From Chamaesiphon minutus PCC 6605 (GTDB lineage: Bacteria > Cyanobacteriota > Cyanobacteriia > Cyanobacteriales > Chamaesiphonaceae), in NCBI RefSeq assembly GCF_000317145.1, contig NC_019697.1, forward strand, positions 5,654,886 to 5,718,885: DNA of 64,000 bases. The letters are read 5' to 3'. The translations under genes and the position numbers were made by a program. Position 1 is the stretch's first letter; each line of letters begins with the position of its first letter. Positions 1 to 64,000 of the stretch are shown in pieces. The notes beneath the pieces are model-generated. The model searched no databases. It saw only the letters and a list, made by a program, of their open reading frames with translations, and was not told the DNA's origin.

Positions 1-1
1 T

Positions 2-319
2 GAAGTGTATCAAGTAACGGCCCAAGTCGGGTTAGAAGTATGCGCCTCGATCGACCCAGAATCGCTCACAGGCGATCTTGACACCGATTTAAAGGTTGTC
101 ATGGCAATGCCCAATTCACCTTTATTGCCGGACGGGCAAGCGGGCAGAGTACGCTTAGATGTTCGTCGGGTCAACCAGTTGCAACTCGAAGGTTTGGGTC
201 TAGCTCCACACCAAATTGCGATCGCGCCTCACTGTACTTTTCAGGAACCGGACTATTTTTTCTCGTACCGTCGCGAAAAACTTAAGAAGATCCAATGGTC
301 GGGCATTGTCAGTAATTAA
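2..319 (+). CDS. pgeF: PgeF/YfiH-type polyphenol oxidase (laccase domain), C-terminal part
   Basis: Only the last ~105 residues are in the window. The reading frame is open through the left edge (GAA before the GTG at 5), so the gene starts outside it. The tail reads DVRRVNQLQLEGLG, then APHCTFQEPDYFFSYRRE, which is the usual end of the laccase-domain/PgeF family: a Cys-containing segment followed by F.SYRR. Family members are soluble enzymes proposed to edit peptidoglycan precursors, and some act on purine nucleosides. The metal-binding His/Cys residues of the N-terminal part cannot be checked here. The family call is fairly firm; the substrate is not shown by the sequence. Confidence 0.72.
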   Translation, partial: EVYQVTAQVGLEVCASIDPESLTGDLDTDLKVVMAMPNSPLLPDGQAGRVRLDVRRVNQLQLEGLGLAPHQIAIAPHCTFQEPDYFFSYRREKLKKIQWSGIVSN

Positions 320-397
320 ACTTGCTCATTCGGGTTAAGAAGAGCCTGGAGACTGGAAATCGGCGGCGGGACTCGAACAAAGCAAATATCCTTAACC

Positions 398-415
398 CGT
401 TAGCGTAGCCTCTCC
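398..415 (+). repeat. Dispersed repeat, cgttagcgtagcctctcc copy
   Basis: One of at least eight copies in the window of a short dispersed repeat with core GTTRGCGKAGCC followed by TCTCC. Other copies lie near 6323, 8885, 14213, 21840, 24542, 26116, 44480 and 49893, on both strands. This copy sits between the converging pgeF and moeB genes and is followed by gacaggag, which makes a short hairpin with ctctcc. Confidence 0.6.
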
Positions 416-535
416 GACAGGAGCAACTTAGGTTAAACTTGCTATTTCGATCCCAACGATAAATCCCTCGATTTGTGCCATTTACAGACAGACATCGAGG
501 GATCGATCGAGATAAATTTCTAAACTAGGCTACAA

Positions 536-1708
536 CTAATACTCCAGTACTGAAGGATCTACTTCCCGACTCCAAGCCTGAATGCCACCTTTGACATTCG
601 TGCCCTCAATTCCAGCTTCCTTGAGGATGGCTAGAGCTTTGGCCGAGCGACCGCCCATTTTACAATGAGCGATGAGACGATGACCGTTGAGAGCGGCTTT
701 GACCTGCTCTACACCCTTACCCTGTTCGATATCTGGGAGGGGAATTAGGATCGAGCCAGGAATTTTAGCAATGTCATACTCATTGGGATTACGAACGTCA
801 ATTAAGACAAAATCGTCAGCACCACTATCGATGAGTTGTTTGAGTTCTGTTACTGTCATTTCTGCTAGCATACTTTGTTGTTCGGCTTCAGCCGCCTTCG
901 CTTGCGGAATTCCACAAAACTGTTCGTAATCGATTAATTTCTCAATTACCGGACGGACGGGATTGGGTCGCAGTTTCAACTCGCGGAACTTCATGTCTAG
1001 GGCATTATATAACATCAAGCGACCGCTGAGCGTCGTCCCCTGACCGAGGATAATCTTGATCGTCTCCGTCGCCTGAATCACACCGATGATGCCAGGAAGA
1101 ACGCCTAAAACCCCTCCTTCGGCACATGAGGGCACCATGCCTGGTGGCGGGGGTTCTGGATACAAATCGCGATAGTTTGGTCCACCCTGATAGTTAAAGA
1201 CCGTCGCTTGTCCTTCAAACCGGAAAATCGACCCATATACGTTGGGCTTATCTAATAAAACGCAAGCATCATTGACTAGATAGCGCGTGGGGAAGTTATC
1301 TGTCCCATCTACGACAATATCATAAGGACGAATGATGTCTAACGCGTTCGCCGAACTCAATGCCGTCTCATAGAGGTCTACTTGACAGTAGGGATTTATT
1401 TCATGAATCCGGTTTTTCGCCGATTCAATTTTGGGTTTGCCAACCCAAGAAGTGCCATGAATGACTTGACGTTGAAGATTGGAATGGTCAACAACATCAA
1501 AATCGACAATGCCCAGGCGACCGATGCCTGCGGCAGCTAAATAGAGTAATAATGGCGAACCAAGTCCCCCCGTACCTACACAGAGTACGCTGGCGGCTTT
1601 GAGACGTTTTTGACCGTCTAAGCCCACTTCTGGGAGGATCAGATGCCGCGAATAGCGGGCATATTCTTCAGGTAGTAACTGGATTTCGTCCAGATTCGGA
1701 TCGAGCAT
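536..1708 (-). CDS. moeB: Molybdopterin-synthase adenylyltransferase with rhodanese domain (MoeB/ThiF type)
   Basis: A 390-residue two-domain protein. Residues ~15-260 are an E1-like ThiF/MoeB adenylyltransferase: nucleotide loop GTGGLGSPLLLYLAAAG, then NLQRQVIH and VDGTDNFPTRY. It activates the C-terminal glycine of a sulfur-carrier protein (MoaD or ThiS) with ATP. Residues ~280-385 are a rhodanese domain with catalytic Cys349 in HCKMGGRSAKAL, which can carry the persulfide that is transferred. The MoeB-rhodanese fusion is the common cyanobacterial form. Only one Cys is visible at each place where E. coli MoeB has CxxC zinc ligands, so zinc binding is doubtful. mobA, another molybdenum-cofactor gene, lies 14 kb away rather than next to it. 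MoeB and ThiF roles may overlap. Confidence 0.88.
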   Translation of the reverse strand: MLDPNLDEIQLLPEEYARYSRHLILPEVGLDGQKRLKAASVLCVGTGGLGSPLLLYLAAAGIGRLGIVDFDVVDHSNLQRQVIHGTSWVGKPKIESAKNRIHEINPYCQVDLYETALSSANALDIIRPYDIVVDGTDNFPTRYLVNDACVLLDKPNVYGSIFRFEGQATVFNYQGGPNYRDLYPEPPPPGMVPSCAEGGVLGVLPGIIGVIQATETIKIILGQGTTLSGRLMLYNALDMKFRELKLRPNPVRPVIEKLIDYEQFCGIPQAKAAEAEQQSMLAEMTVTELKQLIDSGADDFVLIDVRNPNEYDIAKIPGSILIPLPDIEQGKGVEQVKAALNGHRLIAHCKMGGRSAKALAILKEAGIEGTNVKGGIQAWSREVDPSVLEY

Positions 1709-2163
1709 AGCTAGTTTAGTTAAAGCTGATGATTGGTGAGTTCAACAGCGATCGCCAAGAGGTGTGGTATCTAGAAACTAGCACTCCGACCGTCGCCGTT
1801 CGCGTTGGTGTCAGCATCGCCTACCGTTAAGCACGGCGGTAGATCTACCAAATCGGTCTCCATTCAGATGTCTTTAAATCGGACACTGTTTACCAGACTG
1901 ATGGTTAATATTCTACCTCGTTTGCGCAGCATCTTCCCTGAAGAATAGTGTCGCGGCTCGATCGTTGTCTTCAGGGCGATTCATGGCAATTGTATCGATT
2001 CAATTTAGGCCAGCAGCATCCTAGATCTTGTCTCGATCGACCTCGATTGCCACCTTTTAAGAGATCGTCCCAACCAAACCCGCACCGTAAATCTGTGTCC
2101 CACACCATAAAGGGTATACCCGAAGGCATACCCTTTAACGATTTGTGAGTTCAAAATTTTGCC
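1709..2163. other. 455-bp spacer between moeB and rpmA
   Basis: This spacer lies upstream of moeB and downstream of rpmA, both on the minus strand, so it holds the moeB promoter and the end of the L21-L27 transcript. It contains one GCGATCGC octamer near 1747 and the hairpin at 2109-2136. I found no convincing gene in it; an open frame at 1948-2148 has low-complexity Ser/Arg/Pro composition and no recognisable domain. Confidence 0.6.
2109..2136 (-). terminator. Hairpin downstream of rpmA
   Basis: AAAGGGTAT and ATACCCTTT pair across a 10-nt loop, 28 bp beyond the L27 stop codon on the minus strand. The run of T after the stem is only three, so termination may be weak. The position directly behind the rplU-rpmA pair is what supports the call. 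Confidence 0.5.
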
Positions 2164-2430
2164 TTATGCAGCAGCCGGAGCGGGATAAACGCTAATTTTT
2201 TTACCATTTTTGCCTTTGCGCTCGAAGGTGACAACGCCATCAACCAGAGCATAAATGGTGTAGTCTTTACCCAAACCGACATTATTACCGACATGGAAAG
2301 AAGATCCCCGTTGGCGCACGATGATATTGCCAGCTTTAACTACTTCACCACCATACTTTTTAACACCCAATCTCTGGGCGTTTGAATCCCGTCCGTTTCT
2401 AGTACTACCCGTACCCTTCTTAGAAGCCAT
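2164..2430 (-). CDS. rpmA: 50S ribosomal protein L27
   Basis: An 88-residue protein with the canonical L27 N-terminus [20 protein letters not shown], followed by [17 protein letters not shown] and [15 protein letters not shown]. The N-terminal tail reaches the peptidyl transferase centre in the large ribosomal subunit. There is no Firmicute-type N-terminal extension needing cleavage. It follows rplU by 58 bp on the same strand, the conserved L21-L27 pair. Length and motifs are complete. Confidence 0.97.
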
Positions 2431-2488
2431 GATTACCTCGGATTATAAATAATTAAGTGTGAAAGATCGTCGATGTGGTTGCCACTAG

Positions 2489-2845
2489 CTAGACTGCAAC
2501 AGCTTCAGCAGCCGAGGCGATAACCGCACCATTGACGCTAATAGAATCAATCATCAATCGAGTGACTTCTTGACGGTGACCGCGTTTTTTGCGAGTTTTC
2601 TTTTTAGGTTGCATTTTGTAGACAATTACCTTGCGCGCCCGATAGTGACGCATGATGGTGCCTTGAACGGTAACACCAGCAACTAGCGGTTGACCGATTT
2701 GGATGCTGCCATTATTTTCAAGCAAGAATACTTTATCGATCGAGACGGTGCTGTCTGGCTCGCCAGATAACAGTTCGATGTCATAAAAGCGACCTGGTTC
2801 GACCCGCATTTGCTTGCCACCAGTTTCGATAATTGCGTAAGTCAT
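2489..2845 (-). CDS. rplU: 50S ribosomal protein L21
   Basis: A 118-residue protein beginning MTYAIIETGGKQMRVEPGRFYDIE, the typical L21 start. The basic stretch MQPKKKTRKKRGHRQ is the conserved rRNA-binding C-terminal signature (KxKKxxxRxxGHRQ), and an Ala/Val-rich tail follows. L21 binds 23S rRNA in the large subunit. It is the first gene of the rplU-rpmA pair. Confidence 0.97.
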   Translation of the reverse strand: MTYAIIETGGKQMRVEPGRFYDIELLSGEPDSTVSIDKVFLLENNGSIQIGQPLVAGVTVQGTIMRHYRARKVIVYKMQPKKKTRKKRGHRQEVTRLMIDSISVNGAVIASAAEAVAV

Positions 2846-2983
2846 AGATTTAATGATGTGAAATGCCGTACGGGTAGTCTCTATTTAAGTGCTGAGACAT
2901 TTGTTAGTTAGCGACCCGATCCGAGCTTAGGTATATAGACAGCCCCTTATTATGACAGATATTACTCAATCGCGTCAATAATT

Positions 2984-3463
2984 TTAGTAGCGATCGACTT
3001 GAATTCGTGCCGTCTCTGACAACTGCGGAATGTCTGTGTATTTACCCAATGCTGACATGATAAGGCCATAACCCGCGATCGCCAATGTGCCCAAGAACAC
3101 TGTATTTAGCAATACTTGAGTTATTTGCCCCAAACCAGGAATACCTGGCAATACAGCTTGCAACAACAATCTACACAGAGAGAGCAAAATGCCAATCAGG
3201 ATCGCTTGAAACACATTAAACCGAATAAAGCGACTAACCCGAGGATTGACCGCGACGCCAGCATATAGGACTAAGAACAGAATGAAACCACCAAAGCCGC
3301 TATCGAGCCTTACTAAGGGCATCAGTGGCCCGTACAATTGTTCCACGATCGGGAATTGCCCGAAGATAAATTCACCAAAAAAGTAAGCATTCACGATCGG
3401 CAGTAAATAAGCTAAACCCCCAAAAAATCTGTCTGCTACTGTCTCCGAACTTTGCCAACTCAT
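2984..3463 (-). CDS. Tic20 family membrane protein
   Basis: A 159-residue integral membrane protein with about four hydrophobic segments: ~14-30, 55-75, 86-112 and 117-140. The pattern ADRFFGGLAYLLPI near the N-terminus, then NPRVSRFIRFNVFQAIL in the middle, is the Tic20 family signature (RFN.QAIL). Plant Tic20 is part of the inner-envelope protein import channel; the function of cyanobacterial members is not established. The gene stands alone between the ribosomal protein pair and the pseudopilin run. The C-terminal ETARIQVDRY tail is hydrophilic. Confidence 0.8.
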   Translation of the reverse strand: MSWQSSETVADRFFGGLAYLLPIVNAYFFGEFIFGQFPIVEQLYGPLMPLVRLDSGFGGFILFLVLYAGVAVNPRVSRFIRFNVFQAILIGILLSLCRLLLQAVLPGIPGLGQITQVLLNTVFLGTLAIAGYGLIMSALGKYTDIPQLSETARIQVDRY

Positions 3464-3515
3464 TCGATCTACCCCCAGATCTAACTACAATACTCGTTTC
3501 TCCAGCATACCGTAA

Positions 3516-4826
3516 TTACCTAGACAATACATTCCGTGGGAAATATTCTGCCTGAGCGCGGAGCTTAGCAAGATCGGCAGCACTAGCTGTAGCATTTTGT
3601 CCCGTACCATCATATTGAGCTTGTAAGGAGACTCTTACTCCAGCAAGCTGCTTCCAGTTCATTGCAACATCTGTACTCAATGTATTGTAGTTGAACTGAC
3701 AAATATATTGGGGATTAGTAGAACTTACGGGTGGAGTGGAAGAACTAGTAGGTTGATTGGGACAATTAAAAGCACTAGCTGAAACAGTAGTAGCAGGAGA
3801 AGTAACAGTAGGAGGTGTTGGTGTCTGATTAACTGCTTGATCGAGCGCGTTTGTGTATAGTCTCGCGGAGATATTAAATTGAGAGATTTTTTTGATTAAT
3901 GTTTGTCTATTTCCACCATTGATAGATAAAGTTAAGTTACCGCTATTGTCTAAGGCATAAACCCTCTCTTCAATTAAATAAATCGGACTTCCAGGCACGT
4001 AAGCTACGCTTTTACTTCTATCATCATTAGACATAGTACTTGCACCTACATCATCATTGCCGACTGAAATAAAATAATTAGTGCTAAAAGTAAGAAAATT
4101 ATCGTCAGAATAATTGAAGACTCGAATACGGCCATTGCCATCAGATACAGCAGCTCTCAGTTGTTCTCGATCTGCGCTGGGAGGCGTTGGCTTAGTTGCG
4201 ACACACAGATCGGTAGCTGTAATTAAATAATTTGAATTCAAATTATCAAGTTGACAGCGGTACTGACGAGTATTGATCGCAGTTTGCCATAAAACGGGCA
4301 AAGCCGCTGAGACAGGAAGGATAGCAGGTGCAGGACTCGGTGGTGCCGTGTATGTAAATATGCAACTTGGATCCGTACCTGTAACGCTATTAGCAATGAT
4401 TAGCTGAGTTGGTAGTGGATTTACATTTACTGGAATTGTCTGACAAAGAGTTAATGGTTGAGGTTGTACTGACTTGCGGATGATAATTCTAGAAGATGCT
4501 TGTGAATTAAGAGTATTAGGCGCTGTGCTTGCTGTGGTATTGTTGGGATCGAGACTAAATTCGATCGCCGGAAAACTACCGTCATTAATTCCTTCACCAG
4601 CTTGTCGAATATCATTACCAATTATCTCCAAAACAGCAGACAGGTTTTGATTAGTTTCGATAGTTTTTTTGTCTTTGTTGAAGGAACTACTAGCATAAAG
4701 AAAAGCATTCATTGCTAGCCCGCCTACTATAGACATAATTATCAGACCAGCCAGTAATTCTAGTAGCGTAAATCCTTTATTGGAATTGCGTATAAGTACC
4801 TTCAAGATCGTATACTTTCGCTTCAT
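3516..4826 (-). CDS. PilW-like pseudopilin (HpsC-like)
   Basis: A class III prepilin: short basic leader, then GFTLLELLAGLIIMSIVGG, where the peptidase cuts after Gly and Glu+5 is present. A long Thr/Ser/Asn/Pro-rich, mostly beta ectodomain follows (~436 residues in all), with several Cys that may form disulfides. Size and layout match PilW-like minor pseudopilins such as HpsC of the hormogonium polysaccharide locus. I chose the ATG at 4826: GAGG lies 9 nt upstream and it gives an 18-residue leader. An in-frame ATG at 4874 would add a hydrophobic, less likely leader and lengthen the overlap. Even so it overlaps the upstream pseudopilin gene by 50 bp, implying coupled translation. HpsC is a family inference. 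Confidence 0.7.
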   Translation of the reverse strand: MKRKYTILKVLIRNSNKGFTLLELLAGLIIMSIVGGLAMNAFLYASSSFNKDKKTIETNQNLSAVLEIIGNDIRQAGEGINDGSFPAIEFSLDPNNTTASTAPNTLNSQASSRIIIRKSVQPQPLTLCQTIPVNVNPLPTQLIIANSVTGTDPSCIFTYTAPPSPAPAILPVSAALPVLWQTAINTRQYRCQLDNLNSNYLITATDLCVATKPTPPSADREQLRAAVSDGNGRIRVFNYSDDNFLTFSTNYFISVGNDDVGASTMSNDDRSKSVAYVPGSPIYLIEERVYALDNSGNLTLSINGGNRQTLIKKISQFNISARLYTNALDQAVNQTPTPPTVTSPATTVSASAFNCPNQPTSSSTPPVSSTNPQYICQFNYNTLSTDVAMNWKQLAGVRVSLQAQYDGTGQNATASAADLAKLRAQAEYFPRNVLSR

Positions 4827-5370
4827 TATGATAAACCTCAACTTTAAATTTTCGGTAATTATTAGAACAGACATTAGGATCGGCTGTGACTATCGGATTT
4901 CCCCCATACGCAGGAGTCGCAGCCAATCCTTTACAAAAAGTAACAGCTACTAGATACTGCCGTCCCATTGCCGAAGTAAGTGCAGCGGGCTGGAGAATAG
5001 GATTGGGATTTGTGGTAGCATTAACACAATTTTTGAAACTAGTTTGATTCGCTGAATTAATCCGACCAGCACCTGGTGTTATAGAAAATTCGCAACCACT
5101 TAAATTATCATTATTAAACCCGTCAGTTGATGGCAAGTCCAATATTCTTTGCGATCGGATGCTGTCAAAGACTCGCTGAGAAACAATTAAAGCACCAGTA
5201 CGAATCTCGCTCTTGGAATTATTTATTTTTGCATATAAAAATAGTGGCATGGCATAAGCAAGACAAACGCCTAATGTTGTTAGGGCAATCATTGTCTCAA
5301 TTAAACTAAATCCTTCTTCCGTTTTTGGAGAACTATCTGTAATTTCATTTTTATATAATTTTAGTTTCAT
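4777..5370 (-). CDS. PilV-like pseudopilin (HpsB-like)
   Basis: A 197-residue type IV prepilin-like protein. The leader is MKLKLYKNEITDSSPKTEEG, cleaved before FSLIETMIALTTLGVCLAYAMP, with the Glu+5 needed for assembly and one transmembrane helix. The ectodomain has four or more Cys (GCEFSI, FKNCVN, TFCKG, DPNVCS), suggesting disulfides. It is the middle gene of three pseudopilin genes on the minus strand and overlaps the next one. PilV-type minor pilins sit at the tip of type IV pilus or type II secretion pseudopili. Resemblance to HpsB of filamentous cyanobacteria is an inference from order and size. Confidence 0.7.
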   Translation of the reverse strand: MKLKLYKNEITDSSPKTEEGFSLIETMIALTTLGVCLAYAMPLFLYAKINNSKSEIRTGALIVSQRVFDSIRSQRILDLPSTDGFNNDNLSGCEFSITPGAGRINSANQTSFKNCVNATTNPNPILQPAALTSAMGRQYLVAVTFCKGLAATPAYGGNPIVTADPNVCSNNYRKFKVEVYHNEAKVYDLEGTYTQFQ

Positions 5371-5470
5371 AATAAGTTAGCTATTTAATATTTCAACAAT
5401 TTATTTAGTTTAAATAATATTCGTCGTTTCACATCATTGTGTGTCTTTTACGATCGAAACATAAAGTAGA

Positions 5471-6103
5471 TCAAAAGACAGGGTTACCCTGAGTATCAAG
5501 AGGAATTAAAGTTCCATTCCTGTCTTGAGTAGTGACGTCAACACCTCCAACTCCAGAAACACTAATTAATGCAGATGTTGCTCGATTATTAGCTTGAAAA
5601 TCTTTTAAAGTTAAAGATACTGTTTGAAAGGCGATCCCGCGATTGTCAAAACAGATATCCCATTTTAAAAAGTCTGCGGCAGCAACAGCAGATCCAGCTA
5701 CTTGAGGAAGCGGACTATCCGCAACACCGATCGCCTCTGGTAAATCTAAATCAAGTTGAGAAGCTGCCTGCCAACCGTTAGTCCCGCCTGTGGCTGTAAC
5801 TTGACAATTTGAAGCATATTCAACGATAAAGTTGTGAGGAGTTTGTTGATATTTTTCTCCTGTATATTCGGCGGCAGTTGTATACTTGGGTCTGAGGCGA
5901 TATGCCTGGTTGCTGGCGATCGCTTTGGATCGAATCAAACTGAGCTGGCTCCTAAACTGTAACGAGCCATCGCGTAAGGGTTTGTTTAATGACAACAAAG
6001 AAGGCAGCGCAAATCCAGCGATGATGCCAGCTATGGCAAGAACTGCGATCGTTTCTATCAAGGTAAAACCTTGAAAGTTAGATTTGGGCGATCGGCTCGT
6101 CAC
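5471..6103 (-). CDS. GspH/FimT-like pseudopilin
   Basis: A 210-residue prepilin-like protein with leader MTSRSPKSNFQG and mature start FTLIETIAVLAIAGIIAGFA, including Glu+5. LRDGSLQFRSQLSLIRSKAIASNQAYRLRP then follows, the helix typical of GspH/FimT minor pseudopilins, where a row of small residues lets the helix pack in the pilus. It is the first gene of the three-gene minus-strand pseudopilin run, 100 bp before the PilV-like gene, so they are probably co-transcribed. The pilB-pilT-pilC genes that would assemble such pilins are at the right end of the window. Confidence 0.75.
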   Translation of the reverse strand: MTSRSPKSNFQGFTLIETIAVLAIAGIIAGFALPSLLSLNKPLRDGSLQFRSQLSLIRSKAIASNQAYRLRPKYTTAAEYTGEKYQQTPHNFIVEYASNCQVTATGGTNGWQAASQLDLDLPEAIGVADSPLPQVAGSAVAAADFLKWDICFDNRGIAFQTVSLTLKDFQANNRATSALISVSGVGGVDVTTQDRNGTLIPLDTQGNPVF

Positions 6104-6515
6104 AGTTAATGGCTCCTCAATGAAGATAAAATTTTGAAATTACTGATGGCTGATGTTTCTCGGTATTGCTTCGATCGAGTCTCGAACGCGAACACTCATA
6201 TGTCAGCACTATTAACATTCCCAGATAATTAGAGAAAATTACAAACAGCGACTTTTATTGGTGTAAACTTTTTGGCGGGAAAATTTGACGATCTAAATAC
6301 ATGTGAATCTAGAGTCGTGACCCGTTGGCGGAGCCTCTCCTGTGGAGGATCGATCGATTGTAGATGCTTTGAAGTCAATCGTAGCCTGTTTTTTTAGATG
6401 CCAATGTGACTGCGATCGCTTAGTATTTACACTTAAAATTCGTGCTTTGTTTTAAAATGTATCTCAGTAAATTTCCGGACGATCGCTCGATAAGAGCGAG
6501 ATCCGATCGCGCTTG
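6104..6515. other. 412-bp spacer upstream of the pseudopilin run
   Basis: This holds the presumed promoter of the minus-strand pseudopilin genes and, at 6323-6343, one dispersed GTTGGCGGAGCC repeat. It ends at the left end of the insertion sequence. AT-rich stretches and several GATCG palindromes are present. I see no coding potential. Confidence 0.6.
6323..6343 (+). repeat. Dispersed GTTGGCGGAGCC repeat
   Basis: All 21 bases are identical to the copy at 14213-14233, which lies inside the SphS kinase gene. It is flanked by different sequence, so the shared core marks a dispersed repeat and not a larger duplication. Confidence 0.65.
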
Positions 6516-6578
6516 CTAGCAGCCTGTCGGAGATAAGATTTTTCGGTTAGGATCGGGAGACTACTAAGGGTAAAACGA

Positions 6579-7397
6579 TTGGTGCGGAAATTCAAAACGG
6601 TAGATTACGAGGCAATGCTAAAACAAACAGTGAGTATCGAAGAATGCTTGCCACCAGACCATCTTGCCCGATTTGTAGTGCAAACGATCGCTCAACTCGA
6701 CCTCAGTAGTATTTATAGTGCATATGGAGCCAAGGGTGGAACACCAATTGCACCAGAAATTTTGTTAGGAATGCTTGTATACGGTTACGCGACTGGAATC
6801 TTTAGTTCGCGAGGATTGGAAAAAGCGAGCTACGAATCAATGCCAGTTCGATTTATAGCTGGTAACTTACATCCAGACCATGATACGATTGCCAACTTTA
6901 GGAGTAGATTTCTAGAACAGATTAAAGAACTATTTGTACAAATATTGGAAATGGCAGTTGCAGCTAATGTATTGAAAGTTGAAGACATTAGTGTTGATGG
7001 GACAAAGATTCACGCAGATGCGTCCAAAAGTAAGGCAGTGAGCCACAAACGTTTAGAAGAAATTCAGATGCAATTACGAACGGAAGTGGAAAAATTGATA
7101 AAATTGGGTCAAAAAGCAGATGGAATTAAGATAGACAAAGAAGTCGATGTTGTTGCCGAAATTGCGCGGAGGAAGGAGCGATTAGCTCATCTTGAGAAGG
7201 CAAAACAAGAATTACATAATCGAGCGCAAGAGCAATACGAATTAGACCAGTCTAAATACGTTGAAAAAATGGCAGAACGAGCAGCATATATTGAAAAAAC
7301 AGGGAAAAAGCCGAGCGGAAGGGTTCCATCACCCCCTTTTTTGCCATCACCGATCGAGCGCAATACAATTTCACCGATCCTCAATCACGGATCATGA
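6579..7397 (+). CDS. IS1182-family transposase, frame 1 (N-terminal part)
   Basis: 272 residues. The N-terminal helical domain (LPPDHLARFVVQTIAQLDL, then GGTPIAPEILLGMLVYGYATG) and the first DDE aspartate in VDGTKIHADASK are typical of IS1182 transposases. A charged coiled-coil segment (~150-235) follows. The start is TTG at 6579, or GTG at 6582, downstream of AAGGG. The frame runs on past the conserved region into LPSPIERNTISP and stops. The true continuation, DRAQYNFTDPQSRIM, is in the -1 frame. The heptamer T_TTT_TTG at 7337-7343 sits exactly at the junction in the correct register for -1 slippage. This may be programmed frameshifting or a lost T in a seven-T run. Confidence 0.85.
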   Translation: MVRKFKTVDYEAMLKQTVSIEECLPPDHLARFVVQTIAQLDLSSIYSAYGAKGGTPIAPEILLGMLVYGYATGIFSSRGLEKASYESMPVRFIAGNLHPDHDTIANFRSRFLEQIKELFVQILEMAVAANVLKVEDISVDGTKIHADASKSKAVSHKRLEEIQMQLRTEVEKLIKLGQKADGIKIDKEVDVVAEIARRKERLAHLEKAKQELHNRAQEQYELDQSKYVEKMAERAAYIEKTGKKPSGRVPSPPFLPSPIERNTISPILNHGS

Positions 7398-7960
7398 AAA
7401 ATAGTGGTAACAAAGGCTTTGACCAGCATTATAATGGTCAGATTGCGATCGAGCATCAAGCTTTATTAATTATTTCCAACACTCTATCCAATCATCCTAA
7501 TGACCAACTTGATGCACTACCAACTGTCGATGCGATCGATCGTAGAGTCGGCAAGCCCAAGCGAGCAGCATTAGATACTGGCTACTTCAGCGTGACTAAT
7601 ATTGAGGGTTTGGAGACACGTCAAATTGAGCCATACATAGCTACCGGGCGGCATTCTCATCAGGATTATTGGCAAACTATATTGTCACAACAACCAGATC
7701 CACCAGTGGCAGCGGCAACACTGAAAGCACAGATGGCATACAAGCTGCAAACCGATGAAGGAAGAGCATTTTATCGGTTACGAAAGTGTACCGTCGAACC
7801 GATTATTGGTATTATCAAAGAAACAATAGGGTTTCGCCAGTTCTCTTTAAGAGGCTTGACCAAAGCAGCCGGAGAATGGAATCTTGTCTGCCTCGCCTAC
7901 AATTTCAGACGTTTGCATCGATTAATGGGGATTAAATGTGTTTCTCCGACAGGCTGCTAG
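7394..7960 (+). CDS. IS1182-family transposase, frame 2 (C-terminal part)
   Basis: 188 residues from the ATG at 7394, but the frame is open upstream to the slippery run at 7337-7343, so it probably continues the N-terminal part and is not a separate protein. It carries the rest of the DDE catalytic core: Asp in ALDTGYFS and Glu in CTVEPIIGIIKE, followed by FRQFSLRGLTKAAGEWNLVCLAYNFRRL, the usual IS1182 end. Joined, the two parts give a full-length transposase of about 460 residues. It overlaps frame 1 by 4 bp. Confidence 0.82.
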   Translation: MKNSGNKGFDQHYNGQIAIEHQALLIISNTLSNHPNDQLDALPTVDAIDRRVGKPKRAALDTGYFSVTNIEGLETRQIEPYIATGRHSHQDYWQTILSQQPDPPVAAATLKAQMAYKLQTDEGRAFYRLRKCTVEPIIGIIKETIGFRQFSLRGLTKAAGEWNLVCLAYNFRRLHRLMGIKCVSPTGC

Positions 7961-7977
7961 TAATATAAAAATTAACA

Positions 7978-8673
7978 ATGAAAACGCTCGACTTATCTAC
8001 TGCCAGTGAATATCGATGTCGAGTCAATCTCGATCTTTATAGCTCTCCGCTGTGTGAGGGTTTAGCGACTCAAGCTGCGGCGAACCGACATTTGCGGCTC
8101 GAATCGATCGCGCCGACAGAGCAGGCTCTTCTGGTGCGATCGTGTGAGGATGATTATCCGGCGTGGTTGAAGCTAGAGGATGTAGCTCGGCTAGAATTAA
8201 CTACGGACATTTATCAGGCGGTAACGCTCGACCGATCTGCGATTGTCGCTAAGATACCTAAGGTTATCGCTTTTACCCAAGCTGCCATGCAGGTACCCAA
8301 TCGCTACTTATGGGGGGGGACAGTGGCACCTAATTATGATTGTTCTGGTTTGGTGCAGGCGGCATTTAGTTCGGTAGGCATTTGGTTACCGCGCGATTCT
8401 TATCAACAGGAAGCTTTTGTCGAGCAGATTTCGATCGACGATATGTTACCTGGAGATCTAATCTTTTTTGGGACGTCAGCCAAAACCGACCATGTGGCAT
8501 TGTATTTAGGTGACTTAAAATATATTCACAGTTCGGGAATTCAGATGGGTAGAAATGGGATTGGCATCGATATTTTGACCGATCTCACGGAAGATCCCGT
8601 AAGTTGCGGCTATTATAGTAAACTCCGCTGTTGTGGAAGAGTGATGCGTAGTTATATCAGCGGATCGGGCTAA
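7978..8673 (+). CDS. NlpC/P60 family cell-wall peptidase (C40)
   Basis: 231 residues. An N-terminal bacterial SH3-like domain (~10-80, EYRCRVNLDLYSSPLCEGLATQ) is followed by an NlpC/P60 domain with Cys122 (DCSGLVQAAF), His172 (TDHVALYLG) and His184 (KYIHSSG) as the likely catalytic triad. Cyanobacterial enzymes with this layout are gamma-D-glutamyl-diamino-acid endopeptidases that trim muropeptide stems after the D-Glu. There is no signal peptide, which fits a cytoplasmic muropeptide recycling role. The start codon is 17 bp after the right end of the insertion sequence, so the native promoter is probably displaced and expression may depend on the element. Confidence 0.87.
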   Translation: MKTLDLSTASEYRCRVNLDLYSSPLCEGLATQAAANRHLRLESIAPTEQALLVRSCEDDYPAWLKLEDVARLELTTDIYQAVTLDRSAIVAKIPKVIAFTQAAMQVPNRYLWGGTVAPNYDCSGLVQAAFSSVGIWLPRDSYQQEAFVEQISIDDMLPGDLIFFGTSAKTDHVALYLGDLKYIHSSGIQMGRNGIGIDILTDLTEDPVSCGYYSKLRCCGRVMRSYISGSG

Positions 8674-8884
8674 TTTTTGGGAGGTTTAGTCAATATCGAT
8701 CGGGAATCCCTGCTGGAGCGATCGGTTATAGCTGAGATCTTCAACTACACTGTCTATAAATATGCAAACTATCGCCCCAGCCACAGCAAAATGTCGATCT
8801 CCTGACAGGAAATATCTGAAAATGATTGCGGCTGGTTGGATTGAAAGATTAGAATCGTTGGCATACTTCGATTTCGTATCGTTC

Positions 8885-8904
8885 GGGGAGAGACTACGCC
8901 AACG
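8885..8904 (-). repeat. Dispersed GTTGGCGTAG repeat copy
   Basis: Read on the minus strand, the core is CGTTGGCGTAGTCTCTCCCC, related to the copies at 398 and 6323. It lies in the spacer between the C40 peptidase and the LuxR-type regulator. A weak minus-strand open frame running across it (8686-8952) is probably not a gene. Confidence 0.5.
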
Positions 8905-8973
8905 GCACGAGTAGCACCTTCGTTGAACGATCGCATCGAGGATTAGAAACAAGTAAAGTTGAGGCAGTCGATC

Positions 8974-9243
8974 GTGACCGAAGATGATAAGTTTCCAGCA
9001 CCTGCTACACTTTCCGATCGAGAAGTAGAAATAATCGAACTGGTTACTGCTGGCTTGACTAATAAGGATATTGCCGATCGATTAGAAATTAGCAAACGTA
9101 CTGTAGATAACCACATTAGTAATATTCTGGAAAAAGCAGGTGCTGGTGTCGATAATCGGGTGGCTTTAGTCCGATGGGCACTTCAATGGGGCAAAGTTTG
9201 TCTGAATGATATTAATTGTTGTGCGTTACCAGAACGGGAGTAG
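8974..9243 (+). CDS. Small LuxR-type regulator, PedR-like
   Basis: About 89 residues, almost entirely one LuxR/GerE helix-turn-helix: LSDREVEIIELVTAGLTNKDIADRLEISKRTVDNHISNILEKAG, with no receiver domain. The tail WGKVCLNDINCCALP carries conserved cysteines. Size, lack of a receiver and C-terminal cysteines match PedR of Synechocystis, a regulator whose activity follows photosynthetic electron transport through thioredoxin and a Cys near residue 80. I chose the GTG at 8974 (VTEDDKF); a TTG at 8959 would add five residues. It stands alone, followed immediately by a heptamer array that begins at its TAG stop. The PedR assignment is an inference. Confidence 0.72.
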   Translation: MTEDDKFPAPATLSDREVEIIELVTAGLTNKDIADRLEISKRTVDNHISNILEKAGAGVDNRVALVRWALQWGKVCLNDINCCALPERE

Positions 9244-9321
9244 GTTTTAGGCTTTAGGTTTTAGGTTTTAGGCTTTAGGTTTTAGGTTTTAGGCTTTAGG
9301 CTTTAGGTTTTAGGCTTTAGG
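9241..9321 (+). repeat. Heptamer array (TTTAGGY)n
   Basis: About eleven tandem units alternating GGTTTTA and GGCTTTA. The first TAG is the stop codon of the upstream LuxR-type gene, so the array begins exactly at the gene end. This is a cyanobacterial short tandemly repeated repetitive sequence of the heptanucleotide type. Confidence 0.9.
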
Positions 9322-9501
9322 AGAAAGGACAAAGGAGAGAGGGGTAGTCCCCATTACCCATCTACCCATCTACCCATTCGTCCTTAGTCACAGCATTACG
9401 GTAAGATCGATCGAACATGCTGAGTGAGTATTCTAAAGGCGATTGGCCGCAGCAAGGGTACGCGATCGACGATGATTCAGTTCTTATCGGGTTAAATACT
9501 T

Positions 9502-11034
9502 ATGGATTTTAATAATTTAGTTACCCAGCTCAATGCGGGGGCAATTTTGCCAGAAGGCATCGTCCTAACTACACTGCTGGTAGTTCTAGTTGGAGACTTA
9601 ATTCTGGGGCGCAGTGTTGCCCGCAACCTCTCCTATTTTGCTGTAGGCGGCTTAGTTTGCGCGATTGTCGCTCTAGTCTTGCAGTGGGATAATCCCCAGC
9701 CAGTAGCGTTTATTGGTGCGTATAGTAGCGATCCACTGAGTGTAGTGTTTCGGGCAATTGTCGTGCTATCGGCTGCTGTGACAATTCTGATGTCGATTCG
9801 TTATGTCGAGCAGACGGGAACTGCGCTAGCTGAATTCGTGGCAATTTTATTGACAGCGACTTTGGGGGGAATGTTTCTCGCTGGAGCTACCGAGCTAGTG
9901 ACGATTTTCGTGTCGTTGGAAACCCTGAGTATCTCATCGTATCTGATGACTGGGTACATGAAACGCGATCCGCGATCGAATGAAGCCGCCTTAAAATATC
10001 TATTGATTGGGGCGTCTAGTTCGGCGGTATTTTTGTACGGTGTATCTTTACTGTACGGTTTGTCTGGCGGGGAAACGACACTGGAGGCGATCGCGACGGG
10101 CATTGCTGCTGCTAGTGGTAGTCTATCGTTAGGCTTGGTTGTATCTCTGGTATTCGTAATTGCAGGAATCGCTTTTAAAATTTCGGCGGTACCCTTTCAC
10201 CAGTGGACGCCAGATGTTTATGAAGGTTCGCCAACTCCAGTAGTTGCCTTTTTGTCTGTCGGTTCCAAAGCGGCTGGCTTCGCGCTGGCAATTCGCTTAT
10301 TAGTTACCGCCTTCCCACAAGTTATCGAGCAGTGGCATTTTGTGTTTACCGCACTGGCGATTTTAAGTATGGTGTTGGGAAATGTCGTCGCCCTAGCGCA
10401 GACGAGTATGAAGCGGATGTTAGGATATTCCTCGATCGCTCAAGCTGGATTTGTGATGATTGGGATGGTTATCGGTACCGAGACTGGTTATGCGAGCATG
10501 GTATTTTACCTATTCGTCTATCTATTCATGAACTTGGGTGCTTTTGCCTGCGTAATCTTATTTACACTCCGGACGGGTACCGATCGCATTAGCGATTATG
10601 CTGGTCTATATCAAAAAGATCCATTCCTTACTCTGTCACTAAGTATTTGCTTGCTGTCGCTCGGCGGAATTCCACCCTTGGCTGGATTCTTCGGCAAAAT
10701 CTACATTTTTTGGGCTGGTTGGAAGGCTGGTGCTTATGGTTTAGTCTTACTCGCACTGGTAACTAGCGTCGTCTCCATTTACTACTACCTCCGCGTCGTC
10801 AAGATGATGGTAGTCAAAGAACCCAATGAAATGTCGGATGTCGTCAAAAACTATCCAGTTACTAATTGGAATCTCCCTGGAATGCGCTCGCTGCAAGTTG
10901 CTACTCTAGCAGGATTGATCGCGACATCCCTCGCAGGGATACTTTCCAATCCCCTATTTACGATCGCGAATGACTCTGTAAGCAACACGCCGATGTTGCA
11001 AGCTAGTTTACAGCGACAAGTGGCTGTGAAGTAG
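9502..11034 (+). CDS. ndhB: NAD(P)H-quinone oxidoreductase subunit 2 (NdhB)
   Basis: 510 residues, a polytopic thylakoid protein with about 14 membrane helices. N-terminal [19 protein letters not shown] is the cyanobacterial NdhB start. The proton-pumping antiporter-like core shows [20 protein letters not shown] (conserved Glu), [57 protein letters not shown] (conserved Lys residues) and [18 protein letters not shown]. It belongs to NDH-1, which works in respiration, cyclic electron flow around photosystem I and CO2 uptake. As is common in cyanobacteria, no other ndh gene adjoins it. The TAG stop is the first unit of a heptamer array. Confidence 0.96.
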
Positions 11035-11222
11035 GCTTTAGGCTTTAGGATTGAAAAATTAGGAGAGCGAGATGTTTAGATTTTAACTCTTCCTATCTCC
11101 TCAACTAAAAGCAACGCAACTGCCAACTCTTCACCTACCATCTAAAGCCTAACCCCTAGCACCTAAAACCTAACATCTAAAACCTAAAACCTAAAACCTA
11201 AAGCCTAACCCCTAACCCCTAA
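11032..11222. repeat. Foldback pair of heptamer arrays between ndhB and fmt
   Basis: TTTAGG units at 11032-11049 begin at the ndhB stop codon. CCTAAA-type units at 11141-11222 end 3 bp before the fmt start codon at 11226. The two runs are inverted relative to each other and could pair in RNA or cruciform DNA. The same arrangement recurs at 25962/26471, 54127/54191, 61196/61241 and 62438/62497. Confidence 0.85.
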
Positions 11223-11225
11223 CTT

Positions 11226-12215
11226 ATGCGAATCGTCTTCTTCGGTACTCCTCAATTTGCCATTCCTACGCTGGAAAAACTTTTGGCAGAGCCACAATTT
11301 CAGGTGTTGGGGGTGGTGACGCAGCCGGATAAGAGTCGTGGCAGGGGGAATAAATTATCGCCATCGCCGATTAAGGAGTTGGCGGTGGCGCATCATTTGC
11401 CAATTTGGCAGCCCGCACGGATCAAAAAAGATCCCGAAACGATCGAGGCTTTACGCCAAGTGGGGGCAGATTTATTTGTAGTAGTGGCTTACGGGCAGAT
11501 TTTATCTCAAGAAATTCTCGATCTTCCGAAGCTTGGCTGTATCAATGTCCACGGCTCGTTGTTGCCTGCATATCGCGGTGCGGCACCGATCCAACGTTGT
11601 CTGACAGATGGGGTGAGAGTAACGGGAATTACCACGATGTTGATGGATGCGGGGATGGATACGGGGGCGATGTTGCTCAAGTACGAAACTCCAGTCAGTC
11701 TGTGGGATAATGCCGATCGATTGGCTGCTAAATTAGCGATCGAGGGTGCTAATTTACTGGTGGAGACAATTTATACCCTCGATCGGATCGTACCGACGCC
11801 ACAGGAGCACGCAGCGGCCACTGCGGCACCACCGATTCAGAAATCAGAATACACGATCGACTGGACTCGAGCGCACTTAGAGATTCACAATCGAGTGCGC
11901 GGCTTTTACCCCAACTGTGTAACGAGTTTTCGCGAGCAGCCGCTGAAAATTTTGGCAACAGTCCCACTCGGAATCGATTTCCAGGCAGACTTACCCCTAG
12001 AAATGCAGAAGTTATTACCAGAAATCGAGACTCTAGATCTCAGTAACAGCGGATCGGGTACGGTCGTCAAAATTGCCAAAGGTTTGGGGCCGATCGTCCA
12101 AACTGGTTCTGGCTGCCTCCTCTTGCAAGAAGTTCAGCCCCCAGGCAAACGCCCTCAATCTGGCACAGATTTAGTTAATGGGACTAGATTAGCTATAGGA
12201 GAGATATTGGGGTAG
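11226..12215 (+). CDS. fmt: Methionyl-tRNA formyltransferase
   Basis: 329 residues. The N-terminal formyl-transferase domain begins MRIVFFGTPQFAIPTLEKLL. The catalytic motif INVHGSLLPAYRGAAPIQ contains Asn107 and His109, and the third catalytic residue is the Asp in TTMLMDAGMDTGAML. The C-terminal OB-like domain (~205-329, IHNRVRGFYPNCVTSF) binds initiator tRNA. It formylates Met-tRNA(fMet) with 10-formyl-tetrahydrofolate. Family length is typical (~310-330). It is not next to def here; the start lies immediately behind a CCTAAA array, leaving almost no room for a normal leader. Confidence 0.96.
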   Translation: MRIVFFGTPQFAIPTLEKLLAEPQFQVLGVVTQPDKSRGRGNKLSPSPIKELAVAHHLPIWQPARIKKDPETIEALRQVGADLFVVVAYGQILSQEILDLPKLGCINVHGSLLPAYRGAAPIQRCLTDGVRVTGITTMLMDAGMDTGAMLLKYETPVSLWDNADRLAAKLAIEGANLLVETIYTLDRIVPTPQEHAAATAAPPIQKSEYTIDWTRAHLEIHNRVRGFYPNCVTSFREQPLKILATVPLGIDFQADLPLEMQKLLPEIETLDLSNSGSGTVVKIAKGLGPIVQTGSGCLLLQEVQPPGKRPQSGTDLVNGTRLAIGEILG

Positions 12216-12322
12216 AGGGGTGGACTGTACCACCGGAGGATGGGTGGATGAGTAATGGATGGGTAAGAGAACAATTATTGCTCTCTAGTCACCCCCTCTC
12301 CCCAACTCCCTGTCTTGTCTTA

Positions 12323-12402
12323 ACGAGCTTTGGAGGTTTCCTCCAAAGCTCGTCGCTGTCTTGTCTCGCATCATCCGGGAAGAAACCTCTCGGATTATGC
12401 GA
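12323..12402. repeat. Two consecutive hairpins between fmt and phoU
   Basis: A perfect 14-bp stem, ACGAGCTTTGGAGG at 12323-12336 with its complement at 12340-12353, closed by a TTT loop. A second, imperfect stem pairs 12366-12380 with 12388-12402 (13 of 15 pairs). They lie between the convergent genes fmt and phoU, where a bidirectional terminator is expected, but neither is followed by a T run. They may be a palindromic repeat element. Confidence 0.6.
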
Positions 12403-12469
12403 GCCGCTAACTGAAGCACCTGCTCCTCCACTCTGCGCGTGATTTCAGTCCCAACTCCCTGCTCCTTGC

Positions 12470-13138
12470 CTATTCCATCTGTCGCGATCCGGTGACGATA
12501 AAAGTTACTCGATATGCAATATTAGTGGCATGGTCGGCCATGCGTTCGAGATGGCGGATGGTGAGGGCAAGGAGAATAGTTGGCTCTACAGAACCTTGAA
12601 GATTTCCTTGAGTGGCTAAAGTTTGGTAAATTTCGTCGTAGGCTCGATCGACTTCATCGTCGAGTTTGTGGATGGTGGGGCCAGCCGTACCATCGAGATT
12701 GCTGAGGGCAGCTAAACTAGCCTCTAGCATGGCTCTGGCATGATGTGACATCTGTTCGATCGCAGGCAAACAGGGGTGTGCTGAATAGGGAAATAATTTC
12801 AGGGAAATTTCGCTGATATCTTTGGCATAATCGCCAATTCGCTCCAAATCTCGCACCATTTGCATGAACGCACTCAGCCGCCGTAAATCTTGGGCAGCAG
12901 GCGATGCAATTGCCATTAGTTCGGCACATTCGACCTCAATTTCATGATAAAACCGATCGATTTTGAGATCGATTTGAGATATTTGTTCGGCAGCAGCGAT
13001 CTCGCGCTGAAATAAAGAGCTATGTGCCAGTCGAAAGGACTGTTCTACCAATGCTCCCATCAGGAGCAGATCTTGCTCGAGCCGACGACTGCGATGCTTA
13101 GATTGTTTAGATTCATTCAATGAATATGAAATAGTCAC
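12470..13138 (-). CDS. phoU: Phosphate signalling regulator PhoU
   Basis: 222 residues, all helical, made of two PhoU repeats. Each carries the metal-binding E/DxxxD motif: LERIGDYAKDI (~95-105) and LERMADHATNI (~195-205). PhoU links the Pst phosphate transporter to the phosphate sensor kinase and keeps the kinase off when phosphate is plentiful. The SphS-like kinase gene lies 231 bp upstream on the same strand, which supports this role here. pst genes are not in the window. Confidence 0.93.
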   Translation of the reverse strand: MTISYSLNESKQSKHRSRRLEQDLLLMGALVEQSFRLAHSSLFQREIAAAEQISQIDLKIDRFYHEIEVECAELMAIASPAAQDLRRLSAFMQMVRDLERIGDYAKDISEISLKLFPYSAHPCLPAIEQMSHHARAMLEASLAALSNLDGTAGPTIHKLDDEVDRAYDEIYQTLATQGNLQGSVEPTILLALTIRHLERMADHATNIAYRVTFIVTGSRQME

Positions 13139-13369
13139 TTTTTAAATTTAGAAGATTATATTAAATTCGGGTCTAGCGAATATAAATAATTGGGTTTAGC
13201 CCCATTTTAACGATTGTAGTTCGTATATAAATGTTGCAATAGTCACTATTATTATAAATTTGATGATGGATTTGGTAATAAAGCAGGGAACGGGGAGATA
13301 AATTTATGGCAAAAGTGGCGATCGTCGATCGGATTGACGTTGCCATAAATTAAGCTAAGATGCCACTAC

Positions 13370-14722
13370 TTATGATGTCGATCGACTTTGGGGTAAAGTG
13401 ATGTGGAACCAAGCTCCGCCTGTTGTGGGATGATTGTTGGCAACGATCGTACCTTTGTGGGCGAGAATAATCTGACGGACGATCGCCAATCCTAAGCCAC
13501 TGCCTGTAGTGTGCGAATTGCTGAGGCTCTTGTCACTAGGTAGACGTTGGCGAGAGAGATCGCCTCGATATAACCGATCGAAAATATACGGCAGATCTTT
13601 AGGACTAAAACCAGCACCATCATCATAGAGATCTATTTCTACGCGATTTATGGCTTCATCGTTGCTGTCTTCAGTAAGTTGCTCTGCTGCTAATAATTGA
13701 ATATCGACCCAAATATGTCCGCGATCGGGACAATATTTAAGACTATTATCGAATAAATTAATTGCTACTTGGGTAAATCGATCGAGATCGAGATCCAGAA
13801 TAACTTGAGTTGGCCCACGCTGGATAAATTGAACATCGCGCTGCTGGGCAATCGGTTCTAATGTATTCCAGACATCGTGGAGCAGTTGCACTAAATCTAC
13901 TCGTGTCAATCGCAAATATTCAGTAGCAGAAGTTTCTAGCTGGCTAAGTTCTAAAAAATGTTGAATGAGATCGATCGATCGATTAGTTTCTTGTAATATG
14001 CGGTCTGTCCAGCGCGTCAGATCGGGCGTTACTTTAGATTGTAATGTTTCGGCAAGTAGATGGATGACAGTTAAAGGCGTGCGAATCTCGTGAGCCAGAT
14101 CTCCCAACCAACGTTCCCGCGCGGCGGCTGTCTCTACCCGCTCCTGTTGGCTCTCGATAAAAACACCGATGACTCCATCAGCTAGTGGCATACTACGTGC
14201 TTTGAGCCAAATCGTTGGCGGAGCCTCTCCTGTTGAGAATCGCGAATTTACCGATTCATGATAACCAAAGTGAAACTGCCAGATTAACTCATTCGCAACC
14301 TGCGTCGATCTGGTTTTTTCGATGAAGCGAGCGAGTTCGTAAGAACGAACTAGTTCTAATAATAATCTTGCCCGCACCGAATGCCACTTTTGAATCTGAA
14401 GTAAGTTTTGGGCTGTCTGATTGCACCACAGCACTTGATTTTCGGCATCTACTTGTAAATAACCGATCGGTGCTTCTTGCAGCACAGATTGCCAGCTAAA
14501 TAACTGTTCTTGGAGTTGCTGTTGTTGCTGCTTACTGATGCTAGCTCGGCGGCGCAATTGCGATAGCATCGGCAACGAAATATCTTCACGATAATCGGCA
14601 GGTTGCATTACCTTGAGCACTTCTGATAACTGCTGCCTGAGTTGAGATTCGCGCCAGAAATAACAACCACTAGCACCAACCAACAATCCCACAATTGCGG
14701 CGATGAAGATGGTTAGAGACAT
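13370..14722 (-). CDS. sphS: Phosphate sensor histidine kinase (SphS/PhoR-like)
   Basis: 450 residues. An N-terminal membrane helix (1-22) is followed by a Gln-rich linker, a PAS domain (~75-190; GYLQVDAENQVLWCNQTAQNLL), HisKA with His211 in WLGDLAHEIRTPLTVI, and HATPase (NLFDNSLKYCPDRG, DDGAGFSPKDLPYIFDRLYRGD, GSGLGLAIVRQII). This layout and the neighbour phoU point to SphS, which phosphorylates SphR under phosphate limitation; a PhoB-type regulator is encoded 3.5 kb away at 18236. A dispersed repeat lies inside the gene at 14213-14233 and encodes about residues 164-170 (TGEAPPT) in the PAS region. SphS versus another PhoR-like kinase is not proven. Confidence 0.83.
   Translation of the reverse strand: MSLTIFIAAIVGLLVGASGCYFWRESQLRQQLSEVLKVMQPADYREDISLPMLSQLRRRASISKQQQQQLQEQLFSWQSVLQEAPIGYLQVDAENQVLWCNQTAQNLLQIQKWHSVRARLLLELVRSYELARFIEKTRSTQVANELIWQFHFGYHESVNSRFSTGEAPPTIWLKARSMPLADGVIGVFIESQQERVETAAARERWLGDLAHEIRTPLTVIHLLAETLQSKVTPDLTRWTDRILQETNRSIDLIQHFLELSQLETSATEYLRLTRVDLVQLLHDVWNTLEPIAQQRDVQFIQRGPTQVILDLDLDRFTQVAINLFDNSLKYCPDRGHIWVDIQLLAAEQLTEDSNDEAINRVEIDLYDDGAGFSPKDLPYIFDRLYRGDLSRQRLPSDKSLSNSHTTGSGLGLAIVRQIILAHKGTIVANNHPTTGGAWFHITLPQSRSTS
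14213..14233 (+). repeat. Dispersed repeat inside the sphS coding region
   Basis: Identical over 21 bases to the intergenic copy at 6323-6343. It keeps the kinase frame open and supplies residues about 164-170 of the protein, in a probable surface loop of the PAS domain. Confidence 0.65.
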
Positions 14723-14985
14723 GGGTAAATGATGGATAAATAATTACACCGATGTACTGAGTCACTGTTTGGGTACTGTAGTTTCGATCTGTATTCTCAT
14801 GACTCGATCTAGCTACATTTTTTGAGTCTTATCGATCGATTTGCGCTGGTGCCGCTAGTAGCCTATTCGCTCAGCAGCAATCTTGGCACAGATTAGTTCG
14901 GGGAACAATAGAACGAGAGTCGAGATAATACGTTCGCAATTTATATTGTATGTCGCTCCGCTCGCTTTGAATGGATCTTAGGAAA

Positions 14986-15291
14986 TTAAGGGCCTGCAAA
15001 CACCGCATTTTCGATATCTTGACGGCTGAGGGAATATTTAAAAGTGCGAAAGATGCTGCGATCGCCCGATCCCCTGACATTATCTGCGCTCGCACTATCG
15101 TTTGTCGGATGATATCGAACTGTGAGTTCTTCGATATCTAGGCACACTTCAGCACGCCAATCGGGTTTGGTAATATGCCAGCAGTGCAATTCGCTCTCAT
15201 CTTGCTGGCAACCCATTGAGGTCAACCACTGTTCGATTTCGGGGAGCGGATGATTGTAAAGCGGAGTGTCATCGGTCGGAAGTAGGGTCAT
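14986..15291 (-). CDS. DUF3143 family protein
   Basis: 101 residues. The family signature is clear: PLYNHPLPEIEQWLTSMGC, then LHCWHITKPDWRAEVCLDIEELTVRY, ending in FKYSLSRQDIENAVFAGP. DUF3143 proteins are small, soluble and conserved across cyanobacteria; no function is established. A Ser/Asp-rich insertion (~75-85) separates the two conserved blocks. The gene lies between sphS and mobA on the same strand, but the gaps of 263 and 92 bp do not argue for a tight operon. Confidence 0.85.
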   Translation of the reverse strand: MTLLPTDDTPLYNHPLPEIEQWLTSMGCQQDESELHCWHITKPDWRAEVCLDIEELTVRYHPTNDSASADNVRGSGDRSIFRTFKYSLSRQDIENAVFAGP

Positions 15292-15383
15292 GGGGATTTT
15301 GGATTTTGGATTGGGGATTTATGGGGTAAGTAGGTTTTAAGGTAATTATCTTCGATCGTCAGAGTGTTGACGCAATCGATCTA

Positions 15384-16046
15384 CTATTTTAGATCGATAA
15401 CATCTGCATCGGCTATTGATTTGGAGCGGGCTGTGACGATCTCGTCCAATTCGGCTGGGGTATTGCAGTTGACCAAGCAACTCGGATCGGTAACTGCTAA
15501 TTCGGTAACTGGATTCAGTTTCAGCCAACCTTGAAAAGATTGTCCGCCAGATTGAATGTACTCGATCGCGCTGTGGTAGCAAGTCTGACGATAAAAGCCG
15601 CATAATGGCTCCCAACCCTTATGATGCTTGGGTAAATACGCAATACTTTGTGCCGGAACGGAGTACAATCCGTCAATCCAGGATTGGATGATGGGAGTCG
15701 ATAAGTTAGGCAAATCGCAGGCGAGTAGCAGCACCCACGTCGAATCGATCTCGGTTAATGCTTGGGTAAAGGCGCACAGAGGGCCGCGATGCGGCGATCT
15801 TTCGGGGATGAAGCGGCAAGTTGGCGGTAGCAACGGTTGGTAGGTTTGCCCCCAGGGTGTGACGATGTAAACCGCCGCTGCTAGTCGATCGCCCAAGAGA
15901 TCTCGACAATCAGCAACCGCATTATGAATGCGAAGAAGCAAGGGGATGCCATCTATTTCCAAGATCGCTTTATCGCGACCCATCCGCGAACTTCGTCCGC
16001 CAGCCAGAATGATTGCCGATAAAGATCGATCGTCTACAATTGGCAA
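15384..16046 (-). CDS. mobA: Molybdenum cofactor guanylyltransferase (MobA)
   Basis: About 221 residues of nucleotidyltransferase fold. The GTP-binding loop LAGGRSSRMGRDKAILEIDG is near the N-terminus, PHRGPLCAFTQAL follows, and the metal-binding Asp is in VLLLACDLPNL. MobA attaches GMP to molybdopterin to make the bis-MGD precursor. I chose TTG at 16046, 4 bp after the preceding gene's stop and preceded by GAGG at 11 nt. The only upstream in-frame ATG (16172) would overlap that gene by 122 bp and add an unconserved segment. Nitrate reductase, a likely client, is not in the window. Confidence 0.85.
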   Translation of the reverse strand: MPIVDDRSLSAIILAGGRSSRMGRDKAILEIDGIPLLLRIHNAVADCRDLLGDRLAAAVYIVTPWGQTYQPLLPPTCRFIPERSPHRGPLCAFTQALTEIDSTWVLLLACDLPNLSTPIIQSWIDGLYSVPAQSIAYLPKHHKGWEPLCGFYRQTCYHSAIEYIQSGGQSFQGWLKLNPVTELAVTDPSCLVNCNTPAELDEIVTARSKSIADADVIDLK

Positions 16047-16050
16047 AAGT

Positions 16051-16545
16051 TTAGTATCCTCTTGGGAGCTTAGAGGTGGGAGCGGGTTGAGGTAAGTAAT
16101 GACTGGGCAAAGCTTTGGCCGGACGTTGTGGTGCAATGGGGATAAAGACAATTCGCTCCGGATTGGGAGCAACTAAACCGCTAGCGGGTTCCTCGGCCTT
16201 TTTAGCCATTTCCTGCTTGAGATTTTCATTCATCACCGTTTGCTGGCGTTCCTGAAGCTGGAGCCGCCGCAACTGTCCGTGTTGACTTTTCCACGAGTCC
16301 TGGGTGTAGACAGTATATCCATAGCCGAGCGCACTCAGCCCCAAGACACTACAAAATACAACTAGCGCGCCCCGCTGCATGGCGAGCAGATATGTCAGCC
16401 AAAGGGGCACCGCATTCCGGTCGGGTAATGGTCTGACTCGGTGCTGTTGTGGCAAATCTTTCGCTTTGACTACATGGGATCTCACCGATGGACGCGTTGA
16501 GGCAGACAACAGATCTTCATGCTGAGGTTTAGTGCGTTGATACAT
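16051..16545 (-). CDS. FtsL/DivIC-like single-pass membrane protein (tentative)
   Basis: 164 residues: a basic, hydrophilic N-terminal region (1-48), one transmembrane helix (~50-75, YLLAMQRGALVVFCSVLGLSALGYGY), a short coiled coil (~84-118, LRRLQLQERQQTVMNENLKQEMAKKAEE), then GLVAPNPERIVFIPIAP and a Pro-rich tail. This order, and the 'GLV.P.PE.IV.I' pattern after the coiled coil, resemble the division proteins FtsL and DivIC. I do not recognise it as a named cyanobacterial protein, so the division role is an inference. Its stop is 4 bp before the probable mobA start, suggesting co-transcription. Confidence 0.6.
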   Translation of the reverse strand: MYQRTKPQHEDLLSASTRPSVRSHVVKAKDLPQQHRVRPLPDRNAVPLWLTYLLAMQRGALVVFCSVLGLSALGYGYTVYTQDSWKSQHGQLRRLQLQERQQTVMNENLKQEMAKKAEEPASGLVAPNPERIVFIPIAPQRPAKALPSHYLPQPAPTSKLPRGY

Positions 16546-16789
16546 ACAAAGGTTGTCAGCTATTAATTAGGTAAATGCAGGGTAAGTTTAGATCTCGATC
16601 GAGATTTGACTTGGCGATCGCTCCCGATCGGCGGCATGGCCGTATCATATTTAGTTGCTAAAATATGGAGGCAATCGGCACGATCTCGCTAGTTTTTGTA
16701 TGCCAAATATCCTAGCATTTTTCGGTCGATCGATATCGCCAATCGATCGTTCCCAAACATCGAACCCACCAAGATCTCAACTTTGCATA

Positions 16790-17122
16790 ATGCGATCGAA
16801 ACTTATCATTCAATCGGCTCAAATCGCGTTCTTGACGATCGGCTGCTGGCAAATTATCAACCCCGTTTATGCCGATAGTCTCCCGCCAGATAACGATATT
16901 CCCGAAGAAGTCCTCAGAGGGGAAATTATTACCGAAGCTCGATCGCCAATCGATGGCAAAGCTTTATCGGCTGTCGAATTTGCCGAATTAGTCGTCACAA
17001 CCAGACAACAAATCGAGCGCGACAACGCCGCAGTTGCCGCGAATAGTCCCAAATTGAAAGAGACATTATTTTTACTCCGGTTGCGCGGCTTTTTGCGATC
17101 GATCGGAGTGCCGATTAAGTAG
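16790..17122 (+). CDS. Small secreted protein of unknown function
   Basis: About 110 residues from the ATG at 16790. The first 28 residues form a signal peptide (MRSKLIIQSAQIAFLTIGCW, then a VYA-like cleavage site). The mature part reads PEEVLRGEIITEARSPIDGKALSAVEFAEL, with a charged helix VVTTRQQIERDN and a C-terminal LLRLRGFLRSIGVPIK. An in-frame ATG at 16655 would add 45 residues in front of the signal peptide and is unlikely. I do not recognise the family. It is probably periplasmic or thylakoid-lumenal and stands alone, divergent from the mobA cluster. Confidence 0.6.
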   Translation: MRSKLIIQSAQIAFLTIGCWQIINPVYADSLPPDNDIPEEVLRGEIITEARSPIDGKALSAVEFAELVVTTRQQIERDNAAVAANSPKLKETLFLLRLRGFLRSIGVPIK

Positions 17123-17199
17123 GGGTGGATGGGTGGATCGGTAATAGGGAAGTTAAAAGACGCTTGTCTCCAGATTTACTACTTACTATTCACTATCCA

Positions 17200-17949
17200 C
17201 TATTCACTAACTAAAAACTCCAAATAACCAGCCGTAAGATCCTTGACGGCAAGATCGAAAAATTGCTTGCCATGTTCGGGGGTGGCGAGGCTGGGATCGG
17301 AACCCATTCTGCCGTCTGGATAGCGGCGGCGAAAATCTTCAGCACCGAGAATTTTGCGTTCTTGAGAAAGATTGCCCTCATCTAATGGGGTGGATTTAAT
17401 CGTTTCGGGGTAGATATATTGAGTCAGCGCGACCTCGGAAGGAGTGGCGTGAGAACCTTCGCGATCGCCATATAATTCCTTCGCCAGACGATATACGCTC
17501 CCAGACATAAACCAATTAGCAGTTTGACATTCAACACGATCGGCATTGGGAATATTGAGATCGGCTAAATGAGCGTAGGTTTCAGAATAAGCGGCTTTGA
17601 GCGTGGCGATATTACCGCCATGTCCGTTAATAAAGAAAAACTTCGTAAATCCCGATCGCGCCAAACAGGTAATATAGTCGCGAATGACGAGGATCATCGT
17701 ACTAGGGCGCAAAGAAATCGTCCCTGGAAAGCCCGTATGGTGTAACGCCATCCCGACATTTATCGTCGGTGCGACGAGGGCTTGTGCCGCCTTACCGACA
17801 GCTTCAGCGACGGCTTCGGCACAAATCGCATCCGTCCCGATCGCTCCTGTCGGGCCGTGTTGTTCGGTCGAACCGATCGGTATAATAATCCCAGTCGATT
17901 GCTGAAGATAAGTTTCAACTTCTGTCCATGTACTTAAGTGTAAACGCAT
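17200..17949 (-). CDS. Creatininase family amidohydrolase
   Basis: 249 residues. Metal-binding motifs of the creatininase fold are present: IPIGSTEQHGPTGAIGTDAI (Glu, His, Asp), ALHHTGFPGTISL, FFINGHGGNIATL (His) and GDREGSHATPSEVA (Glu/His). Members hydrolyse cyclic amides; the family includes creatinine amidohydrolase and enzymes acting on formamidopyrimidine in riboflavin and F420 biosynthesis. The substrate cannot be read from the sequence. It faces the 16790-17122 gene and is divergent from sphR, with no pathway partner nearby. Confidence 0.88.
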   Translation of the reverse strand: MRLHLSTWTEVETYLQQSTGIIIPIGSTEQHGPTGAIGTDAICAEAVAEAVGKAAQALVAPTINVGMALHHTGFPGTISLRPSTMILVIRDYITCLARSGFTKFFFINGHGGNIATLKAAYSETYAHLADLNIPNADRVECQTANWFMSGSVYRLAKELYGDREGSHATPSEVALTQYIYPETIKSTPLDEGNLSQERKILGAEDFRRRYPDGRMGSDPSLATPEHGKQFFDLAVKDLTAGYLEFLVSE

Positions 17950-18235
17950 AACGATCGATAATGCGCCAGCGGCGAGATTCTTCGCGCCAACGGCCAGAGG
18001 GGATATAAATATTTTAGGTGGTTTATCGATGCGATCGGTAGCGATCTACTTACTGCTAATGTTCGGCAATTGTTACTCTCTGCTGCGAATCGAAAATTTT
18101 CACGAGGCACTCACCTTAAAGCGGTATTATGGAAGAGTTGCGCTCGTCTGGTCTCGATCGAATAGCCAGCAAAAAGTTATTTACCCCCGATTTTGTAAAC
18201 CGATCGATTGTTTCCTTTCTTCAGTACCTGTGATC

Positions 18236-18991
18236 ATGCTCGCACTAAACATGTCGAATCATGCTACTGTTCCGCAACTTGGCACTGTCACCAATCGGAT
18301 TTTAGTAGTAGAAGATGAAGAGTCAATTAGAGAATTGCTCGTATTAGGTTTAGAAGAGGAGGGTTTTGAAGTAGTTGGTGTCGCTGACGGCCACACAGCT
18401 TTAGCAAAATGTCAAGCGTCAGATCCTCAATCTCAGGATTTTCCGTTCGATTTGATTATCCTCGATTTGATGTTGCCCAAAGTTAGCGGACTAGATTTGT
18501 GTAGGTTCCTCCGTTATCAAGGCAATCACGTCCCTATTTTAATCGTCAGTGCCAAAATCACCGAAACAGATCGAGTATTAGGTCTGGAAGTTGGTGCTGA
18601 TGACTACATTAGCAAACCTTTTAGTATGCGAGAGTTAATAGCGCGTTGTCGCGCGCTGCTCCGTCGCCATCGACTGAACGTAGCTGCGGATACGCCTGCA
18701 CTCCAGTTTCAAGACATTACACTCTATCCCGATGAATATCGCGTTGTCGTGCGCGGGGAGGGTGTCAACCTCTCGCCCAGAGAGTTTCGACTGCTGGAAC
18801 TATTCATCCAAAATCCCCGTCGAGTGTGGGCGCGAGAACAATTACTCGATCGAGTCTGGGGCATAGACTTCATCGGCGATCGCAAAACAGTTGATGTCCA
18901 CATCCGCTGGCTGCGAGAAAAACTCGAAATCGACCCCAGTCAACCGCAATATATTACTACCGTTCGCGGTTTTGGTTATCGGTTTGGGTAG
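18236..18991 (+). CDS. sphR: OmpR/PhoB-type response regulator, probable SphR
   Basis: About 252 residues. The receiver domain (ILVVEDEESIRELLVLGLEEEG; phospho-acceptor Asp in DLIILDLMLPKVSG; Lys in DDYISKPFS) is followed by an OmpR-type winged helix (LSPREFRLLELFIQNPRRVWAREQLLDRVWG, then RKTVDVHIRWLREKLE). With sphS and phoU close by, it is the best candidate for SphR, which activates phosphate-scavenging genes. The ATG at 18236 starts shortly before the receiver; in-frame codons back to 18029 would add an unconserved 69-residue extension, and ATG 18251 is an alternative. Its TAG stop opens a heptamer array. Confidence 0.8.
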   Translation: MLALNMSNHATVPQLGTVTNRILVVEDEESIRELLVLGLEEEGFEVVGVADGHTALAKCQASDPQSQDFPFDLIILDLMLPKVSGLDLCRFLRYQGNHVPILIVSAKITETDRVLGLEVGADDYISKPFSMRELIARCRALLRRHRLNVAADTPALQFQDITLYPDEYRVVVRGEGVNLSPREFRLLELFIQNPRRVWAREQLLDRVWGIDFIGDRKTVDVHIRWLREKLEIDPSQPQYITTVRGFGYRFG

Positions 18992-19180
18992 GCTTTAGGT
19001 TTTAGGCTTTAGGTTTTAGGTTTTAGGTTTTAGGTTTTAGGCTTTAGGTTTTAGGTTTTAGGCTTGAGGGGAAAGGGAAAATAAACCACATTACCCATCC
19101 ACCCATCCACCCACCCACCCTGTTGCTGAGCGAAGTCGAAGCATCCACCCATCCACCCATCCACCCATCCATCTATCCAC
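18989..19180 (+). repeat. Heptamer array plus (CCATCCAC)n array
   Basis: From the sphR stop codon, about eleven TTTAGG-type heptamers run to ~19068. At 19092-19180 follow units of CCATCCAC/ACCC, interrupted near 19125-19140 by unrelated sequence (gctgagcgaagtcgaagc). The second array runs up to the TTG start of the next gene. Related GGATGGGT arrays are at 12240, 17125 and 48950. Confidence 0.85.
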
Positions 19181-20590
19181 TTGCCTGTAGAATACGACCT
19201 AGTAATTATCGGTGCAACAGAAGCAGCTCGGGCAGCGGCGATCGAGGCGATCGGATTGCGGGCGCGGGTTGCGTTGGTGTTGCCTGACACCGATCTTCAC
19301 CCTCAGCGCGATTTCTATCCCTATGCTTTGGCGCAGATTGCCACACAGCATCGAAGAGATCGCGGACGGATGCAGTCGCTGACTAGCTACCCCTGGAAGT
19401 ACGCTCATTTGGCGATCGATCGACTCGAAGAACGATCTAGTCCCGCGCTACTAGCGGCGATGGGTGTCGATACGATCGTGGGGATGGGCGAATTTAGTCG
19501 TCGTCCGCAATTGGCATATAATGTCGGTACCCGATCGTTGCGGGCGAAGGCATATCTGGTGGCGACGGGATCTGTGGCTCATTACTCGCTAATTCCTGGA
19601 ATTCAAGCCACAGGCTATCTGACAATCGATCGGTTGCCGAGTTTAGTCGATGGCGATATTCCGCTCAAATGGGCAATTATCGGCGCGGAAGCAATCGGGA
19701 TCGAATTGGCTCAGACGCTAGCCAAATTGGGTGCTCAGGTGACACTAATCGTCGAAACAGAGCAGATTTTACCCCATGAAGATTCCGAGCTTGCTAATTT
19801 AATTCAGGCGCAATTAGAAGCTGATGGTGTCAAAATTTATCTAGAAACGCTCGTTACCAATGTCAGTCAAGAAGACGGTATTAAAGTAATCACGACTGGT
19901 GACGATTCGATCTTCGTTAATGAGATTTTTCTCGCTTTACCAGAACGACCCTTTTTAGAGCCAGTTAATACAACGCCGAGCGGAATCGATTATACCGATA
20001 AAGGGATCTCGGTCGATAATAAATTGCAAACATCCTACCGCCAGATTTATGCTTGCGGTAGTGTATGTGGCAACGTATTAGGCGGCTATCACTCACAAGC
20101 TCTCGATCGATACGAAGCAAAAGTAGCCGTGAGAAATGCCCTGACTCGGCGCAAAACAAAAGTCAATTTTAAGAGCTACAATAATTTACCTTGGGCGGTC
20201 TACACCGATCCTCCAATGGCACGGGTAGGGATGACAATTGGTGCGGCAATAAGTAGCAATCGTCACGATCTGACTATTCTCAAACAGTATTTTAAAAATA
20301 GCAATCGCGCAATCTTAGAAAATATCACTAGTGGATATTTTCAAATTATCGTTACTCAAAAAGGACTAATTTTAGGTGCAGAAATTGTCGGTCAAAATGC
20401 ACCAGAATTAATTCAAATTTTAACTTTAGCCATTCAACAAAAACTCAAAATTGCCGATCTGGTAACCTTACCTTATCTGTCGCCAAGTTATACAGAATTC
20501 ATTTATCAGACCGCCCAAGAGTGGCATTCTCAACAGCGAGAGCGAGACTCTAGACTGAGTTGGATCGATCGATTGCTGTGGTGGAGATAA
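19181..20590 (+). CDS. FAD/NAD(P)-dependent oxidoreductase, mercuric-reductase-like without active-site disulfide
   Basis: 469 residues with the pyridine nucleotide-disulfide oxidoreductase layout. An N-terminal FAD Rossmann motif ([15 protein letters not shown], a degenerate GxGxxA) is followed by a second Rossmann motif for NAD(P) ([27 protein letters not shown]), a FAD-contacting segment IYACGSVCG and a C-terminal dimerisation domain (~330-445, [13 protein letters not shown]). The CxxxxC pair normally found near residue 40 is absent; the stretch [18 protein letters not shown] takes its place. It therefore cannot use the usual disulfide relay. The only usable start is TTG at 19181, directly behind a repeat array. 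Substrate unknown. Confidence 0.78.
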
Positions 20591-20758
20591 CCGCTCTCCT
20601 ACATTGATGACGATAAATCTCAGATGGAATCTATAGGTTTTAAGCTTGTTGCGACACGATCGTTACAAAAATATAATAGTAGTGATGCTTAATCTATCGT
20701 GTTGGCATTGTTTAATAAAACATAGCACGATCGACGTCTGTGAGTCAGAGTCTAAGCC

Positions 20759-21736
20759 ATGAGATATTTTTGGAAGATTGGTAATCAAAAATTTAACATT
20801 CGCCGCACGATCTTCGCCTGTATATTTGCGATCGTGCTGACGATAACGACTTTTGGCTGGTCGTCGGCTACTGCATACAAACCTTCAACGGCAGTCGATT
20901 TTCATCGGATTCCCATCGGCGATGGGCGTATTTCCACCCAACCCCAAATAGGATTTCTGTGGTCGTGCCGGACAGAGTTTAGGGGGCCGCGACGGCACGG
21001 CGCACATGCTAGCGGCAATTGGATCGATCGCAACAAAACCTACGATATCACCACCAAGCCAACTGTTAATGGCAACGTTTATTGGCCTGGTGACTTTGAA
21101 ATGGCCATCAAAGATCGTTCTCGCCAAATCGTCAGCAATCGACTCCCTCAAGATCCGACAGGTATTTTTCCAATTTCACCCGATGATGATGCCTATGCTT
21201 TCGATCGCAATCCTAACTCGATTCGATCGGCCAGAGCGACGCTTAATTTACCAGCCAACCCCCAACTAGCCGAAACCCCTTCCTGCGTACCGATGGGTCA
21301 AGTTGGCATTCTCCTTAATGGCGGGTACTTATTTAATGCGCTCGATGCTAACGGCAAAGATGCCCTTGCCCATGAAATCCAGGATAGCTGTCAGGGACAT
21401 CCCGAACATCGTGGTACGTATCATTATCACAGCATTACCACCTGCTTGGACAAGCGCGATCCTGGCAACGGACACTCGGCATTATTGGGCTACGCACTCG
21501 ATGGCTTTGGTATCTACGGTCATCGTCTCGACGGCGGCAGATTGGCCACCAATAGCGATTTAGATGTCTGCCACGGACACACTCATGAGGTTGACTGGGA
21601 TGGCAAAAAGACCAAACTCTATCACTACCACGCTACCTGGGAATATCCGTACACGATCGGCTGCTATCGCGGTACGCCTGTAAAAGTGGCACGACCCCGC
21701 AGACCAGAATCAGCTCGGGGAGAGGCTAGGCTTTAG
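20759..21736 (+). CDS. Secreted YHYH domain protein
   Basis: 325 residues. A signal peptide or anchor lies at ~15-40 (FACIFAIVLTITTFGW). The mature part has the repeated His motif that names the family: GTYHYHSITTCL (~223-234) and LYHYHATWEYPYTIGCY (~295-311), with CHGHTH between, and DGFGIYGH before them. The clustered His and Cys suggest metal binding, but no activity is established for YHYH proteins. The last codons and TAG stop merge into a heptamer array (21727-21750), so the tail RGEARL may be repeat-derived. It stands alone between the oxidoreductase and nadA. Confidence 0.8.
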   Translation: MRYFWKIGNQKFNIRRTIFACIFAIVLTITTFGWSSATAYKPSTAVDFHRIPIGDGRISTQPQIGFLWSCRTEFRGPRRHGAHASGNWIDRNKTYDITTKPTVNGNVYWPGDFEMAIKDRSRQIVSNRLPQDPTGIFPISPDDDAYAFDRNPNSIRSARATLNLPANPQLAETPSCVPMGQVGILLNGGYLFNALDANGKDALAHEIQDSCQGHPEHRGTYHYHSITTCLDKRDPGNGHSALLGYALDGFGIYGHRLDGGRLATNSDLDVCHGHTHEVDWDGKKTKLYHYHATWEYPYTIGCYRGTPVKVARPRRPESARGEARL

Positions 21737-21793
21737 GTGTTAGGCTTTAGTCTTTATGCAGAAGGCTTGAGATCTTGTGGAACAGTACCCATT

Positions 21794-21874
21794 GTCTCGA
21801 AGAAAAGCGCGCCGCATCACCGTCGGGAAACCCGACGTTGGCGTAGCCACTTCGTAGGAGTTACGCGAATCGCG
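21794..21874. repeat. Dispersed repeat copy (inverted relative to 44461-44558)
   Basis: About 80 bp that align in inverted orientation with 44461-44558. Shared blocks are tctcgaagaaa...gcgcgcc, the small hairpin GTCGGGaaaCCCGAC, and cgttggcgtagccacttcgtaggagttacgcg. It lies between the YHYH gene and nadA. Confidence 0.6.
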
Positions 21875-21960
21875 ACCCATTATCCATCTACTTGGCATTT
21901 TGGTAAAATCTACTATAATTGAAATAGATCGACCAAAATACCTCCAAACTAACCACTCAA

Positions 21961-22923
21961 ATGTTTGTCACTGCACGTCCAACTGCTAATCTAGATCGAA
22001 TCCCCGTTGATGTTGTAGCGGCAATTCAAGAATTAAAACAATCGCTAAATGCTGTCATTCTGGCGCATTATTATCAAGATTCCGAAATTCAAGATGTAGC
22101 GGACTTTATTGGGGATTCGCTCGAACTATCGCGGAGAGCGGCCAGTACCGATGCCGATGTTATCGTATTTGCTGGCGTTCATTTTATGGCTGAGACTGCC
22201 AAAATTTTGAACCCAAATAAATTAGTTTTATTACCAGACTTAGCAGCCGGATGTTCGCTGGCTGATAGTTGTCCGCCCGATAAGTTTGCTGTATTTAAGG
22301 CACAGTATCCCGACCATATTGTTATTTCTTACATCAACTGTACGGCAGAAATTAAAGCTCTGAGCGATATTATCTGTACCAGTTCTAACGCGGTTAAAAT
22401 TGTCAAGCAGATTCCGCCAGAACAGGGTATTATTTTCGCACCCGATCGCAATCTCGGTCGCTATGTAATGCAACAAGCAGAGCGAGAGATGGTGCTATGG
22501 CAAGGTAGTTGCATGGTACACGAGACTTTTTCGGAGAAGAAGTTGGTGCAGTTAAAAGTTAACTATCCTAATGTCGAAATTATCGCTCATCCAGAATGCG
22601 AAGAGGCGGTATTGCAACATGCTGATTTTATCGGTTCGACGAGTGCATTGTTAAAATACATAGCTCAAAGTCAGGGAAATCAATTTATTATTGCGACTGA
22701 GCCAGGAATCATTCACCAAATGCAAAAAGCTCAACCCCAAAAAGAGTTCATTCCTGCACCACCGATGAATAATTGTGCGTGTAATGAGTGTCCGCACATG
22801 CGCTTAAATACATTAGAGAAGTTGTATTTGGCAATGAAGACTCGATCGCCTGAAATTACAATGCCTGAAGATATCAGGTTAGCGGCTTTACGTCCGATGC
22901 AACGGATGTTAGAAATGAGCTGA
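21961..22923 (+). CDS. nadA: Quinolinate synthase
   Basis: 320 residues. NadA condenses iminoaspartate with dihydroxyacetone phosphate to quinolinate, the first cyclic precursor of NAD. Conserved stretches: [39 protein letters not shown] and [13 protein letters not shown]. The three likely [4Fe-4S] cysteines are in [21 protein letters not shown] and [20 protein letters not shown]. Length is normal for the family. A strong intrinsic terminator follows at 22959. nadB and nadC are not in the window. Confidence 0.96.
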
Positions 22924-22958
22924 GTTAGAGATTATTAGCGATACCAGCAATCCGACAT

Positions 22959-22984
22959 CCGACTTCTATCGAGAAGTCGGTTTT
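22959..22984 (+). terminator. Intrinsic terminator of nadA
   Basis: CCGACTTCT and AGAAGTCGG form a 9-bp stem with loop ATCG, followed by TTTT. The same CCGACTTCT/AGAAGTCGG stem is used in the glnB terminator at 36751, so it is a recurring terminator cassette. Confidence 0.85.
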
Positions 22985-23232
22985 CTTGTTTGTAATATCG
23001 ATCGAGAAATTGAACTTCAGACGTTAAAAAAATACTTTTAGCCCATAACTTTAGTCACGATTATTATCTTTTTTAGACCATTACTTCCGGTAGACAAAAA
23101 TAAATAAAAAGCATTACCTTAGCTCGAAGATCGGAGCGAGGAGATCGAGATAAAGTGATAGCAATCGAGAACGAATCGATTTTCAAACTACTCTTTCCCG
23201 AATCACCCTTAGTCAAGGAGCGGTATTTATAC
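22985..23232. other. Spacer between nadA terminator and secreted protein gene
   Basis: An AT-rich leader region. I see no further hairpin or gene. AAGGAG stands about 12 nt before the chosen start of the next gene. An in-frame GTG at 23155 would give a 26-residue extension in front of the signal peptide and is not convincing. Confidence 0.5.
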
Positions 23233-23592
23233 ATGTTGAAATTTACATCTTTAGCACTCGGTTTACTTACGGCAATCTCGATCGTACCCTCGGCTCAAGC
23301 TTTACCTATTTCTGGAACTCCAGTTATCGTCACGCAGACATACAGAGGAGATCGAACTCCTGTTGTGGTAAACGTCACTCACCCAACATATCGAGGCTCT
23401 AAATATTATCGCGGTTGGGAAACAGATCGTCGTCGTCAAATAGAACTTATTCGCCAACGGGAAGCAAGAGCGCGCTGGGAAGCACGACACTCTCGCTATA
23501 GACACGATCGTAATCGTTACTCTACCGAGCGTTATATCGACTACCGCCGCGATAATAACTCTTATGGCGATCGACGCGACTATCGCTACTAA
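23233..23592 (+). CDS. Secreted Arg/Tyr-rich protein, paralogue 1
   Basis: About 119 residues from the ATG at 23233. Signal peptide MLKFTSLALGLLTAISIVPS ends at AQA. The mature protein is strongly basic and aromatic: YRGSKYYRGWETDRRRQIELIRQREARARWEARH, then many RY, YR and DRR pairs to the C-terminus. The signal peptide and the REARARW block are shared with the gene at 23970-24296, so the two are tandem paralogues. Function unknown; a high pI and Tyr-rich repeats could suit binding to anionic envelope polymers, which is speculation. Each gene ends in its own terminator. Confidence 0.65.
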   Translation: MLKFTSLALGLLTAISIVPSAQALPISGTPVIVTQTYRGDRTPVVVNVTHPTYRGSKYYRGWETDRRRQIELIRQREARARWEARHSRYRHDRNRYSTERYIDYRRDNNSYGDRRDYRY

Positions 23593-23969
23593 TTAATCTA
23601 CCGCGACCGAACATATCGATCGACAGGGCAATCTAATTCAGATTGCCCTTTTTTACTTTTTACGATTGGATAAAGTCGAGTTAGTTGGCGATCGATTTTA
23701 GGAAAATCGTAGTATAATTAGCTTCATGAAGTAAAATATTTGCCATCCAGTCTCTGTATTTCAAGCTCGATCGAACACCATGACTATAGTCACGCTTTTG
23801 GCCAAATCGATGATGACTTTGGATAGGTACAAACAGCCTAAAAGTAGGACTTTAGTTGGACGATCTGCTTGTATAATCGAGATATATTTAAATTAATCTA
23901 CTTACTGGTTCGATATTCAGCCTGTTACTTTGACGAAAAGTTTTTACGTCACTATAGGATGATTTGTAT
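23593..23969. other. 377-bp spacer between the two secreted paralogues
   Basis: Holds the terminator at 23626-23654, then an AT-rich presumed promoter region for the second paralogue (for example the stretch at 23870-23900). No gene seen. The terminator plus long leader indicates separate transcription of the two genes. Confidence 0.5.
23626..23654 (+). terminator. Intrinsic terminator of secreted paralogue 1
   Basis: GGGCAATCT pairs with AGATTGCCC across loop AATTC, followed directly by TTTTTT: a textbook intrinsic terminator 34 bp behind the stop codon. Confidence 0.9.
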
Positions 23970-24296
23970 ATGTCAAAACTTACCTCATTAGCAATCGGCT
24001 TACTTAGCGCAATTGCAATCTTGCCCGCATCCGAAGCGATGGCGGCGAGTAGCAATTCTTCTTCAGCTAGCCCAGAACCAGCCGGAAATCTGCAAGCTCA
24101 AGTTATTTTCAAGGTCGGCCCTCAATACCACGATCGTGGCTATGGCCGTGGCTACTATTCAAATTGGGAATACGATCGCTATCGTCGTCGCTTAGAATGG
24201 GCGCGCGAGCGTGAAGCGCGTGCTCGGTGGCGGGAGCGGTTCTATCGCGAGCGTTACTACCGTCATTACGATCGTGGCTACCGCTACTATAGATAA
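23970..24296 (+). CDS. Secreted Arg/Tyr-rich protein, paralogue 2
   Basis: About 108 residues from the ATG at 23970 (a TTG six bases upstream is also in frame). Signal peptide MSKLTSLAIGLLSAIAILPA ends near EAMA. A short Ser/Ala linker is followed by GYGRGYYSNWEYDRYRRRLEWAREREARARWRER and an alternating Tyr/Arg tail ending YRYYR. It is a tandem paralogue of the preceding gene: same signal-peptide pattern (K.TSLA.GLL.AI.I.P) and the same REARARW motif. Unknown function, probably exported. The conserved helix followed by low-complexity RY repeats is the main recognisable feature. Confidence 0.65.
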   Translation: MSKLTSLAIGLLSAIAILPASEAMAASSNSSSASPEPAGNLQAQVIFKVGPQYHDRGYGRGYYSNWEYDRYRRRLEWAREREARARWRERFYRERYYRHYDRGYRYYR

Positions 24297-24721
24297 ACTC
24301 GCACCATCGATCGCGAGCCTCCCCGAAAAGCGCGTATTTACTAAACGCCAGAGAGCGATAGATGCACCAGTCGGCGGCTGAAATAGTCAAAATTGCGATA
24401 GTTAATAGTGCCACCGCGTCTGAATGTGAATAATTTATTTTGGAGGACGACCTAAACTTAGATCGTCCTCTTTTCGATTGTGGATAGGGACGAGCGAGCG
24501 ACGGTATAATAATTTATCTAGTAGCTGTCGATTCTCCTTCACAGAGGCTACGCTAACGACTCGATCGCGAGCCGCGCTCATCTACACGGTAAAAGTGTTG
24601 CGCTGCAAGAATTTGTCAGCCATCCGCTCTCCAACATTTCGCCACCGCTACAACTCAAGATCGCTAACTTCACGACTGACATTCATTCGTGAAGCCACCC
24701 AAAATCCAAAATCCAAAATCC
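24297..24721. other. 425-bp spacer between secreted paralogue 2 and trpB
   Basis: Contains the terminator at 24443-24474, a dispersed cagaggctacgctaacg repeat at 24542-24558, and a short (CCAAAAT)n run directly before trpB at 24697-24721. A weak open frame across this region (24478 on) has no recognisable domain. Confidence 0.5.
24443..24474 (+). terminator. Intrinsic terminator of secreted paralogue 2
   Basis: GAGGACGA pairs with TCGTCCTC across a 12-nt loop, followed by TTTT. It lies 147 bp behind the stop codon of the second secreted paralogue. Confidence 0.7.
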
Positions 24722-25966
24722 ATGACCCAAACACCCCTCTCACCCAACCAAAATCGTCAGTTACCGCTTCAACAGCCAGACAATCTCGGTCGGTTTGGCA
24801 AGTTTGGGGGGAAATACGTGCCCGAAACGCTAATGCCTGCACTGCTAGAGTTTGAGGCCGAGTACTATCGCCACACCAAAGATCCCGAATTTCATCGGCA
24901 GCTCAACGAACTACTCCGCGACTATGTAGGCCGACCCAGCCCCCTCTATTTTGCCGAACGATTGACAGAGCGTTACGCTCGTCCCGATGGCACTGGTGCT
25001 CAGATTTACCTCAAGCGTGAAGATCTAAATCATACGGGTGCCCACAAGATTAACAATGCCTTGGCACAAGTCCTGCTCGCCAAACGGATGGGCAAACAAC
25101 GGGTGATTGCCGAAACTGGTGCTGGTCAACATGGCGTGGCAACTGCAACTGTCTGCGCGCGGTTTGGGTTAGATTGCGTTATCTTCATGGGCGTGGAAGA
25201 TATGAAACGCCAAGAACTAAACGTATTTCGGATGCAACTACTCGGTGCTGAGGTTCGTCCGGTAGCCGCTGGCACTGGCACGCTCAAAGACGCCACATCC
25301 GAAGCGATTCGGGATTGGGTGACAAATGTAGAAACGACACATTATATCCTCGGATCTGTTGCTGGCCCTCATCCTTATCCGATGATCGTTCGCGATTTTC
25401 ATGCAATTATCGGTGTGGAAACTCGCGCTCAAGCAATGGAAAAATGGGGCGGTTTGCCAGATATCCTGCTGGCTTGTATCGGTGGCGGTTCTAATGCGAT
25501 GGGACTGTTTCACGAGTTCGTTAAAGAACCAACAGTGCGCCTGATTGGCATCGAAGCCGCTGGCGAAGGTGTAGACACTGACAAGCACGCCGCAACTCTT
25601 ACCAAAGGTCGTCCGGGAGTTTTACATGGCGCGATGAGTTATCTATTGCAAGATACCGACGGACAAGTCACCGAAGCACATTCGATCAGTGCTGGATTAG
25701 ACTATCCTGGGGTAGGGCCAGAACATAGCTATCTCAAAGATTTGGGACGTGCTGAGTACTATAGCGTCACTGATGCTCAAGCTCTGGTTGCTTTTGAACT
25801 ATTGTCTAAGCTAGAGGGAATTATACCTGCTCTAGAAACATCCCACGCGATCGCGTACCTCGAAACTCTCTGCCCTCAACTCACTGGTAGTCCCAAGATT
25901 GTCATTAATTGTTCGGGACGCGGTGATAAGGACGTGCAGACGGTGGCGAAAGTGCTGAAGTTTTAG
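24722..25966 (+). CDS. trpB: Tryptophan synthase beta chain
   Basis: About 414 residues. The PLP lysine is in [15 protein letters not shown]; other motifs are [26 protein letters not shown], the phosphate-binding [10 protein letters not shown], and [16 protein letters not shown]. TrpB joins indole and serine to make tryptophan. I chose the ATG at 24722 (MTQTPLSPN); an in-frame GTG at 24689 would add 11 residues encoded by a CCAAAAT repeat. trpA is not adjacent, which is usual in cyanobacteria. The TAG stop is the first unit of a TTTAGG run. Confidence 0.95.
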
Positions 25967-26521
25967 GCTTTAGGCTTTCTCACACCTTGTACCAGTTCAA
26001 GTATACTATTTTTAAACAGCGGAAATGAGGGTACCGTTTCTTTCTCCCAGTCTCCGAGTCTCCTAAAATAGTGTAGACCCAGGGTACCCACAAGCGACGC
26101 AGCTCCCTTCGGGAAGGCTCCGCCAACGAACGGGAGGTTGTGTGCGTCAGCGGCTCGCAGCCGGGAGGTTGTCTTGATGCAATTGTATGGGCGGGAAACC
26201 CGCCCACATTGCACCGCTCCCGACCATGGAAGCGCACCAAGCAGCGAGACAATACAAGACAGGGGCACCCCTATGCAATTAATCTGTAGGGGTGATCCTT
26301 GTGGGTACCCGACTATCTCTACTAAGCACTAGTCTTTCCGTATTGGTGCAAGATGGGAGTTTAGGTATTAGGCTTTAGGGCGTATAGATATTACTACTAC
26401 TCGAAATTAAACTTGAGAGTACGAGTTGTTCTGTCGATCGATTGCCATAATATCTACAAGCCATCCTCAACCCTAAACTAATACCTGTTTTTCCTAAAGC
26501 CTAATACCTAACACCTTCTTT
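25967..26521. other. 555-bp repeat-rich spacer between trpB and malQ
   Basis: A TTTAGG run follows the trpB stop and CCTAAA-type units at 26471-26516 precede malQ, a foldback pair. Between them lie a copy of the gggtacccacaagc repeat (26084) and its inverted partner (26297), a GTTGGCGGAGCC repeat (26116-26128, minus strand) and the GC-rich hairpin at 26179-26212. Open frames on the minus strand here (about 90-100 codons) look like translated repeats, not genes. Confidence 0.6.
26179..26212. repeat. Long GC-rich hairpin
   Basis: TGGGCGGG and CCCGCCCA pair across AAA, with an outer GCAAT/ATTGC stem: a two-part stem of 13 pairs. No T run follows, so it resembles a palindromic repeat more than a terminator. 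Confidence 0.55.
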
Positions 26522-28018
26522 ATGACTCGCTCCAGCGGAATTTTGCTCCATCCCACCTCACTACCTAGTCCATTCGGGATTGGCGACTTAGGTGAAGATG
26601 CTTATACGTTTATCGATTTTTTGCACGATGCCAAACAGAAATATTGGCAGATTCTACCATTAGGGCCGACGGGATATGGTAATTCTCCATACATGTGTTA
26701 TTCAGCGATCGCGGGCAATCCGTTGCTGATTAGTCCAGTTAAACTCTTAAAGGATGAATTACTGACTCCTACAGATCTAGCAAACTTACCGACATTTCCT
26801 ACCCATAAAGTTGATTTTCCACTCGCGATCGAGACTAAAACTAAGCTATTTCATATCGCTTTCGAGCGATTTATGACCATAGCAGATAATGAGCAAAAAA
26901 CTAATTTTGATAACTTTTGTCACAGTCAGATTTATTGGTTGGATGATTACGCCTTATTTATGGCAGTGCGAGAAGCACATGGCGATAAGAGCTGGCATCA
27001 ATGGGAACCAGATTTAGTCAAGCGCGAACCAATCGCCTTAATTCATTGGCAAAATCAACTCAAACATCAAGTTTGCTATCATAAATTTATTCAATTCAAA
27101 TTCTTTGAACAGTGGTCGGCATTGCGACAATATGCCCACGAACACGAAGTCGAAATCATCGGCGATATTCCGATTTATGTCGCTCACGATAGCGCAGATG
27201 TCTGGGCGAATCAAGAATTTTTTGAACTCGACCCTGAAACCAGCGAACCCGCACTAATGGCTGGCGTACCGCCCGATTACTTTAGCGAAACCGGACAATT
27301 GTGGGGCAATCCCGTCTACCATTGGGAGAATTTAGCACATACGCAATTTAACTGGTGGATTCAAAGATTTGAATCATTATTGAAATTAGTCGATGTGATT
27401 CGCGTCGATCACTTTCGGGGTTTTCAAGCTTTTTGGGCAGTCGAACAGGGCGAAACTACAGCAATGAATGGCCGCTGGATCAAAGCTCCCGGCGCAGAAT
27501 TATTTGCCACCATCCAACACAAATGGGGACGGTTGCCAATTTTAGCTGAAGACTTAGGTGTAATTACGCCTGACGTCGAAGCTTTGCGCGACCAGTTTGG
27601 ATTTCCAGGCATGAAAATCATCCAATTTGCTTTTGGTTCGGATAATGGTAATCCGTTTTTACCATTCAATCACGGACGCAATTTTGTAGTCTATACAGGT
27701 ACCCACGATAACGATACCACCGTCGGTTGGTTTGAGAAATTAGAAGGTCGCGAACGCGATCGATTCTTGCTATATACTGGTGGCATTTGTAAGGAAGGAG
27801 TTCACTGGGACACGATCCGGTTGGCGATGACTTCTGTTGCAAATATCGCGATTTTTCCGCTCCAGGACGTGTTGGGTTTAGGCGGTAATGCGCGGATGAA
27901 TTTCCCTGGTTCTGCGGAAGGAAATTGGGAATGGCGATACGATCCAGCAGTTATTAACGAGCCACTAGCATTACGGTTGAAAAATTTAACCTTAATCTGC
28001 GGTCGCTGTAGCAATTAA
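26522..28018 (+). CDS. malQ: 4-alpha-glucanotransferase (amylomaltase)
   Basis: 498 residues of the GH77 family. MTRSSGILLHPTSLPSPFGIGDLG opens the catalytic barrel. The nucleophile Asp is in DVIRVDHFRGFQAFW, the acid/base Glu in ILAEDLGVITPDVE, and the third Asp in YTGTHDNDTTVGW; IGDIPIYVAHDSADVW is also conserved. The enzyme transfers glucan segments between malto-oligosaccharides and takes part in glycogen turnover. The start lies directly behind CCTAAA repeats. It is convergent with the GNAT gene at 28035. Confidence 0.95.
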   Translation: MTRSSGILLHPTSLPSPFGIGDLGEDAYTFIDFLHDAKQKYWQILPLGPTGYGNSPYMCYSAIAGNPLLISPVKLLKDELLTPTDLANLPTFPTHKVDFPLAIETKTKLFHIAFERFMTIADNEQKTNFDNFCHSQIYWLDDYALFMAVREAHGDKSWHQWEPDLVKREPIALIHWQNQLKHQVCYHKFIQFKFFEQWSALRQYAHEHEVEIIGDIPIYVAHDSADVWANQEFFELDPETSEPALMAGVPPDYFSETGQLWGNPVYHWENLAHTQFNWWIQRFESLLKLVDVIRVDHFRGFQAFWAVEQGETTAMNGRWIKAPGAELFATIQHKWGRLPILAEDLGVITPDVEALRDQFGFPGMKIIQFAFGSDNGNPFLPFNHGRNFVVYTGTHDNDTTVGWFEKLEGRERDRFLLYTGGICKEGVHWDTIRLAMTSVANIAIFPLQDVLGLGGNARMNFPGSAEGNWEWRYDPAVINEPLALRLKNLTLICGRCSN

Positions 28019-28034
28019 ATTGGATCTTCAAAAT

Positions 28035-28589
28035 TTAACGATCGCCATGTTCGGAAAATTCTTTGAACATCTTAACGACAGGCAGAGTATGGTTGTTTGG
28101 TAGCGAAATTTCAAATCGATCGATCGTCCGATAGCCAAACTTGCAATACAATTGTTCGCCAGCTAACGTCGCCACAATCTCGATCGATTGAAATCCAGCA
28201 GCCAATGCCGCCAGCTCGCTCTGTCTGATTATTTTACTACCGATGCCTTTGCGCGCCCATGCTGGATGCACAAAAAATGCGCGCAGCTTGGCAGCATCAA
28301 AGCTAGGATTGAGTAGCCCTTCCTCTAAATCTGTCTCGATCGGATCTCCACCGTAAGCATTGGCTCGTCTACTCCAGCCGCCACAGCCGACAATCTGACT
28401 GGCACTCTGGGCAACAAAATAGGTTTTATCTTTAATTAATTGACGATCGACATTAAACATGGTGCCCAAGGCTCCGTCAATTTGTGCTGGAGTATAGTAG
28501 CTGGCTTGCAACGAGATCGCCGATTCGGGAATTAAGCTTAGAAGCTGGGGAATATCTGCTAGAGAAGCTAGGCGAATATTTACGTCCAT
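28035..28589 (-). CDS. GNAT family N-acetyltransferase
   Basis: 184 residues. The acetyl-CoA binding motif A is visible as LRAFFVHPAWARKGIGSKIIRQSELAALAAGF (the RKGIGS loop). QIVGCGGWSRR is the preceding beta strand, and the end GEQLYCKFGYRTIDRFEI matches the usual GNAT C-terminal strand. It transfers an acetyl group to an amine; the substrate is unknown. The gene is divergent from accC and convergent with malQ, so context gives no hint. Confidence 0.85.
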   Translation of the reverse strand: MDVNIRLASLADIPQLLSLIPESAISLQASYYTPAQIDGALGTMFNVDRQLIKDKTYFVAQSASQIVGCGGWSRRANAYGGDPIETDLEEGLLNPSFDAAKLRAFFVHPAWARKGIGSKIIRQSELAALAAGFQSIEIVATLAGEQLYCKFGYRTIDRFEISLPNNHTLPVVKMFKEFSEHGDR

Positions 28590-28737
28590 TATGGTTAGCG
28601 ATTAGAGATTCGATCGATCCTAGCTTTGCAAAGGATGAAATGATAACAGGCTCACCACTTTGTATATACTGAGTCATGAGCCTGAAAATAAAATCTGTCA
28701 CCATCCCCATCTCTGAAAGTTAGGAATTCGTATTAAA

Positions 28738-30093
28738 ATGTCTTTCTCTAAAATCTTAATTGCCAATCGGGGCGAAATCGCTCTGAGAATTATTCGTACC
28801 TGTGGCGAGATGGGGATTGGTACAGTTGCTGTGCATTCAACGATCGATCGCAAGGCTCTCCACGTTCAACTGGCTGACGAAGCCGTGTGTATCGGCGAAC
28901 CGATTGGAAGTAAAAGCTATCTGAATATCCCGAATATTATCTCGGCGGCTTTGACTCGCAATGCGACAGCCATTCATCCAGGCTATGGATTTCTGGCTGA
29001 GAACGCCCGATTTGCCGAAATCTGTGCCGATCATCATCTCACTTTTATCGGCCCTTCTCCAGCCGCCATGCGGGCGATGGGAGACAAATCTACCGCCAAG
29101 GAAACAATGAAACGCGTGGGCGTACCGACGGTACCTGGTAGCGATGGACTCCTCGCCGATGCCGATGAAGCTCTCAAAATTGCAGGTAAAATCGGCTATC
29201 CCGTCATGCTCAAAGCCACCGCTGGCGGCGGCGGACGTGGGATGCGACTGGTACACGAAGAGGCGGACTTAGTGCGGTTATATCATGCCGCTCAGGGCGA
29301 AGCTGAAGCCGCATTTGGTAACGGCGGCGTCTATGTCGAGAAATTTATCGAATGTCCGCGTCATATCGAGTTTCAAATCCTCGCCGATAACTATGGTAAT
29401 GTCATCCATCTGGGCGAACGCGATTGCTCGATCCAACGCCGCCATCAAAAATTACTAGAAGAAGCTCCCAGCCCAGCATTAACGCCCGAATTGCGTCAAA
29501 AAATGGGCGCAGCCGCGATCGCTGCTGCCAAATCGATCGATTATGCTGGAGTCGGCACGGTAGAATTCTTGCTCGACAAACACGGCGATTTCTACTTTAT
29601 GGAAATGAACACCCGCATCCAAGTCGAACATCCCGTGACTGAGGCGATTACCGGACTAGATTTGATCGCCGAGCAGATCCGAGTCGCTCAAGGGGAAAAG
29701 CTCTCCCTAACTCAGGAACAAGTCGTATTGAAAGGGCACTCGATCGAATGTCGCGTCAATGCCGAAGATCCCAACCACAATTTCCGACCATCCCCAGGTA
29801 GAATCACTGGTTATTTAGCACCAGGTGGCCCAGGAGTGCGGGTAGATTCTCATGTGTATACCGATTACGAAATTCCCCCATTTTACGACTCCCTGATTGG
29901 CAAATTAATCGTCTGGGGTGTCGACCGAGACATGGCAATTCGGCGGATGCGGCGGGCGTTGCGCGAATATGCAATTACTGGCGTCCCCACTACGATCGAT
30001 TTTCATCAACGCATTCTCGAACATCCAGGCTTTATTAAGGGTGAAGTTTATACTAACTTTGTGGAGCAAATGATGTCTAAGGAAGGACTATGA
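28738..30093 (+). CDS. accC: Acetyl-CoA carboxylase, biotin carboxylase subunit
   Basis: 451 residues. Biotin carboxylase N-terminal domain [23 protein letters not shown]-grasp domain with [35 protein letters not shown], and [18 protein letters not shown] (catalytic Glu/Asn/Arg), then the C-terminal domain with [12 protein letters not shown] and [11 protein letters not shown]. It carboxylates the biotin on AccB, the first step of fatty acid synthesis. accB is not adjacent. The last codons and stop, GGACTATGA, are the outer end of a 72-bp inverted repeat that surrounds the next gene. Confidence 0.96.
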
Positions 30094-30156
30094 TTTACTA
30101 TGATTGAGATGATTTACTATGATTGAGTTGTTGGCACGAGTGAAGACGGTGATGAT
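30085..30156 (+). repeat. 72-bp inverted repeat, left copy
   Basis: Matches the reverse complement of 30746-30817 at 69 of 72 positions. It begins with GGACTATGATT, which supplies the last codons and stop of accC, and contains two near-perfect units of tgatttactatgattgag. It flanks the GxxExxY gene on its left. Confidence 0.9.
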
Positions 30157-30277
30157 ATTCTGTGATTGATTTGTTTTTGCTAGTGATGATTGGCTTTAAT
30201 TTGAGATGATTGAGATGATGGACTACGATCTAAGTTGTTTGAGCGATCGAGGATGTTTACGATCGATCTGATAATGT

Positions 30278-30676
30278 ATGAGTGAAATTGTTAATCAGGA
30301 GTCATCCTATAAGCACTCGGATCTTACTGGCAAGATTATTGGCTGTGCAATGGAAGTGCATGGCTATATAGGCAATGGTTTTCAGGAAGTAATTTATCAA
30401 CGTGCCCTAGCTCTGGAAATGCAGGAGCGAGGACTGAGTTTTCAGCGCGAGTATCGAATGCAGATCTACTATAAAGGCGTGCATATTGGCACTAGGCGAG
30501 TCGATTTTTTTGTGGAGGGTAAGGTGATGTTAGAACTCAAAGCTGTTAGTCAGCTAGAAGATGTTCACCTAGCTCAAGCAATTAACTATTTGGAAGCCTC
30601 AGGCATAGAAATTGGGTTACTGATTAACTTTGGCAGTCGTAGTTTGCAGTTCAAGCGAGTAATGAAGCCCAAATGA
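30278..30676 (+). CDS. GxxExxY protein (PD-(D/E)XK nuclease-like)
   Basis: 132 residues. The name motif is in GFQEVIYQRAL (G-x-x-E-x-x-Y), preceded by LTGKIIGCAMEVHGYIGNG. The core RRVDFFVEGKVMLELKAVSQLED reads D-x(10)-ELK, the PD-(D/E)XK nuclease signature, and QAINYLEASGIEIGLLINFG ends the fold. These proteins are frequent and multi-copy in cyanobacteria; activity is unproven. The gene is the only one inside a 72-bp inverted repeat (30085-30156 / 30746-30817), which separates it from accC and the endolysin-like gene and suggests it arrived as a cassette. Confidence 0.85.
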   Translation: MSEIVNQESSYKHSDLTGKIIGCAMEVHGYIGNGFQEVIYQRALALEMQERGLSFQREYRMQIYYKGVHIGTRRVDFFVEGKVMLELKAVSQLEDVHLAQAINYLEASGIEIGLLINFGSRSLQFKRVMKPK

Positions 30677-30745
30677 TAATTGGACTAGATCTAGTGATTA
30701 GTTCGATCGCTATCTTCCATCAAACGATCGGCTTCATCAAAATAA

Positions 30746-30817
30746 ATCATCACTGCCTTCACTCGTGCCAACAACTCAATCATAGTAAATCATCTCAATC
30801 ATAGTTAATCATAGTCC
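30746..30817 (-). repeat. 72-bp inverted repeat, right copy
   Basis: Inverted partner of 30085-30156 with three mismatches. Its outer end supplies the GGACTATGA that ends the endolysin-like gene on the minus strand, mirroring the accC end on the other side. Confidence 0.9.
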
Positions 30818-31468
30818 CGATTCCTCCTTCACTAACCTCTGATAAATACCCGCCAATTTAGGCGTGATGCTATTAGTTTCAATCCCATAACCCAAGCTCG
30901 TCCAGGTGCTAGACAACCGCTTTCTAACCTCCTCCAACTTGCCATCTTTTAATAACTGCGGAATATTCATATTCCAGGCACTTTCGTCGCTGAGCCAAGC
31001 GTGAACTACTGCATCTTGATACTCTGGCTCGAAACTATAAGTACACTGAAAAAAGAAGAGCAAGCAATCGGGTTGAGGATGATATTTCTTGGCCATTCTA
31101 AACCAAGTTGTATTAATCATTTGATAGCGTCCCGCTGCTGTAGAACAATTATTGATATTCGGCCCACTAACGATCCGAATGCACTTTTCGGGATGACGAT
31201 CGAGAGTTTTGGCATGACTGCCACCATATATTACCGAATAGGGTTGTCGATCGCTGGCTTCGCTAGCGGCAATTGTCCGCATTAAGGCGCGAATGTAGGG
31301 GTTGCCACCTTTCATCACCAAGGGTGGATGGCGCGTAGTATCGAAGGTGGGACTTTGGCTCTGACGCCGGGATGGGTGGCGCAATACTAATAGCAACAAG
31401 CAGAGCGAAACTAGACAACCGATCGCAATTGCGATCGGTTTAACACGGCTGGGTTTGAGGATATCCAT
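30809..31468 (-). CDS. Membrane-anchored lambda-endolysin-like muramidase (GH104-like)
   Basis: 219 residues. A short cytoplasmic start and one transmembrane helix (~10-28, PIAIAIGCLVSLCLLLLVL) are followed by a Ser/Arg-rich linker and a lysozyme-like domain: LMRTIAASEASDRQPYSVIYGGSH (catalytic Glu in ASEASD), HPEKCIRIVSGPNINNCSTAAGRYQMINTTWF, and YQDAVVHAWL. This is the signature of lambda R-type transglycosylases, normally phage proteins that cleave glycan strands. A signal-anchor form in a chromosomal context points to a domesticated cell-wall enzyme. No phage genes are near. Its stop lies in the 72-bp inverted repeat. Confidence 0.82.
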   Translation of the reverse strand: MDILKPSRVKPIAIAIGCLVSLCLLLLVLRHPSRRQSQSPTFDTTRHPPLVMKGGNPYIRALMRTIAASEASDRQPYSVIYGGSHAKTLDRHPEKCIRIVSGPNINNCSTAAGRYQMINTTWFRMAKKYHPQPDCLLFFFQCTYSFEPEYQDAVVHAWLSDESAWNMNIPQLLKDGKLEEVRKRLSSTWTSLGYGIETNSITPKLAGIYQRLVKEESGL

Positions 31469-31594
31469 GCAGTATTTGCAGCGGGTAGAGCGGGATCGTG
31501 AGGATAGTAACTACCAACTAAAGATAACCGATCGCGAGTAACTCGCGATCGTAGGGATGGCTGTTGCTGGGGTTAATTAATATCCCCTCAATTA

Positions 31595-32251
31595 CTACAC
31601 GCTGGCGAATAGCTCTTCCCAACTTTTGGCTACTGCTGTAGGCGCGCTGACGACTTCTAAAACTTTATTTCGGGCTTGGGGGTTGGTGAGTGACTCAACG
31701 CACACCTGAGCCACCTTTTGTCTGGGTATACTACCATCAAAGAGGGTATCCGCTCCTGACATAATTACAGGGTTAGGATTATCATCATTTTTGAGTCCTC
31801 CCGGACGCACGATCGTGTAGTTGAGTCCACTATTTTTGAGATACTGTTCGGCTTGTTGTTTCCACCACAAGATCAACCAAAACAGATTGAGAGGATGGAA
31901 AAACTTCGACACGCACAGCGACGAGACAAACACAAACTGCTCGATATTGTGAGATTTGGCGGCGTTTACCAGATTTTTGGTGCCTTCAAAATCGACCTGA
32001 TACGGACCAGTTGGATCGAAACTGGGTTTGGCTCCAGTGGCACAGAGAATTACCGTACTGTCACCGAGTGCGGTATTGATACTTTCCAGATTGAGAACGT
32101 CGCCGACAACCAGTTCAGCCTCCGCTGGTAAAATAGTTCGTGCCGTGGCGAGATCCCGCACCATTGCCCGCACGGGAATCTGCCGACTCACTAACTCCCG
32201 CACGATTCTGCGTCCGGTTTCTCCTGTCGCGCCTGCTACAAATGCCTTCAT
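31595..32251 (-). CDS. NAD(P)-binding NmrA/SDR-like oxidoreductase
   Basis: 218 residues of an atypical short-chain dehydrogenase. The nucleotide loop is FVAGATGETGRRIVRELV (TGxxGxxG type), then VVGDVLNLESI, VILCATGAKPS and FVFVSSLCVSKFF. The usual YxxxK is replaced by NLFWLILWWKQQAEQYLKNSGLNYTIVRPGGL, where WKQQAEQ takes the place of the helix Lys. Such NmrA-like proteins in cyanobacteria and chloroplasts include assembly factors as well as reductases. It stands alone; the activity is unknown. Confidence 0.82.
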   Translation of the reverse strand: MKAFVAGATGETGRRIVRELVSRQIPVRAMVRDLATARTILPAEAELVVGDVLNLESINTALGDSTVILCATGAKPSFDPTGPYQVDFEGTKNLVNAAKSHNIEQFVFVSSLCVSKFFHPLNLFWLILWWKQQAEQYLKNSGLNYTIVRPGGLKNDDNPNPVIMSGADTLFDGSIPRQKVAQVCVESLTNPQARNKVLEVVSAPTAVAKSWEELFASV

Positions 32252-32573
32252 TTCGTTTTGGTTAGAATAAATTTTAGGTTTAGCGGTCTTATCTCTTATG
32301 TTAAATATAGAAACAATTAAAAGGGTGTTTTCCGTCAGGAAATTGCAGGCGGTACTAGTCGATCGATAACAGATTTACCGGATATCGACCGACTTGTTTC
32401 AGCTCTGAAATTACACTACATTTAAAACAAAAACTTACATTTTCAATTAACTCTTACTTAAATTAATTTAAATTTTCCGGTTTTCAGTAGCTACAGCTTG
32501 TAAATAGAACTTATAAGTCATTACATTTTTATCAACACCACACAGTCAGCACATCAACGGGATAAAGCAGGAG
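32252..32573. other. 322-bp AT-rich divergent promoter region
   Basis: Between the divergent NmrA-like gene and the DUF1997 gene. Very AT-rich with runs such as ttaattaaatt near 32450. It is the presumed promoter region for both genes. No gene, repeat or terminator seen. Confidence 0.5.
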
Positions 32574-33221
32574 ATGCCAGTAACAACACTAGAAAAAAAC
32601 AGCGAAAAACAGAGTTCGATCGTGATGAATCCTGAGTTAGAACAGCGAGATCTGGTGTCCATCGATACGAATCAACTCCAGCCGTTTTGTTTTAGCTATC
32701 GGTTTACGGATGCTATGTTGATGGGGGCAGACATTCGGACGGTAGAGACATACTTGGATGCTCACCAGGGCTGGTTTACGCGTTGTGCTCATCCAATGAC
32801 AGCTAGCCAACTTGGGAAAAATGGTTATGCACTGACGATCGGTAAGTTTAATTCGTTCGGCTATGCCGTCGAACCCAAGATCGGACTGGAATTATTACCG
32901 CAGGATAGCGGGGTATATCGCATCAAAACCCTCGCCATCCCTGATTATAATCCGCCAGGTTATGAGGTGAGTTTCAATGCCCAAATGCGGCTGATAGAGG
33001 TGGTAAGTGACGAACGATCGAGCACAAAGATCGACTGGGATCTCGACTTGAAAGTGCTCATTCAGTTTCCTAAATTTATTTACAAGTTACCGACAGGTGT
33101 CATTCAAGGTACTGGCGATAAACTCCTAAAACAAATTGTCAATCGCGTTTCGCGGCAATTGACTCACAAGGTGCAGCAAGATTTTCATGGGAGTTTTGGT
33201 TTACAGATTCCTAAAAAGTAA
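32574..33221 (+). CDS. DUF1997 family protein
   Basis: 215 residues. After a variable N-terminus the conserved part begins FCFSYRFTDAMLMGADIRTVETYLDAHQGWFTRCAHPM and continues with YALTIGKFNSFGYAVEPKIGLELLP, IPDYNPPGYEVSF and VLIQFPKFIYKLPTGVIQGTGDKLLKQIVNRVSRQLTHKVQQDFH. It resembles a START/SRPBCC-like lipid-binding shape, but no function is established; homologues are found in cyanobacteria and plants. It stands alone and ends in a strong terminator. Confidence 0.8.
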   Translation: MPVTTLEKNSEKQSSIVMNPELEQRDLVSIDTNQLQPFCFSYRFTDAMLMGADIRTVETYLDAHQGWFTRCAHPMTASQLGKNGYALTIGKFNSFGYAVEPKIGLELLPQDSGVYRIKTLAIPDYNPPGYEVSFNAQMRLIEVVSDERSSTKIDWDLDLKVLIQFPKFIYKLPTGVIQGTGDKLLKQIVNRVSRQLTHKVQQDFHGSFGLQIPKK

Positions 33222-33246
33222 ATCTAGTAATGGTCATTGACACATC

Positions 33247-33290
33247 GAGGTAGGGGGCAATTTCTGAAATTGCTCCCTACCTCTGTTTTT
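33247..33290 (+). terminator. Intrinsic terminator of the DUF1997 gene
   Basis: GAGGTAGGG and GCAATTT on one arm pair with AAATTGC and CCCTACCTC on the other across CTG, a 17-bp stem with one G-T pair, followed by TGTTTTT. It lies between convergent genes and may act both ways. Confidence 0.9.
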
Positions 33291-33386
33291 AACAACATTT
33301 GCCAAGTTACGATCGCCGAAAAATAAATAGGGTAAAGTAGATCTTTAAGTTGCAATCGCCAACATTCCCAATCTCATGATGTCAAA

Positions 33387-34652
33387 TTACTCTAACCTTT
33401 TAAACTCTTGGGTGAGCACATCATCTTCGGTCGTGTAGATAATATCTCGATCGGTAATTTTATACTGTTTGGCAAACTGTTTGGCATAGTCTAGCTTCTC
33501 CAAAATCTGACCCCCTTGGTGCAATAAATTCACTTGTTGATGGCGTAAATTATTGCGCTTGCGGACTTGCCGATCTCGATATTTGACCCACAGATAACGA
33601 CAGGACGGAATGATAACTAGCCCGACACCATAAACAGCCAAAATCGTCATTGCCAAGCTAATAAAACTACTACTTATCCCTCTGAGCATCAGACCTAAAA
33701 TGATAATCCCCACTAGGTTAAGCGCGAATAATCCGATCGTCCAGCCAGTTTGTTCGGGAGTAGCTTTAGTAAACTTCCACTTACGTTCGCGCAGCGATTG
33801 AGGGACGCGATTATTTAGTCCCGGTTCGTCCTTGAGTGTAGTTTGCAGGTCGGGGAAATGATAGACTAGTTGTCCGGTTGGACTAACTTCGGGAATACCA
33901 TTAAACTTCGTCAATACTGGCAACATGTAGTCTTCATTGCCAGCATTTTCTGGCAAAAAGGCGCGGCGATCGAATTCCGCACCGATATTATCTAAATAAG
34001 GTAAAATTTGTTCGCCGATGGCGACACCTTGCTGGTGGTAGATCAGATTGGCAATATAACGCCAGCGTCGCTGTTCTAAATCGGCATTGGGATTGCCATC
34101 TCCAAATAGTACCGAAAATACTGCTTCCAAAAAATTGAGCGGTTTGCGCTGTGTCTTTGCCCGAATCGGTGCCAGACTAGATATATTTTGGTCGATCGAA
34201 CTATTAGAATTACTAGAACTATTACCGCCCCAATCAAAAATAGCTAAAACACAATTACCATCCCCACAATCGCCACCGCTATCGTTACTAAACAGAGCGG
34301 CTAAGGTAATTGCCAAGATCGTCAGATAGACGGCACTAATCGACGTAATTAACAAAATGCCAAACGAAATTTTAACTAAATAAAATCCGATCGTCCACAA
34401 TCGATCGAGCCAAGCTCTAATTTGAAGTTTTACAGACTTACGGAGCAAGATTTGTCGAAAGTTGGGCGCGAAGACATAAATGACTTCGCCGCTATCGGTG
34501 ACTTGCAGATGTCCCCCAGTACGATTGGCTAAAGCTAGCAATCCCGAACGCGCCTGTTCGAGATGAATACCCGCCTGAGTTGCAACATCCCCACTAGTTA
34601 CTCGATAACCGAGCTGTTCCACCGCCGTCATAAGTTGAGGATTGGCATTCAT
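33387..34652 (-). CDS. Conserved membrane protein of unknown function
   Basis: 421 residues. The N-terminal ~70 residues resemble a winged helix (AVEQLGYRVTSGDVATQAGIHLEQARSGLLALANRTGGHLQVTDSGEVIYVF). Then come a membrane helix (~95-122), a Gly/Ser/Asn-rich cytoplasmic or lumenal stretch with DCGDGNC, a conserved block FLEAVFSVLFGDGNPNADLEQRRWRYIANLIYHQQGVAI, and two further helices (~306-350). The C-terminal tail ends DYAKQFAKQYKITDRDIIYTTEDD. Homologues occur in cyanobacteria and plastids, but I cannot assign a function. It stands alone on the minus strand, convergent with the DUF1997 gene. Confidence 0.7.
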   Translation of the reverse strand: MNANPQLMTAVEQLGYRVTSGDVATQAGIHLEQARSGLLALANRTGGHLQVTDSGEVIYVFAPNFRQILLRKSVKLQIRAWLDRLWTIGFYLVKISFGILLITSISAVYLTILAITLAALFSNDSGGDCGDGNCVLAIFDWGGNSSSNSNSSIDQNISSLAPIRAKTQRKPLNFLEAVFSVLFGDGNPNADLEQRRWRYIANLIYHQQGVAIGEQILPYLDNIGAEFDRRAFLPENAGNEDYMLPVLTKFNGIPEVSPTGQLVYHFPDLQTTLKDEPGLNNRVPQSLRERKWKFTKATPEQTGWTIGLFALNLVGIIILGLMLRGISSSFISLAMTILAVYGVGLVIIPSCRYLWVKYRDRQVRKRNNLRHQQVNLLHQGGQILEKLDYAKQFAKQYKITDRDIIYTTEDDVLTQEFKRLE

Positions 34653-34966
34653 AATATCTCTGGTACGATTCTGAGACTTTTAGGGCTGGAGTTGAGAGTT
34701 GATGCCAATAATCTGCAATTTAACGATCGCTCCAGATTAAATACCTCTACTGAAATTCTAGCCAAGTTTCCGCAGGGTTGACACGAGTCTTAACCTCTAC
34801 CGTCTCTGCTTACTCACAGCTTTCCCCAGTGGCGCACTCCCGCCTTTGTTTCTCGATCGTCTAAGTGCGACAACATAACACAGAAAGACTAAGTACAGCC
34901 TCGCTTGTGGGTACCTGGGGTCGAAACTAAGCACTAGTATCGTTAAATTGTTGCAAGATTCCGATC
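34653..34966. other. 314-bp spacer with a gcttgtgggtacc repeat
   Basis: Lies between the membrane protein gene (upstream side) and the FGGY kinase (downstream side), both on the minus strand. It contains gcttgtgggtacc at about 34907 followed by ctaagcactagt, the same pair found at 26297-26332, so it is a dispersed repeat. No gene seen. Confidence 0.5.
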
Positions 34967-36223
34967 CTACCCCCTTGGTAGCTCTCTTTGCGCCAACAGT
35001 GCCGTACCATATGCCGCCTCCTGCTGCGGAGAAATCGAGATCGGTACGGGAATATATCGCTGACGGATCTTTGTCCAGATGGGATTTTGTGCTCCACCGC
35101 CAGCAGTATAGATTGCCGTCAGGGGTGTGGCTCCTAATTGGGCTAATAGTTGGTAGCCGCGTGCTTCAATGCTGGCGATCCCTTCTAATAAACCATGCAA
35201 AAAATCAACCGCTCGCTCTGGGCGCGGTGTCAGTCGCGGTGCTAAATGAGGATCGTTAATGGGAAAGCGATCGCCTGGAGTTAACAAGGGATAATAATCC
35301 AGATTGCTGGAGCGATTGGGATCGATTTCTTGGCTGAGGCTAACCAACTCGGCATCGCTAAAAAAATGCCGTAGTACCGCACCGCCAGTATTTGATGCGC
35401 CACCCACCAACCACAGATCCCCTAGGCGGTGACTATAGATCCCAAAGTTGACATCCTCGACGCGCGTCTGGCTCAGGAGTTTGATAACCAATGTCGATCC
35501 CAGCGATGTGACGGCAACACCCGGCTCCTCCATGCCGCTAGCGATAAATGCGGCAATACTGTCGGTAGTACCAGCACAGACGATACAATCAGTCGCTAAA
35601 CCCAACTCTGTGGCAACTTGAGGTAATACCGTCCCAACTGGCATCCCCGGCTTGACTACTTGCGGCAATAACGGGCTGTAGGGCTGCCGTTCTAGCCAAT
35701 CGGGGTAACGTAAGGCTTCGACATCATAGCCGAGTTTCAGGGCATTGTGATAGTCGCTGATGCCCAATTTGCCATGCAGATGGTAAGCCAACCAATCTGC
35801 TTGATGCAAAAAGTAGACCTCTCCAGCAGTCGGCACGATCTCGATCGCCTCGGGTTGTCGCAGCAACCACAATAATTTCGCTAGACTAGAGGTTGCGCTA
35901 ATAACTGAATGTCCGGCTGGGGCGATCGATTTAACCAGTTCTAATACTGTTTCTCCGCGGCGATCGTGATATAAAATTGGTGCGCCGATCGATCGACCCT
36001 CACGATCGCACAATAGTACCGTCGAAGAAGTCCCATCGATCGCAATGCGTTTGACCTGAGATTTAATCGCAATTGGGATGGCCTGAATCATTGCAAATAA
36101 AGTCTCTCGCCACCCTTTGCTTAGTAAATCGCTAGTTCCCCGCCAAAGCACATTACGATCAGTATCGATCGCTACTAATCTAGCTCCAGATGTGCCAAAA
36201 TCTATGCCGAGGGAGACTATCAT
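34967..36223 (-). CDS. FGGY-family carbohydrate kinase
   Basis: 418 residues. The N-terminal domain opens SLGIDFGTSGARLVAID (phosphate-binding loop) and contains RIAIDGTSSTVLLCDREG and PILYHDRR. The C-terminal ATPase domain shows IVCAGTTDSIAAFIASG (catalytic Asp in GTTDS), AVTSLGSTLVIKLL, VGGASNTGGAVLRHFF and IYTAGGGAQNPIWTKIR. It is shorter than xylulokinase (~480). Cyanobacterial and plant proteins of this compact type are reported to phosphorylate D-ribulose, so ribulokinase activity is the best guess. It is divergent from glnB. Confidence 0.85.
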   Translation of the reverse strand: MIVSLGIDFGTSGARLVAIDTDRNVLWRGTSDLLSKGWRETLFAMIQAIPIAIKSQVKRIAIDGTSSTVLLCDREGRSIGAPILYHDRRGETVLELVKSIAPAGHSVISATSSLAKLLWLLRQPEAIEIVPTAGEVYFLHQADWLAYHLHGKLGISDYHNALKLGYDVEALRYPDWLERQPYSPLLPQVVKPGMPVGTVLPQVATELGLATDCIVCAGTTDSIAAFIASGMEEPGVAVTSLGSTLVIKLLSQTRVEDVNFGIYSHRLGDLWLVGGASNTGGAVLRHFFSDAELVSLSQEIDPNRSSNLDYYPLLTPGDRFPINDPHLAPRLTPRPERAVDFLHGLLEGIASIEARGYQLLAQLGATPLTAIYTAGGGAQNPIWTKIRQRYIPVPISISPQQEAAYGTALLAQRELPRG

Positions 36224-36233
36224 ATTTTTATTT

Positions 36234-36249
36234 TGTAGCCAGAGTTACA
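36234..36249. promoter_or_regulatory. NtcA-binding site of glnB
   Basis: TGTAGCCAGAGTTACA is a perfect TGTA-N8-TACA palindrome, the NtcA consensus GTA-N8-TAC. A -10-like tacaaaat begins at 36272, 23 bases after the box, the usual spacing for NtcA-activated promoters. The box is about 85 bp before the glnB start. glnB is NtcA-controlled in other cyanobacteria. Confidence 0.82.
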
Positions 36250-36329
36250 TGTTTGGTTGGTCTAACAATGATACAAAATGTCAAGTTGGTGCAACTAAAA
36301 ATAGTATAGAAACACACATTCAGGAGTAA

Positions 36330-36750
<421 letters not shown>

Positions 36751-36786
36751 TAGAGAGCCGACTTCTGGCCAGAAGTCGGCTCTCTA
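36751..36786. terminator. Bidirectional terminator between glnB and the histidine phosphatase gene
   Basis: A perfect 36-bp palindrome: TAGAGAGCCGACTTCTGG followed by its exact complement, then TTTT on the plus strand. It lies between two convergent genes. The inner CCGACTTCT/AGAAGTCGG stem is shared with the nadA terminator. Confidence 0.9.
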
Positions 36787-36814
36787 TTTTGTCTAAATTA
36801 GGGGGTTGCCGCTC

Positions 36815-37453
36815 TTAAGTACCGGGAAGATCCCGCAAGCGATCGGTCAAATGAGCGCGATCGGCCAGTACTTTCAACAATGGGCCGTGTTTGCCAAACT
36901 CAACGATACTGATGCTGCACACTGGCATCCCCAGCCGATACCGAAATCGCCCCGCATCGATACCTAGCAGGCTGCACAGCAGGATCCGAATCGTGGCTTT
37001 GTGGGATACGACCAAAACATTCCCCGTCGTGTGCTGCTGACTGATTTCCTCGACTACCGCGAGTGCGCGTGCGGCGATCGCCATGGCGGATTCGCCACCC
37101 GTGGGTGGATTCCAGCCCGGATCGGCCAACCATCGGAGATAATCGTCATGATACTCCGCATCGACAGCCGCGACATCTTTACCTTCCCATGCCCCATAAT
37201 TAATCTCTTGTAGTCCGTCGCGGATTTGCAGCTTCATACCTAATTTGTCTGCGAGTGGTTCTGCTGTTAAAATTGCCCGTTCTTTGGGACTGCAATAGAT
37301 CGATTCCCAAGGCGTAGTGGCATAAGCTGCTGCAAATACCTGTGCCATTTCTTCGCCATCGGTAGTCAAGCCAGGATCGATCGAGCCACAAAATAAATTA
37401 CCGCGACTAGAAGCTGTTTGTCCGTGACGGAGGAAGTAAAGATTTAGAGTCAT
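36815..37453 (-). CDS. Histidine phosphatase family protein (phosphoglycerate-mutase-like)
   Basis: 212 residues. The catalytic His9 is in LYFLRHGQTASSRGN; the second His is in VLVVSHKATIRILLCSLLG; the Glu donor is in INYGAWEGKD. The fold covers cofactor-dependent phosphoglycerate mutases and broad phosphatases. The SIYCSPKERAILTAEPLA segment is typical of the phosphatase branch (GpmB/CobC-like). The substrate is unknown. The gene is convergent with glnB and divergent from the rimP region. Confidence 0.87.
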   Translation of the reverse strand: MTLNLYFLRHGQTASSRGNLFCGSIDPGLTTDGEEMAQVFAAAYATTPWESIYCSPKERAILTAEPLADKLGMKLQIRDGLQEINYGAWEGKDVAAVDAEYHDDYLRWLADPGWNPPTGGESAMAIAARALAVVEEISQQHTTGNVLVVSHKATIRILLCSLLGIDAGRFRYRLGMPVCSISIVEFGKHGPLLKVLADRAHLTDRLRDLPGT

Positions 37454-37942
37454 ATAGCCATCCTTAAATTAGGTAATGTGGATGTTTCGCGATCGAAAAA
37501 TGGTTGGGTTCGTTAATAATTGAGAAAGAGCCTGAATTTGCCAGGACAGATGTTGATTATGAAAGTGTTGTTTTGTCAAGCCCCGATTCTGGCAAGCGAT
37601 TTACTGAGGTAAAGCCATGCCAACGATCGCTATTTTACTCTCGAATCAAAACTCTGTTAATATAAAAGGCACGAGCAAACTAAATCTTTAAGTTTGCTCC
37701 TATGCTTCTTGGAATAATAAATTACCAGGAGTGGGTCAAAACCCACTTTTTTTGTTGTTTACTGCCGCTGATAAGTACGCGCTCTCGGTTTAACAACCGT
37801 TACCAGAGCAGTGCAATGCTCTATTCGATCTTCTAATTCCCCTGTTCGACTCAGATAGTGCGGGATCGATCGCAATTAGTTACTAGTTATGTTCGCCAAC
37901 ATCCTTCTTCATAGCCACTAGCTCCTAGTCCTTGCCACATTT
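37454..37942. other. 489-bp divergent spacer before rimP
   Basis: Between the minus-strand phosphatase gene and the plus-strand rimP operon. It holds the candidate small RNA or leader at 37670-37754 with a -10 element at 37658. The remaining part (37760-37942) contains no gene that I can support and is the likely rimP-nusA promoter and leader. Confidence 0.6.
37658..37754 (+). ncRNA. Candidate small RNA or transcribed leader with intrinsic terminator
   Basis: -10-like TAATAT at 37658-37663. From about 37670 the transcript would have a 5' hairpin (GAGCAAACT, 9-nt loop, AGTTTGCTC), a single-stranded linker of about 30 nt, then a terminator hairpin AGTGGGT/ACCCACT with loop CAAA and seven T. 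No plus-strand gene lies upstream that this terminator could serve, since the neighbour runs the other way. It is therefore either an independent RNA of about 85 nt or an attenuated leader of rimP-nusA. It matches no RNA family I know. Confidence 0.55.
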
Positions 37943-38401
37943 ATGGCTCATCCCCTCATTCCCCAAATTACCGACCTCGCTAACCCAATCGCCGCAGACT
38001 TGGGACTAGAATTAGTTGCAGTTGTCTTTCATACTCACGAACGCCCCCCCTCGCTGCGGGTAGATATTCGCAATCTAGTTGCCGATACCGGATTACAAGA
38101 CTGCGAGCGCATGAGTCGTGCATTAGAAGCGGCATTAGATGCCAAAGAGCTGATTCCGTTTGCTTACGCGTTGGAGGTTTCTAGCCCTGGGACGAGCAGA
38201 CAACTGACGACAGATCGAGAGTTTAATGCTTTTGCTGGCTTCGCAGTCGAAGTTACTACCGATCGGGCTTGGGATGGCAAAACCGAGTGGCAAGGACAAT
38301 TGATTCGTCGCGACGATACCAAGATCTACCTGAGTCTTAAAGGTAGAACGGTTGAAATTCCGAGGGAAGTAGTCGCTAAAGTCTATTTACACGATAAATA
38401 A
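37943..38401 (+). CDS. rimP: Ribosome maturation factor RimP
   Basis: 152 residues. MAHPLIPQITDLANPIAADLGLELV is the usual start. Then come the alpha-beta N-terminal domain with LRVDIRN and CERMSRALEAALDA, the hinge ALEVSSPGTSRQLTTDREF, and the Sm-like C-terminal domain ending VEIPREVVAKVYL. RimP assists late 30S subunit assembly. It heads the conserved rimP-nusA-ylxR translation/transcription cluster. Confidence 0.95.
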   Translation: MAHPLIPQITDLANPIAADLGLELVAVVFHTHERPPSLRVDIRNLVADTGLQDCERMSRALEAALDAKELIPFAYALEVSSPGTSRQLTTDREFNAFAGFAVEVTTDRAWDGKTEWQGQLIRRDDTKIYLSLKGRTVEIPREVVAKVYLHDK

Positions 38402-38607
38402 TCGCGACAGCGATACTTGACTGACGATCGAATCGATCGGCCAAATGCTGACTAGATATCTAGGAACCTAATGCAGGCGATCTTTTCATCCTATTTAATT
38501 ACTTACCCATCTAAGTAAATTGTTGTTGAGGTTGCGGCTAAAATCCTCAATTCGATCGTCGCGGCGATCGTCAACACTCTCTACACTATTTCTTAACTTA
38601 ACTGAAT

Positions 38608-39912
38608 ATGTCAAAAGCTAAAGACCCGAAAAAAAGTAATGTTAGTTTACCTCAACTCAGAAATATGATTGAGGAAATCAGTAAAGATCGCAACCTACCC
38701 AGCTCTGCGGTACAAACTGCCTTGCGCGAAGCTTTGCTCAAAGGCTACGAACGCTATCGGCGATCGCAACATTTAGATCGGATGGATTTTGAAGAAGATC
38801 ATTTCGATAACTTTGATGTATTTCTCAATCTTGATGAAGAGGCTTTTCAGGTCGTTGCAACTAAAACGATCGTTGAAGAAGTCACTGATGAAGATAAAGA
38901 GATTTCGCTTAATGATGTCAAAAATAGTTTGCAGCAAGAAGAATCTGCCGAAGAACTCAGCGAGGAAAAGCTGCAAGAACTGATTGGCGACTCGGTGATA
39001 CTTGATGTAACACCCGATCGCGAGGATTTCGGGCGGATGGCAGCAATTCAAGCCAAACAAGTACTCGCCCAAAAATTGCGCGACCAACAACGGAAAATCA
39101 TTCAAGAAGAATTCGAGCAATTTGAAGGTACCGCGCTGCTGGGCAAAGTGCTAAGATTCGAGCGTCAATCGGTAATTTTATCTGTCAGTAGTAGTTTCGG
39201 TCAGCCAGATGTCGAAGCCGAACTACCGCAAAAAGAACAACTGCCCAACGATAATTACCGGATCGGTCGCACCTTTAAAGTCTTCCTCAAAAAAGTTCGC
39301 GAAGGCTCCCAACGCGGCCCCCAACTACTGGTTTCTCGCGGTGCCGCTGGATTGGTGGTCGAACTATTTGCCAACGAAGTCCCCGAAATCGAAGAAGAAC
39401 TAGTCAGAATCGTCGCTGTGGCGCGAGAAGCCAGTCCACCCTCCCGTCACGTCGGCCCCCGTACCAAGATCGCTGTCGATACCTTGGAAGGCGATGTAGA
39501 CCCCGTAGGCGCGTGTATTGGCGCGCGCGGTTCGCGCATTCAGGTAGTCGTCAACGAACTTCAAGGCGAGAAGATCGATGTGATTCGCTGGTCGCCAGAT
39601 CCCTCGACCTATATTTCTAATGCCTTGAGTCCCGCGCGGATCGATGAGGTGCGATTGGTAAATCCCGAAGGTCGTCAGGCACATGTCTTGGTACCCGAAG
39701 ATCAATTGAGTCTGGCGATCGGGAAAGAAGGCCAAAATGTCCGATTGGCAGCGCGGTTGACTGGTTGGAAAATTGACATCAAAGATGTGAATAAGTACGA
39801 TCCCGTGGCGGCGATGGCAGAGGTTGAGTCGCAACGCCAAGCTGACTCAGAGTATCAATCGCGCTATCAACCCGATTATCAAGATGCTGGCTACGCAGAA
39901 GATAATTATTAA
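38608..39912 (+). CDS. nusA: Transcription elongation/termination factor NusA
   Basis: 434 residues. The N-terminal RNA polymerase-binding domain (1-~125) has the cyanobacterial acidic insertion EEVTDEDKEISLNDVKNSLQQEESAEELSEEKLQEL. The S1 domain (~165-235) and KH domains follow: GDVDPVGACIGARGSRIQVVVNELQGEKIDVIRWS (KH1, GARGSR) and LAIGKEGQNVRLAARLTGWKIDI (KH2). NusA binds RNA polymerase during elongation, pausing and antitermination. There is no C-terminal acidic repeat domain; the tail is Gln/Tyr/Asp-rich. It is 206 bp behind rimP. Confidence 0.95.
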   Translation: MSKAKDPKKSNVSLPQLRNMIEEISKDRNLPSSAVQTALREALLKGYERYRRSQHLDRMDFEEDHFDNFDVFLNLDEEAFQVVATKTIVEEVTDEDKEISLNDVKNSLQQEESAEELSEEKLQELIGDSVILDVTPDREDFGRMAAIQAKQVLAQKLRDQQRKIIQEEFEQFEGTALLGKVLRFERQSVILSVSSSFGQPDVEAELPQKEQLPNDNYRIGRTFKVFLKKVREGSQRGPQLLVSRGAAGLVVELFANEVPEIEEELVRIVAVAREASPPSRHVGPRTKIAVDTLEGDVDPVGACIGARGSRIQVVVNELQGEKIDVIRWSPDPSTYISNALSPARIDEVRLVNPEGRQAHVLVPEDQLSLAIGKEGQNVRLAARLTGWKIDIKDVNKYDPVAAMAEVESQRQADSEYQSRYQPDYQDAGYAEDNY

Positions 39913-40001
39913 TCGATCGTCGATAGCTGGGTTACTAGATAAAAGCAAGGTGGGCACTGCCCACCAGCTACAATTTTCGCGTAGTAATTGATAATTTATA
40001 A

Positions 40002-40430
40002 ATGAAAGCTCGAATTGCGATCGCCACATCGATCTCAGAAATTAACAACTGTTTTCCTGTGATGAAAGAGCTACGTTCTCATTTAGAAATTGCTGATTTT
40101 GTGGAGCGAGTCGAACGCCAGCAACAATTGTTTAATTACCAGCTTGCCTACCTGCAAGTCGATGAAATAGTGCGCGCAGTGGCTGGATTTAGAATCTCTG
40201 AATCGTTAGCATGGGATAAGTTTATGTATGTAGACGATCTGGTGAGTAGCTCCGATAATCGATCGCAAGGCTATGGGGCGGAATTGTTTAATTGGCTGTT
40301 AGAATACGCTCGTGCCGAAAATTGTCAGCAACTGAATTTAGATTCGGGAGTCCAAAGATTTGCCGCGCATCGCTTTTATCTACGTCAGCGGATGGAAATT
40401 TCTAGTCATCACTTTACGCTGCACTTATGA
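40002..40430 (+). CDS. GNAT family N-acetyltransferase
   Basis: 142 residues. The acetyl-CoA loop is DDLVSSSDNRSQGYGAELFNWLLEYARAENCQQLNLDSG (RSQGYG), and RFAAHRFYLRQRMEISSHHF ends the fold as in small GNAT proteins. Its gene is inserted in the nusA-ylxR cluster, 89 bp after nusA. The substrate is unknown. Its presence in a conserved translation cluster is unusual, but its product need not be related to translation. Confidence 0.85.
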   Translation: MKARIAIATSISEINNCFPVMKELRSHLEIADFVERVERQQQLFNYQLAYLQVDEIVRAVAGFRISESLAWDKFMYVDDLVSSSDNRSQGYGAELFNWLLEYARAENCQQLNLDSGVQRFAAHRFYLRQRMEISSHHFTLHL

Positions 40431-40545
40431 GAGCATCTGTTAGAAAGTAGAAGGCAGAAGGCAGAAGGTAGAATTGAATACGAGATATCTCTATGTCTGA
40501 TAGCTTAGATTTTACTAAATCTTGAATTTGAGTGGCGAGGGTAAA

Positions 40546-40806
40546 GTGCTAAAAGATTGGCGGCGGTGTATATGTTGTCGGAAAGTCGCTCATAAAAATG
40601 AGTTTTGGCGCGTAGTAAAAGCTCACCCTGACAATCTAATTACGATCGATTTAGGTAAGACAGTCATTCAAGGACGCTCGGCTTATTTGTGTCCGACAGC
40701 TAGTTGTTTGCAAATAGCTCAGAAAAAAAACCGGATCGGTAAATCGCTCAAGGCAAAAATTAGTGAGGAGATTTACCAACAATTAGAATCGATCGCAATA
40801 GACTGA
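40546..40806 (+). CDS. ylxR: YlxR family RNA-binding protein (DUF448)
   Basis: About 86 residues. The YlxR signature is RRCICCRKVAHKNEFWRVVK, followed by the acidic and basic strand IDLGKTVIQGRSAYLCPTASCLQIAQKKNRIGKSLK (GRSAYLCP). I chose GTG at 40546 with GAGG five bases upstream; a TTG at 40522 would add eight residues. YlxR proteins bind nucleic acid and usually sit between nusA and infB. Here infB does not follow: the next gene is a kinase on the other strand. ylxR is thus the end of this cluster. Confidence 0.87.
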   Translation: MLKDWRRCICCRKVAHKNEFWRVVKAHPDNLITIDLGKTVIQGRSAYLCPTASCLQIAQKKNRIGKSLKAKISEEIYQQLESIAID

Positions 40807-40848
40807 AACCTAAATCCCCAACCTAATAGCCCAATTATCAATTATTAA

Positions 40849-42426
40849 TTAGTTCAATGCTGCTTTGAGTGCGTGAAGTAAATCTTGCGTGCTAAAGGGC
40901 TTGGCTAGGAAAGCCTTAATTGTGTTGCCATGATTTTGAGCGGCAATTTCGTGGGCAGACAAGCCACTCATGACAATAATCCGGACGTCGGGATCGATCG
41001 AGTGTAATTGGGCGATCGTCTGCGTGGGATTGCCACCGGGCATCATATAATCTAGTAAAATTGTGCCAATTTTGAGATGGTGTTCGGTATATAAATCGAT
41101 CGCTTGTTGAGAGTCGCGAGCCGTCACACTCTGATACTCGTATGATTCGATCGTGGTACCCAGAATTTCGCGAATCGAGGGTTCGTCATCGACGATCAAA
41201 ATTAATTCCCCCTTACCCGTAAGTTTGGGCTGGATCGCTGGCTCGCAATCTAGTTCGAGTTGTTCGATAGCTGGTAGATAAAATCGGAACTGCGAGCCTT
41301 TACCCACTTGACTAGAAACATCGATAAACCCTTGATGATTATTGACGATCGTCAATACTGTCGAAATTCCCAATCCCGTTCCTTTGCCGATTGGCTTAGT
41401 TGTAAAAAACGGCTCAAAAATCCGTTCTAATAACTCTGCTGGAATTCCCGTGCCCGTATCTGCAACTGTAATTGCCACATAAGCCCCTCCCTGCGCGTTG
41501 GGGTGCAGTTTTGAGTATCGATCGCTCAAGACGATATTTTCGGCCATAATTGTCAACTCGCCCCCATCTGGCATCGCATCGCGCGCGTTGATGCACAAGT
41601 TGAGCAAAACTTGGTGGAGCTGGTTGGCGTCGGCGGATAACGTCCACAGATGGCTACTCTCGACTTGAAGGCTAATCTCGATCGATCGGGGAAAAGTTTG
41701 TCTGGTAATTTGCAGAACTTCGGCAAGTAAATGTTGCGGCTGCAAGATCGTATGTTCGTTACCGCCGCCCCTTGCAAATGTGAGTATCTGAGAGATTAAT
41801 TCCCGCCCGCGTTTAGAATTTTCAGAAAGAGTATTGAGTAGTTTCTGAGTGCGCTCGTCTAAATTCTTGAGCTTCAGTGGTAGTAATTCGGTAATTGCGA
41901 CGATCGGGGTGAGGATATTATTGAGATCGTGGGCGATGCCGCTAGCCAGGGTGCCCAAGTTTTCTAACCTTTGGGCGTGCAAAAATTGCCGTTCGAGTAA
42001 TTTATGCTCTGTAATATCAGTATCGATCGTCAAAATCGATTGTGGGGTACCATCGGCAGCTACCATTAAATACCAATGACTGGCAACGGTGCTGCTTTTA
42101 CCCGTTCTGGTTATTAGTTGAAATTCGCCACACCATTCACCACGATCTAGTGTTTGAGCGATCGCAATTTGATATTGAGGATCGTCAAGATCGTAGAGCA
42201 CATCGGTAATTTGTTTGCCAACGACACTTTCCGATTGCCAGCCATATATTCGCTCGGCACTGCGATTCCAGTATTTAATCTTGCCCTCGATCGACCATAA
42301 GCCGATCGCATCTGTTACTAGCTCTAATAAAATCGATCGCTTGCAACAAAGATAGTGTAGTTCCTCGATCCGATCGGAAACTACTGGTATATCCCTCATA
42401 ACTCCCGATGGAATTTTCATTTCCAT
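40849..42426 (-). CDS. Soluble hybrid histidine kinase, PAS-HisKA-HATPase-REC
   Basis: 525 residues without a membrane helix. A PAS domain (~30-140; [26 protein letters not shown]) precedes a HisKA-like helix with His166 in [17 protein letters not shown], the variant of NtrB-like kinases. The HATPase domain has [27 protein letters not shown] and [15 protein letters not shown]-terminal receiver (~405-525; [16 protein letters not shown], acceptor Asp in [10 protein letters not shown], Lys in FLAKPFS) follows. It senses a cytoplasmic signal by PAS; no ligand is recognisable. It lies 171 bp downstream of the retron reverse transcriptase on the same strand; co-transcription is possible, but a link is not supported by the families. 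Confidence 0.88.
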
Positions 42427-42597
42427 TTATGCTTCGAGGTAGCAATACCCCGCTCTGGTTGGTATAGCCGCTCCGATTTAGCATCGGCTCACCTCTCTAG
42501 CATAGCTCTCGATCGGCACCAAATGCGCACAATATTAAACAAATATTAAATAATTAGATTTTTTCGATCTTTGTATGATAAATGGCTCAACCGTGTA

Positions 42598-44013
42598 TTA
42601 TCTTTTACGCCTACCATACTTCTTCTGAATTCGCTGGACGCTGGCCAAAAATTCTCGACCTTTGTGCGGATCGACCATCGCGACATAATTTGCAAATCCG
42701 GCGATCGATTGTAATAAATCGGCTCCTTGTCCCCATTGTTTGCCTGCTAAACCGTCTTTTTCGATCTGGTAGAGGGTGGCGCGAAAGCGTCTGAGAGTAG
42801 TCCTGTCAACATTTAGCTTCTGATTGACCACGATTCCAGTCACTTCTTGCTGCTGAGACTGTCGGAGGACGCGAGTTTTGTCGGGATGAATCGTCAACCC
42901 TTCATGAGTGACGATGCCGTGAGTCCCTTTGAGGATATTGCCGATGTCGCGCAACCGCTCGCGATCGGTAGTTGAAAATGTCAAATCATCTGCGTAGCGG
43001 GTATAAATAAAGCCCCGACTTTTGGCCATCCGATCGAGTCGGCGATCGAGTCTTCGACAGAGTAAATTGGTTAGAGCGGGGCTAGTCGGCGCACCTTGCG
43101 GTAAATGGCGTAGCTCTTGTGCGATATAGTAACTCCGCCCATCTAACTCGATCTCCGTAACATCGGATTCGGTACAAATTAAGCCCAAAATGGTAGCAAT
43201 CGCTTCGGAATAACCGAGCGAACGAAAAATCCCTTTAACGCGAGCGTAGGAAATTGATGGAAAAAAGTCTTGTAAATCCATGTTGATGACAACTAATGCC
43301 CCGACGTGCGGCTCGGCATTAGTAACGATCGATCGACCCCGCCGAAACCCATGTGCGGTAGGGTGTAGGACTACTCCTTCTAAAATATTATCTAAAATCC
43401 ACTGTTGGGCTTGTTTGAGCCGTGGGAGTGGTGCCGATATCGCCCTGAATCCACCAGTTTTTTTGGGAATCTGAAAGCGCACGTAGTGAGAAACCGTCGC
43501 AATCCGACGCGAAAAAGCCAGAAACCGTAATTGTCCAACTGTAATTCCCATCGCATTTGCCAGATCTGCGGCGGCGTGCAAAATGGGCAGTCGATGTTGT
43601 TGTAATCTCGCTAGATTGGATTCGGTGAGATTCAATCCCGCCGACACCCCTGCTCCTAAATAAGTAATTTCTCGCTCTTGGCGTGTTTGCCATGCGATCG
43701 CCCGTTCTTGACGTTCGCGTTCGCGGCGTTCTCTAGTTTCTTGTTGCTTGCGGCGCGACTCGGCCATCCGCAACTTCAGTGCCTCTTTTTTGAGAGCTTC
43801 CTCATTATGCAAGCGACGATTTTCTGCCCTGAGGGTCTCTAATTCTCGTTGAATTTCGCCACGCCGCCGAATCTCATCTGCCGGATCGTTAGGGATCTCG
43901 CCATTTGCCGACCAAAATCCCAGTCGAATCATTTCGTCAAGAATGAATTCTTCTTTAGAACTTTGGCGAATGCGATCGTAAAGATCTTGACGAGTGCGGG
44001 GCTGTTCGGTCAT
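42598..44013 (-). CDS. Retron-type reverse transcriptase with N-terminal coiled-coil extension
   Basis: 471 residues. The RT domain (~170-440) has KKTGGFRAISAPLPRLKQAQQWIL, the catalytic Asp in VVINMDLQDFFPSI, LPQGAPTSPALTNLL, the catalytic TRYADDLTFS (Asp342/343), and VTGIVVNQKL, the retron-specific VTG motif (391-393). The first ~125 residues are an added domain: a helical start (LYDRIRQSSKEEFILDEMIRLGFW) and a charged coiled coil (~45-115). Retron RTs copy the msd part of their own RNA into branched msDNA and mostly serve anti-phage defence. A matching msr-msd locus lies directly upstream at 44064-44290. Myxobacterial Mx162-type RTs also have a long N-terminal extension; kinship is an inference. 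No effector gene is evident. Confidence 0.88.
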   Translation of the reverse strand: MTEQPRTRQDLYDRIRQSSKEEFILDEMIRLGFWSANGEIPNDPADEIRRRGEIQRELETLRAENRRLHNEEALKKEALKLRMAESRRKQQETRERRERERQERAIAWQTRQEREITYLGAGVSAGLNLTESNLARLQQHRLPILHAAADLANAMGITVGQLRFLAFSRRIATVSHYVRFQIPKKTGGFRAISAPLPRLKQAQQWILDNILEGVVLHPTAHGFRRGRSIVTNAEPHVGALVVINMDLQDFFPSISYARVKGIFRSLGYSEAIATILGLICTESDVTEIELDGRSYYIAQELRHLPQGAPTSPALTNLLCRRLDRRLDRMAKSRGFIYTRYADDLTFSTTDRERLRDIGNILKGTHGIVTHEGLTIHPDKTRVLRQSQQQEVTGIVVNQKLNVDRTTLRRFRATLYQIEKDGLAGKQWGQGADLLQSIAGFANYVAMVDPHKGREFLASVQRIQKKYGRRKR

Positions 44014-44063
44014 AGTGCTTTGACGATCTGGCGATCTCTATACAGTCAGCAATTAAAAAAATC

Positions 44064-44290
44064 TATATTCCTGTGCGGCTCCTCTTCGTAAACCCCCGAG
44101 ACTAGCTCGCTCAACGCCAGCCGATACACCTAATACCTGCTCATTGGACTCATGGAGTCTGCACTGCAATAGCAGGTATTAGGTGATATCGGCACAGTTA
44201 AGAGCGCGCTAGTGATGTGTGGCTAGACTAAACGCAAGGATGACGATCCATCATCCGGATTGCAAGTGGTATGCGCCGCACAGTCATATA
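44064..44290 (-). ncRNA. Retron msr-msd RNA locus (a1-msr-msd-a2)
   Basis: Read on the minus strand, toward the RT gene 50 bp further on. a1 at 44290-44275 (TATAT, two bases, CTGTGCGGC) is complementary to a2 at 44079-44064 with 14 of 16 pairs. After a1, msr contains a hairpin GCAA..GGATGA/TCATCC..TTGC. Then comes a very long msd hairpin at 44213-44101: a 21-bp main stem (44121-44141 with 44171-44192, one bulge), an outer stem 44101-44115 with 44197-44213, and an apical GACTC/GAGTC. The order a1, msr, msd, a2, RT is the hallmark of retrons. The branching G and the exact DNA ends cannot be placed by eye. Confidence 0.8.
44101..44213 (-). repeat. Long msd hairpin
   Basis: The two arms CCGATACACCTAATACCTGCT (44121-44141) and 44171-44192 are complementary apart from one bulged base. 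Outer pairs continue through AAC/GTT, CGCTC/GAGCG and ACTAGC/GCTAGT. It is one of the longest inverted repeats in the window and would be copied into DNA by the retron reverse transcriptase. Confidence 0.85.
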
Positions 44291-44460
44291 AATTTTAGTA
44301 CTCACGTACTGAATTAATTTTATCATGTCGATCGATAATTGCCAAGATCCAATTTAGCGACAGTGAATGCTCGATCGCACATCGCTGTCCTTGGGAAGTA
44401 TCTATTTCCTTCTCAGTATTAATTTAGACATTTAGATATAGTGAGTGAATAGTAGATAGC

Positions 44461-44558
44461 GATTCACGTAACTCTTACGGAGTGGCTACACCAACGTCGG
44501 GAAACCCGACGGCGATCCGCGCGACTGCCGATGTCAGCGGCGCGCGTTTCTTCGAGAC
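44461..44558. repeat. Dispersed repeat copy upstream of the retron
   Basis: Aligns in inverted orientation with 21794-21874, including gcgtaactc..acggagtggctac, the GTCGGGaaaCCCGAC hairpin and the gcgcg..ttcttcgagac end. It fills much of the gap between the retron RNA and the zinc-ribbon gene. The rest of 44291-44633 is AT-rich; AGTAC-tcac-GTACT at 44297-44310, just before a1, is a small palindrome. Confidence 0.6.
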
Positions 44559-44633
44559 AGTGGATAGTGGACAGATAGCAAACATTGCAGATCGAGATTA
44601 TCTATTTTTTTGTTGGCAAGAGAGTATCCACGA

Positions 44634-44816
44634 TTAATTGCGCCCGTAACTATCAAATCGGTGTTTGCAGGTGTGCTTTTGACACCGATAAGGGTAAACA
44701 TTTACCAATGCAAGCACACGTTCGCTAAAATGCACCCGCTGCGAGCGGATAACGTCAGTGCTGCCACACTTAGGGCATTTACGCTCTACTTGCGCTTTGG
44801 ATGAGTTAGAGATCAT
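44634..44816 (-). CDS. Small zinc-ribbon protein
   Basis: 60 residues. Two Cys pairs: RKCPKCGSTDVIRSQR near the start, and YRCQKHTCKHRFDSYGR near the end, with a hydrophobic stretch RVLALVNVYPY between. Such short zinc-ribbon proteins (CPxCGS...YPYRCxxC) are frequent in cyanobacteria and have no known function. It lies upstream of the retron RNA on the same strand, 343 bp away. A role as a retron partner is possible but nothing in the sequence shows it. Confidence 0.6.
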   Translation of the reverse strand: MISNSSKAQVERKCPKCGSTDVIRSQRVHFSERVLALVNVYPYRCQKHTCKHRFDSYGRN

Positions 44817-45003
44817 ATGAATAGACTATAGGTAGGTTGAGTATACACATAACATCCTATTGTAAACCGTCCAGATCTCACCTCCGTATGCTAAAAGTAT
44901 CAACAACGACGACCTTTTTTAGTCAATCGGATCGATCGCCGACCGATTGCTTGAAAAATAAGCATAATAGCGTAGTCGAACGAGCGTTAAATTTGCAGGT
45001 AAT

Positions 45004-45636
45004 TTAGAAGTAAGTATTGGCAAAAATGGCGGCTTGGGTACGATCGCGCAAATTCAACCGATTCAAGAGATTGGTAACGTGATTTTTGACCGTGCCTTCA
45101 GAAATATATAATACTTGGGCAATTTCGCGATTACTAGCACCTTTGGCGATTAGTTTTAAGACTTCGAGTTCTCGGGGTGTCAGTTCGTTGACTTCTGCTG
45201 GGAGTGCGGTAGTAGGTTTTGCCACTTGCCCTGACATGGCTTTAGCAAGCATTCCTGGTGCCAAATGAGTATAGCCACGATCTACTGCCCGAATAGCGGC
45301 GGCAATCTCTTCAGATGGGGTATCTTTGAGTAAGTAGCCTTTGGCACCATATTTAATCGCCGCAGCAACATAAGTATCGTCATCGAATGTTGTCAATACT
45401 AAAATATTGACCTTGGGAAACTGACGACAAATTTCTCTAGTGGCGGTGACGCCATCCATCACTGGCATCCGAATATCCATCAGAATGACATTTGGCGCAA
45501 GTGTTTTGGCACACTCGATCGCGACTTCGCCATTTTCAGCTTCGCCGACTACCTGCAAGTCAGGTTCGAGTTCTAGCAAAGCTTTCAAACCTTGCCGAAT
45601 CAAGTTTTGGTCGTCTACCAACAGCAATGTAATCAC
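45004..45636 (-). CDS. NarL/FixJ-type response regulator
   Basis: 210 residues. The receiver domain (MITLLLVDDQNLIRQGLKALLE; acceptor Asp54 in NVILMDIRMPVMDGV; Lys in GYLLKDTPSEE) is followed by a LuxR-type helix-turn-helix (LTPRELEVLKLIAKGASNREIAQVLYISEGTVKNHVTNLLNRL). It is an orphan: no kinase gene adjoins it, although the hybrid kinase at 40849 is 2.6 kb away on the same strand. Target genes are unknown. Confidence 0.9.
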   Translation of the reverse strand: MITLLLVDDQNLIRQGLKALLELEPDLQVVGEAENGEVAIECAKTLAPNVILMDIRMPVMDGVTATREICRQFPKVNILVLTTFDDDTYVAAAIKYGAKGYLLKDTPSEEIAAAIRAVDRGYTHLAPGMLAKAMSGQVAKPTTALPAEVNELTPRELEVLKLIAKGASNREIAQVLYISEGTVKNHVTNLLNRLNLRDRTQAAIFANTYF

Positions 45637-45979
45637 AATCTAAATGGCGATGTAGTTAAATGGCAGCGAGATTGGGGAGCATTCGCAGTGTTATCCCCAT
45701 CTAATTAAGGAATAGCATCGGGAGCTTCGCCAAGCGCATCAACCGGGGCATCTTTGCGATTGGCGTCGTGGCTTGAAAGGCTTGACGAGCCTACCGATAT
45801 CCGCACTAAAGACTTTTATACCTTTACGGAATCAGGTATGGTTAAAATGTAGTGAATAACAGATCTTAATAAGCTCTAGATAAACTTAACATCAAAAAAG
45901 TTCCTAGCAGTTATCAAGTTACTTACATTAATTAATATACTAATTACCAAACCCCATCACACAGCACAGGAGCGCAATT
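45637..45979. other. 343-bp divergent spacer
   Basis: Between the minus-strand response regulator and the plus-strand 197-residue protein gene. It is AT-rich toward the right and contains GATCG palindromes. CACAGGAGCGCAA at 45963-45975, just before the ATG at 45980, holds a good ribosome binding site. No gene or terminator seen. Confidence 0.5.
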
Positions 45980-46573
45980 ATGTCATTCAATTCTCAACCC
46001 GATCGCGACCATATTTCAGTAGCTGAAGCAGAATTAATGGATTGCCTCCTTAGCTCATCTACTGTCAACTATCCGTGGAATCCTGCCGATCCCGAAACTG
46101 CCGAATACTACACCCGATCGGATAATGATTTCAGTTTAGATGATTGGTCGGATGCTGAGATCGGCCAGAAGTCGCAATCTTTTTTTGCGAGCATTCAGTC
46201 TTGTTGGGGTACAGTTAGTGAAGAAGCACGAGTTAACCCACTAGCTGCACTGACAAGTAAATTTGGGGCTAGAGTGCCCCAACAATGGTTGGCACAGATT
46301 GCGGCGAATGTCAGCAATTTGGCACCTGCGGGCAACCTCGAACCTGTCGAGCAGTTAGTTCAATCGGTGCGAGGTTTACTCTCGAATTGGGAAGTTGATG
46401 ATTTGTTGGTGATGGCGCGTCCTTACGCGTATGCAATGCGTTGTAATCCTGGCGTTGACGATCCCGACAATATCGTCAGACCCTTAGAATGGGCAGAATT
46501 ATCCGAGCTAGAACGTGCAAAACTGACCATTCTCGTCGCTCAATACGCGATCGATTCATCTAATTGTGACTAA
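45980..46573 (+). CDS. Conserved hypothetical protein
   Basis: 197 residues, soluble and acidic. An N-terminal ELMDCLLSSSTVNYPWNPADPETAEYY is followed by a helical region, FFASIQSCWG, then LAALTSKFGARVPQQWLAQIAANVSNLAPAGNLEPVEQLVQSVRGLLSNWEVDDLLVMARPYAYAMR and a final RAKLTILVAQYAID. I do not recognise the family; the regular spacing of hydrophobic residues suggests an all-helical fold. AGGAG stands eight bases before the ATG. No operon partner. Confidence 0.7.
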   Translation: MSFNSQPDRDHISVAEAELMDCLLSSSTVNYPWNPADPETAEYYTRSDNDFSLDDWSDAEIGQKSQSFFASIQSCWGTVSEEARVNPLAALTSKFGARVPQQWLAQIAANVSNLAPAGNLEPVEQLVQSVRGLLSNWEVDDLLVMARPYAYAMRCNPGVDDPDNIVRPLEWAELSELERAKLTILVAQYAIDSSNCD

Positions 46574-46701
46574 ACTCAAACAGTTACAGTCTCCTAGTAG
46601 TCTACGGCGTAAATAAGATTACTATTTTGTGGGGAGCGGGGAAAGAAATGGTTGGTTAATTTCTGCCGCATAATACTAGTATCTTCAGTATAAAAATTAG
46701 C

Positions 46702-48120
46702 TTATGCCAAAGACAAATCGATAATCTGTTGTGGTGGCAAATCGCTAAATAAGTCTGTAAAGTGGCGAATTTTATTTTCGATTTCGACCCATTCTTCTGC
46801 CGATTGAGAGCCGCGAACGATCCCGGCACCTGCAAATAAGAATAAGCGATCGCGATCGATCGCCCCAGAGCGAATCGCGACGGCAAATTCGACATCATCA
46901 TATCCCACCCAGCCCACAGGCGCAGCATACCAGCCTCGATCGAAGGGTTCGAGTTCTTGAATAAGTTTTAAAGCGGGAGCGCGGGGAAAACCACCTACCG
47001 CTGGGGTGGGATGTAATTTGGGCAAGATATCGGCATCAGTCAGATGCGATCTCAACAGCCCCTGGCATTGTGTATATAAATGCTGAACTTTATTGAGCTT
47101 GAGAATTGCCGATTCATCATCGATCGTCACGGAATGGCATAATTCTGTTAAAACTCCACGTAAGTTGGTGACAACTAATTCGTGCTCGTGAATATCTTTA
47201 AGTGAAGTACGTAAATTATCACCTAACTCGCGATCGATGGTTGCGGATGTCCCCCTCTGGCGCGTTCCAGCGATCGCTTCTGTTTTTAATAATCGATCTG
47301 CACGGGAATAAAGTCGTTCGGGAGAAGTCCCGATAAATGCAGTAGTCGGAGCGATTTGAAAACAAAAATGATAACTATGCGGATTGTGTGGCTTGAGCGA
47401 TCTTAATAATAATTGGGGCTGTAAATTGTGAGTAAAGGTGAGCGTCGATCGTCTAGCAAGGACGATTTTATCGAGATTTAGTTCGTTGAATTTGGCTAAG
47501 GCTAATTCGATATTGCGTTGCCACTGGACGCGATTGGGTCGATCTAAGCGAGCGATCTGTAATGGTAATTCTGGCGGTAATTCTGGTTGGGTAAAATCAA
47601 GTCGAGCTAATTCATCTAAAATCATAGTTAACTCTGTCTCCCAGAGTTCATTACCAAGATTCGGGAACGCATTTAGCGTAAGATTACAGGCAAAAAAAGT
47701 TTCTAAACCCCTTACTAAAACCTCGAATCGCGGTACGACAAACCGATAATTCCCAAATAATTCCCAAATAGGCGATATCGATCTGCTTTGACTAAAACCG
47801 ATGCCCCCATAATACCTAGCCTGGGGGAATAACGACGACAAACTTTGCCTTAATTGGCCGAAAATATCTGGATAATCGATCGGACAATCTCCAGCAATAG
47901 TCGCGACTGTACCCACTCCAGCCATCGTAAAATCACCCTGACGATCGCACCAATAAGTTTTCACATCTGACTTTTGTCGTGCCAGCCAACTTAGCGGTTC
48001 GAGGGTGGAAATTTGCACTTCTATCCGCAAGATCTTCCCAGCCATTTCTGGAGGGAGATCGATAAGATCGTACTTAAAAAAGTTTTGAACCTGGGTGGCG
48101 ATCGTCAGATAATGATCCAT
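46702..48120 (-). CDS. menF: Isochorismate synthase
   Basis: 472 residues of the chorismate-binding family. The C-terminal catalytic domain (~205-460) shows KIVLARRSTLTF, IGTSPERLYSR, the signature TEAIAGTRQRGTS, HEHELVVTNLRGVL, LHPTPAVGGFPRAPAL and WVGYDDVEFAVAIRSG. It converts chorismate to isochorismate, the first step toward phylloquinone in cyanobacteria. menaquinone-type cluster partners are not adjacent. The gene downstream side reaches 46702; the DUF502 gene begins just upstream on the same strand (stop 48127), so the two may be co-transcribed. Confidence 0.93.
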   Translation of the reverse strand: MDHYLTIATQVQNFFKYDLIDLPPEMAGKILRIEVQISTLEPLSWLARQKSDVKTYWCDRQGDFTMAGVGTVATIAGDCPIDYPDIFGQLRQSLSSLFPQARYYGGIGFSQSRSISPIWELFGNYRFVVPRFEVLVRGLETFFACNLTLNAFPNLGNELWETELTMILDELARLDFTQPELPPELPLQIARLDRPNRVQWQRNIELALAKFNELNLDKIVLARRSTLTFTHNLQPQLLLRSLKPHNPHSYHFCFQIAPTTAFIGTSPERLYSRADRLLKTEAIAGTRQRGTSATIDRELGDNLRTSLKDIHEHELVVTNLRGVLTELCHSVTIDDESAILKLNKVQHLYTQCQGLLRSHLTDADILPKLHPTPAVGGFPRAPALKLIQELEPFDRGWYAAPVGWVGYDDVEFAVAIRSGAIDRDRLFLFAGAGIVRGSQSAEEWVEIENKIRHFTDLFSDLPPQQIIDLSLA

Positions 48121-48126
48121 GGGTGA

Positions 48127-48861
48127 CTATAAGATTTGTGAGTTATCCTCCCGATCGTTCATGGGGGTAGGTAACGCACTAGTCATTGAGGGAGCGACTA
48201 CAGGTGTTGAGTTAGAATTCAAAGCTGCGGTGACATTCCCCGGATTGACAATCCCGCCCGAAATAATTACTTTAAAAGCATCTTCGATCGACATGCTCAG
48301 ATCCATTACATCGCCTTCAGCTACTACCGCGTACCAACCTGTAGCGGGATTGGGTGTAGTGGGAATAAATAGATTTAGCATTCGCTGTGGCATCTGCGAC
48401 TGAATTTCACCATCGAGCGTCCCCGTGACAAATGCTAGTGCCCAAATTCCCCGGCGTGGATATTCTACAAGTACTACTCGACGAAACTTGCTACCCGAAT
48501 CTCGTAGTAGAGTTTCTAGCAATTGCTTGAGTGTCTTATAAACAGCTCCAGCAAGGGGAATTGCCTGGACTAATCGTTCGCCGACATCCAATAGCCACTT
48601 ACCCGCAATGTTACGAGCCATCAATCCGATCAGCAAGATTGTCAACAATGGTGCTGTCAATCCCACCAATAGGTTTAACACAGCCACCAGCACTGGATGC
48701 AGTCCGTCGAAAGGATTGATCTGCTTGGGAATGCGTGTCAAAAAGTTGACTACCCATGTCGCCACATTGATCGACAGCCAAATTGTAGTCGCAAGTGGGA
48801 TCGCGACTAGCAGCCCAGCAATTAAATCATTTTTTAAGTCCTGCTTGAAATGTTGGAACAC
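48127..48861 (-). CDS. DUF502 family membrane protein
   Basis: 244 residues. KQDLKNDLIAGLLVAIPLATTIWLSINVATWVVNFL is the first membrane helix, and VAVLNLLVGLTAPLLTILLIGLMARNIAGKWLLDVGERLVQAIPLAGAVYKTLKQLLETLL the second plus the conserved cytoplasmic or lumenal helix. FRRVVLVEYPRRGIWALAFVTGTLDG, FIPTTPNPATGWYAVV and MSIEDAFKVIISGGIVNP complete the DUF502 pattern. The function is unknown; plant homologues interact with membrane proteins. It lies 6 bp upstream of menF. Confidence 0.9.
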   Translation of the reverse strand: MFQHFKQDLKNDLIAGLLVAIPLATTIWLSINVATWVVNFLTRIPKQINPFDGLHPVLVAVLNLLVGLTAPLLTILLIGLMARNIAGKWLLDVGERLVQAIPLAGAVYKTLKQLLETLLRDSGSKFRRVVLVEYPRRGIWALAFVTGTLDGEIQSQMPQRMLNLFIPTTPNPATGWYAVVAEGDVMDLSMSIEDAFKVIISGGIVNPGNVTAALNSNSTPVVAPSMTSALPTPMNDREDNSQIL

Positions 48862-48949
48862 AAATCTCCGACTTGAGAGTACGATCGGTCACGTTTAGAC
48901 TCGTCTATTCATACTATACAAAGCTTTGTCCCATCTGGGGAGGGGGAAG

Positions 48950-48985
48950 GGTGGATGGGTGGATGGGTGGATGGGTGAATGGGTA
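48950..48985 (+). repeat. (GGATGGGT)n array
   Basis: Four to five tandem GGTGGATG units in the spacer between the DUF502 gene and the HpsJ-like gene. The complementary motif appears at 19092-19180, and shorter runs near 12240 and 17125. Confidence 0.75.
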
Positions 48986-49037
48986 GCCGCTCACACTCAA
49001 GCCGAAAGCCTAATCCCGATCCCCTCATCCCGATCCC

Positions 49038-49772
49038 CTACTTCAGTACGCGTCGGAGTCCCATCCAGCCGATAGTGGTGTAGGCGATTGCTAGTGGCAA
49101 ACTAGTTAAACTAGTGCGGATGCCAGTTTGTAAGACTTCATTGCTGACTTGAGCTTGGGCTTTTTGCTTCTCTTTGTCCAACTGTTTGACGATATTATCG
49201 ACTTCTTGAGCGAGTTTTTTGGGGTCATTGAGGAGCAATTGCAGATTGCCTCTGGTAGTTTTGAGATCGTTAGCAGCTTGACCTTGAACTCTCCCGCTTT
49301 TAATCTCTGCATCGATCGCGGTAATCTGTTGTTGAATTTTATCTTTATTTTGGGATTTGACCTCAGCTTTTCTTTGAGCGACCGTATCATCGATCGTTTT
49401 GAGTTTTTGATTTTGGAGCGTGGTAGTAGTCAGTAGTTGAAAGGGAATAATCATCAAAAAAATCAAGCCCAACAAACTAGATAACGAAAAAACACCGATT
49501 CTCCAGCCATTGCCTCTGCTACCGCCATCTTCTGTCGAAACAATCTCGATCCAGTCACCGATGGCGATAAAAGCAATCCCGACTAAAGGTAATAAGCCGC
49601 GCTGGGCGAGTTGACTAGTTGCCATCAGCCACCACTGAGTTGGATCGGCTCCCACACTTTCGGGCACAAACAAAAGTGTAAATACCAGATCGATTGGTAA
49701 GGACAGAATCAATACTACACCTGCGGTTTTGAGCGCGAGGGGAGTCAAAAAACTACTGACGGTAGGTTGCAT
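49038..49772 (-). CDS. HpsJ-like membrane protein
   Basis: 244 residues. Two N-terminal membrane helices (~12-35, 57-76) and one at ~98-116 (FSLSSLLGLIFLMIIPFQLL) are followed by a long basic coiled coil (~125-215, rich in Lys/Gln/Asp) and a C-terminal membrane helix with SLTSLPLAIAYTTIGWMGLRRVL. This layout matches HpsJ of the hormogonium polysaccharide locus, a membrane protein with coiled coil. The match is by architecture and the C-terminal motif; the polysaccharide role in this organism is an inference. Hps-like pseudopilins at 3.5-6.1 kb are compatible. Confidence 0.6.
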   Translation of the reverse strand: MQPTVSSFLTPLALKTAGVVLILSLPIDLVFTLLFVPESVGADPTQWWLMATSQLAQRGLLPLVGIAFIAIGDWIEIVSTEDGGSRGNGWRIGVFSLSSLLGLIFLMIIPFQLLTTTTLQNQKLKTIDDTVAQRKAEVKSQNKDKIQQQITAIDAEIKSGRVQGQAANDLKTTRGNLQLLLNDPKKLAQEVDNIVKQLDKEKQKAQAQVSNEVLQTGIRTSLTSLPLAIAYTTIGWMGLRRVLK

Positions 49773-49892
49773 AGTCTAAGTTATGGAGATGTTAAGATCG
49801 TCACTCCGATCGAGGAGTGAAGGGTAAATGCTTAGTGGAGGAACTAAAAATCTAGATTATCTTGTTTTGGGGAAGTTCCCATCGATTTGCTA

Positions 49893-49930
49893 GCGCAACG
49901 CTTCTGCGGAGGCAGAGGCTACGCCAACGC
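49893..49930. repeat. Dispersed repeat copy
   Basis: Read on the minus strand, gcgttggcgtagcctctgcc followed by tccgcagaagcgttgc, a variant of the 398/6323 family with an internal hairpin (GCCTCTGCC/GGCAGAGGC). It lies between the HpsJ-like gene and pgl. Confidence 0.6.
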
Positions 49931-49990
49931 GAACGACCCCATATCTGGCCTAAAATCTAATTATTCAGTTTATCTGCTATTCCGATTGTT

Positions 49991-50719
49991 ATGACGCACG
50001 AAGTTCTGATTTATCCCGACAGGCAGGCATTAGTGGCGGCGGCTTTTGACTTGATGGTGGCCCGGATTCATACGGCGGTTGACGAGCGTCAGCGGTGTAC
50101 GATTGCCTTATCTGGCGGTTCGACTCCGCAACCATTGTACGCGGCTCTGGCTCAAGCCGACTTACCTTGGGATCGAATTCAGATTTATTGGGGCGACGAA
50201 CGCTATGTGCCCCCTAGTCATCCCGACAGCAACTATGGGATGACCAAACGAATCTGGCTCGACGTTGCTCCCATTCCCGCTGCGAATATCCATCCCATGC
50301 CCACAAATTTTGCCGATCCCCAAGCTGCGGCGGCGGAGTACGATCGCCAGATTTTGGCCGATTTTGGGCTAGAAGCTGGGTCGATGCCCGCTTTCGATTT
50401 GATTCTCTTGGGGATGGGAGATGATGGGCATACTGCCTCGTTATTCCCCCATACAGCCGCTTTATCCGTCCGCGATCGATTGGTAACTGTCGGCGAAAAG
50501 GATGGGCAACCCCGGATCACTTTTACTTATCCTCTCATCGATCGGGCGCGGAGCACGATCTTCCTAATTTCTGGAGCTAGCAAGCAAAGTGCGCTGGGCG
50601 AAATCTTCGCACCGACAGGCGATGCCACTATTTACCCAGCACGCGGCATTCAACCTCAAGGCGAACTCCTGTGGCTGCTAGATGCCGATGCAGGCAAGGA
50701 CTTGGCGATCGCCTGCTAA
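49991..50719 (+). CDS. pgl: 6-phosphogluconolactonase
   Basis: 242 residues of the glucosamine-6-phosphate isomerase/6-phosphogluconolactonase family. IALSGGSTPQPLYAAL, IQIYWGDERYVPPSHPDSNYGM, and FDLILLGMGDDGHTASLFPHTAAL (catalytic Asp/His) identify the lactonase branch. It opens 6-phosphogluconolactone in the oxidative pentose phosphate pathway. Length is normal; the start is the ATG at 49991. zwf and opcA are not adjacent. Confidence 0.95.
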   Translation: MTHEVLIYPDRQALVAAAFDLMVARIHTAVDERQRCTIALSGGSTPQPLYAALAQADLPWDRIQIYWGDERYVPPSHPDSNYGMTKRIWLDVAPIPAANIHPMPTNFADPQAAAAEYDRQILADFGLEAGSMPAFDLILLGMGDDGHTASLFPHTAALSVRDRLVTVGEKDGQPRITFTYPLIDRARSTIFLISGASKQSALGEIFAPTGDATIYPARGIQPQGELLWLLDADAGKDLAIAC

Positions 50720-50907
50720 AGTGACAACACATTGCCGTCGCCCACCCCTAACTCTGGTAAAATCGAAACAGTATAGGCACTTGTAACTTAAAATCTGCGG
50801 TTTTGACGATCGTCAGATCGATACTGTAAATATAAGTTAAGCGATCGCCACTTAAAATTACATTTTGACGATCGTCAATCCCAATGATTAATACCAGTCT
50901 TTGAAGA

Positions 50908-51003
50908 GTTAACATCTAATTTTCACGATCGTCTGTCCGAACTGTAAACACGACAAAAGTTAACATCTAATTATGATCGTCTGTCCAAACTGTAAACACG
51001 ACA
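50908..51003 (+). repeat. Partial tandem duplication at the start of the zinc-ribbon/FHA gene
   Basis: gttaacatctaatt at 50908 recurs at 50959 (51-bp period), and cgatcgtctgtcc.aactgtaaacacgacaa in the first copy repeats the gene's first codons. In the first copy an ACG stands where the start codon would be and the reading frame stops after twelve codons. Confidence 0.7.
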
Positions 51004-51749
51004 ATCCGGAAGGAGCGACTAATTGCGAAGCTTGCTATACCGCCTTGCCAGCTACTAAAGCTTGTCCGAACTGTGGGGCATCGATTCAATTAGATGCGAC
51101 ATTTTGCGGACAATGCGGTCATAATCTCAAATCCCCGGCTCCATCATCGCCGATTTTACTACCGCCACCCGACCCGGTCGAGGCTGCTGGTACACCCACT
51201 GCCAGTGTCGGTCTACCACCTACAGTGTTGACTCCAGACGCTGATATTTTTGCACTGCCTAACAATCCTGCACCTCCCACTGTTGCCAGCGTTGTCCCGG
51301 AAGCCACAACTCCGACTGTTGAAGCCGTAGTACCCCCAGCAGCAGATCCAGAAGAGCTAGCTGCCGCCATCCCCCCACAGCCAGAAGAACCAGCCGCCGC
51401 AATCGCGCCGCCGCCGATCGTAACTTATCAATTGCTGCATTTGCAAACCAATACAATCTTACAAATACCGCCACAGTTAGAAGTCGTTCACTTGGGCAAA
51501 CCTAACGATCTCGTGGCTCCAGATATCGATGTGTCGAGTTTCCCCTGTGCTGAGGTCGTCTCGCGAGTTCATGCAAATATTCGCGTCGAAGAAGACCGTT
51601 ATTACATCGAAGATGTCGGCAGTGCCAATGGCACTTATATCAACCACAATGTTTTAGCCAAGGGCAACCGACATGCTTTGCGCTCTGGAGATCGCATTGG
51701 CTTGGGTAAAGGCGATTTAGTCACATTTATCTTTCAAGCTACGGAATGA
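50973..51749 (+). CDS. Zinc-ribbon and FHA domain protein
   Basis: 258 residues. Two zinc ribbons at the N-terminus (CPNCKHDNPEGATNCEAC, CPNCGASIQLDATFCGQC) are followed by a disordered Pro/Ala/Val-rich linker (~55-155) and an FHA domain (~160-258: VHLGKPNDLVAPDIDVSS, VVSRVHANIRVEEDRYYIEDVGSANGTYINH). FHA domains bind phosphothreonine, so the protein is likely part of a Ser/Thr kinase pathway. A second FHA gene follows at 52205. The first codons are duplicated just upstream. Confidence 0.9.
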   Translation: MIVCPNCKHDNPEGATNCEACYTALPATKACPNCGASIQLDATFCGQCGHNLKSPAPSSPILLPPPDPVEAAGTPTASVGLPPTVLTPDADIFALPNNPAPPTVASVVPEATTPTVEAVVPPAADPEELAAAIPPQPEEPAAAIAPPPIVTYQLLHLQTNTILQIPPQLEVVHLGKPNDLVAPDIDVSSFPCAEVVSRVHANIRVEEDRYYIEDVGSANGTYINHNVLAKGNRHALRSGDRIGLGKGDLVTFIFQATE

Positions 51750-52204
51750 GCCGCCGAGAGCTGTAAATCTGTGGTATCAAATTAGCTAGTTTTTGTATAT
51801 ACTTTTCTGGGGAGCTGAAATAAAGCTCGAGAGCACAGTTGCTGTATATCTGTGTGATGAACCCGATCGGGTATTAACTAATTTTCAATTTTGGCTCCCC
51901 CGAACGGGTAAATTACTTTCTAATAATTTATTTTATCGGCATAATTTTTGCGACGGTTGCCTCGATCGCCTATCCTATCTCCATCGCGAAGTTTCTCCGA
52001 ACACCCAATCGACTGAGGACGAGTCGCGATCGCCTGAAGTGTACAGAAATTATTTGTAGTATTATCTCAACCACTTTCATTATGCATTACTAGTCAGCCA
52101 TAATTAGATCGCTAGCCACTATCATTGTTAAATCTGCTTAGTTTCGTGCTACTGGATCTTCGATCTCAAACTGCGTCATTTACCGCTTACCAGCAACTAT
52201 TCAA
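51750..52204. other. 455-bp spacer between the two FHA genes
   Basis: No supported gene. An 88-codon open frame at 51793-52059 has no recognisable domain, an ordinary amino-acid composition for random AT-rich DNA, and no ribosome binding site I can see, so I do not call it. No clear terminator either. Confidence 0.5.
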
Positions 52205-52528
52205 ATGCCATCCGCGCTCGTCTTAAGTCTGCTCAATTCAGTTCCCGTACAAAGTTGGACGTTCGGTGGTGAAGATGTTATCCGTATCGGACGGGCAACC
52301 GATAACCACGTAGTGCTATTTAGTGCAGTTGTCTCTCGACATCACGCTCAATTGCAGTGGAGCGAAGAGAATGGTTGGCAACTGCAAAATATCAGCCCGA
52401 ATGGAACTTACCTAGACGGTACGGCGATTAAGGAAGTAGCTGTCACAGATGGCATGGTCATTCGCCTAGCAACTTCCGGTCCCAAAATTCAAATTAAAGT
52501 GAATGTAGGTCTTGGCGAGGCAGGTTGA
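52205..52528 (+). CDS. Single-domain FHA protein
   Basis: 107 residues, essentially only an FHA domain: VIRIGRATDNHVVLFSAVVSRHHAQLQWSEENGWQLQNISPNGTYLDGTAI. The phosphopeptide-binding residues R-x, SRxH and NxT are all present. It may act as an adaptor in phosphothreonine signalling. Its neighbour, 455 bp upstream, is the zinc-ribbon FHA protein, which suggests a shared pathway but no tight operon. It is convergent with dnaN. Confidence 0.88.
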   Translation: MPSALVLSLLNSVPVQSWTFGGEDVIRIGRATDNHVVLFSAVVSRHHAQLQWSEENGWQLQNISPNGTYLDGTAIKEVAVTDGMVIRLATSGPKIQIKVNVGLGEAG

Positions 52529-52577
52529 AGGGACGATGGGGCTAGATGTAACGAATAATTAGGTAAGATGTTTGATG

Positions 52578-53744
52578 CTAGTTTCTTAATTGAACGGGCA
52601 TGACGAGGTAAGTCATTTTGAGACCGCCTAGAGGCGTGAGAATGACTGGTTCGAGGGGGCCATTAAGAGAGATCGTAATTTCCTGAGTGGGAAGTGTTTT
52701 AAGGCCATCCATTAAGTATTTAATATTAAAAGCAATATCCAAATCTGCACCCGAAATCTGGGCGAGGAGAGATTCTCTACCGCTGCCCCGATCTTGGCTC
52801 TCGACTGACAGATCGATTGATTGGCTGTCGCTAGCAATACTAAATTTGACCAAATTGCTTTGGTCGGCTAAAACGGCGATTCTCTCTAGGGCACTGAGTA
52901 GTTGCTTGCGATCGAGTGTAATCTGACGTTGAAATTGTTTGGGAATCAATAGCCGATAATCGGGATATTTGCCCTCCAATGTTCGCGTCGTCAGCTTGCG
53001 TTCGCCCCAGCCAAAAACAACCTGACCCTGCTCAAACTGTAAGCCCAAGCGGTCTTTTTCTGTCCCAGTAGCAAGCATTTTTTCGAGTTCGCGCAAGGCT
53101 TTAGCTGGGACGGTGACTTCAAAAGAGTTGGTATTGGCAGTCTCTACGGGTTCGCTGTTCTCCTCAGATGCTCGATCGGTTTCATTCGGATAGACTTCGA
53201 CAATACCCAAACGATGCCCGTCAGTGGCGGCAAATTCCAATCGCTCCGGCTCGACCTTGAGATAGACCCCAGTTAGTACTTGCTTGGTTTCATCCTGGCT
53301 ACAGGCGATTAGAGACCCCTTTAAGCCATCAATAAATGCGGTGGCGGATAGTTGGTTGGTTTCGCCGCGCTCGATGGAGGGTAGTTCGGGAAATTCCTCC
53401 GCACTCATCCCCCGCACTTGATAGCGACCCGAAGCTGATGTAATCGTGACAAGATTGTCTCCAGCTTCATCATCGAGCGTAATTTCGCCACTAGGTAGTT
53501 TCGCAACGATATCGTTCAATAATTTGGCGGGTAACGTCAAAACACCTTCTTTCTCAACCCGCGCGCCAAAATTAGTTTGAATGCCCAGACTGAGGTCGAA
53601 GCCCGTTAGTTGAATTAGATCCGGCTCGACAGTAGCGGCTATTTTTATATTCGCCAAGACTGGATGTGTTGGGCGAGTGGAAACAGCTCGACTAACTAAG
53701 GCTAAGTTGATATTTAGATCGTGCTGAGTACAGACAAATTTCAT
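52578..53744 (-). CDS. dnaN: DNA polymerase III beta sliding clamp
   Basis: About 388 residues. MKFVCTQHDLNINLALVSRAVSTRPTHPVLANIKI is the normal N-terminus, and the three clamp domains follow with FEATDGHRLG-type block LEFAATDGHRLGIVEV, VPAKALRELEKML, and the C-terminus YLVMPVQLRN. The start is the ATG at 53744; an in-frame ATG at 53810 would add 22 unconserved residues in Ser/Pro-rich sequence. The clamp tethers the polymerase to DNA. A 20-residue Glu/Asn/Ser insertion (~190-215, NETDRASEENSEP) is a lineage loop. It lies downstream of tusA and dnaJ on the minus strand, away from dnaA. Confidence 0.95.
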   Translation of the reverse strand: MKFVCTQHDLNINLALVSRAVSTRPTHPVLANIKIAATVEPDLIQLTGFDLSLGIQTNFGARVEKEGVLTLPAKLLNDIVAKLPSGEITLDDEAGDNLVTITSASGRYQVRGMSAEEFPELPSIERGETNQLSATAFIDGLKGSLIACSQDETKQVLTGVYLKVEPERLEFAATDGHRLGIVEVYPNETDRASEENSEPVETANTNSFEVTVPAKALRELEKMLATGTEKDRLGLQFEQGQVVFGWGERKLTTRTLEGKYPDYRLLIPKQFQRQITLDRKQLLSALERIAVLADQSNLVKFSIASDSQSIDLSVESQDRGSGRESLLAQISGADLDIAFNIKYLMDGLKTLPTQEITISLNGPLEPVILTPLGGLKMTYLVMPVQLRN

Positions 53745-53895
53745 GGAGTTGAGAGGGGGCGAGAGGGGGTGACGAGAAGACGGAGAGAGAATGGGTGCAT
53801 GGGTGGACACTTGAGTCCAAAGTTACTATCCACTATCCATTAAAACATACCCTCTACTCTCTACCCCCTACTTTCTAACCTCTAACTCAACCTAA

Positions 53896-54111
53896 TCAAC
53901 TATGGACTTGAAGGATAAAATAATCTTGACTGGGAGTAATGTTATCGATCGTGTATCCAGCCATCTTCAGACTATCGGGTACTTGTTCGATCGGTTCGCC
54001 AGCATCCAGCCACACTTCCAAAAGTTCGCCAGCATCCATCTGTTCGAGCTTCATCTTGGTGCGCACAAAGTTAATCGGACAAGGCGTTCCGCGTAAGTCT
54101 AGTTGAATCAT
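53896..54111 (-). CDS. tusA: TusA family sulfurtransferase
   Basis: 71 residues. LDLRGTPCPINFVRTKMKLEQM contains the active-site Cys in the CPxN motif of the TusA/YedF family. LLEVWLDAGEPIEQVPDSL continues the fold. TusA passes persulfide sulfur to thiouridine and cofactor pathways. Its gene lies directly behind dnaJ, the arrangement usual in cyanobacteria (grpE-dnaK-dnaJ-tusA). Repeats lie between the two. Confidence 0.9.
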   Translation of the reverse strand: MIQLDLRGTPCPINFVRTKMKLEQMDAGELLEVWLDAGEPIEQVPDSLKMAGYTIDNITPSQDYFILQVHS

Positions 54112-54126
54112 CGATCTAAGGGATAA

Positions 54127-54223
54127 GTGTTAGGTGTTAGGTGTTGGGCGTAGGCTTTAGGAAAAGATTTGAAATTTATTGTCTATATTTGCCTAATACC
54201 TAAGACCTAAAGCCTACAGCCTA
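54127..54223. repeat. Foldback heptamer pair between dnaJ and tusA
   Basis: TTAGGTG/TTTAGG units at 54127-54161 and CCTAA-type units at 54191-54223 are inverted to each other. The right run ends two bases into the dnaJ end on the minus strand. It is the same architecture as in four other spacers. Confidence 0.75.
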
Positions 54224-55348
54224 TTTGAAGACATTCCCAAAAATACTCCCGATCCCACCTTTGCCAACTCTGTCACCGCGAAGTTTGGCGAGTTTTTCAA
54301 GCAGTTCGCGTTCTTCGGGACTGACTTTTGCCGGAATATCTACTTGAACGGTTAGTAAATGATCGCCGCGACTGACTTCATTGCCCAGACGAGGTACGCC
54401 CTTTTGTTCGAGCCGGAGGACGGTGTTGGGTTGGATGCCTGCGGGAATATTTAACTCAGTCGGGCCATCGACAGTATCGATCTGGATATGGCTGCCTAGA
54501 ATAGCTTGGAGGTAACTAACCTTGATTTGAGAGAGAATATTGATTCCCTCACGTCGGAATTTGGCGTCTTCTTCGACATGCAAGTAGACGTACAAGTCGC
54601 CTGGAGGGCCGCCGCGTAAGCCTGCATCGCCTTCTTTACCGATCCGGAGTTTGGTACCATTATCGACGCCTTTGGGAATCGATATTTTCAGTTTTTTGGT
54701 TTCCTGCTTGCGTCCGGCACCATTACAAGCTTCGCATTTGTCTTCGATAACTTGGCCATCGCCATTACAGGTAGGACAGACAGAGACTTGCGTGAAGTTA
54801 CCAAATGGGGTGCGGGTATTTCGACGAACTTGTCCCGCACCCCCGCAGGTACCGCAGGTTTGAGGTTGAGAACCCGGCTTGGCACCCGTGCCTTTGCAGG
54901 TGGTACAAGATTCGAGGTGGGGAATCCGAATTTCTTTTTCACCTCCAAAAATAGCCTCATGAAAATCTAACTTTAGATCGAGGCGCAAATCTTCACCTCT
55001 CGATGGGCCATTCCGTCGCCGAGCAGTTTGTTGACCGCCAGCACCGCCAAAGCCATTGATGAACGCGTCAAAAATGTCGGCAAATCCACCCATGTCTCCC
55101 ATATCACCGTATCCAGGAGCACCCCCACCCGATACTCCTGCTTCCCCAAAGCGATCGTAGCGAGCGCGAAGTTCGGGTTCGGAGAGGACTTCGTTGGCAC
55201 GATTGATTTCTTTGAAGGTGTCTTCTGCCCCAGGCTCTTTGTTGACATCTGGGTGATATTTCCGCGCCAGTCTGCGATAGGCGCGTTTAATTTCTTCCTG
55301 GTCGGCATCTCTGGAGGTGCCAAGGATTTCGTAATAGTCGCGTGCCAT
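54221..55348 (-). CDS. dnaJ: Chaperone protein DnaJ
   Basis: 375 residues. J domain [36 protein letters not shown] with the HPD motif, then a Gly-rich linker (~75-110). The zinc-binding domain has four CxxCxGxG repeats: [32 protein letters not shown]. The C-terminal substrate-binding domain follows. It stimulates DnaK and holds unfolded clients. dnaK and grpE are upstream on the same strand, with a 401-bp gap to dnaK that suggests a separate promoter for dnaJ. Confidence 0.96.
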
Positions 55349-55749
55349 ACAAAGGTTCTATCTTACAAGGAGTGTTAGGAAGCAGGGTGGAAAGTAAATA
55401 TGAAAGTAGATTGGTATGCAGGTAAAAAATCAGTGGTCTTGCCTTGGCCGCGAGCATTTGTTTGACGATGTATTGCTAATGCAGCCATTCTCCTAAAGAA
55501 AAGTGCGTGCTGTTAGCTCAAATCTCGATCGACTGGTTACATTGCTAGCTAATGAGTTGACTGACTGCACTCACTCATTATTTTAGTAGTTTTATATCTT
55601 AATTTAACAATTCGATCTTTATTGTAAAGGAATCACGGCCTGTTGATGGAGTATTAACCGTAATTAGATTTTCTCTGTGCTTGGTTGTTAGGTATGGCTA
55701 AGCCGCTCGATTCAGAGGCTTACTGACATCTCGATCGCCGAGCGAGATG
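55349..55749. other. 401-bp spacer between dnaK and dnaJ
   Basis: Holds the presumed dnaJ promoter. A hairpin ACATCTCG/CGAGATGT at 55726-55750 overlaps the dnaK stop codon and may attenuate read-through; it has no T run. I looked for the CIRCE element (TTAGCACTC-N9-GAGTGCTAA) here and did not find it. Confidence 0.5.
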
Positions 55750-57747
55750 TTATTCGACTACTTCATAGTCGGTAGTTGCAGTTTCATCATCATAATCTAA
55801 TGTCAGAGTACTAGATACTTTCTTCGCTGGTGGCGGTGGCGGTGGCGGTGGTGCGGCAGCACGACTGAGTGGTGCGTGCCGTTTGGGGGTACCGTTATTA
55901 GAATTGGGTGGAGTGGTACCAGAATTATTAGGGGTGGTACCTTGTTGGTAAACGGCAGCACCCATTGCAAAAATCTCTTGTTGGAGCTTATCGATCGCTT
56001 GTTGGACGTTTTCTAAGTTTGCTGAGGGTTCGAGCAGTAACATTTGCAGTTCTTTGGCTGTTGTCTCGGCTTGCTCGCGAAGACTATCGTTAATCAGATG
56101 ACCGTTTTCCTTGACAGTCACGTCATAGGTATGGAACAGAGCATCAGCTTGGTTTTTGAGTTCCACCAATTGCAATCTGCGCCAGTCATCTTGAGCATAA
56201 GTCTCGGCCTCTTTCCGCATCCGCTCGATGTCAATGTTATTTAGGCCACCTGTATTGGTAATCGCCACAGTTTGTTCGCGTCCGGTGCCGCGATCTTGGG
56301 CTGAAACCTTCAGAATCCCGTTGACATCGATATCGAAGGAAACTTCAATTTTGGGCACGCCCCTAGGCGCGGGAGGGATGCCTGTGAGCAGAAATCTACC
56401 CAGACTCTTGTTATCTTTGGCCATCGCCCGTTCGCCCTGAAGGACATGGATTTCGACGGATGTTTGGCCGTCGGTGGCCGTCGAAAATTCTTGACCTTTA
56501 CTCGTCGGAATTGTGGTATTGCGTTCGATGATTTTGGTAAACACTTCACCGAGGGTCTCGATTCCAAGCGATAAGGGGGTTACATCCAGCAGGAGAACAT
56601 CTTTGACGTCGCCGCCAACTACCCCAGCTTGGACGGCGGCACCCATGGCTACAGCTTCATCGGGATTGACCGAGCGATCGAGTTCTTTACCGCCAAAGAA
56701 ATCTTGAATAGCACGTTGGACGGCAGGAATCCGCGTCGAACCACCGACGAGTAAGATCCTGTCGATATCTTTAGTTTGCAAGTCGGCATCTTTGAGCGAT
56801 CGCTGGACGGGTTCGAGGGTAGATTGGATCAGCGGCGCGACCATTTCCTCAAATTTAGTCCGAGTTAGCTCGATTTCCAAATGTTTGGGGCCTTGAGCGT
56901 CGGCAGCGATAAAGGGTAAGTTAATCGAAGTACTCATCATCGTCGAGAGTTCGATTTTAGCTTTTTCGGCGGCTTCGCGCAGACGCTGGAGAGCCATTTT
57001 GTCTTTGAGCAGATCGATCTTTTCGGTATTCCGGAAATGCTTGATCAACCAGCGGACGATTTCATTATCAAAATCATCGCCACCTAAATGGTTGTTACCA
57101 GAAGTTGCTTTGACTTCGTAGATCCCATTACCCAATTGCAGTACGGAGACATCAAATGTCCCCCCACCGAGATCGACAACCAGAATCTTTTGTTCGGTAT
57201 CGGCTTTATCCAAGCCATAAGCCAGAGCCGCAGCGGTTGGCTCGTTAATAATTCGCAAAACTTCGAGTCCGGCGATCGTCCCGGCATCCTTGGTCGCTTG
57301 GCGTTGGGCATCGGTAAAATAGGCGGGTACCGTAATCACCACTTGCTCGATCGGTTGTCCTAAGAAATTTTGGGCATCCTTTTTGAGCTTTTGAAGGATC
57401 ATCGCCGATACCTCTTGCGGGGTGTATGTACGTCCGCGAATCTGGACGTCAACGGTATTATCCCGACCCTTAATACAGGTGTAGGGAACGCGATTGCGTT
57501 CGGTTTCGGTGTCTTCCCACCGCCGACCGATAAAGCGTTTGATACTATATACGGTGTTTTCCGCATTCGTTACGCCTTGTCGTTTTGCCAATTGCCCGAC
57601 TAATTGCTCGCCACCCTTGGCAAATCCAATGATACTTGGGGTGGTACGACCGCCCTCTGCATTAGAAATCACCACTGGAATCCCGCCTTCGAGGACGGAG
57701 ACACAGCTATTAGTAGTACCAAGGTCGATGCCGATAACTTTTGCCAT
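55750..57747 (-). CDS. dnaK: Chaperone protein DnaK
   Basis: 665 residues. The ATPase domain (~1-385) has [40 protein letters not shown]; the linker [16 protein letters not shown] and the substrate-binding beta domain with [34 protein letters not shown] follow. The helical lid has [13 protein letters not shown]. The C-terminal tail is unusual: about 65 residues of Asn/Gly/Thr then an eight-proline run, ending [15 protein letters not shown], unlike the usual EEVDK ending. It is one of the several cyanobacterial DnaK proteins and clusters with grpE and dnaJ, as DnaK2 does; that paralogue assignment is tentative. Confidence 0.95.
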
Positions 57748-57891
57748 AAACTTGAGGCAATATTTTAAAAAGGATGGAAAAAGGGGGTGCTAGTTAGAAA
57801 CTAGGGTTGGGAGAACTGTCTCAAACGACAGTAGCTGATGTCTGACATCAATAACTGCCGTTGGTGCAGTCGGTTGGGCGCGAAAATTGGT

Positions 57892-58653
57892 TTAATTATC
57901 AACTGAGCCGAAACTACTGGCATCTTCTGCTGATAACTGCTCTGGTGGAGCGGCTACTTTGACCAGGGAGTGTCGTAATATGCGATCGCCGAGGTAGTAA
58001 CCGCGCTGAAGTTCTTCGATCACGGTGCCTTCGGGATGTTCTTCGGTCGGTTGGCGCATGACCGCTTCATGCAGATTGGGATCGAATTGTTGTCCTTCTG
58101 GACGCATCGGCGATACGCCAATCCGTTTGAGACTTTCGACTAATTGCTTGTAAACGCCTTGATAGCTTTTATGAATGCCCATTTCGCCCTCATTTTGAGG
58201 TTTGATTTGGGTTCTGGCTCGCTCGAAGTTGTCTACAACGCTTAAGAGTTCGACGAGCGTCGCTACTTTGGTTCGGACTTCGATGTCTTCCTTTTCCTTG
58301 CTATTGCGCTTGCGAAAGTTATCAAAATCGGCGGCAATCCGCAGATACTGACTCTGAAAAGCGTCTCGTTGATTGGAGACTTCTGCTAACTGAGTTTTCA
58401 GTGCCTGAAGTTCCGATTGAGATGTTGCCGCAGGTTCGGGTTCGACATTGGGGGTAGACCGCTCTACCGGAGAAGCTGCTGTAGCATCAGAAGCAGTCGT
58501 CTCGACGACTACTTCTGGAGTAGCAGTCGGTGCTGAGTCCGGAGTAGATGAATTTGCTGTTGTCACAGGTTGCGGTTCCTGATTTTCTGAGGGCATTTGC
58601 GATGAGATGGACTCATCATCTGTTCTAATTGGCGGTTGTGGGGTTTCGCTCAT
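57892..58653 (-). CDS. grpE: Nucleotide exchange factor GrpE
   Basis: 253 residues. A Ser/Thr/Ala/Pro-rich disordered N-terminus (~1-75) precedes the long dimerisation helix (~78-140, [42 protein letters not shown]) and the wing domain with [22 protein letters not shown] and [26 protein letters not shown]. It drives ADP release from DnaK. First gene of grpE-dnaK-dnaJ on the minus strand, 144 bp before dnaK. Confidence 0.95.
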
Positions 58654-59086
58654 CGTTCATTAAATTCCAGTTAACAGACTGCTAGGCAATTTCGATGTTA
58701 GATTCTCCATTGAGCTGCTACGCGAACGAGTGTGTGCAAGCCAATGGTCGATCGATTGACATATATCTTAAATATATATCTTTCGGAGTGGCCGATTCAT
58801 TAAATCTGCCTTTTGAGTATAAATCCGATCTGGTTCGATCGTTCAATATTTGTCGATGCGATTGTTGAGACAGTTAAAATTTATCGCTGGCAATCCGATC
58901 GATATAAGATGCACAACTCAAGTAGGATGCTCTCTCGATCATAATGCCCAACTTCTTAACACAAAATACCACTTCTGGTTTAAAAAGCTTCCAAATAAAT
59001 AGAATTGGAGACGAGTATAGTCAAACTCTATCTGGTCGATCGAAACGATTTCACATCGGATCGATAGATTGAGTTCGACTGTGGGC

Positions 59087-59118
59087 ATACTGTAAAGCTA
59101 AGGAGATATTTACAGTAT
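59087..59118 (+). promoter_or_regulatory. Hairpin with AAGGAG in the loop, pilB leader
   Basis: ATACTGTAAA pairs perfectly with TTTACAGTAT (10 bp) around a 12-nt loop gctaaggagata. The AAGGAG sits in the loop just before the mini-ORF start at 59121. It could regulate ribosome access, or be a protein-binding palindrome. Confidence 0.55.
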
Positions 59119-59120
59119 CT

Positions 59121-59192
59121 ATGCATTCATCTTCACGTCCCAACCGGATACCGATCGTCCGCAATGACTCTTCTCTTTTTGGCAACAACTAG
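59121..59192 (+). CDS. Leader mini-ORF duplicating the PilB N-terminus
   Basis: 23 codons (MHSSSRPNRIPIVRNDSSLF then GNN), stop TAG. It parallels the PilB start MTQFSSPKRALIVRNDFSPF then GNK: the shared blocks IVRND and FGN stand at the same distance from the ATG. Nucleotide identity is high over atcgtccgcaatgact and tttggcaacaa. It is out of frame with pilB (ATG to ATG 77 nt). It looks like a tandem duplication of the gene start that has kept its own start and stop codon, so a translated leader peptide is possible. No function can be assigned. Confidence 0.45.
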   Translation: MHSSSRPNRIPIVRNDSSLFGNN

Positions 59193-59197
59193 CAGCC

Positions 59198-61189
59198 ATG
59201 ACTCAATTTTCATCCCCGAAACGGGCATTAATCGTCCGCAATGACTTTTCGCCATTTGGCAACAAGCTAATTCAAGCAGGCTATGTCAATGCCGAACAGC
59301 TCAAACAAGCATTGGTTGACAGTCGGGCCAACAATCACCCACTCACGGAGGTCTTGGAGTCCCTGACGGGTAAATCATTGCCTGCGGAGTTGCAGCAACA
59401 ATATAAAAAACAACAGTTATTCGAGCTAAAAATCGTTTACGGTTTGAATGCGGTGGATATTGCCTCCGCCCAAATCGATAAAATTCAAGTTCGCGAATTA
59501 ATTAATACTTTCATCTCGGCGGATAGTTGTCGGCAACTCAAACTGCTACCGATTGGCAAGCTCGAAGGAGATCCGCCGATCCTGACGGTTGCGATGATCA
59601 AGCCAGACGATCTCCAAGCCAAAAATGATTTAGATAAAATCCTGCGTCCCCACGGCATTGCTTGGCGCAGTGAGGTCATCGCGCCTGAAGATTATCAAAA
59701 ACTCCTCGATGGTTACTTAGACGAGCGCATCCAGCAAGATGCCGCCGATAATTCTCAAAAAAATCTCAGCATTGAGATTGAGAACTTTGATACGCCTGAG
59801 CTAGGCAATGCCGAAGCCGAAATCGACGACGAGATCGACGTTCAAGGTGCCGAAGCCGCTCCGGTGGTCAAACTGGTCAATCAAATCCTAGCCAAAGGGC
59901 TGATGGAGAAAGTTTCGGATATTCACATCGAACCCCAAGAAGAAGGCTTGAGAGTGCGGTTTCGCAAAGATGGGGTGCTGCGGCAGAGTTTTCCAATGTT
60001 GCCCAAGCATATTATCCCGGCTGTCATCTCTCGCTTTAAAATCATTGCTGAATTAGATATCGCCGAGCGACGGTTGCCGCAAGATGGTCGGATTCGCCGG
60101 ACTTTTGAAGGTCGCAAAGTAGACTTCCGCGTCAGTACCTTACCCAGCCGCTATGGGGAAAAGGTCTGTATGCGGATTTTGGATAACTCCTCGACGCAAC
60201 TCGGCTTAGATAAACTCATCAGCGACTTGCCAACGCTAGAAATCGTCCGCGAGATGGGCAGTCGTCCATTTGGCTTGATTCTGGTTACTGGGCCGACTGG
60301 TTCGGGTAAATCTACCACTCTATACTCACTCTTGGCCGAACGTAACGACCCTGGTGTCAATATTAGTACGGCAGAAGACCCGATCGAGTATGCCCTGCCC
60401 GGTATCAACCAGGTGCAGGTAATTCGCGAAAAAGGGATGAACTTTGCCTCGATCTTGCGAGCCTTTATGCGGCAAGATCCCGACATTATTCTGGTGGGAG
60501 AAACCCGCGACCAAGAGACAGCGAAAACTTCCATGGAAGCCGCATTGACAGGTCACATGGTCATGACAACATTACACACCAATGATGCCGCAGGCTCGAT
60601 CGCGCGGCTAGATGAAATGGGTGTCGAACCGTTCATGGTATCTGCGGCTCTGGTCGGCGTCGTCGCTCAACGACTACTGCGCAGAGTTTGCGTCGAATGT
60701 CGCTGTGCTTATACACCTAGCCGCGAAGAATTGGCTCGATTTGGTTTATCTGCTTCGGGAGAATCAGTCATTACTTTCTACAAAGCCAACGAACTGTCCA
60801 ATGACTCGATCGAATCTGCCAAAGCCGCCGGAACTCTTTGTAAAAACTGTAATGGAATCGGCTATCGCGGTCGAGTCGGTGTCTACGAAGTCATGCAAAT
60901 TACCGACGAGCTAGCTAGCCTGATCAACCAGCGCGCACCTTCAGCTTTGATTAAAGAAACCGCTGTTCAGCAAGGAATGAAGACGCTGCTAGCTTACAGT
61001 CTCCAGATGGTTCAAGAAGGAATGACCACATTAGCCGAAGTAGAACGAGTCACTTTCACTGACTCTGGCTTAGAAGCCGAACTCAAAGCTAAACGTAAAA
61101 CCACTCTAGTCTGCGCCACCTGCTCGGCAGAACTCAAGCCGGAATGGTTGGATTGTCCCTACTGTATGACGCCGAGATTTAGTGATTAG
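59198..61189 (+). CDS. pilB: Type IV pilus assembly ATPase PilB
   Basis: 663 residues. The N-terminal T2SSE_N domain (~20-170) precedes the ATPase core: Walker A GPTGSGKSTTLYSLL, Asp box (ISTAEDPIEYALPGINQVQV), Walker B FMRQDPDIILVGETRDQETA, His box ALTGHMVMTTLHTNDA. A zinc-binding tetracysteine follows (CVECRCAY and CKNCNGIGYRGR). A further C-terminal CATCSAELKPEWLDCPYC zinc ribbon is an addition found in cyanobacterial PilB1. It powers pilus extension. It heads pilB-pilT-pilC, with CCTAAA-type repeats in both gaps. Confidence 0.95.
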   Translation: MTQFSSPKRALIVRNDFSPFGNKLIQAGYVNAEQLKQALVDSRANNHPLTEVLESLTGKSLPAELQQQYKKQQLFELKIVYGLNAVDIASAQIDKIQVRELINTFISADSCRQLKLLPIGKLEGDPPILTVAMIKPDDLQAKNDLDKILRPHGIAWRSEVIAPEDYQKLLDGYLDERIQQDAADNSQKNLSIEIENFDTPELGNAEAEIDDEIDVQGAEAAPVVKLVNQILAKGLMEKVSDIHIEPQEEGLRVRFRKDGVLRQSFPMLPKHIIPAVISRFKIIAELDIAERRLPQDGRIRRTFEGRKVDFRVSTLPSRYGEKVCMRILDNSSTQLGLDKLISDLPTLEIVREMGSRPFGLILVTGPTGSGKSTTLYSLLAERNDPGVNISTAEDPIEYALPGINQVQVIREKGMNFASILRAFMRQDPDIILVGETRDQETAKTSMEAALTGHMVMTTLHTNDAAGSIARLDEMGVEPFMVSAALVGVVAQRLLRRVCVECRCAYTPSREELARFGLSASGESVITFYKANELSNDSIESAKAAGTLCKNCNGIGYRGRVGVYEVMQITDELASLINQRAPSALIKETAVQQGMKTLLAYSLQMVQEGMTTLAEVERVTFTDSGLEAELKAKRKTTLVCATCSAELKPEWLDCPYCMTPRFSD

Positions 61190-61195
61190 GGATGA

Positions 61196-61331
61196 GGCTT
61201 TAGGTTTCAGGGCTTATAAGATGCTTGCGTCTCGGTCATCTTTAAAGCCTAGGTCCTGACCTAAAGCAACACCCAAAGTCTAAAGCCCAGATCCAGACCT
61301 AAAGCCTAACACCTAAACATAAAGCCTAAAC
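61196..61331. repeat. Foldback heptamer repeats between pilB and pilT
   Basis: ggctttaggtttcagg at 61196-61211 faces CCTAAAG-type units at 61241-61331 that end two bases before the pilT ATG (61334). Units are more degenerate than at 9241. Confidence 0.7.
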
Positions 61332-61333
61332 TT

Positions 61334-62437
61334 ATGTCCGAATTAATGATCGAAGACCTAATGGAGCGACTGGTCGAAATGGGTGGCTCCGATATGCACA
61401 TTCAGGCAGGCGCGCCTGTCTACTTTCGCGTCAGCGGCAAACTAGCACCTGTTGGCGAAGAACCGCTCAGTCCCCAAGAGTGTCAAAAACTGATATTCAG
61501 TATGCTCAATAATACTCAACGCAAGGAGCTAGAGCAGACGTGGGAAATCGATTGCTCTTATGGAGTCAAAGGCTTGGCGCGGTTTCGGGTCAACGTCTAT
61601 AAAGAACGCGGTTGTTATGCCGCTTGTTTGCGGGCACTATCTTCTAAAATCCCCAACTTCGATCAGATGGGTTTGCCGGAAATCGTCAGGGAAATGAGCG
61701 GTCGTCCCAGAGGATTAATTTTGGTAACTGGGCCGACTGGTTCTGGCAAAACTACCACGATGGCGGCCATGATCGATCTGATCAACCGCACTCGCGCCGA
61801 GCACATTTTAACGATCGAGGATCCGGTCGAGTATGTCTTTCCCAATATCAAAAGCCTCGTTCACCAGCGTCAAAAAGGTGAGGATACCAAAAGTTTCTCC
61901 AATGCCCTTAGAGCGGCATTACGGGAAGATCCAGACGTGATCTTGGTAGGAGAATTACGGGACTTGGAAACGATTAGTTTGGCAATTAGTGCTGCTGAAA
62001 CCGGACACTTAGTTATGGGTACACTGCACACCAGCTCAGCCGCACAAACAATCGATCGGATGCTAGATGTGTTTCCTCCCGAACAACAACCTCAAATCCG
62101 CGCGCAGTTATCGAATTCCTTGGTGGCGGTCTTCAGTCAATCTCTCGTCCAAAAGAAAAAACCCAAACCGGGTGAGTACGGACGAGTGTTGGTACAAGAA
62201 ATCATGATTGTCACGCCCGCCATCTCCAACCTAATTCGTGAAGGTAAAACCGCTCAAATCTATAGCGCGATTCAAACAGGAGCGAAATTAGGGATGAACA
62301 CAATGGAATCGATCCTCGCCAAACATATCCGCGAAGGCACTATTTCCTTTGAAGCTGGCATCTCCAAATCTTCCCGGCCAGACGAACTCCAACGTCTAAT
62401 TGGAGCTACACCAATGGCAGCGACAAATGGTCGGTAA
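61334..62437 (+). CDS. pilT: Type IV pilus retraction ATPase PilT
   Basis: 367 residues. N-terminal PAS-like domain with MGGSDMHIQAGAPVYFRVSGKL. ATPase core: Walker A GPTGSGKTTTMAAMIDL, Asp box ILTIEDPVEYVFPNIKSLVHQRQ, Walker B ALREDPDVILVGELRDLETI, His box AETGHLVMGTLHTSSA. Length and the absence of a T2SSE_N domain and zinc cysteines distinguish it from PilB. It drives pilus retraction, needed for twitching motility and phototaxis. The gene is 144 bp behind pilB. Confidence 0.95.
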   Translation: MSELMIEDLMERLVEMGGSDMHIQAGAPVYFRVSGKLAPVGEEPLSPQECQKLIFSMLNNTQRKELEQTWEIDCSYGVKGLARFRVNVYKERGCYAACLRALSSKIPNFDQMGLPEIVREMSGRPRGLILVTGPTGSGKTTTMAAMIDLINRTRAEHILTIEDPVEYVFPNIKSLVHQRQKGEDTKSFSNALRAALREDPDVILVGELRDLETISLAISAAETGHLVMGTLHTSSAAQTIDRMLDVFPPEQQPQIRAQLSNSLVAVFSQSLVQKKKPKPGEYGRVLVQEIMIVTPAISNLIREGKTAQIYSAIQTGAKLGMNTMESILAKHIREGTISFEAGISKSSRPDELQRLIGATPMAATNGR

Positions 62438-62578
62438 TTAGGCTTTAGGTTTTAGGCTTTAGGCTTTAGCGAATCTGCGTAAAGCAGCTATTCTGCTAAC
62501 CCTTAAACCCTAAACTCTACCACGACATCTAACACCTAATACCTAATATTCAACACCTAACACTTAATACCTAAACAT
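62438..62578. repeat. Foldback heptamer repeats between pilT and pilC
   Basis: TTTAGG-type units at 62438-62469, starting right at the pilT stop, and CCTAAA/CCTAATA units at 62497-62578 just before the pilC ATG at 62585. The pair is inverted. Confidence 0.75.
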
Positions 62579-62584
62579 AAATTT

Positions 62585-63811
62585 ATGCCAACTTTTATAG
62601 CTGAAGTCCGCGATGCTCAAGGTAATGTCAAACAAGAAAAAGTTGAAGCACAAACTGTAGATTCTGCACGCAAAAAGCTCAAGCAAAAATATCAATTCAT
62701 TCAAAATATTAGACCTACTAGATCTTTTGATATCACTAAGATTGACTTCCAAGACATCGAAGCAGCCATAAATCCTGTGACTGTTAGGGATAAAGCGGTA
62801 TTCTCCCGCCAATTTGCCGCGATGGTCAATGCTGGTGTAGCAATGGTGAGATGCCTGACAGTTCTTTCCGAACAGTGTGGCAACCCCAAATTGCGCAAAG
62901 TTCTCGCTCAAATTAGTACGGACGTTCAACAAGGGATCAACCTTTCTGATGCGATGCGCCGACATCCAGACTGTTTCGATACTTTATATGTCAGTATGGT
63001 ACAAGCTGGCGAAGTCGGTGGGGTACTCGATGAAGTTCTCAATCGTCTGGCTAAAGTATTAGAAGATATGTCTCGCCTCAAAAACCAAGTTAAAGGTGCA
63101 ATGGCTTATCCAGTAGCGGTTGGGATTTTAGCAATTTTAGTCTTCTTGGGGATGACGATTTTCTTAATCCCAGTATTTGCTAATATCTTTAAAGGTTTAG
63201 GGACAGAGTTACCTGGTTTAACTTTATTTATGTTAGGTGTGAGTGGTATCTTAACTAGTTGGATGGTCTTGATTCCGATCGTGGTCATTGGTGGATTAAT
63301 TTTTGCCTATAATCAGTATTACAAAACCAAGATTGGTAAACTAACAATGGATCGGTTTTTCTTGAAAATGCCCATTATTGGCGACTTAAATGAAAAATCT
63401 GCAACAGCACGATTCTGTCGAATCTTCGGTACTTTAACTCGCTCGGGTGTACCAATTTTAAACTCGCTCGACATCGTCCGCGATACTGCTGGCAATCAAG
63501 TAATTTCTAATGCGATCGAGAAGTCTAAGATTGAAGTTCAACAAGGAGGAATGTTAAGTAATGCTCTGATGCGTGAAAAAGTTTTCCCACCTTTAGCGAT
63601 TCAAATGATCAGTATCGGTGAAGAAACTGGAGAATTGGATACAATGATGATGAAAGTTGCTGACTTCTATGAAGATGAAGTCGAGCAAGCTGTTAAGGCT
63701 CTCACTAGCGTCCTCGAACCAATTATGATGGTGTTCCTCGCGGGGATGGTTGCGGTAATCTTGCTTTCGATGTATTTACCAATGTTCAAAGTATTCGAGA
63801 AACTTGGCTAA
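62585..63811 (+). CDS. pilC: Type IV pilus inner membrane platform protein PilC
   Basis: 408 residues of the T2SSF/GspF family. Two repeated cytoplasmic domains (FSRQFAAMVNAGVAMVRCLTVL.. and FCRIFGTLTRSGVPILNSLDI.., each followed by a G.GLSDAM- or GGMLSNAL-type block) alternate with three membrane helices (~170-190, 218-245 and 380-402). PilC is the membrane platform on which PilB and PilT act and pseudopilins are moved. Third gene of pilB-pilT-pilC. It ends well inside the window, and 63812-64000 holds no gene I can support. Confidence 0.95.
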   Translation: MPTFIAEVRDAQGNVKQEKVEAQTVDSARKKLKQKYQFIQNIRPTRSFDITKIDFQDIEAAINPVTVRDKAVFSRQFAAMVNAGVAMVRCLTVLSEQCGNPKLRKVLAQISTDVQQGINLSDAMRRHPDCFDTLYVSMVQAGEVGGVLDEVLNRLAKVLEDMSRLKNQVKGAMAYPVAVGILAILVFLGMTIFLIPVFANIFKGLGTELPGLTLFMLGVSGILTSWMVLIPIVVIGGLIFAYNQYYKTKIGKLTMDRFFLKMPIIGDLNEKSATARFCRIFGTLTRSGVPILNSLDIVRDTAGNQVISNAIEKSKIEVQQGGMLSNALMREKVFPPLAIQMISIGEETGELDTMMMKVADFYEDEVEQAVKALTSVLEPIMMVFLAGMVAVILLSMYLPMFKVFEKLG

Positions 63812-64000
63812 TAGATTCAAAATATGTTCTAAAACGATCTAGGTAGAGTAGTGGGATTCATTACTCTACCTAACTATTAGATAGGCACGAGCGGAACCAG
63901 TTCAAAAATAATATAATTTTCGTCAATTCTAATTAGTGTAAATATCTTGGCATTCATAAGTAGGTAGGCGCAATTTTTTGTAAAATAGATTTTGCCTGAA

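Follow-up and report, generated by a model that had tools for sequence, protein, structure and literature searches.

The 64,000-nt stretch of the Chamaesiphon minutus PCC 6605 chromosome analyzed here (the window) contains a GxxExxY gene (30278–30676, + strand, 132 aa) enclosed by an inverted repeat. The left arm (30085–30156, + strand) and the right arm (30746–30817, − strand) are identical at 69 of 72 positions, and the match continues at lower identity to 82 nt (30085–30166 and 30736–30817, 91%). An earlier note had read these inverted copies, and the enclosure of the GxxExxY gene alone, from the bare sequence. Realignment bore out both points: the flank alignment scored 129, whereas the best of 1000 shuffles reached 35, and the gene is the sole ORF of ≥60 aa between the arms. 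Among 87 window ORFs tested with 350-nt flanks it ranked first, followed by 9502–11034 (score 91) and 61334–62437 (score 41). The element has terminal inverted repeats (69/72), as insertion sequences do. Searches of its ORFs of ≥60 aa against Pfam and NCBIfam detected no transposase gene, and no tyrosine (Y1, HUH) transposase gene lies beside the repeats, the GxxExxY gene being the one such ORF inside.

The arms consist of ACTATGATT-like units with periods of ~10 and 19 nt (Tandem Repeats Finder). In the left arm, tandem units span 30087–30127 (+ strand), resolved either as a ~10-nt ACTATGATTT or as two copies of a 19-nt ATGATTTACTATGATTGAG (Tandem Repeats Finder intervals 30087–30124 and 30090–30127). 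A diverged unit copy of direct repeat family D1 lies between the left arm and the gene (30194–30229, + strand, 78% identity to the reference copy). The arms also carry GGACTATGATT plus AGTTGTTGGCACGAGTGAAG, a tract that is part of their identical stretch and does not resemble the units. Both begin with GGACTATGA (30085–30093 and the inverted copy 30809–30817), and the observation that each provides the stop codon of a convergent neighbor held up. On the left, the host gene accC (biotin carboxylase; 28738–30093, + strand; Pfam PF02786/PF00289/PF02785) has its last codons, GGA CTA TGA, within the arm. On the right, the final codons GGA CTA TGA of a 219-aa ORF (30809–31468, − strand), initially labelled endolysin-like and without a Pfam or NCBIfam match at E 0.001, are supplied by the arm.

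The genome itself (6.76 Mb) was searched for further copies, as the earlier note had proposed, and yielded a single GxxExxY gene and no third 72-bp repeat: a query of 30070–30290 recovered the right arm, and the best other match (24 nt, E 0.0013) fell on a different part of the query. A covariance model of gene-less palindromes (see below) gave no match in this genome at E 1e-3, and with filters off it scored 13.9 bits (E 0.065) at the window locus. Two gene-less arrays, TGTAAATCCTGTAAATCC...AATCATAGTCTGCC, occur elsewhere in the genome (locus L005, ~1480–1640, near G000:C1:4627379-4627474) and are possibly remnants of a related element of the same arm type.

Conservation and predicted fold of the GxxExxY protein

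The window protein is a clear member of TIGR04256 (GxxExxY; 142.8 bits, cut-off 35, model positions 2–116 of 116) and of PF13366 (PDDEXK_3; 134.5 bits, cut-off 22), its only Pfam match. Across 46 sequences, the GxxExxY-motif residues E37 and Y40 were invariant, as were D76 and K88, and E86 (≥90%), Q100 and Y104 were nearly so, defining the conserved motifs E37 (GxxExxY), D76, E86-x-K88 and Q100-x3-Y104. The best structural match of the AlphaFold2 model (pLDDT 88.7, pTM 0.81) was SSO0001 (4ic1; Foldseek E 8.9e-5; Z 9.8 over 99 residues, 3.2 Å, 15% identity), which we take to be a Cas4-type nuclease. Further fold matches were exonuclease or restriction-like with Z <8 and carry little weight alone, and a sequence-profile search of solved structures returned no match at E 1. 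Conservation and fold matches together place D...ExK in the common core fold of PD-(D/E)XK enzymes, and ExK and QxxxY are presumably the named motifs of Cas4/RecB-like nucleases. The protein is predicted from this model to be a Cas4/RecB-like nuclease, which it resembles in its best structural match and in both motifs, but from which it differs in its low identity (15%) and shorter length.

Proteins 67–83% identical to that of the window, among the best 80 of 460 relatives, occur on contigs labelled Bacteroidota, Chloroflexota, Chlorobi, Gammaproteobacteria, Nitrospirae and cyanobacteria; many of these contigs are metagenome bins in which mis-binning is possible, and some of the phylum labels were assigned from genus names. 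The spread is most simply explained by horizontal transfer. The open PMC text searched, outside which most subscription journals lie, held no link of GxxExxY or PF13366 to repeats and no function for GxxExxY; the mention seen was a remark on a neighboring gene.

Inverted unit arrays around GxxExxY genes

Enclosure by inverted repeats was assessed with a flank test, in which 350 nt 5′ of a gene were aligned locally to the reverse complement of 350 nt 3′ and scored as positive above 99.9% of pooled shuffles. The order set comprised 148 genomes and 103 rows (90 loci used, the window's included, one row inside a fetched locus and 12 left out), with enough flank at 88 of the 90 loci. The genome_contigs set comprised the best 80 of 460 relatives (78 with a complete ORF, 77 with enough flank). 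At least four loci were common to both sets, and the merged set was thinned to 85% protein identity. Flanking inverted repeats were found at 86 of 120 non-redundant GxxExxY loci versus 5 of 270 control ORFs taken from those loci (p 2e-51). Before thinning, the proportions were 72/88 versus 5/86 in the order and 50/77 versus 3/277 in the genome_contigs set. Within the order, the window's subfamily had inverted repeats at 15 of 25 loci and the rest at 55 of 63. The gene lay inside a single palindrome in 32 cases, 26 of them 435–569 bp long. Sequence comparison thus shows inverted arrays of short units around most GxxExxY genes, with the unit differing by locus, and the window element is a case of this class-wide arrangement and no local curiosity. 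The earlier note had considered such a gene without a transposase or target duplication unusual; the transposase is indeed absent and no target duplication was found, but for the GxxExxY family the lack of a transposase is the rule. Relatives carrying the gene without flanking repeats, named there as an argument against a cassette, do exist in part (34 of the 120 loci by the flank test).

This association bears on whether the window arms are ordinary repeats of convergent genes. Cyanobacterial short tandemly repeated repetitive sequences (STRR) place short tandem units at gene ends with a 7-nt tandem period, and repeats of this sort, acting as terminators, might have come to lie on both sides of a GxxExxY gene by accident. 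Five relatives with accC beside the convergent gene in the fetched locus (L015, L018, L019, L020, L023) have no GxxExxY gene at that junction and, by eye, no 72-bp repeat in the spacer. Three of these gene-free junctions (L015, L019, L020) carry other short repeats by eye, and heptamer arrays at 9241–9321 and 11132–11223 flank another window gene, both of which fit an ordinary-repeat origin. But the repeats of the relatives are, by eye, unrelated to the window arms, and the arm taken singly folds no better than its shuffles (z +0.81); a terminator or hairpin reading of the arm was rejected on the latter ground. The window arms also differ from STRR in pairing as inverted sets around one gene family and in their periods of ~10 or 19 nt. 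With the family-wide association already disfavoring it, we regard an ordinary-repeat origin as very improbable. Given the fold value and the lack of a junction hairpin in relatives, a duplicated terminator that captured the gene, one of two origins offered in the earlier note, is not supported as a general account; the repeat is not conserved as a plain convergent-gene hairpin in the five relatives. The other origin, a cassette inserted between two genes, is supported by the absence of both gene and repeat in those relatives, as well as by the usual enclosure of GxxExxY genes by their own inverted repeats.

Arms of the window's subfamily (type 1) follow roughly the pattern GTCTGAACTATGATT-nnnn-TGATT-nnn-TGA-nn-ACTATGATT, and units in other subfamilies include CGCAGAG, CACAAAG, CGCGAAG, CGCCAAG, CACGGAG, CGCAGATG and CACAGATG. 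For the variable unit letters of 50 loci, left and right arms agreed at 0.91 within a locus and 0.53 between loci, the former partly by construction, as these loci were picked for self-aligning arms. Unit type followed the protein tree in 50 loci (22 changes versus 36.6 over 500 label shuffles, minimum 30), an agreement that vertical inheritance of gene and arms together would also explain. No protein position covaried convincingly with the unit letters among the positions listed. By eye, type-1 elements at L073, L088, L113 and others of L064–L143 adjoin type I restriction-modification-like genes. One scan of viral contigs yielded two GxxExxY loci, one with a type-1 left arm 5′ of the gene; at L338, on a viral-classed contig (IMGVR_UViG_3300005058_000014, 37.8 kb), a type-1 left arm accompanies a GxxExxY protein 66% identical.

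Placement at gene junctions

A type-1 left arm was recognizable in 61 of 78 genome_contigs loci (from the best 80 of 460 relatives). In raw counts that carry no random-insertion baseline, an upstream same-strand frame entered the left arm in 31 of 61 loci and in 30 it stopped within the first 30 nt; 28 of 65 right arms had an ORF of ≥80 codons starting ≤40 nt beyond them, the distance being ≤8 nt in at least 23 cases and the start often reading GAC-AATG; and neighbors lay on the same strand upstream in 66 of 74 and downstream in 61 of 76. The stops fell at offsets 6–7 or 13–14 in 22 of the 30 cases, corresponding to the TGA of GTCTGA or ACTATGA. Type-1 elements occupy gene junctions and in many cases provide the stop codon for the gene upstream. 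Because 30 of 61 left arms do so, the sharing of stop codons in the window is a habit of the class.

Of 29 readable dndD-dndE junctions, 7 contained a type-2 form; the junctions were sampled as the 30 best DndE loci of 328 genomes matching among 388 (L230 has no dndD). The remaining 22 gave no GxxExxY match, with five of their spacers (>330 bp) left unread and three overlapping. The seven dndD-dndE elements (L219, L221, L222, L224, L225, L226, L227) have CRCAGATG-like units, and in three of them (L221, L222, L225) the halves are doubled, as recombination between units might produce.

Comparisons with element-free relatives gave no clean empty site with a target duplication at accC, at dndD-dndE or in genera g59 and g18. 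In 11 genomes of genus g59 (L336 and L337 left out), none was found for L154 (type 1) or L207 (type 2); L154 had a sharp right boundary and a rearranged left part. In genus g18, an array-bearing insertion of ~230 bp in G074 is missing from G026, and within the 12-kb region the syntenic piece of G053 has no array within 4 mismatches. At the ends of the G074 insertion the two BLAST pieces share 19 bases of G026; these may be an imperfect direct repeat, and we do not count them as a target duplication. At the accC junction, the comparison of accC 3′ regions advised in the earlier note succeeded insofar as gene and repeat are both missing from the five relatives; these are too diverged to give exact insertion joints, and the search for an empty site that it had also advised found no clean one. 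Unrelated short tandem or inverted repeats (GGAATAG/CTATCCC, TTGAAAG/CTTTCAA and others) occur at the same gene ends in L015, L018, L019 and L020, so the site seems prone to repeats.

The ends of the neighboring genes offer a view of the local history. Among the accC relatives compared, three of nine have the ending ...EGL* or ...DGL* (G001 GGGCTGTAA, 97.1%; G005 GGACTATAA, 96.0%; G003 GGATTGTAA, 94.9%), including the closest two (G001, G005), and six end differently; as three of nine share it, a Gly-Leu ending may well be original to accC. The ...EESGL* ending of the window's convergent gene recurs in none of the nine relatives listed for it (e.g. ...EELGKKN*, ...EELAQKN*), which suggests that the right arm replaced this gene's end. 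The element would have arrived between convergent accC and its neighbor, replacing the end of the latter, and the near-perfect arms suggest either a recent insertion or homogenization between arms. Either an element with arms starting in this unit inserted where the sequence matched, or a later event placed an inverted copy of the accC-side arm onto the neighbor. The second history would be layered, with insertion beside accC followed by an inverted duplication or template switch that carried the arm with GGACTATGA onto the neighbor's end; it would add to a mobile origin of the element and not replace it. The Gly-Leu-stop of accC in G001, G005 and G003 (GGACTATAA in G005), not seen in the nine relatives listed for the neighbor, is in line with this, as are the AGTTGTTGGCACGAGTGAAG tract, which is unlike the units yet within the identical stretch, and the arm score of 129, type-1 loci of the order having a median of 35. 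But ACTATGATT also belongs to the consensus of type-1 arms, so the match at the accC end may reflect chance or target preference, and six of nine accC relatives end otherwise. We consider the layered history possible, with the balance tilted against it.

Gene-less copies and a candidate nuclease-only element

Gene-less forms of the elements occur as ~90-nt hairpins or solo arrays. Type-1 loci contained 45 candidate gene-less palindromes with the same ends (counted before removal of nested and duplicate ones), 32 of them 80–119 nt long. Eight miniatures all folded into strong hairpins (z −4.0 to −7.9), as expected from their selection for complementary ends. A covariance model built on 26 palindromes, one of them from order genome G004, and applied to at most 27 scored candidates per genome, matched in 14 of 148 genomes: 8 of 22 with a type-1 gene (presence cut E 1e-38) versus 6 of 126 others (p 1.2e-4), or 7 of 21 without G004 (p 4.5e-4). 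All eight palindrome-positive genomes with the gene had matches away from it. Type-1 palindromes were also present in 4 of 77 genomes without a GxxExxY gene.

An array pattern representing the other main type occurred in 69 of 148 genomes, with up to 133 copies, and its backward control in none of the 148. The pattern was derived from arms found in the same genomes. Its counts include the arms of the gene itself (at most ~2 per gene), so higher copy cuts weigh more. It was present in 48 of 71 gene-positive versus 21 of 77 gene-negative genomes, the former including genomes with gene fragments only; at ≥5 copies the proportions were 35/71 versus 12/77 (p 1.6e-5) and at ≥20 copies 21/71 versus 2/77 (p 4.7e-6), with total copies of 1531 versus 209. 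Gene-less copies are, by these sequence counts, commoner where a GxxExxY gene is present. Twenty 20-kb stretches from G026 contained 17 arrays (≤2 mismatches), mostly solo, two being the arms of the resident gene. Many-copy inverted doublets like REPINs were seen for the class, but neither the repeat query nor the palindrome model (E 1e-3) showed them in the window's own genome. Partial or frame-broken GxxExxY genes occur in G056, G126, G146, G031, G044 and G130, some of which are still array-rich (64 copies in G126). Such persistence of arrays beside broken genes is as expected if copies outlive the gene.

The arm type of the resident gene was over-represented among dispersed copies in three of six genomes (G063, G097, G025) and not in the other three (G041, G129, G142), in a comparison that draws on 99 arrays tabulated among the matches listed, with copies beside resident genes, the last 12 listed for G142, all of G113 and genomes without a comparable gene omitted, and G081 tabulated but outside the six.

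We consider it probable, at roughly 0.6, that 30085–30817 is a repeat-bounded element with a nuclease as its only gene, functioning in the manner of RAYT/REPIN but through an unrelated enzyme. The GxxExxY nuclease would recognize its own arm units, as duplex or as the single strand of a hairpin, and cut at them; host repair or replication would then copy the element or its gene-less derivatives to new places, in analogy to REPINs, which are thought to be spread by RAYT transposases. By this mechanism the nuclease itself would move the element. Support comes from the enclosure of 86/120 genes versus 5/270 controls, units that track the protein tree, arms that agree within a locus (partly by construction), copies that follow the gene, hairpin miniatures, palindromes enclosing the gene, placement at stop codons and ORF starts, conserved catalytic residues with a Cas4/RecB-like model, and presence or absence at dndD-dndE (7/29). 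Against it stand the lack of observed movement and of a clean empty site with target duplication, the 34/120 loci without an inverted repeat (with the window's subfamily at 15/25 in the order), a genome of its own that holds the 72-bp repeat as two copies only and no palindrome match, gene-free genomes with arrays (21/77) or type-1 palindromes (4/77), dispersed units matching resident arms in only 3/6 genomes, no listed protein position tied to unit letters, and vertical inheritance of gene and arms as another source of the tree agreement.

In a rival reading, repeats and gene form one element that another enzyme moves, such as a host transposase acting in trans or replication and repair at palindromes, with GxxExxY as a passenger, a hairpin resolver, or a defense or toxin gene profiting from the repeats. 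Arrays and palindromes in genomes without the gene (21/77 and 4/77), dispersed units that match the resident gene in 3/6 genomes only and the doubled halves at dndD-dndE are compatible with such an agent, and PD-(D/E)XK enzymes are not known as classical transposases. But in most elements GxxExxY has no companion gene (length 435–569 bp for 26 of 32 enclosing palindromes), unit type co-varies with the protein and copy number tracks the gene, which makes a different enzyme unlikely.

Extended to the whole family, mobilization by the nuclease would mean that GxxExxY proteins move a large undescribed class of minimal elements across bacterial phyla, each with a single Cas4/RecB-like nuclease and inverted unit arrays that it recognizes, alongside thousands of gene-less hairpins or solo arrays (CGCAGAG-, CACAAAG-, CGCAGATG- and ACTATGATT-type). 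As a PD-(D/E)XK counterpart of RAYT/REPIN, such elements would insert at gene junctions and lend stop codons; for this wider proposal we put the chances slightly below even.

Insertion sequences and MITEs have terminal inverted repeats, a single gene and gene-less miniatures; unlike them, the GxxExxY element has no known transposase, and no target duplication was seen. The REPIN/RAYT system, in the part of its description consulted, pairs one small protein gene with adjacent short-repeat copies, has many gene-less, hairpin-forming inverted doublets and several repeat flavors each beside its own gene, and leaves the mechanism unsettled (PMC3116915). GxxExxY elements as a class share with it the one small gene beside repeats, the gene-less hairpin doublets and a flavor per gene. 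In contrast, the enzyme is a predicted PD-(D/E)XK nuclease and not a tyrosine transposase, the arms are arrays of several units where a REPIN is one small palindrome, and in many type-1 elements the gene itself lies inside, with stop codons of neighbors at the ends. With an unrelated enzyme, the GxxExxY element is not a member of RAYT/REPIN. In kind it is a repeat-bounded single gene with non-autonomous copies, and its link between GxxExxY and repeats is new to the portion of the literature searched.

Short dispersed repeats of these types are common in the order (one pattern in 69/148 genomes), and that literature assigns them no agent. In contigs of Bacteroidota, Chloroflexota and others (best 80 of 460), the gene is likewise found together with type-1 repeats. 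Flavors tied to one gene family point to a concrete enzyme, which could explain both repeats and gene. If this is correct, a spreading element whose only gene encodes a nuclease, and no transposase, would extend the range of enzymes known to mobilize DNA.

The window contains further arrays of short units. Heptamer arrays of the TAGGTTT type lie at 9241–9321, 11132–11223, 18989–19062 and 62438–62469, the first two inverted around ORF 9502–11034 (flank score 91). Octamer arrays, CATCCACC and GGATGGGT, occur in inverted orientation ~30 kb apart at 19142–19180 and 48945–48984.
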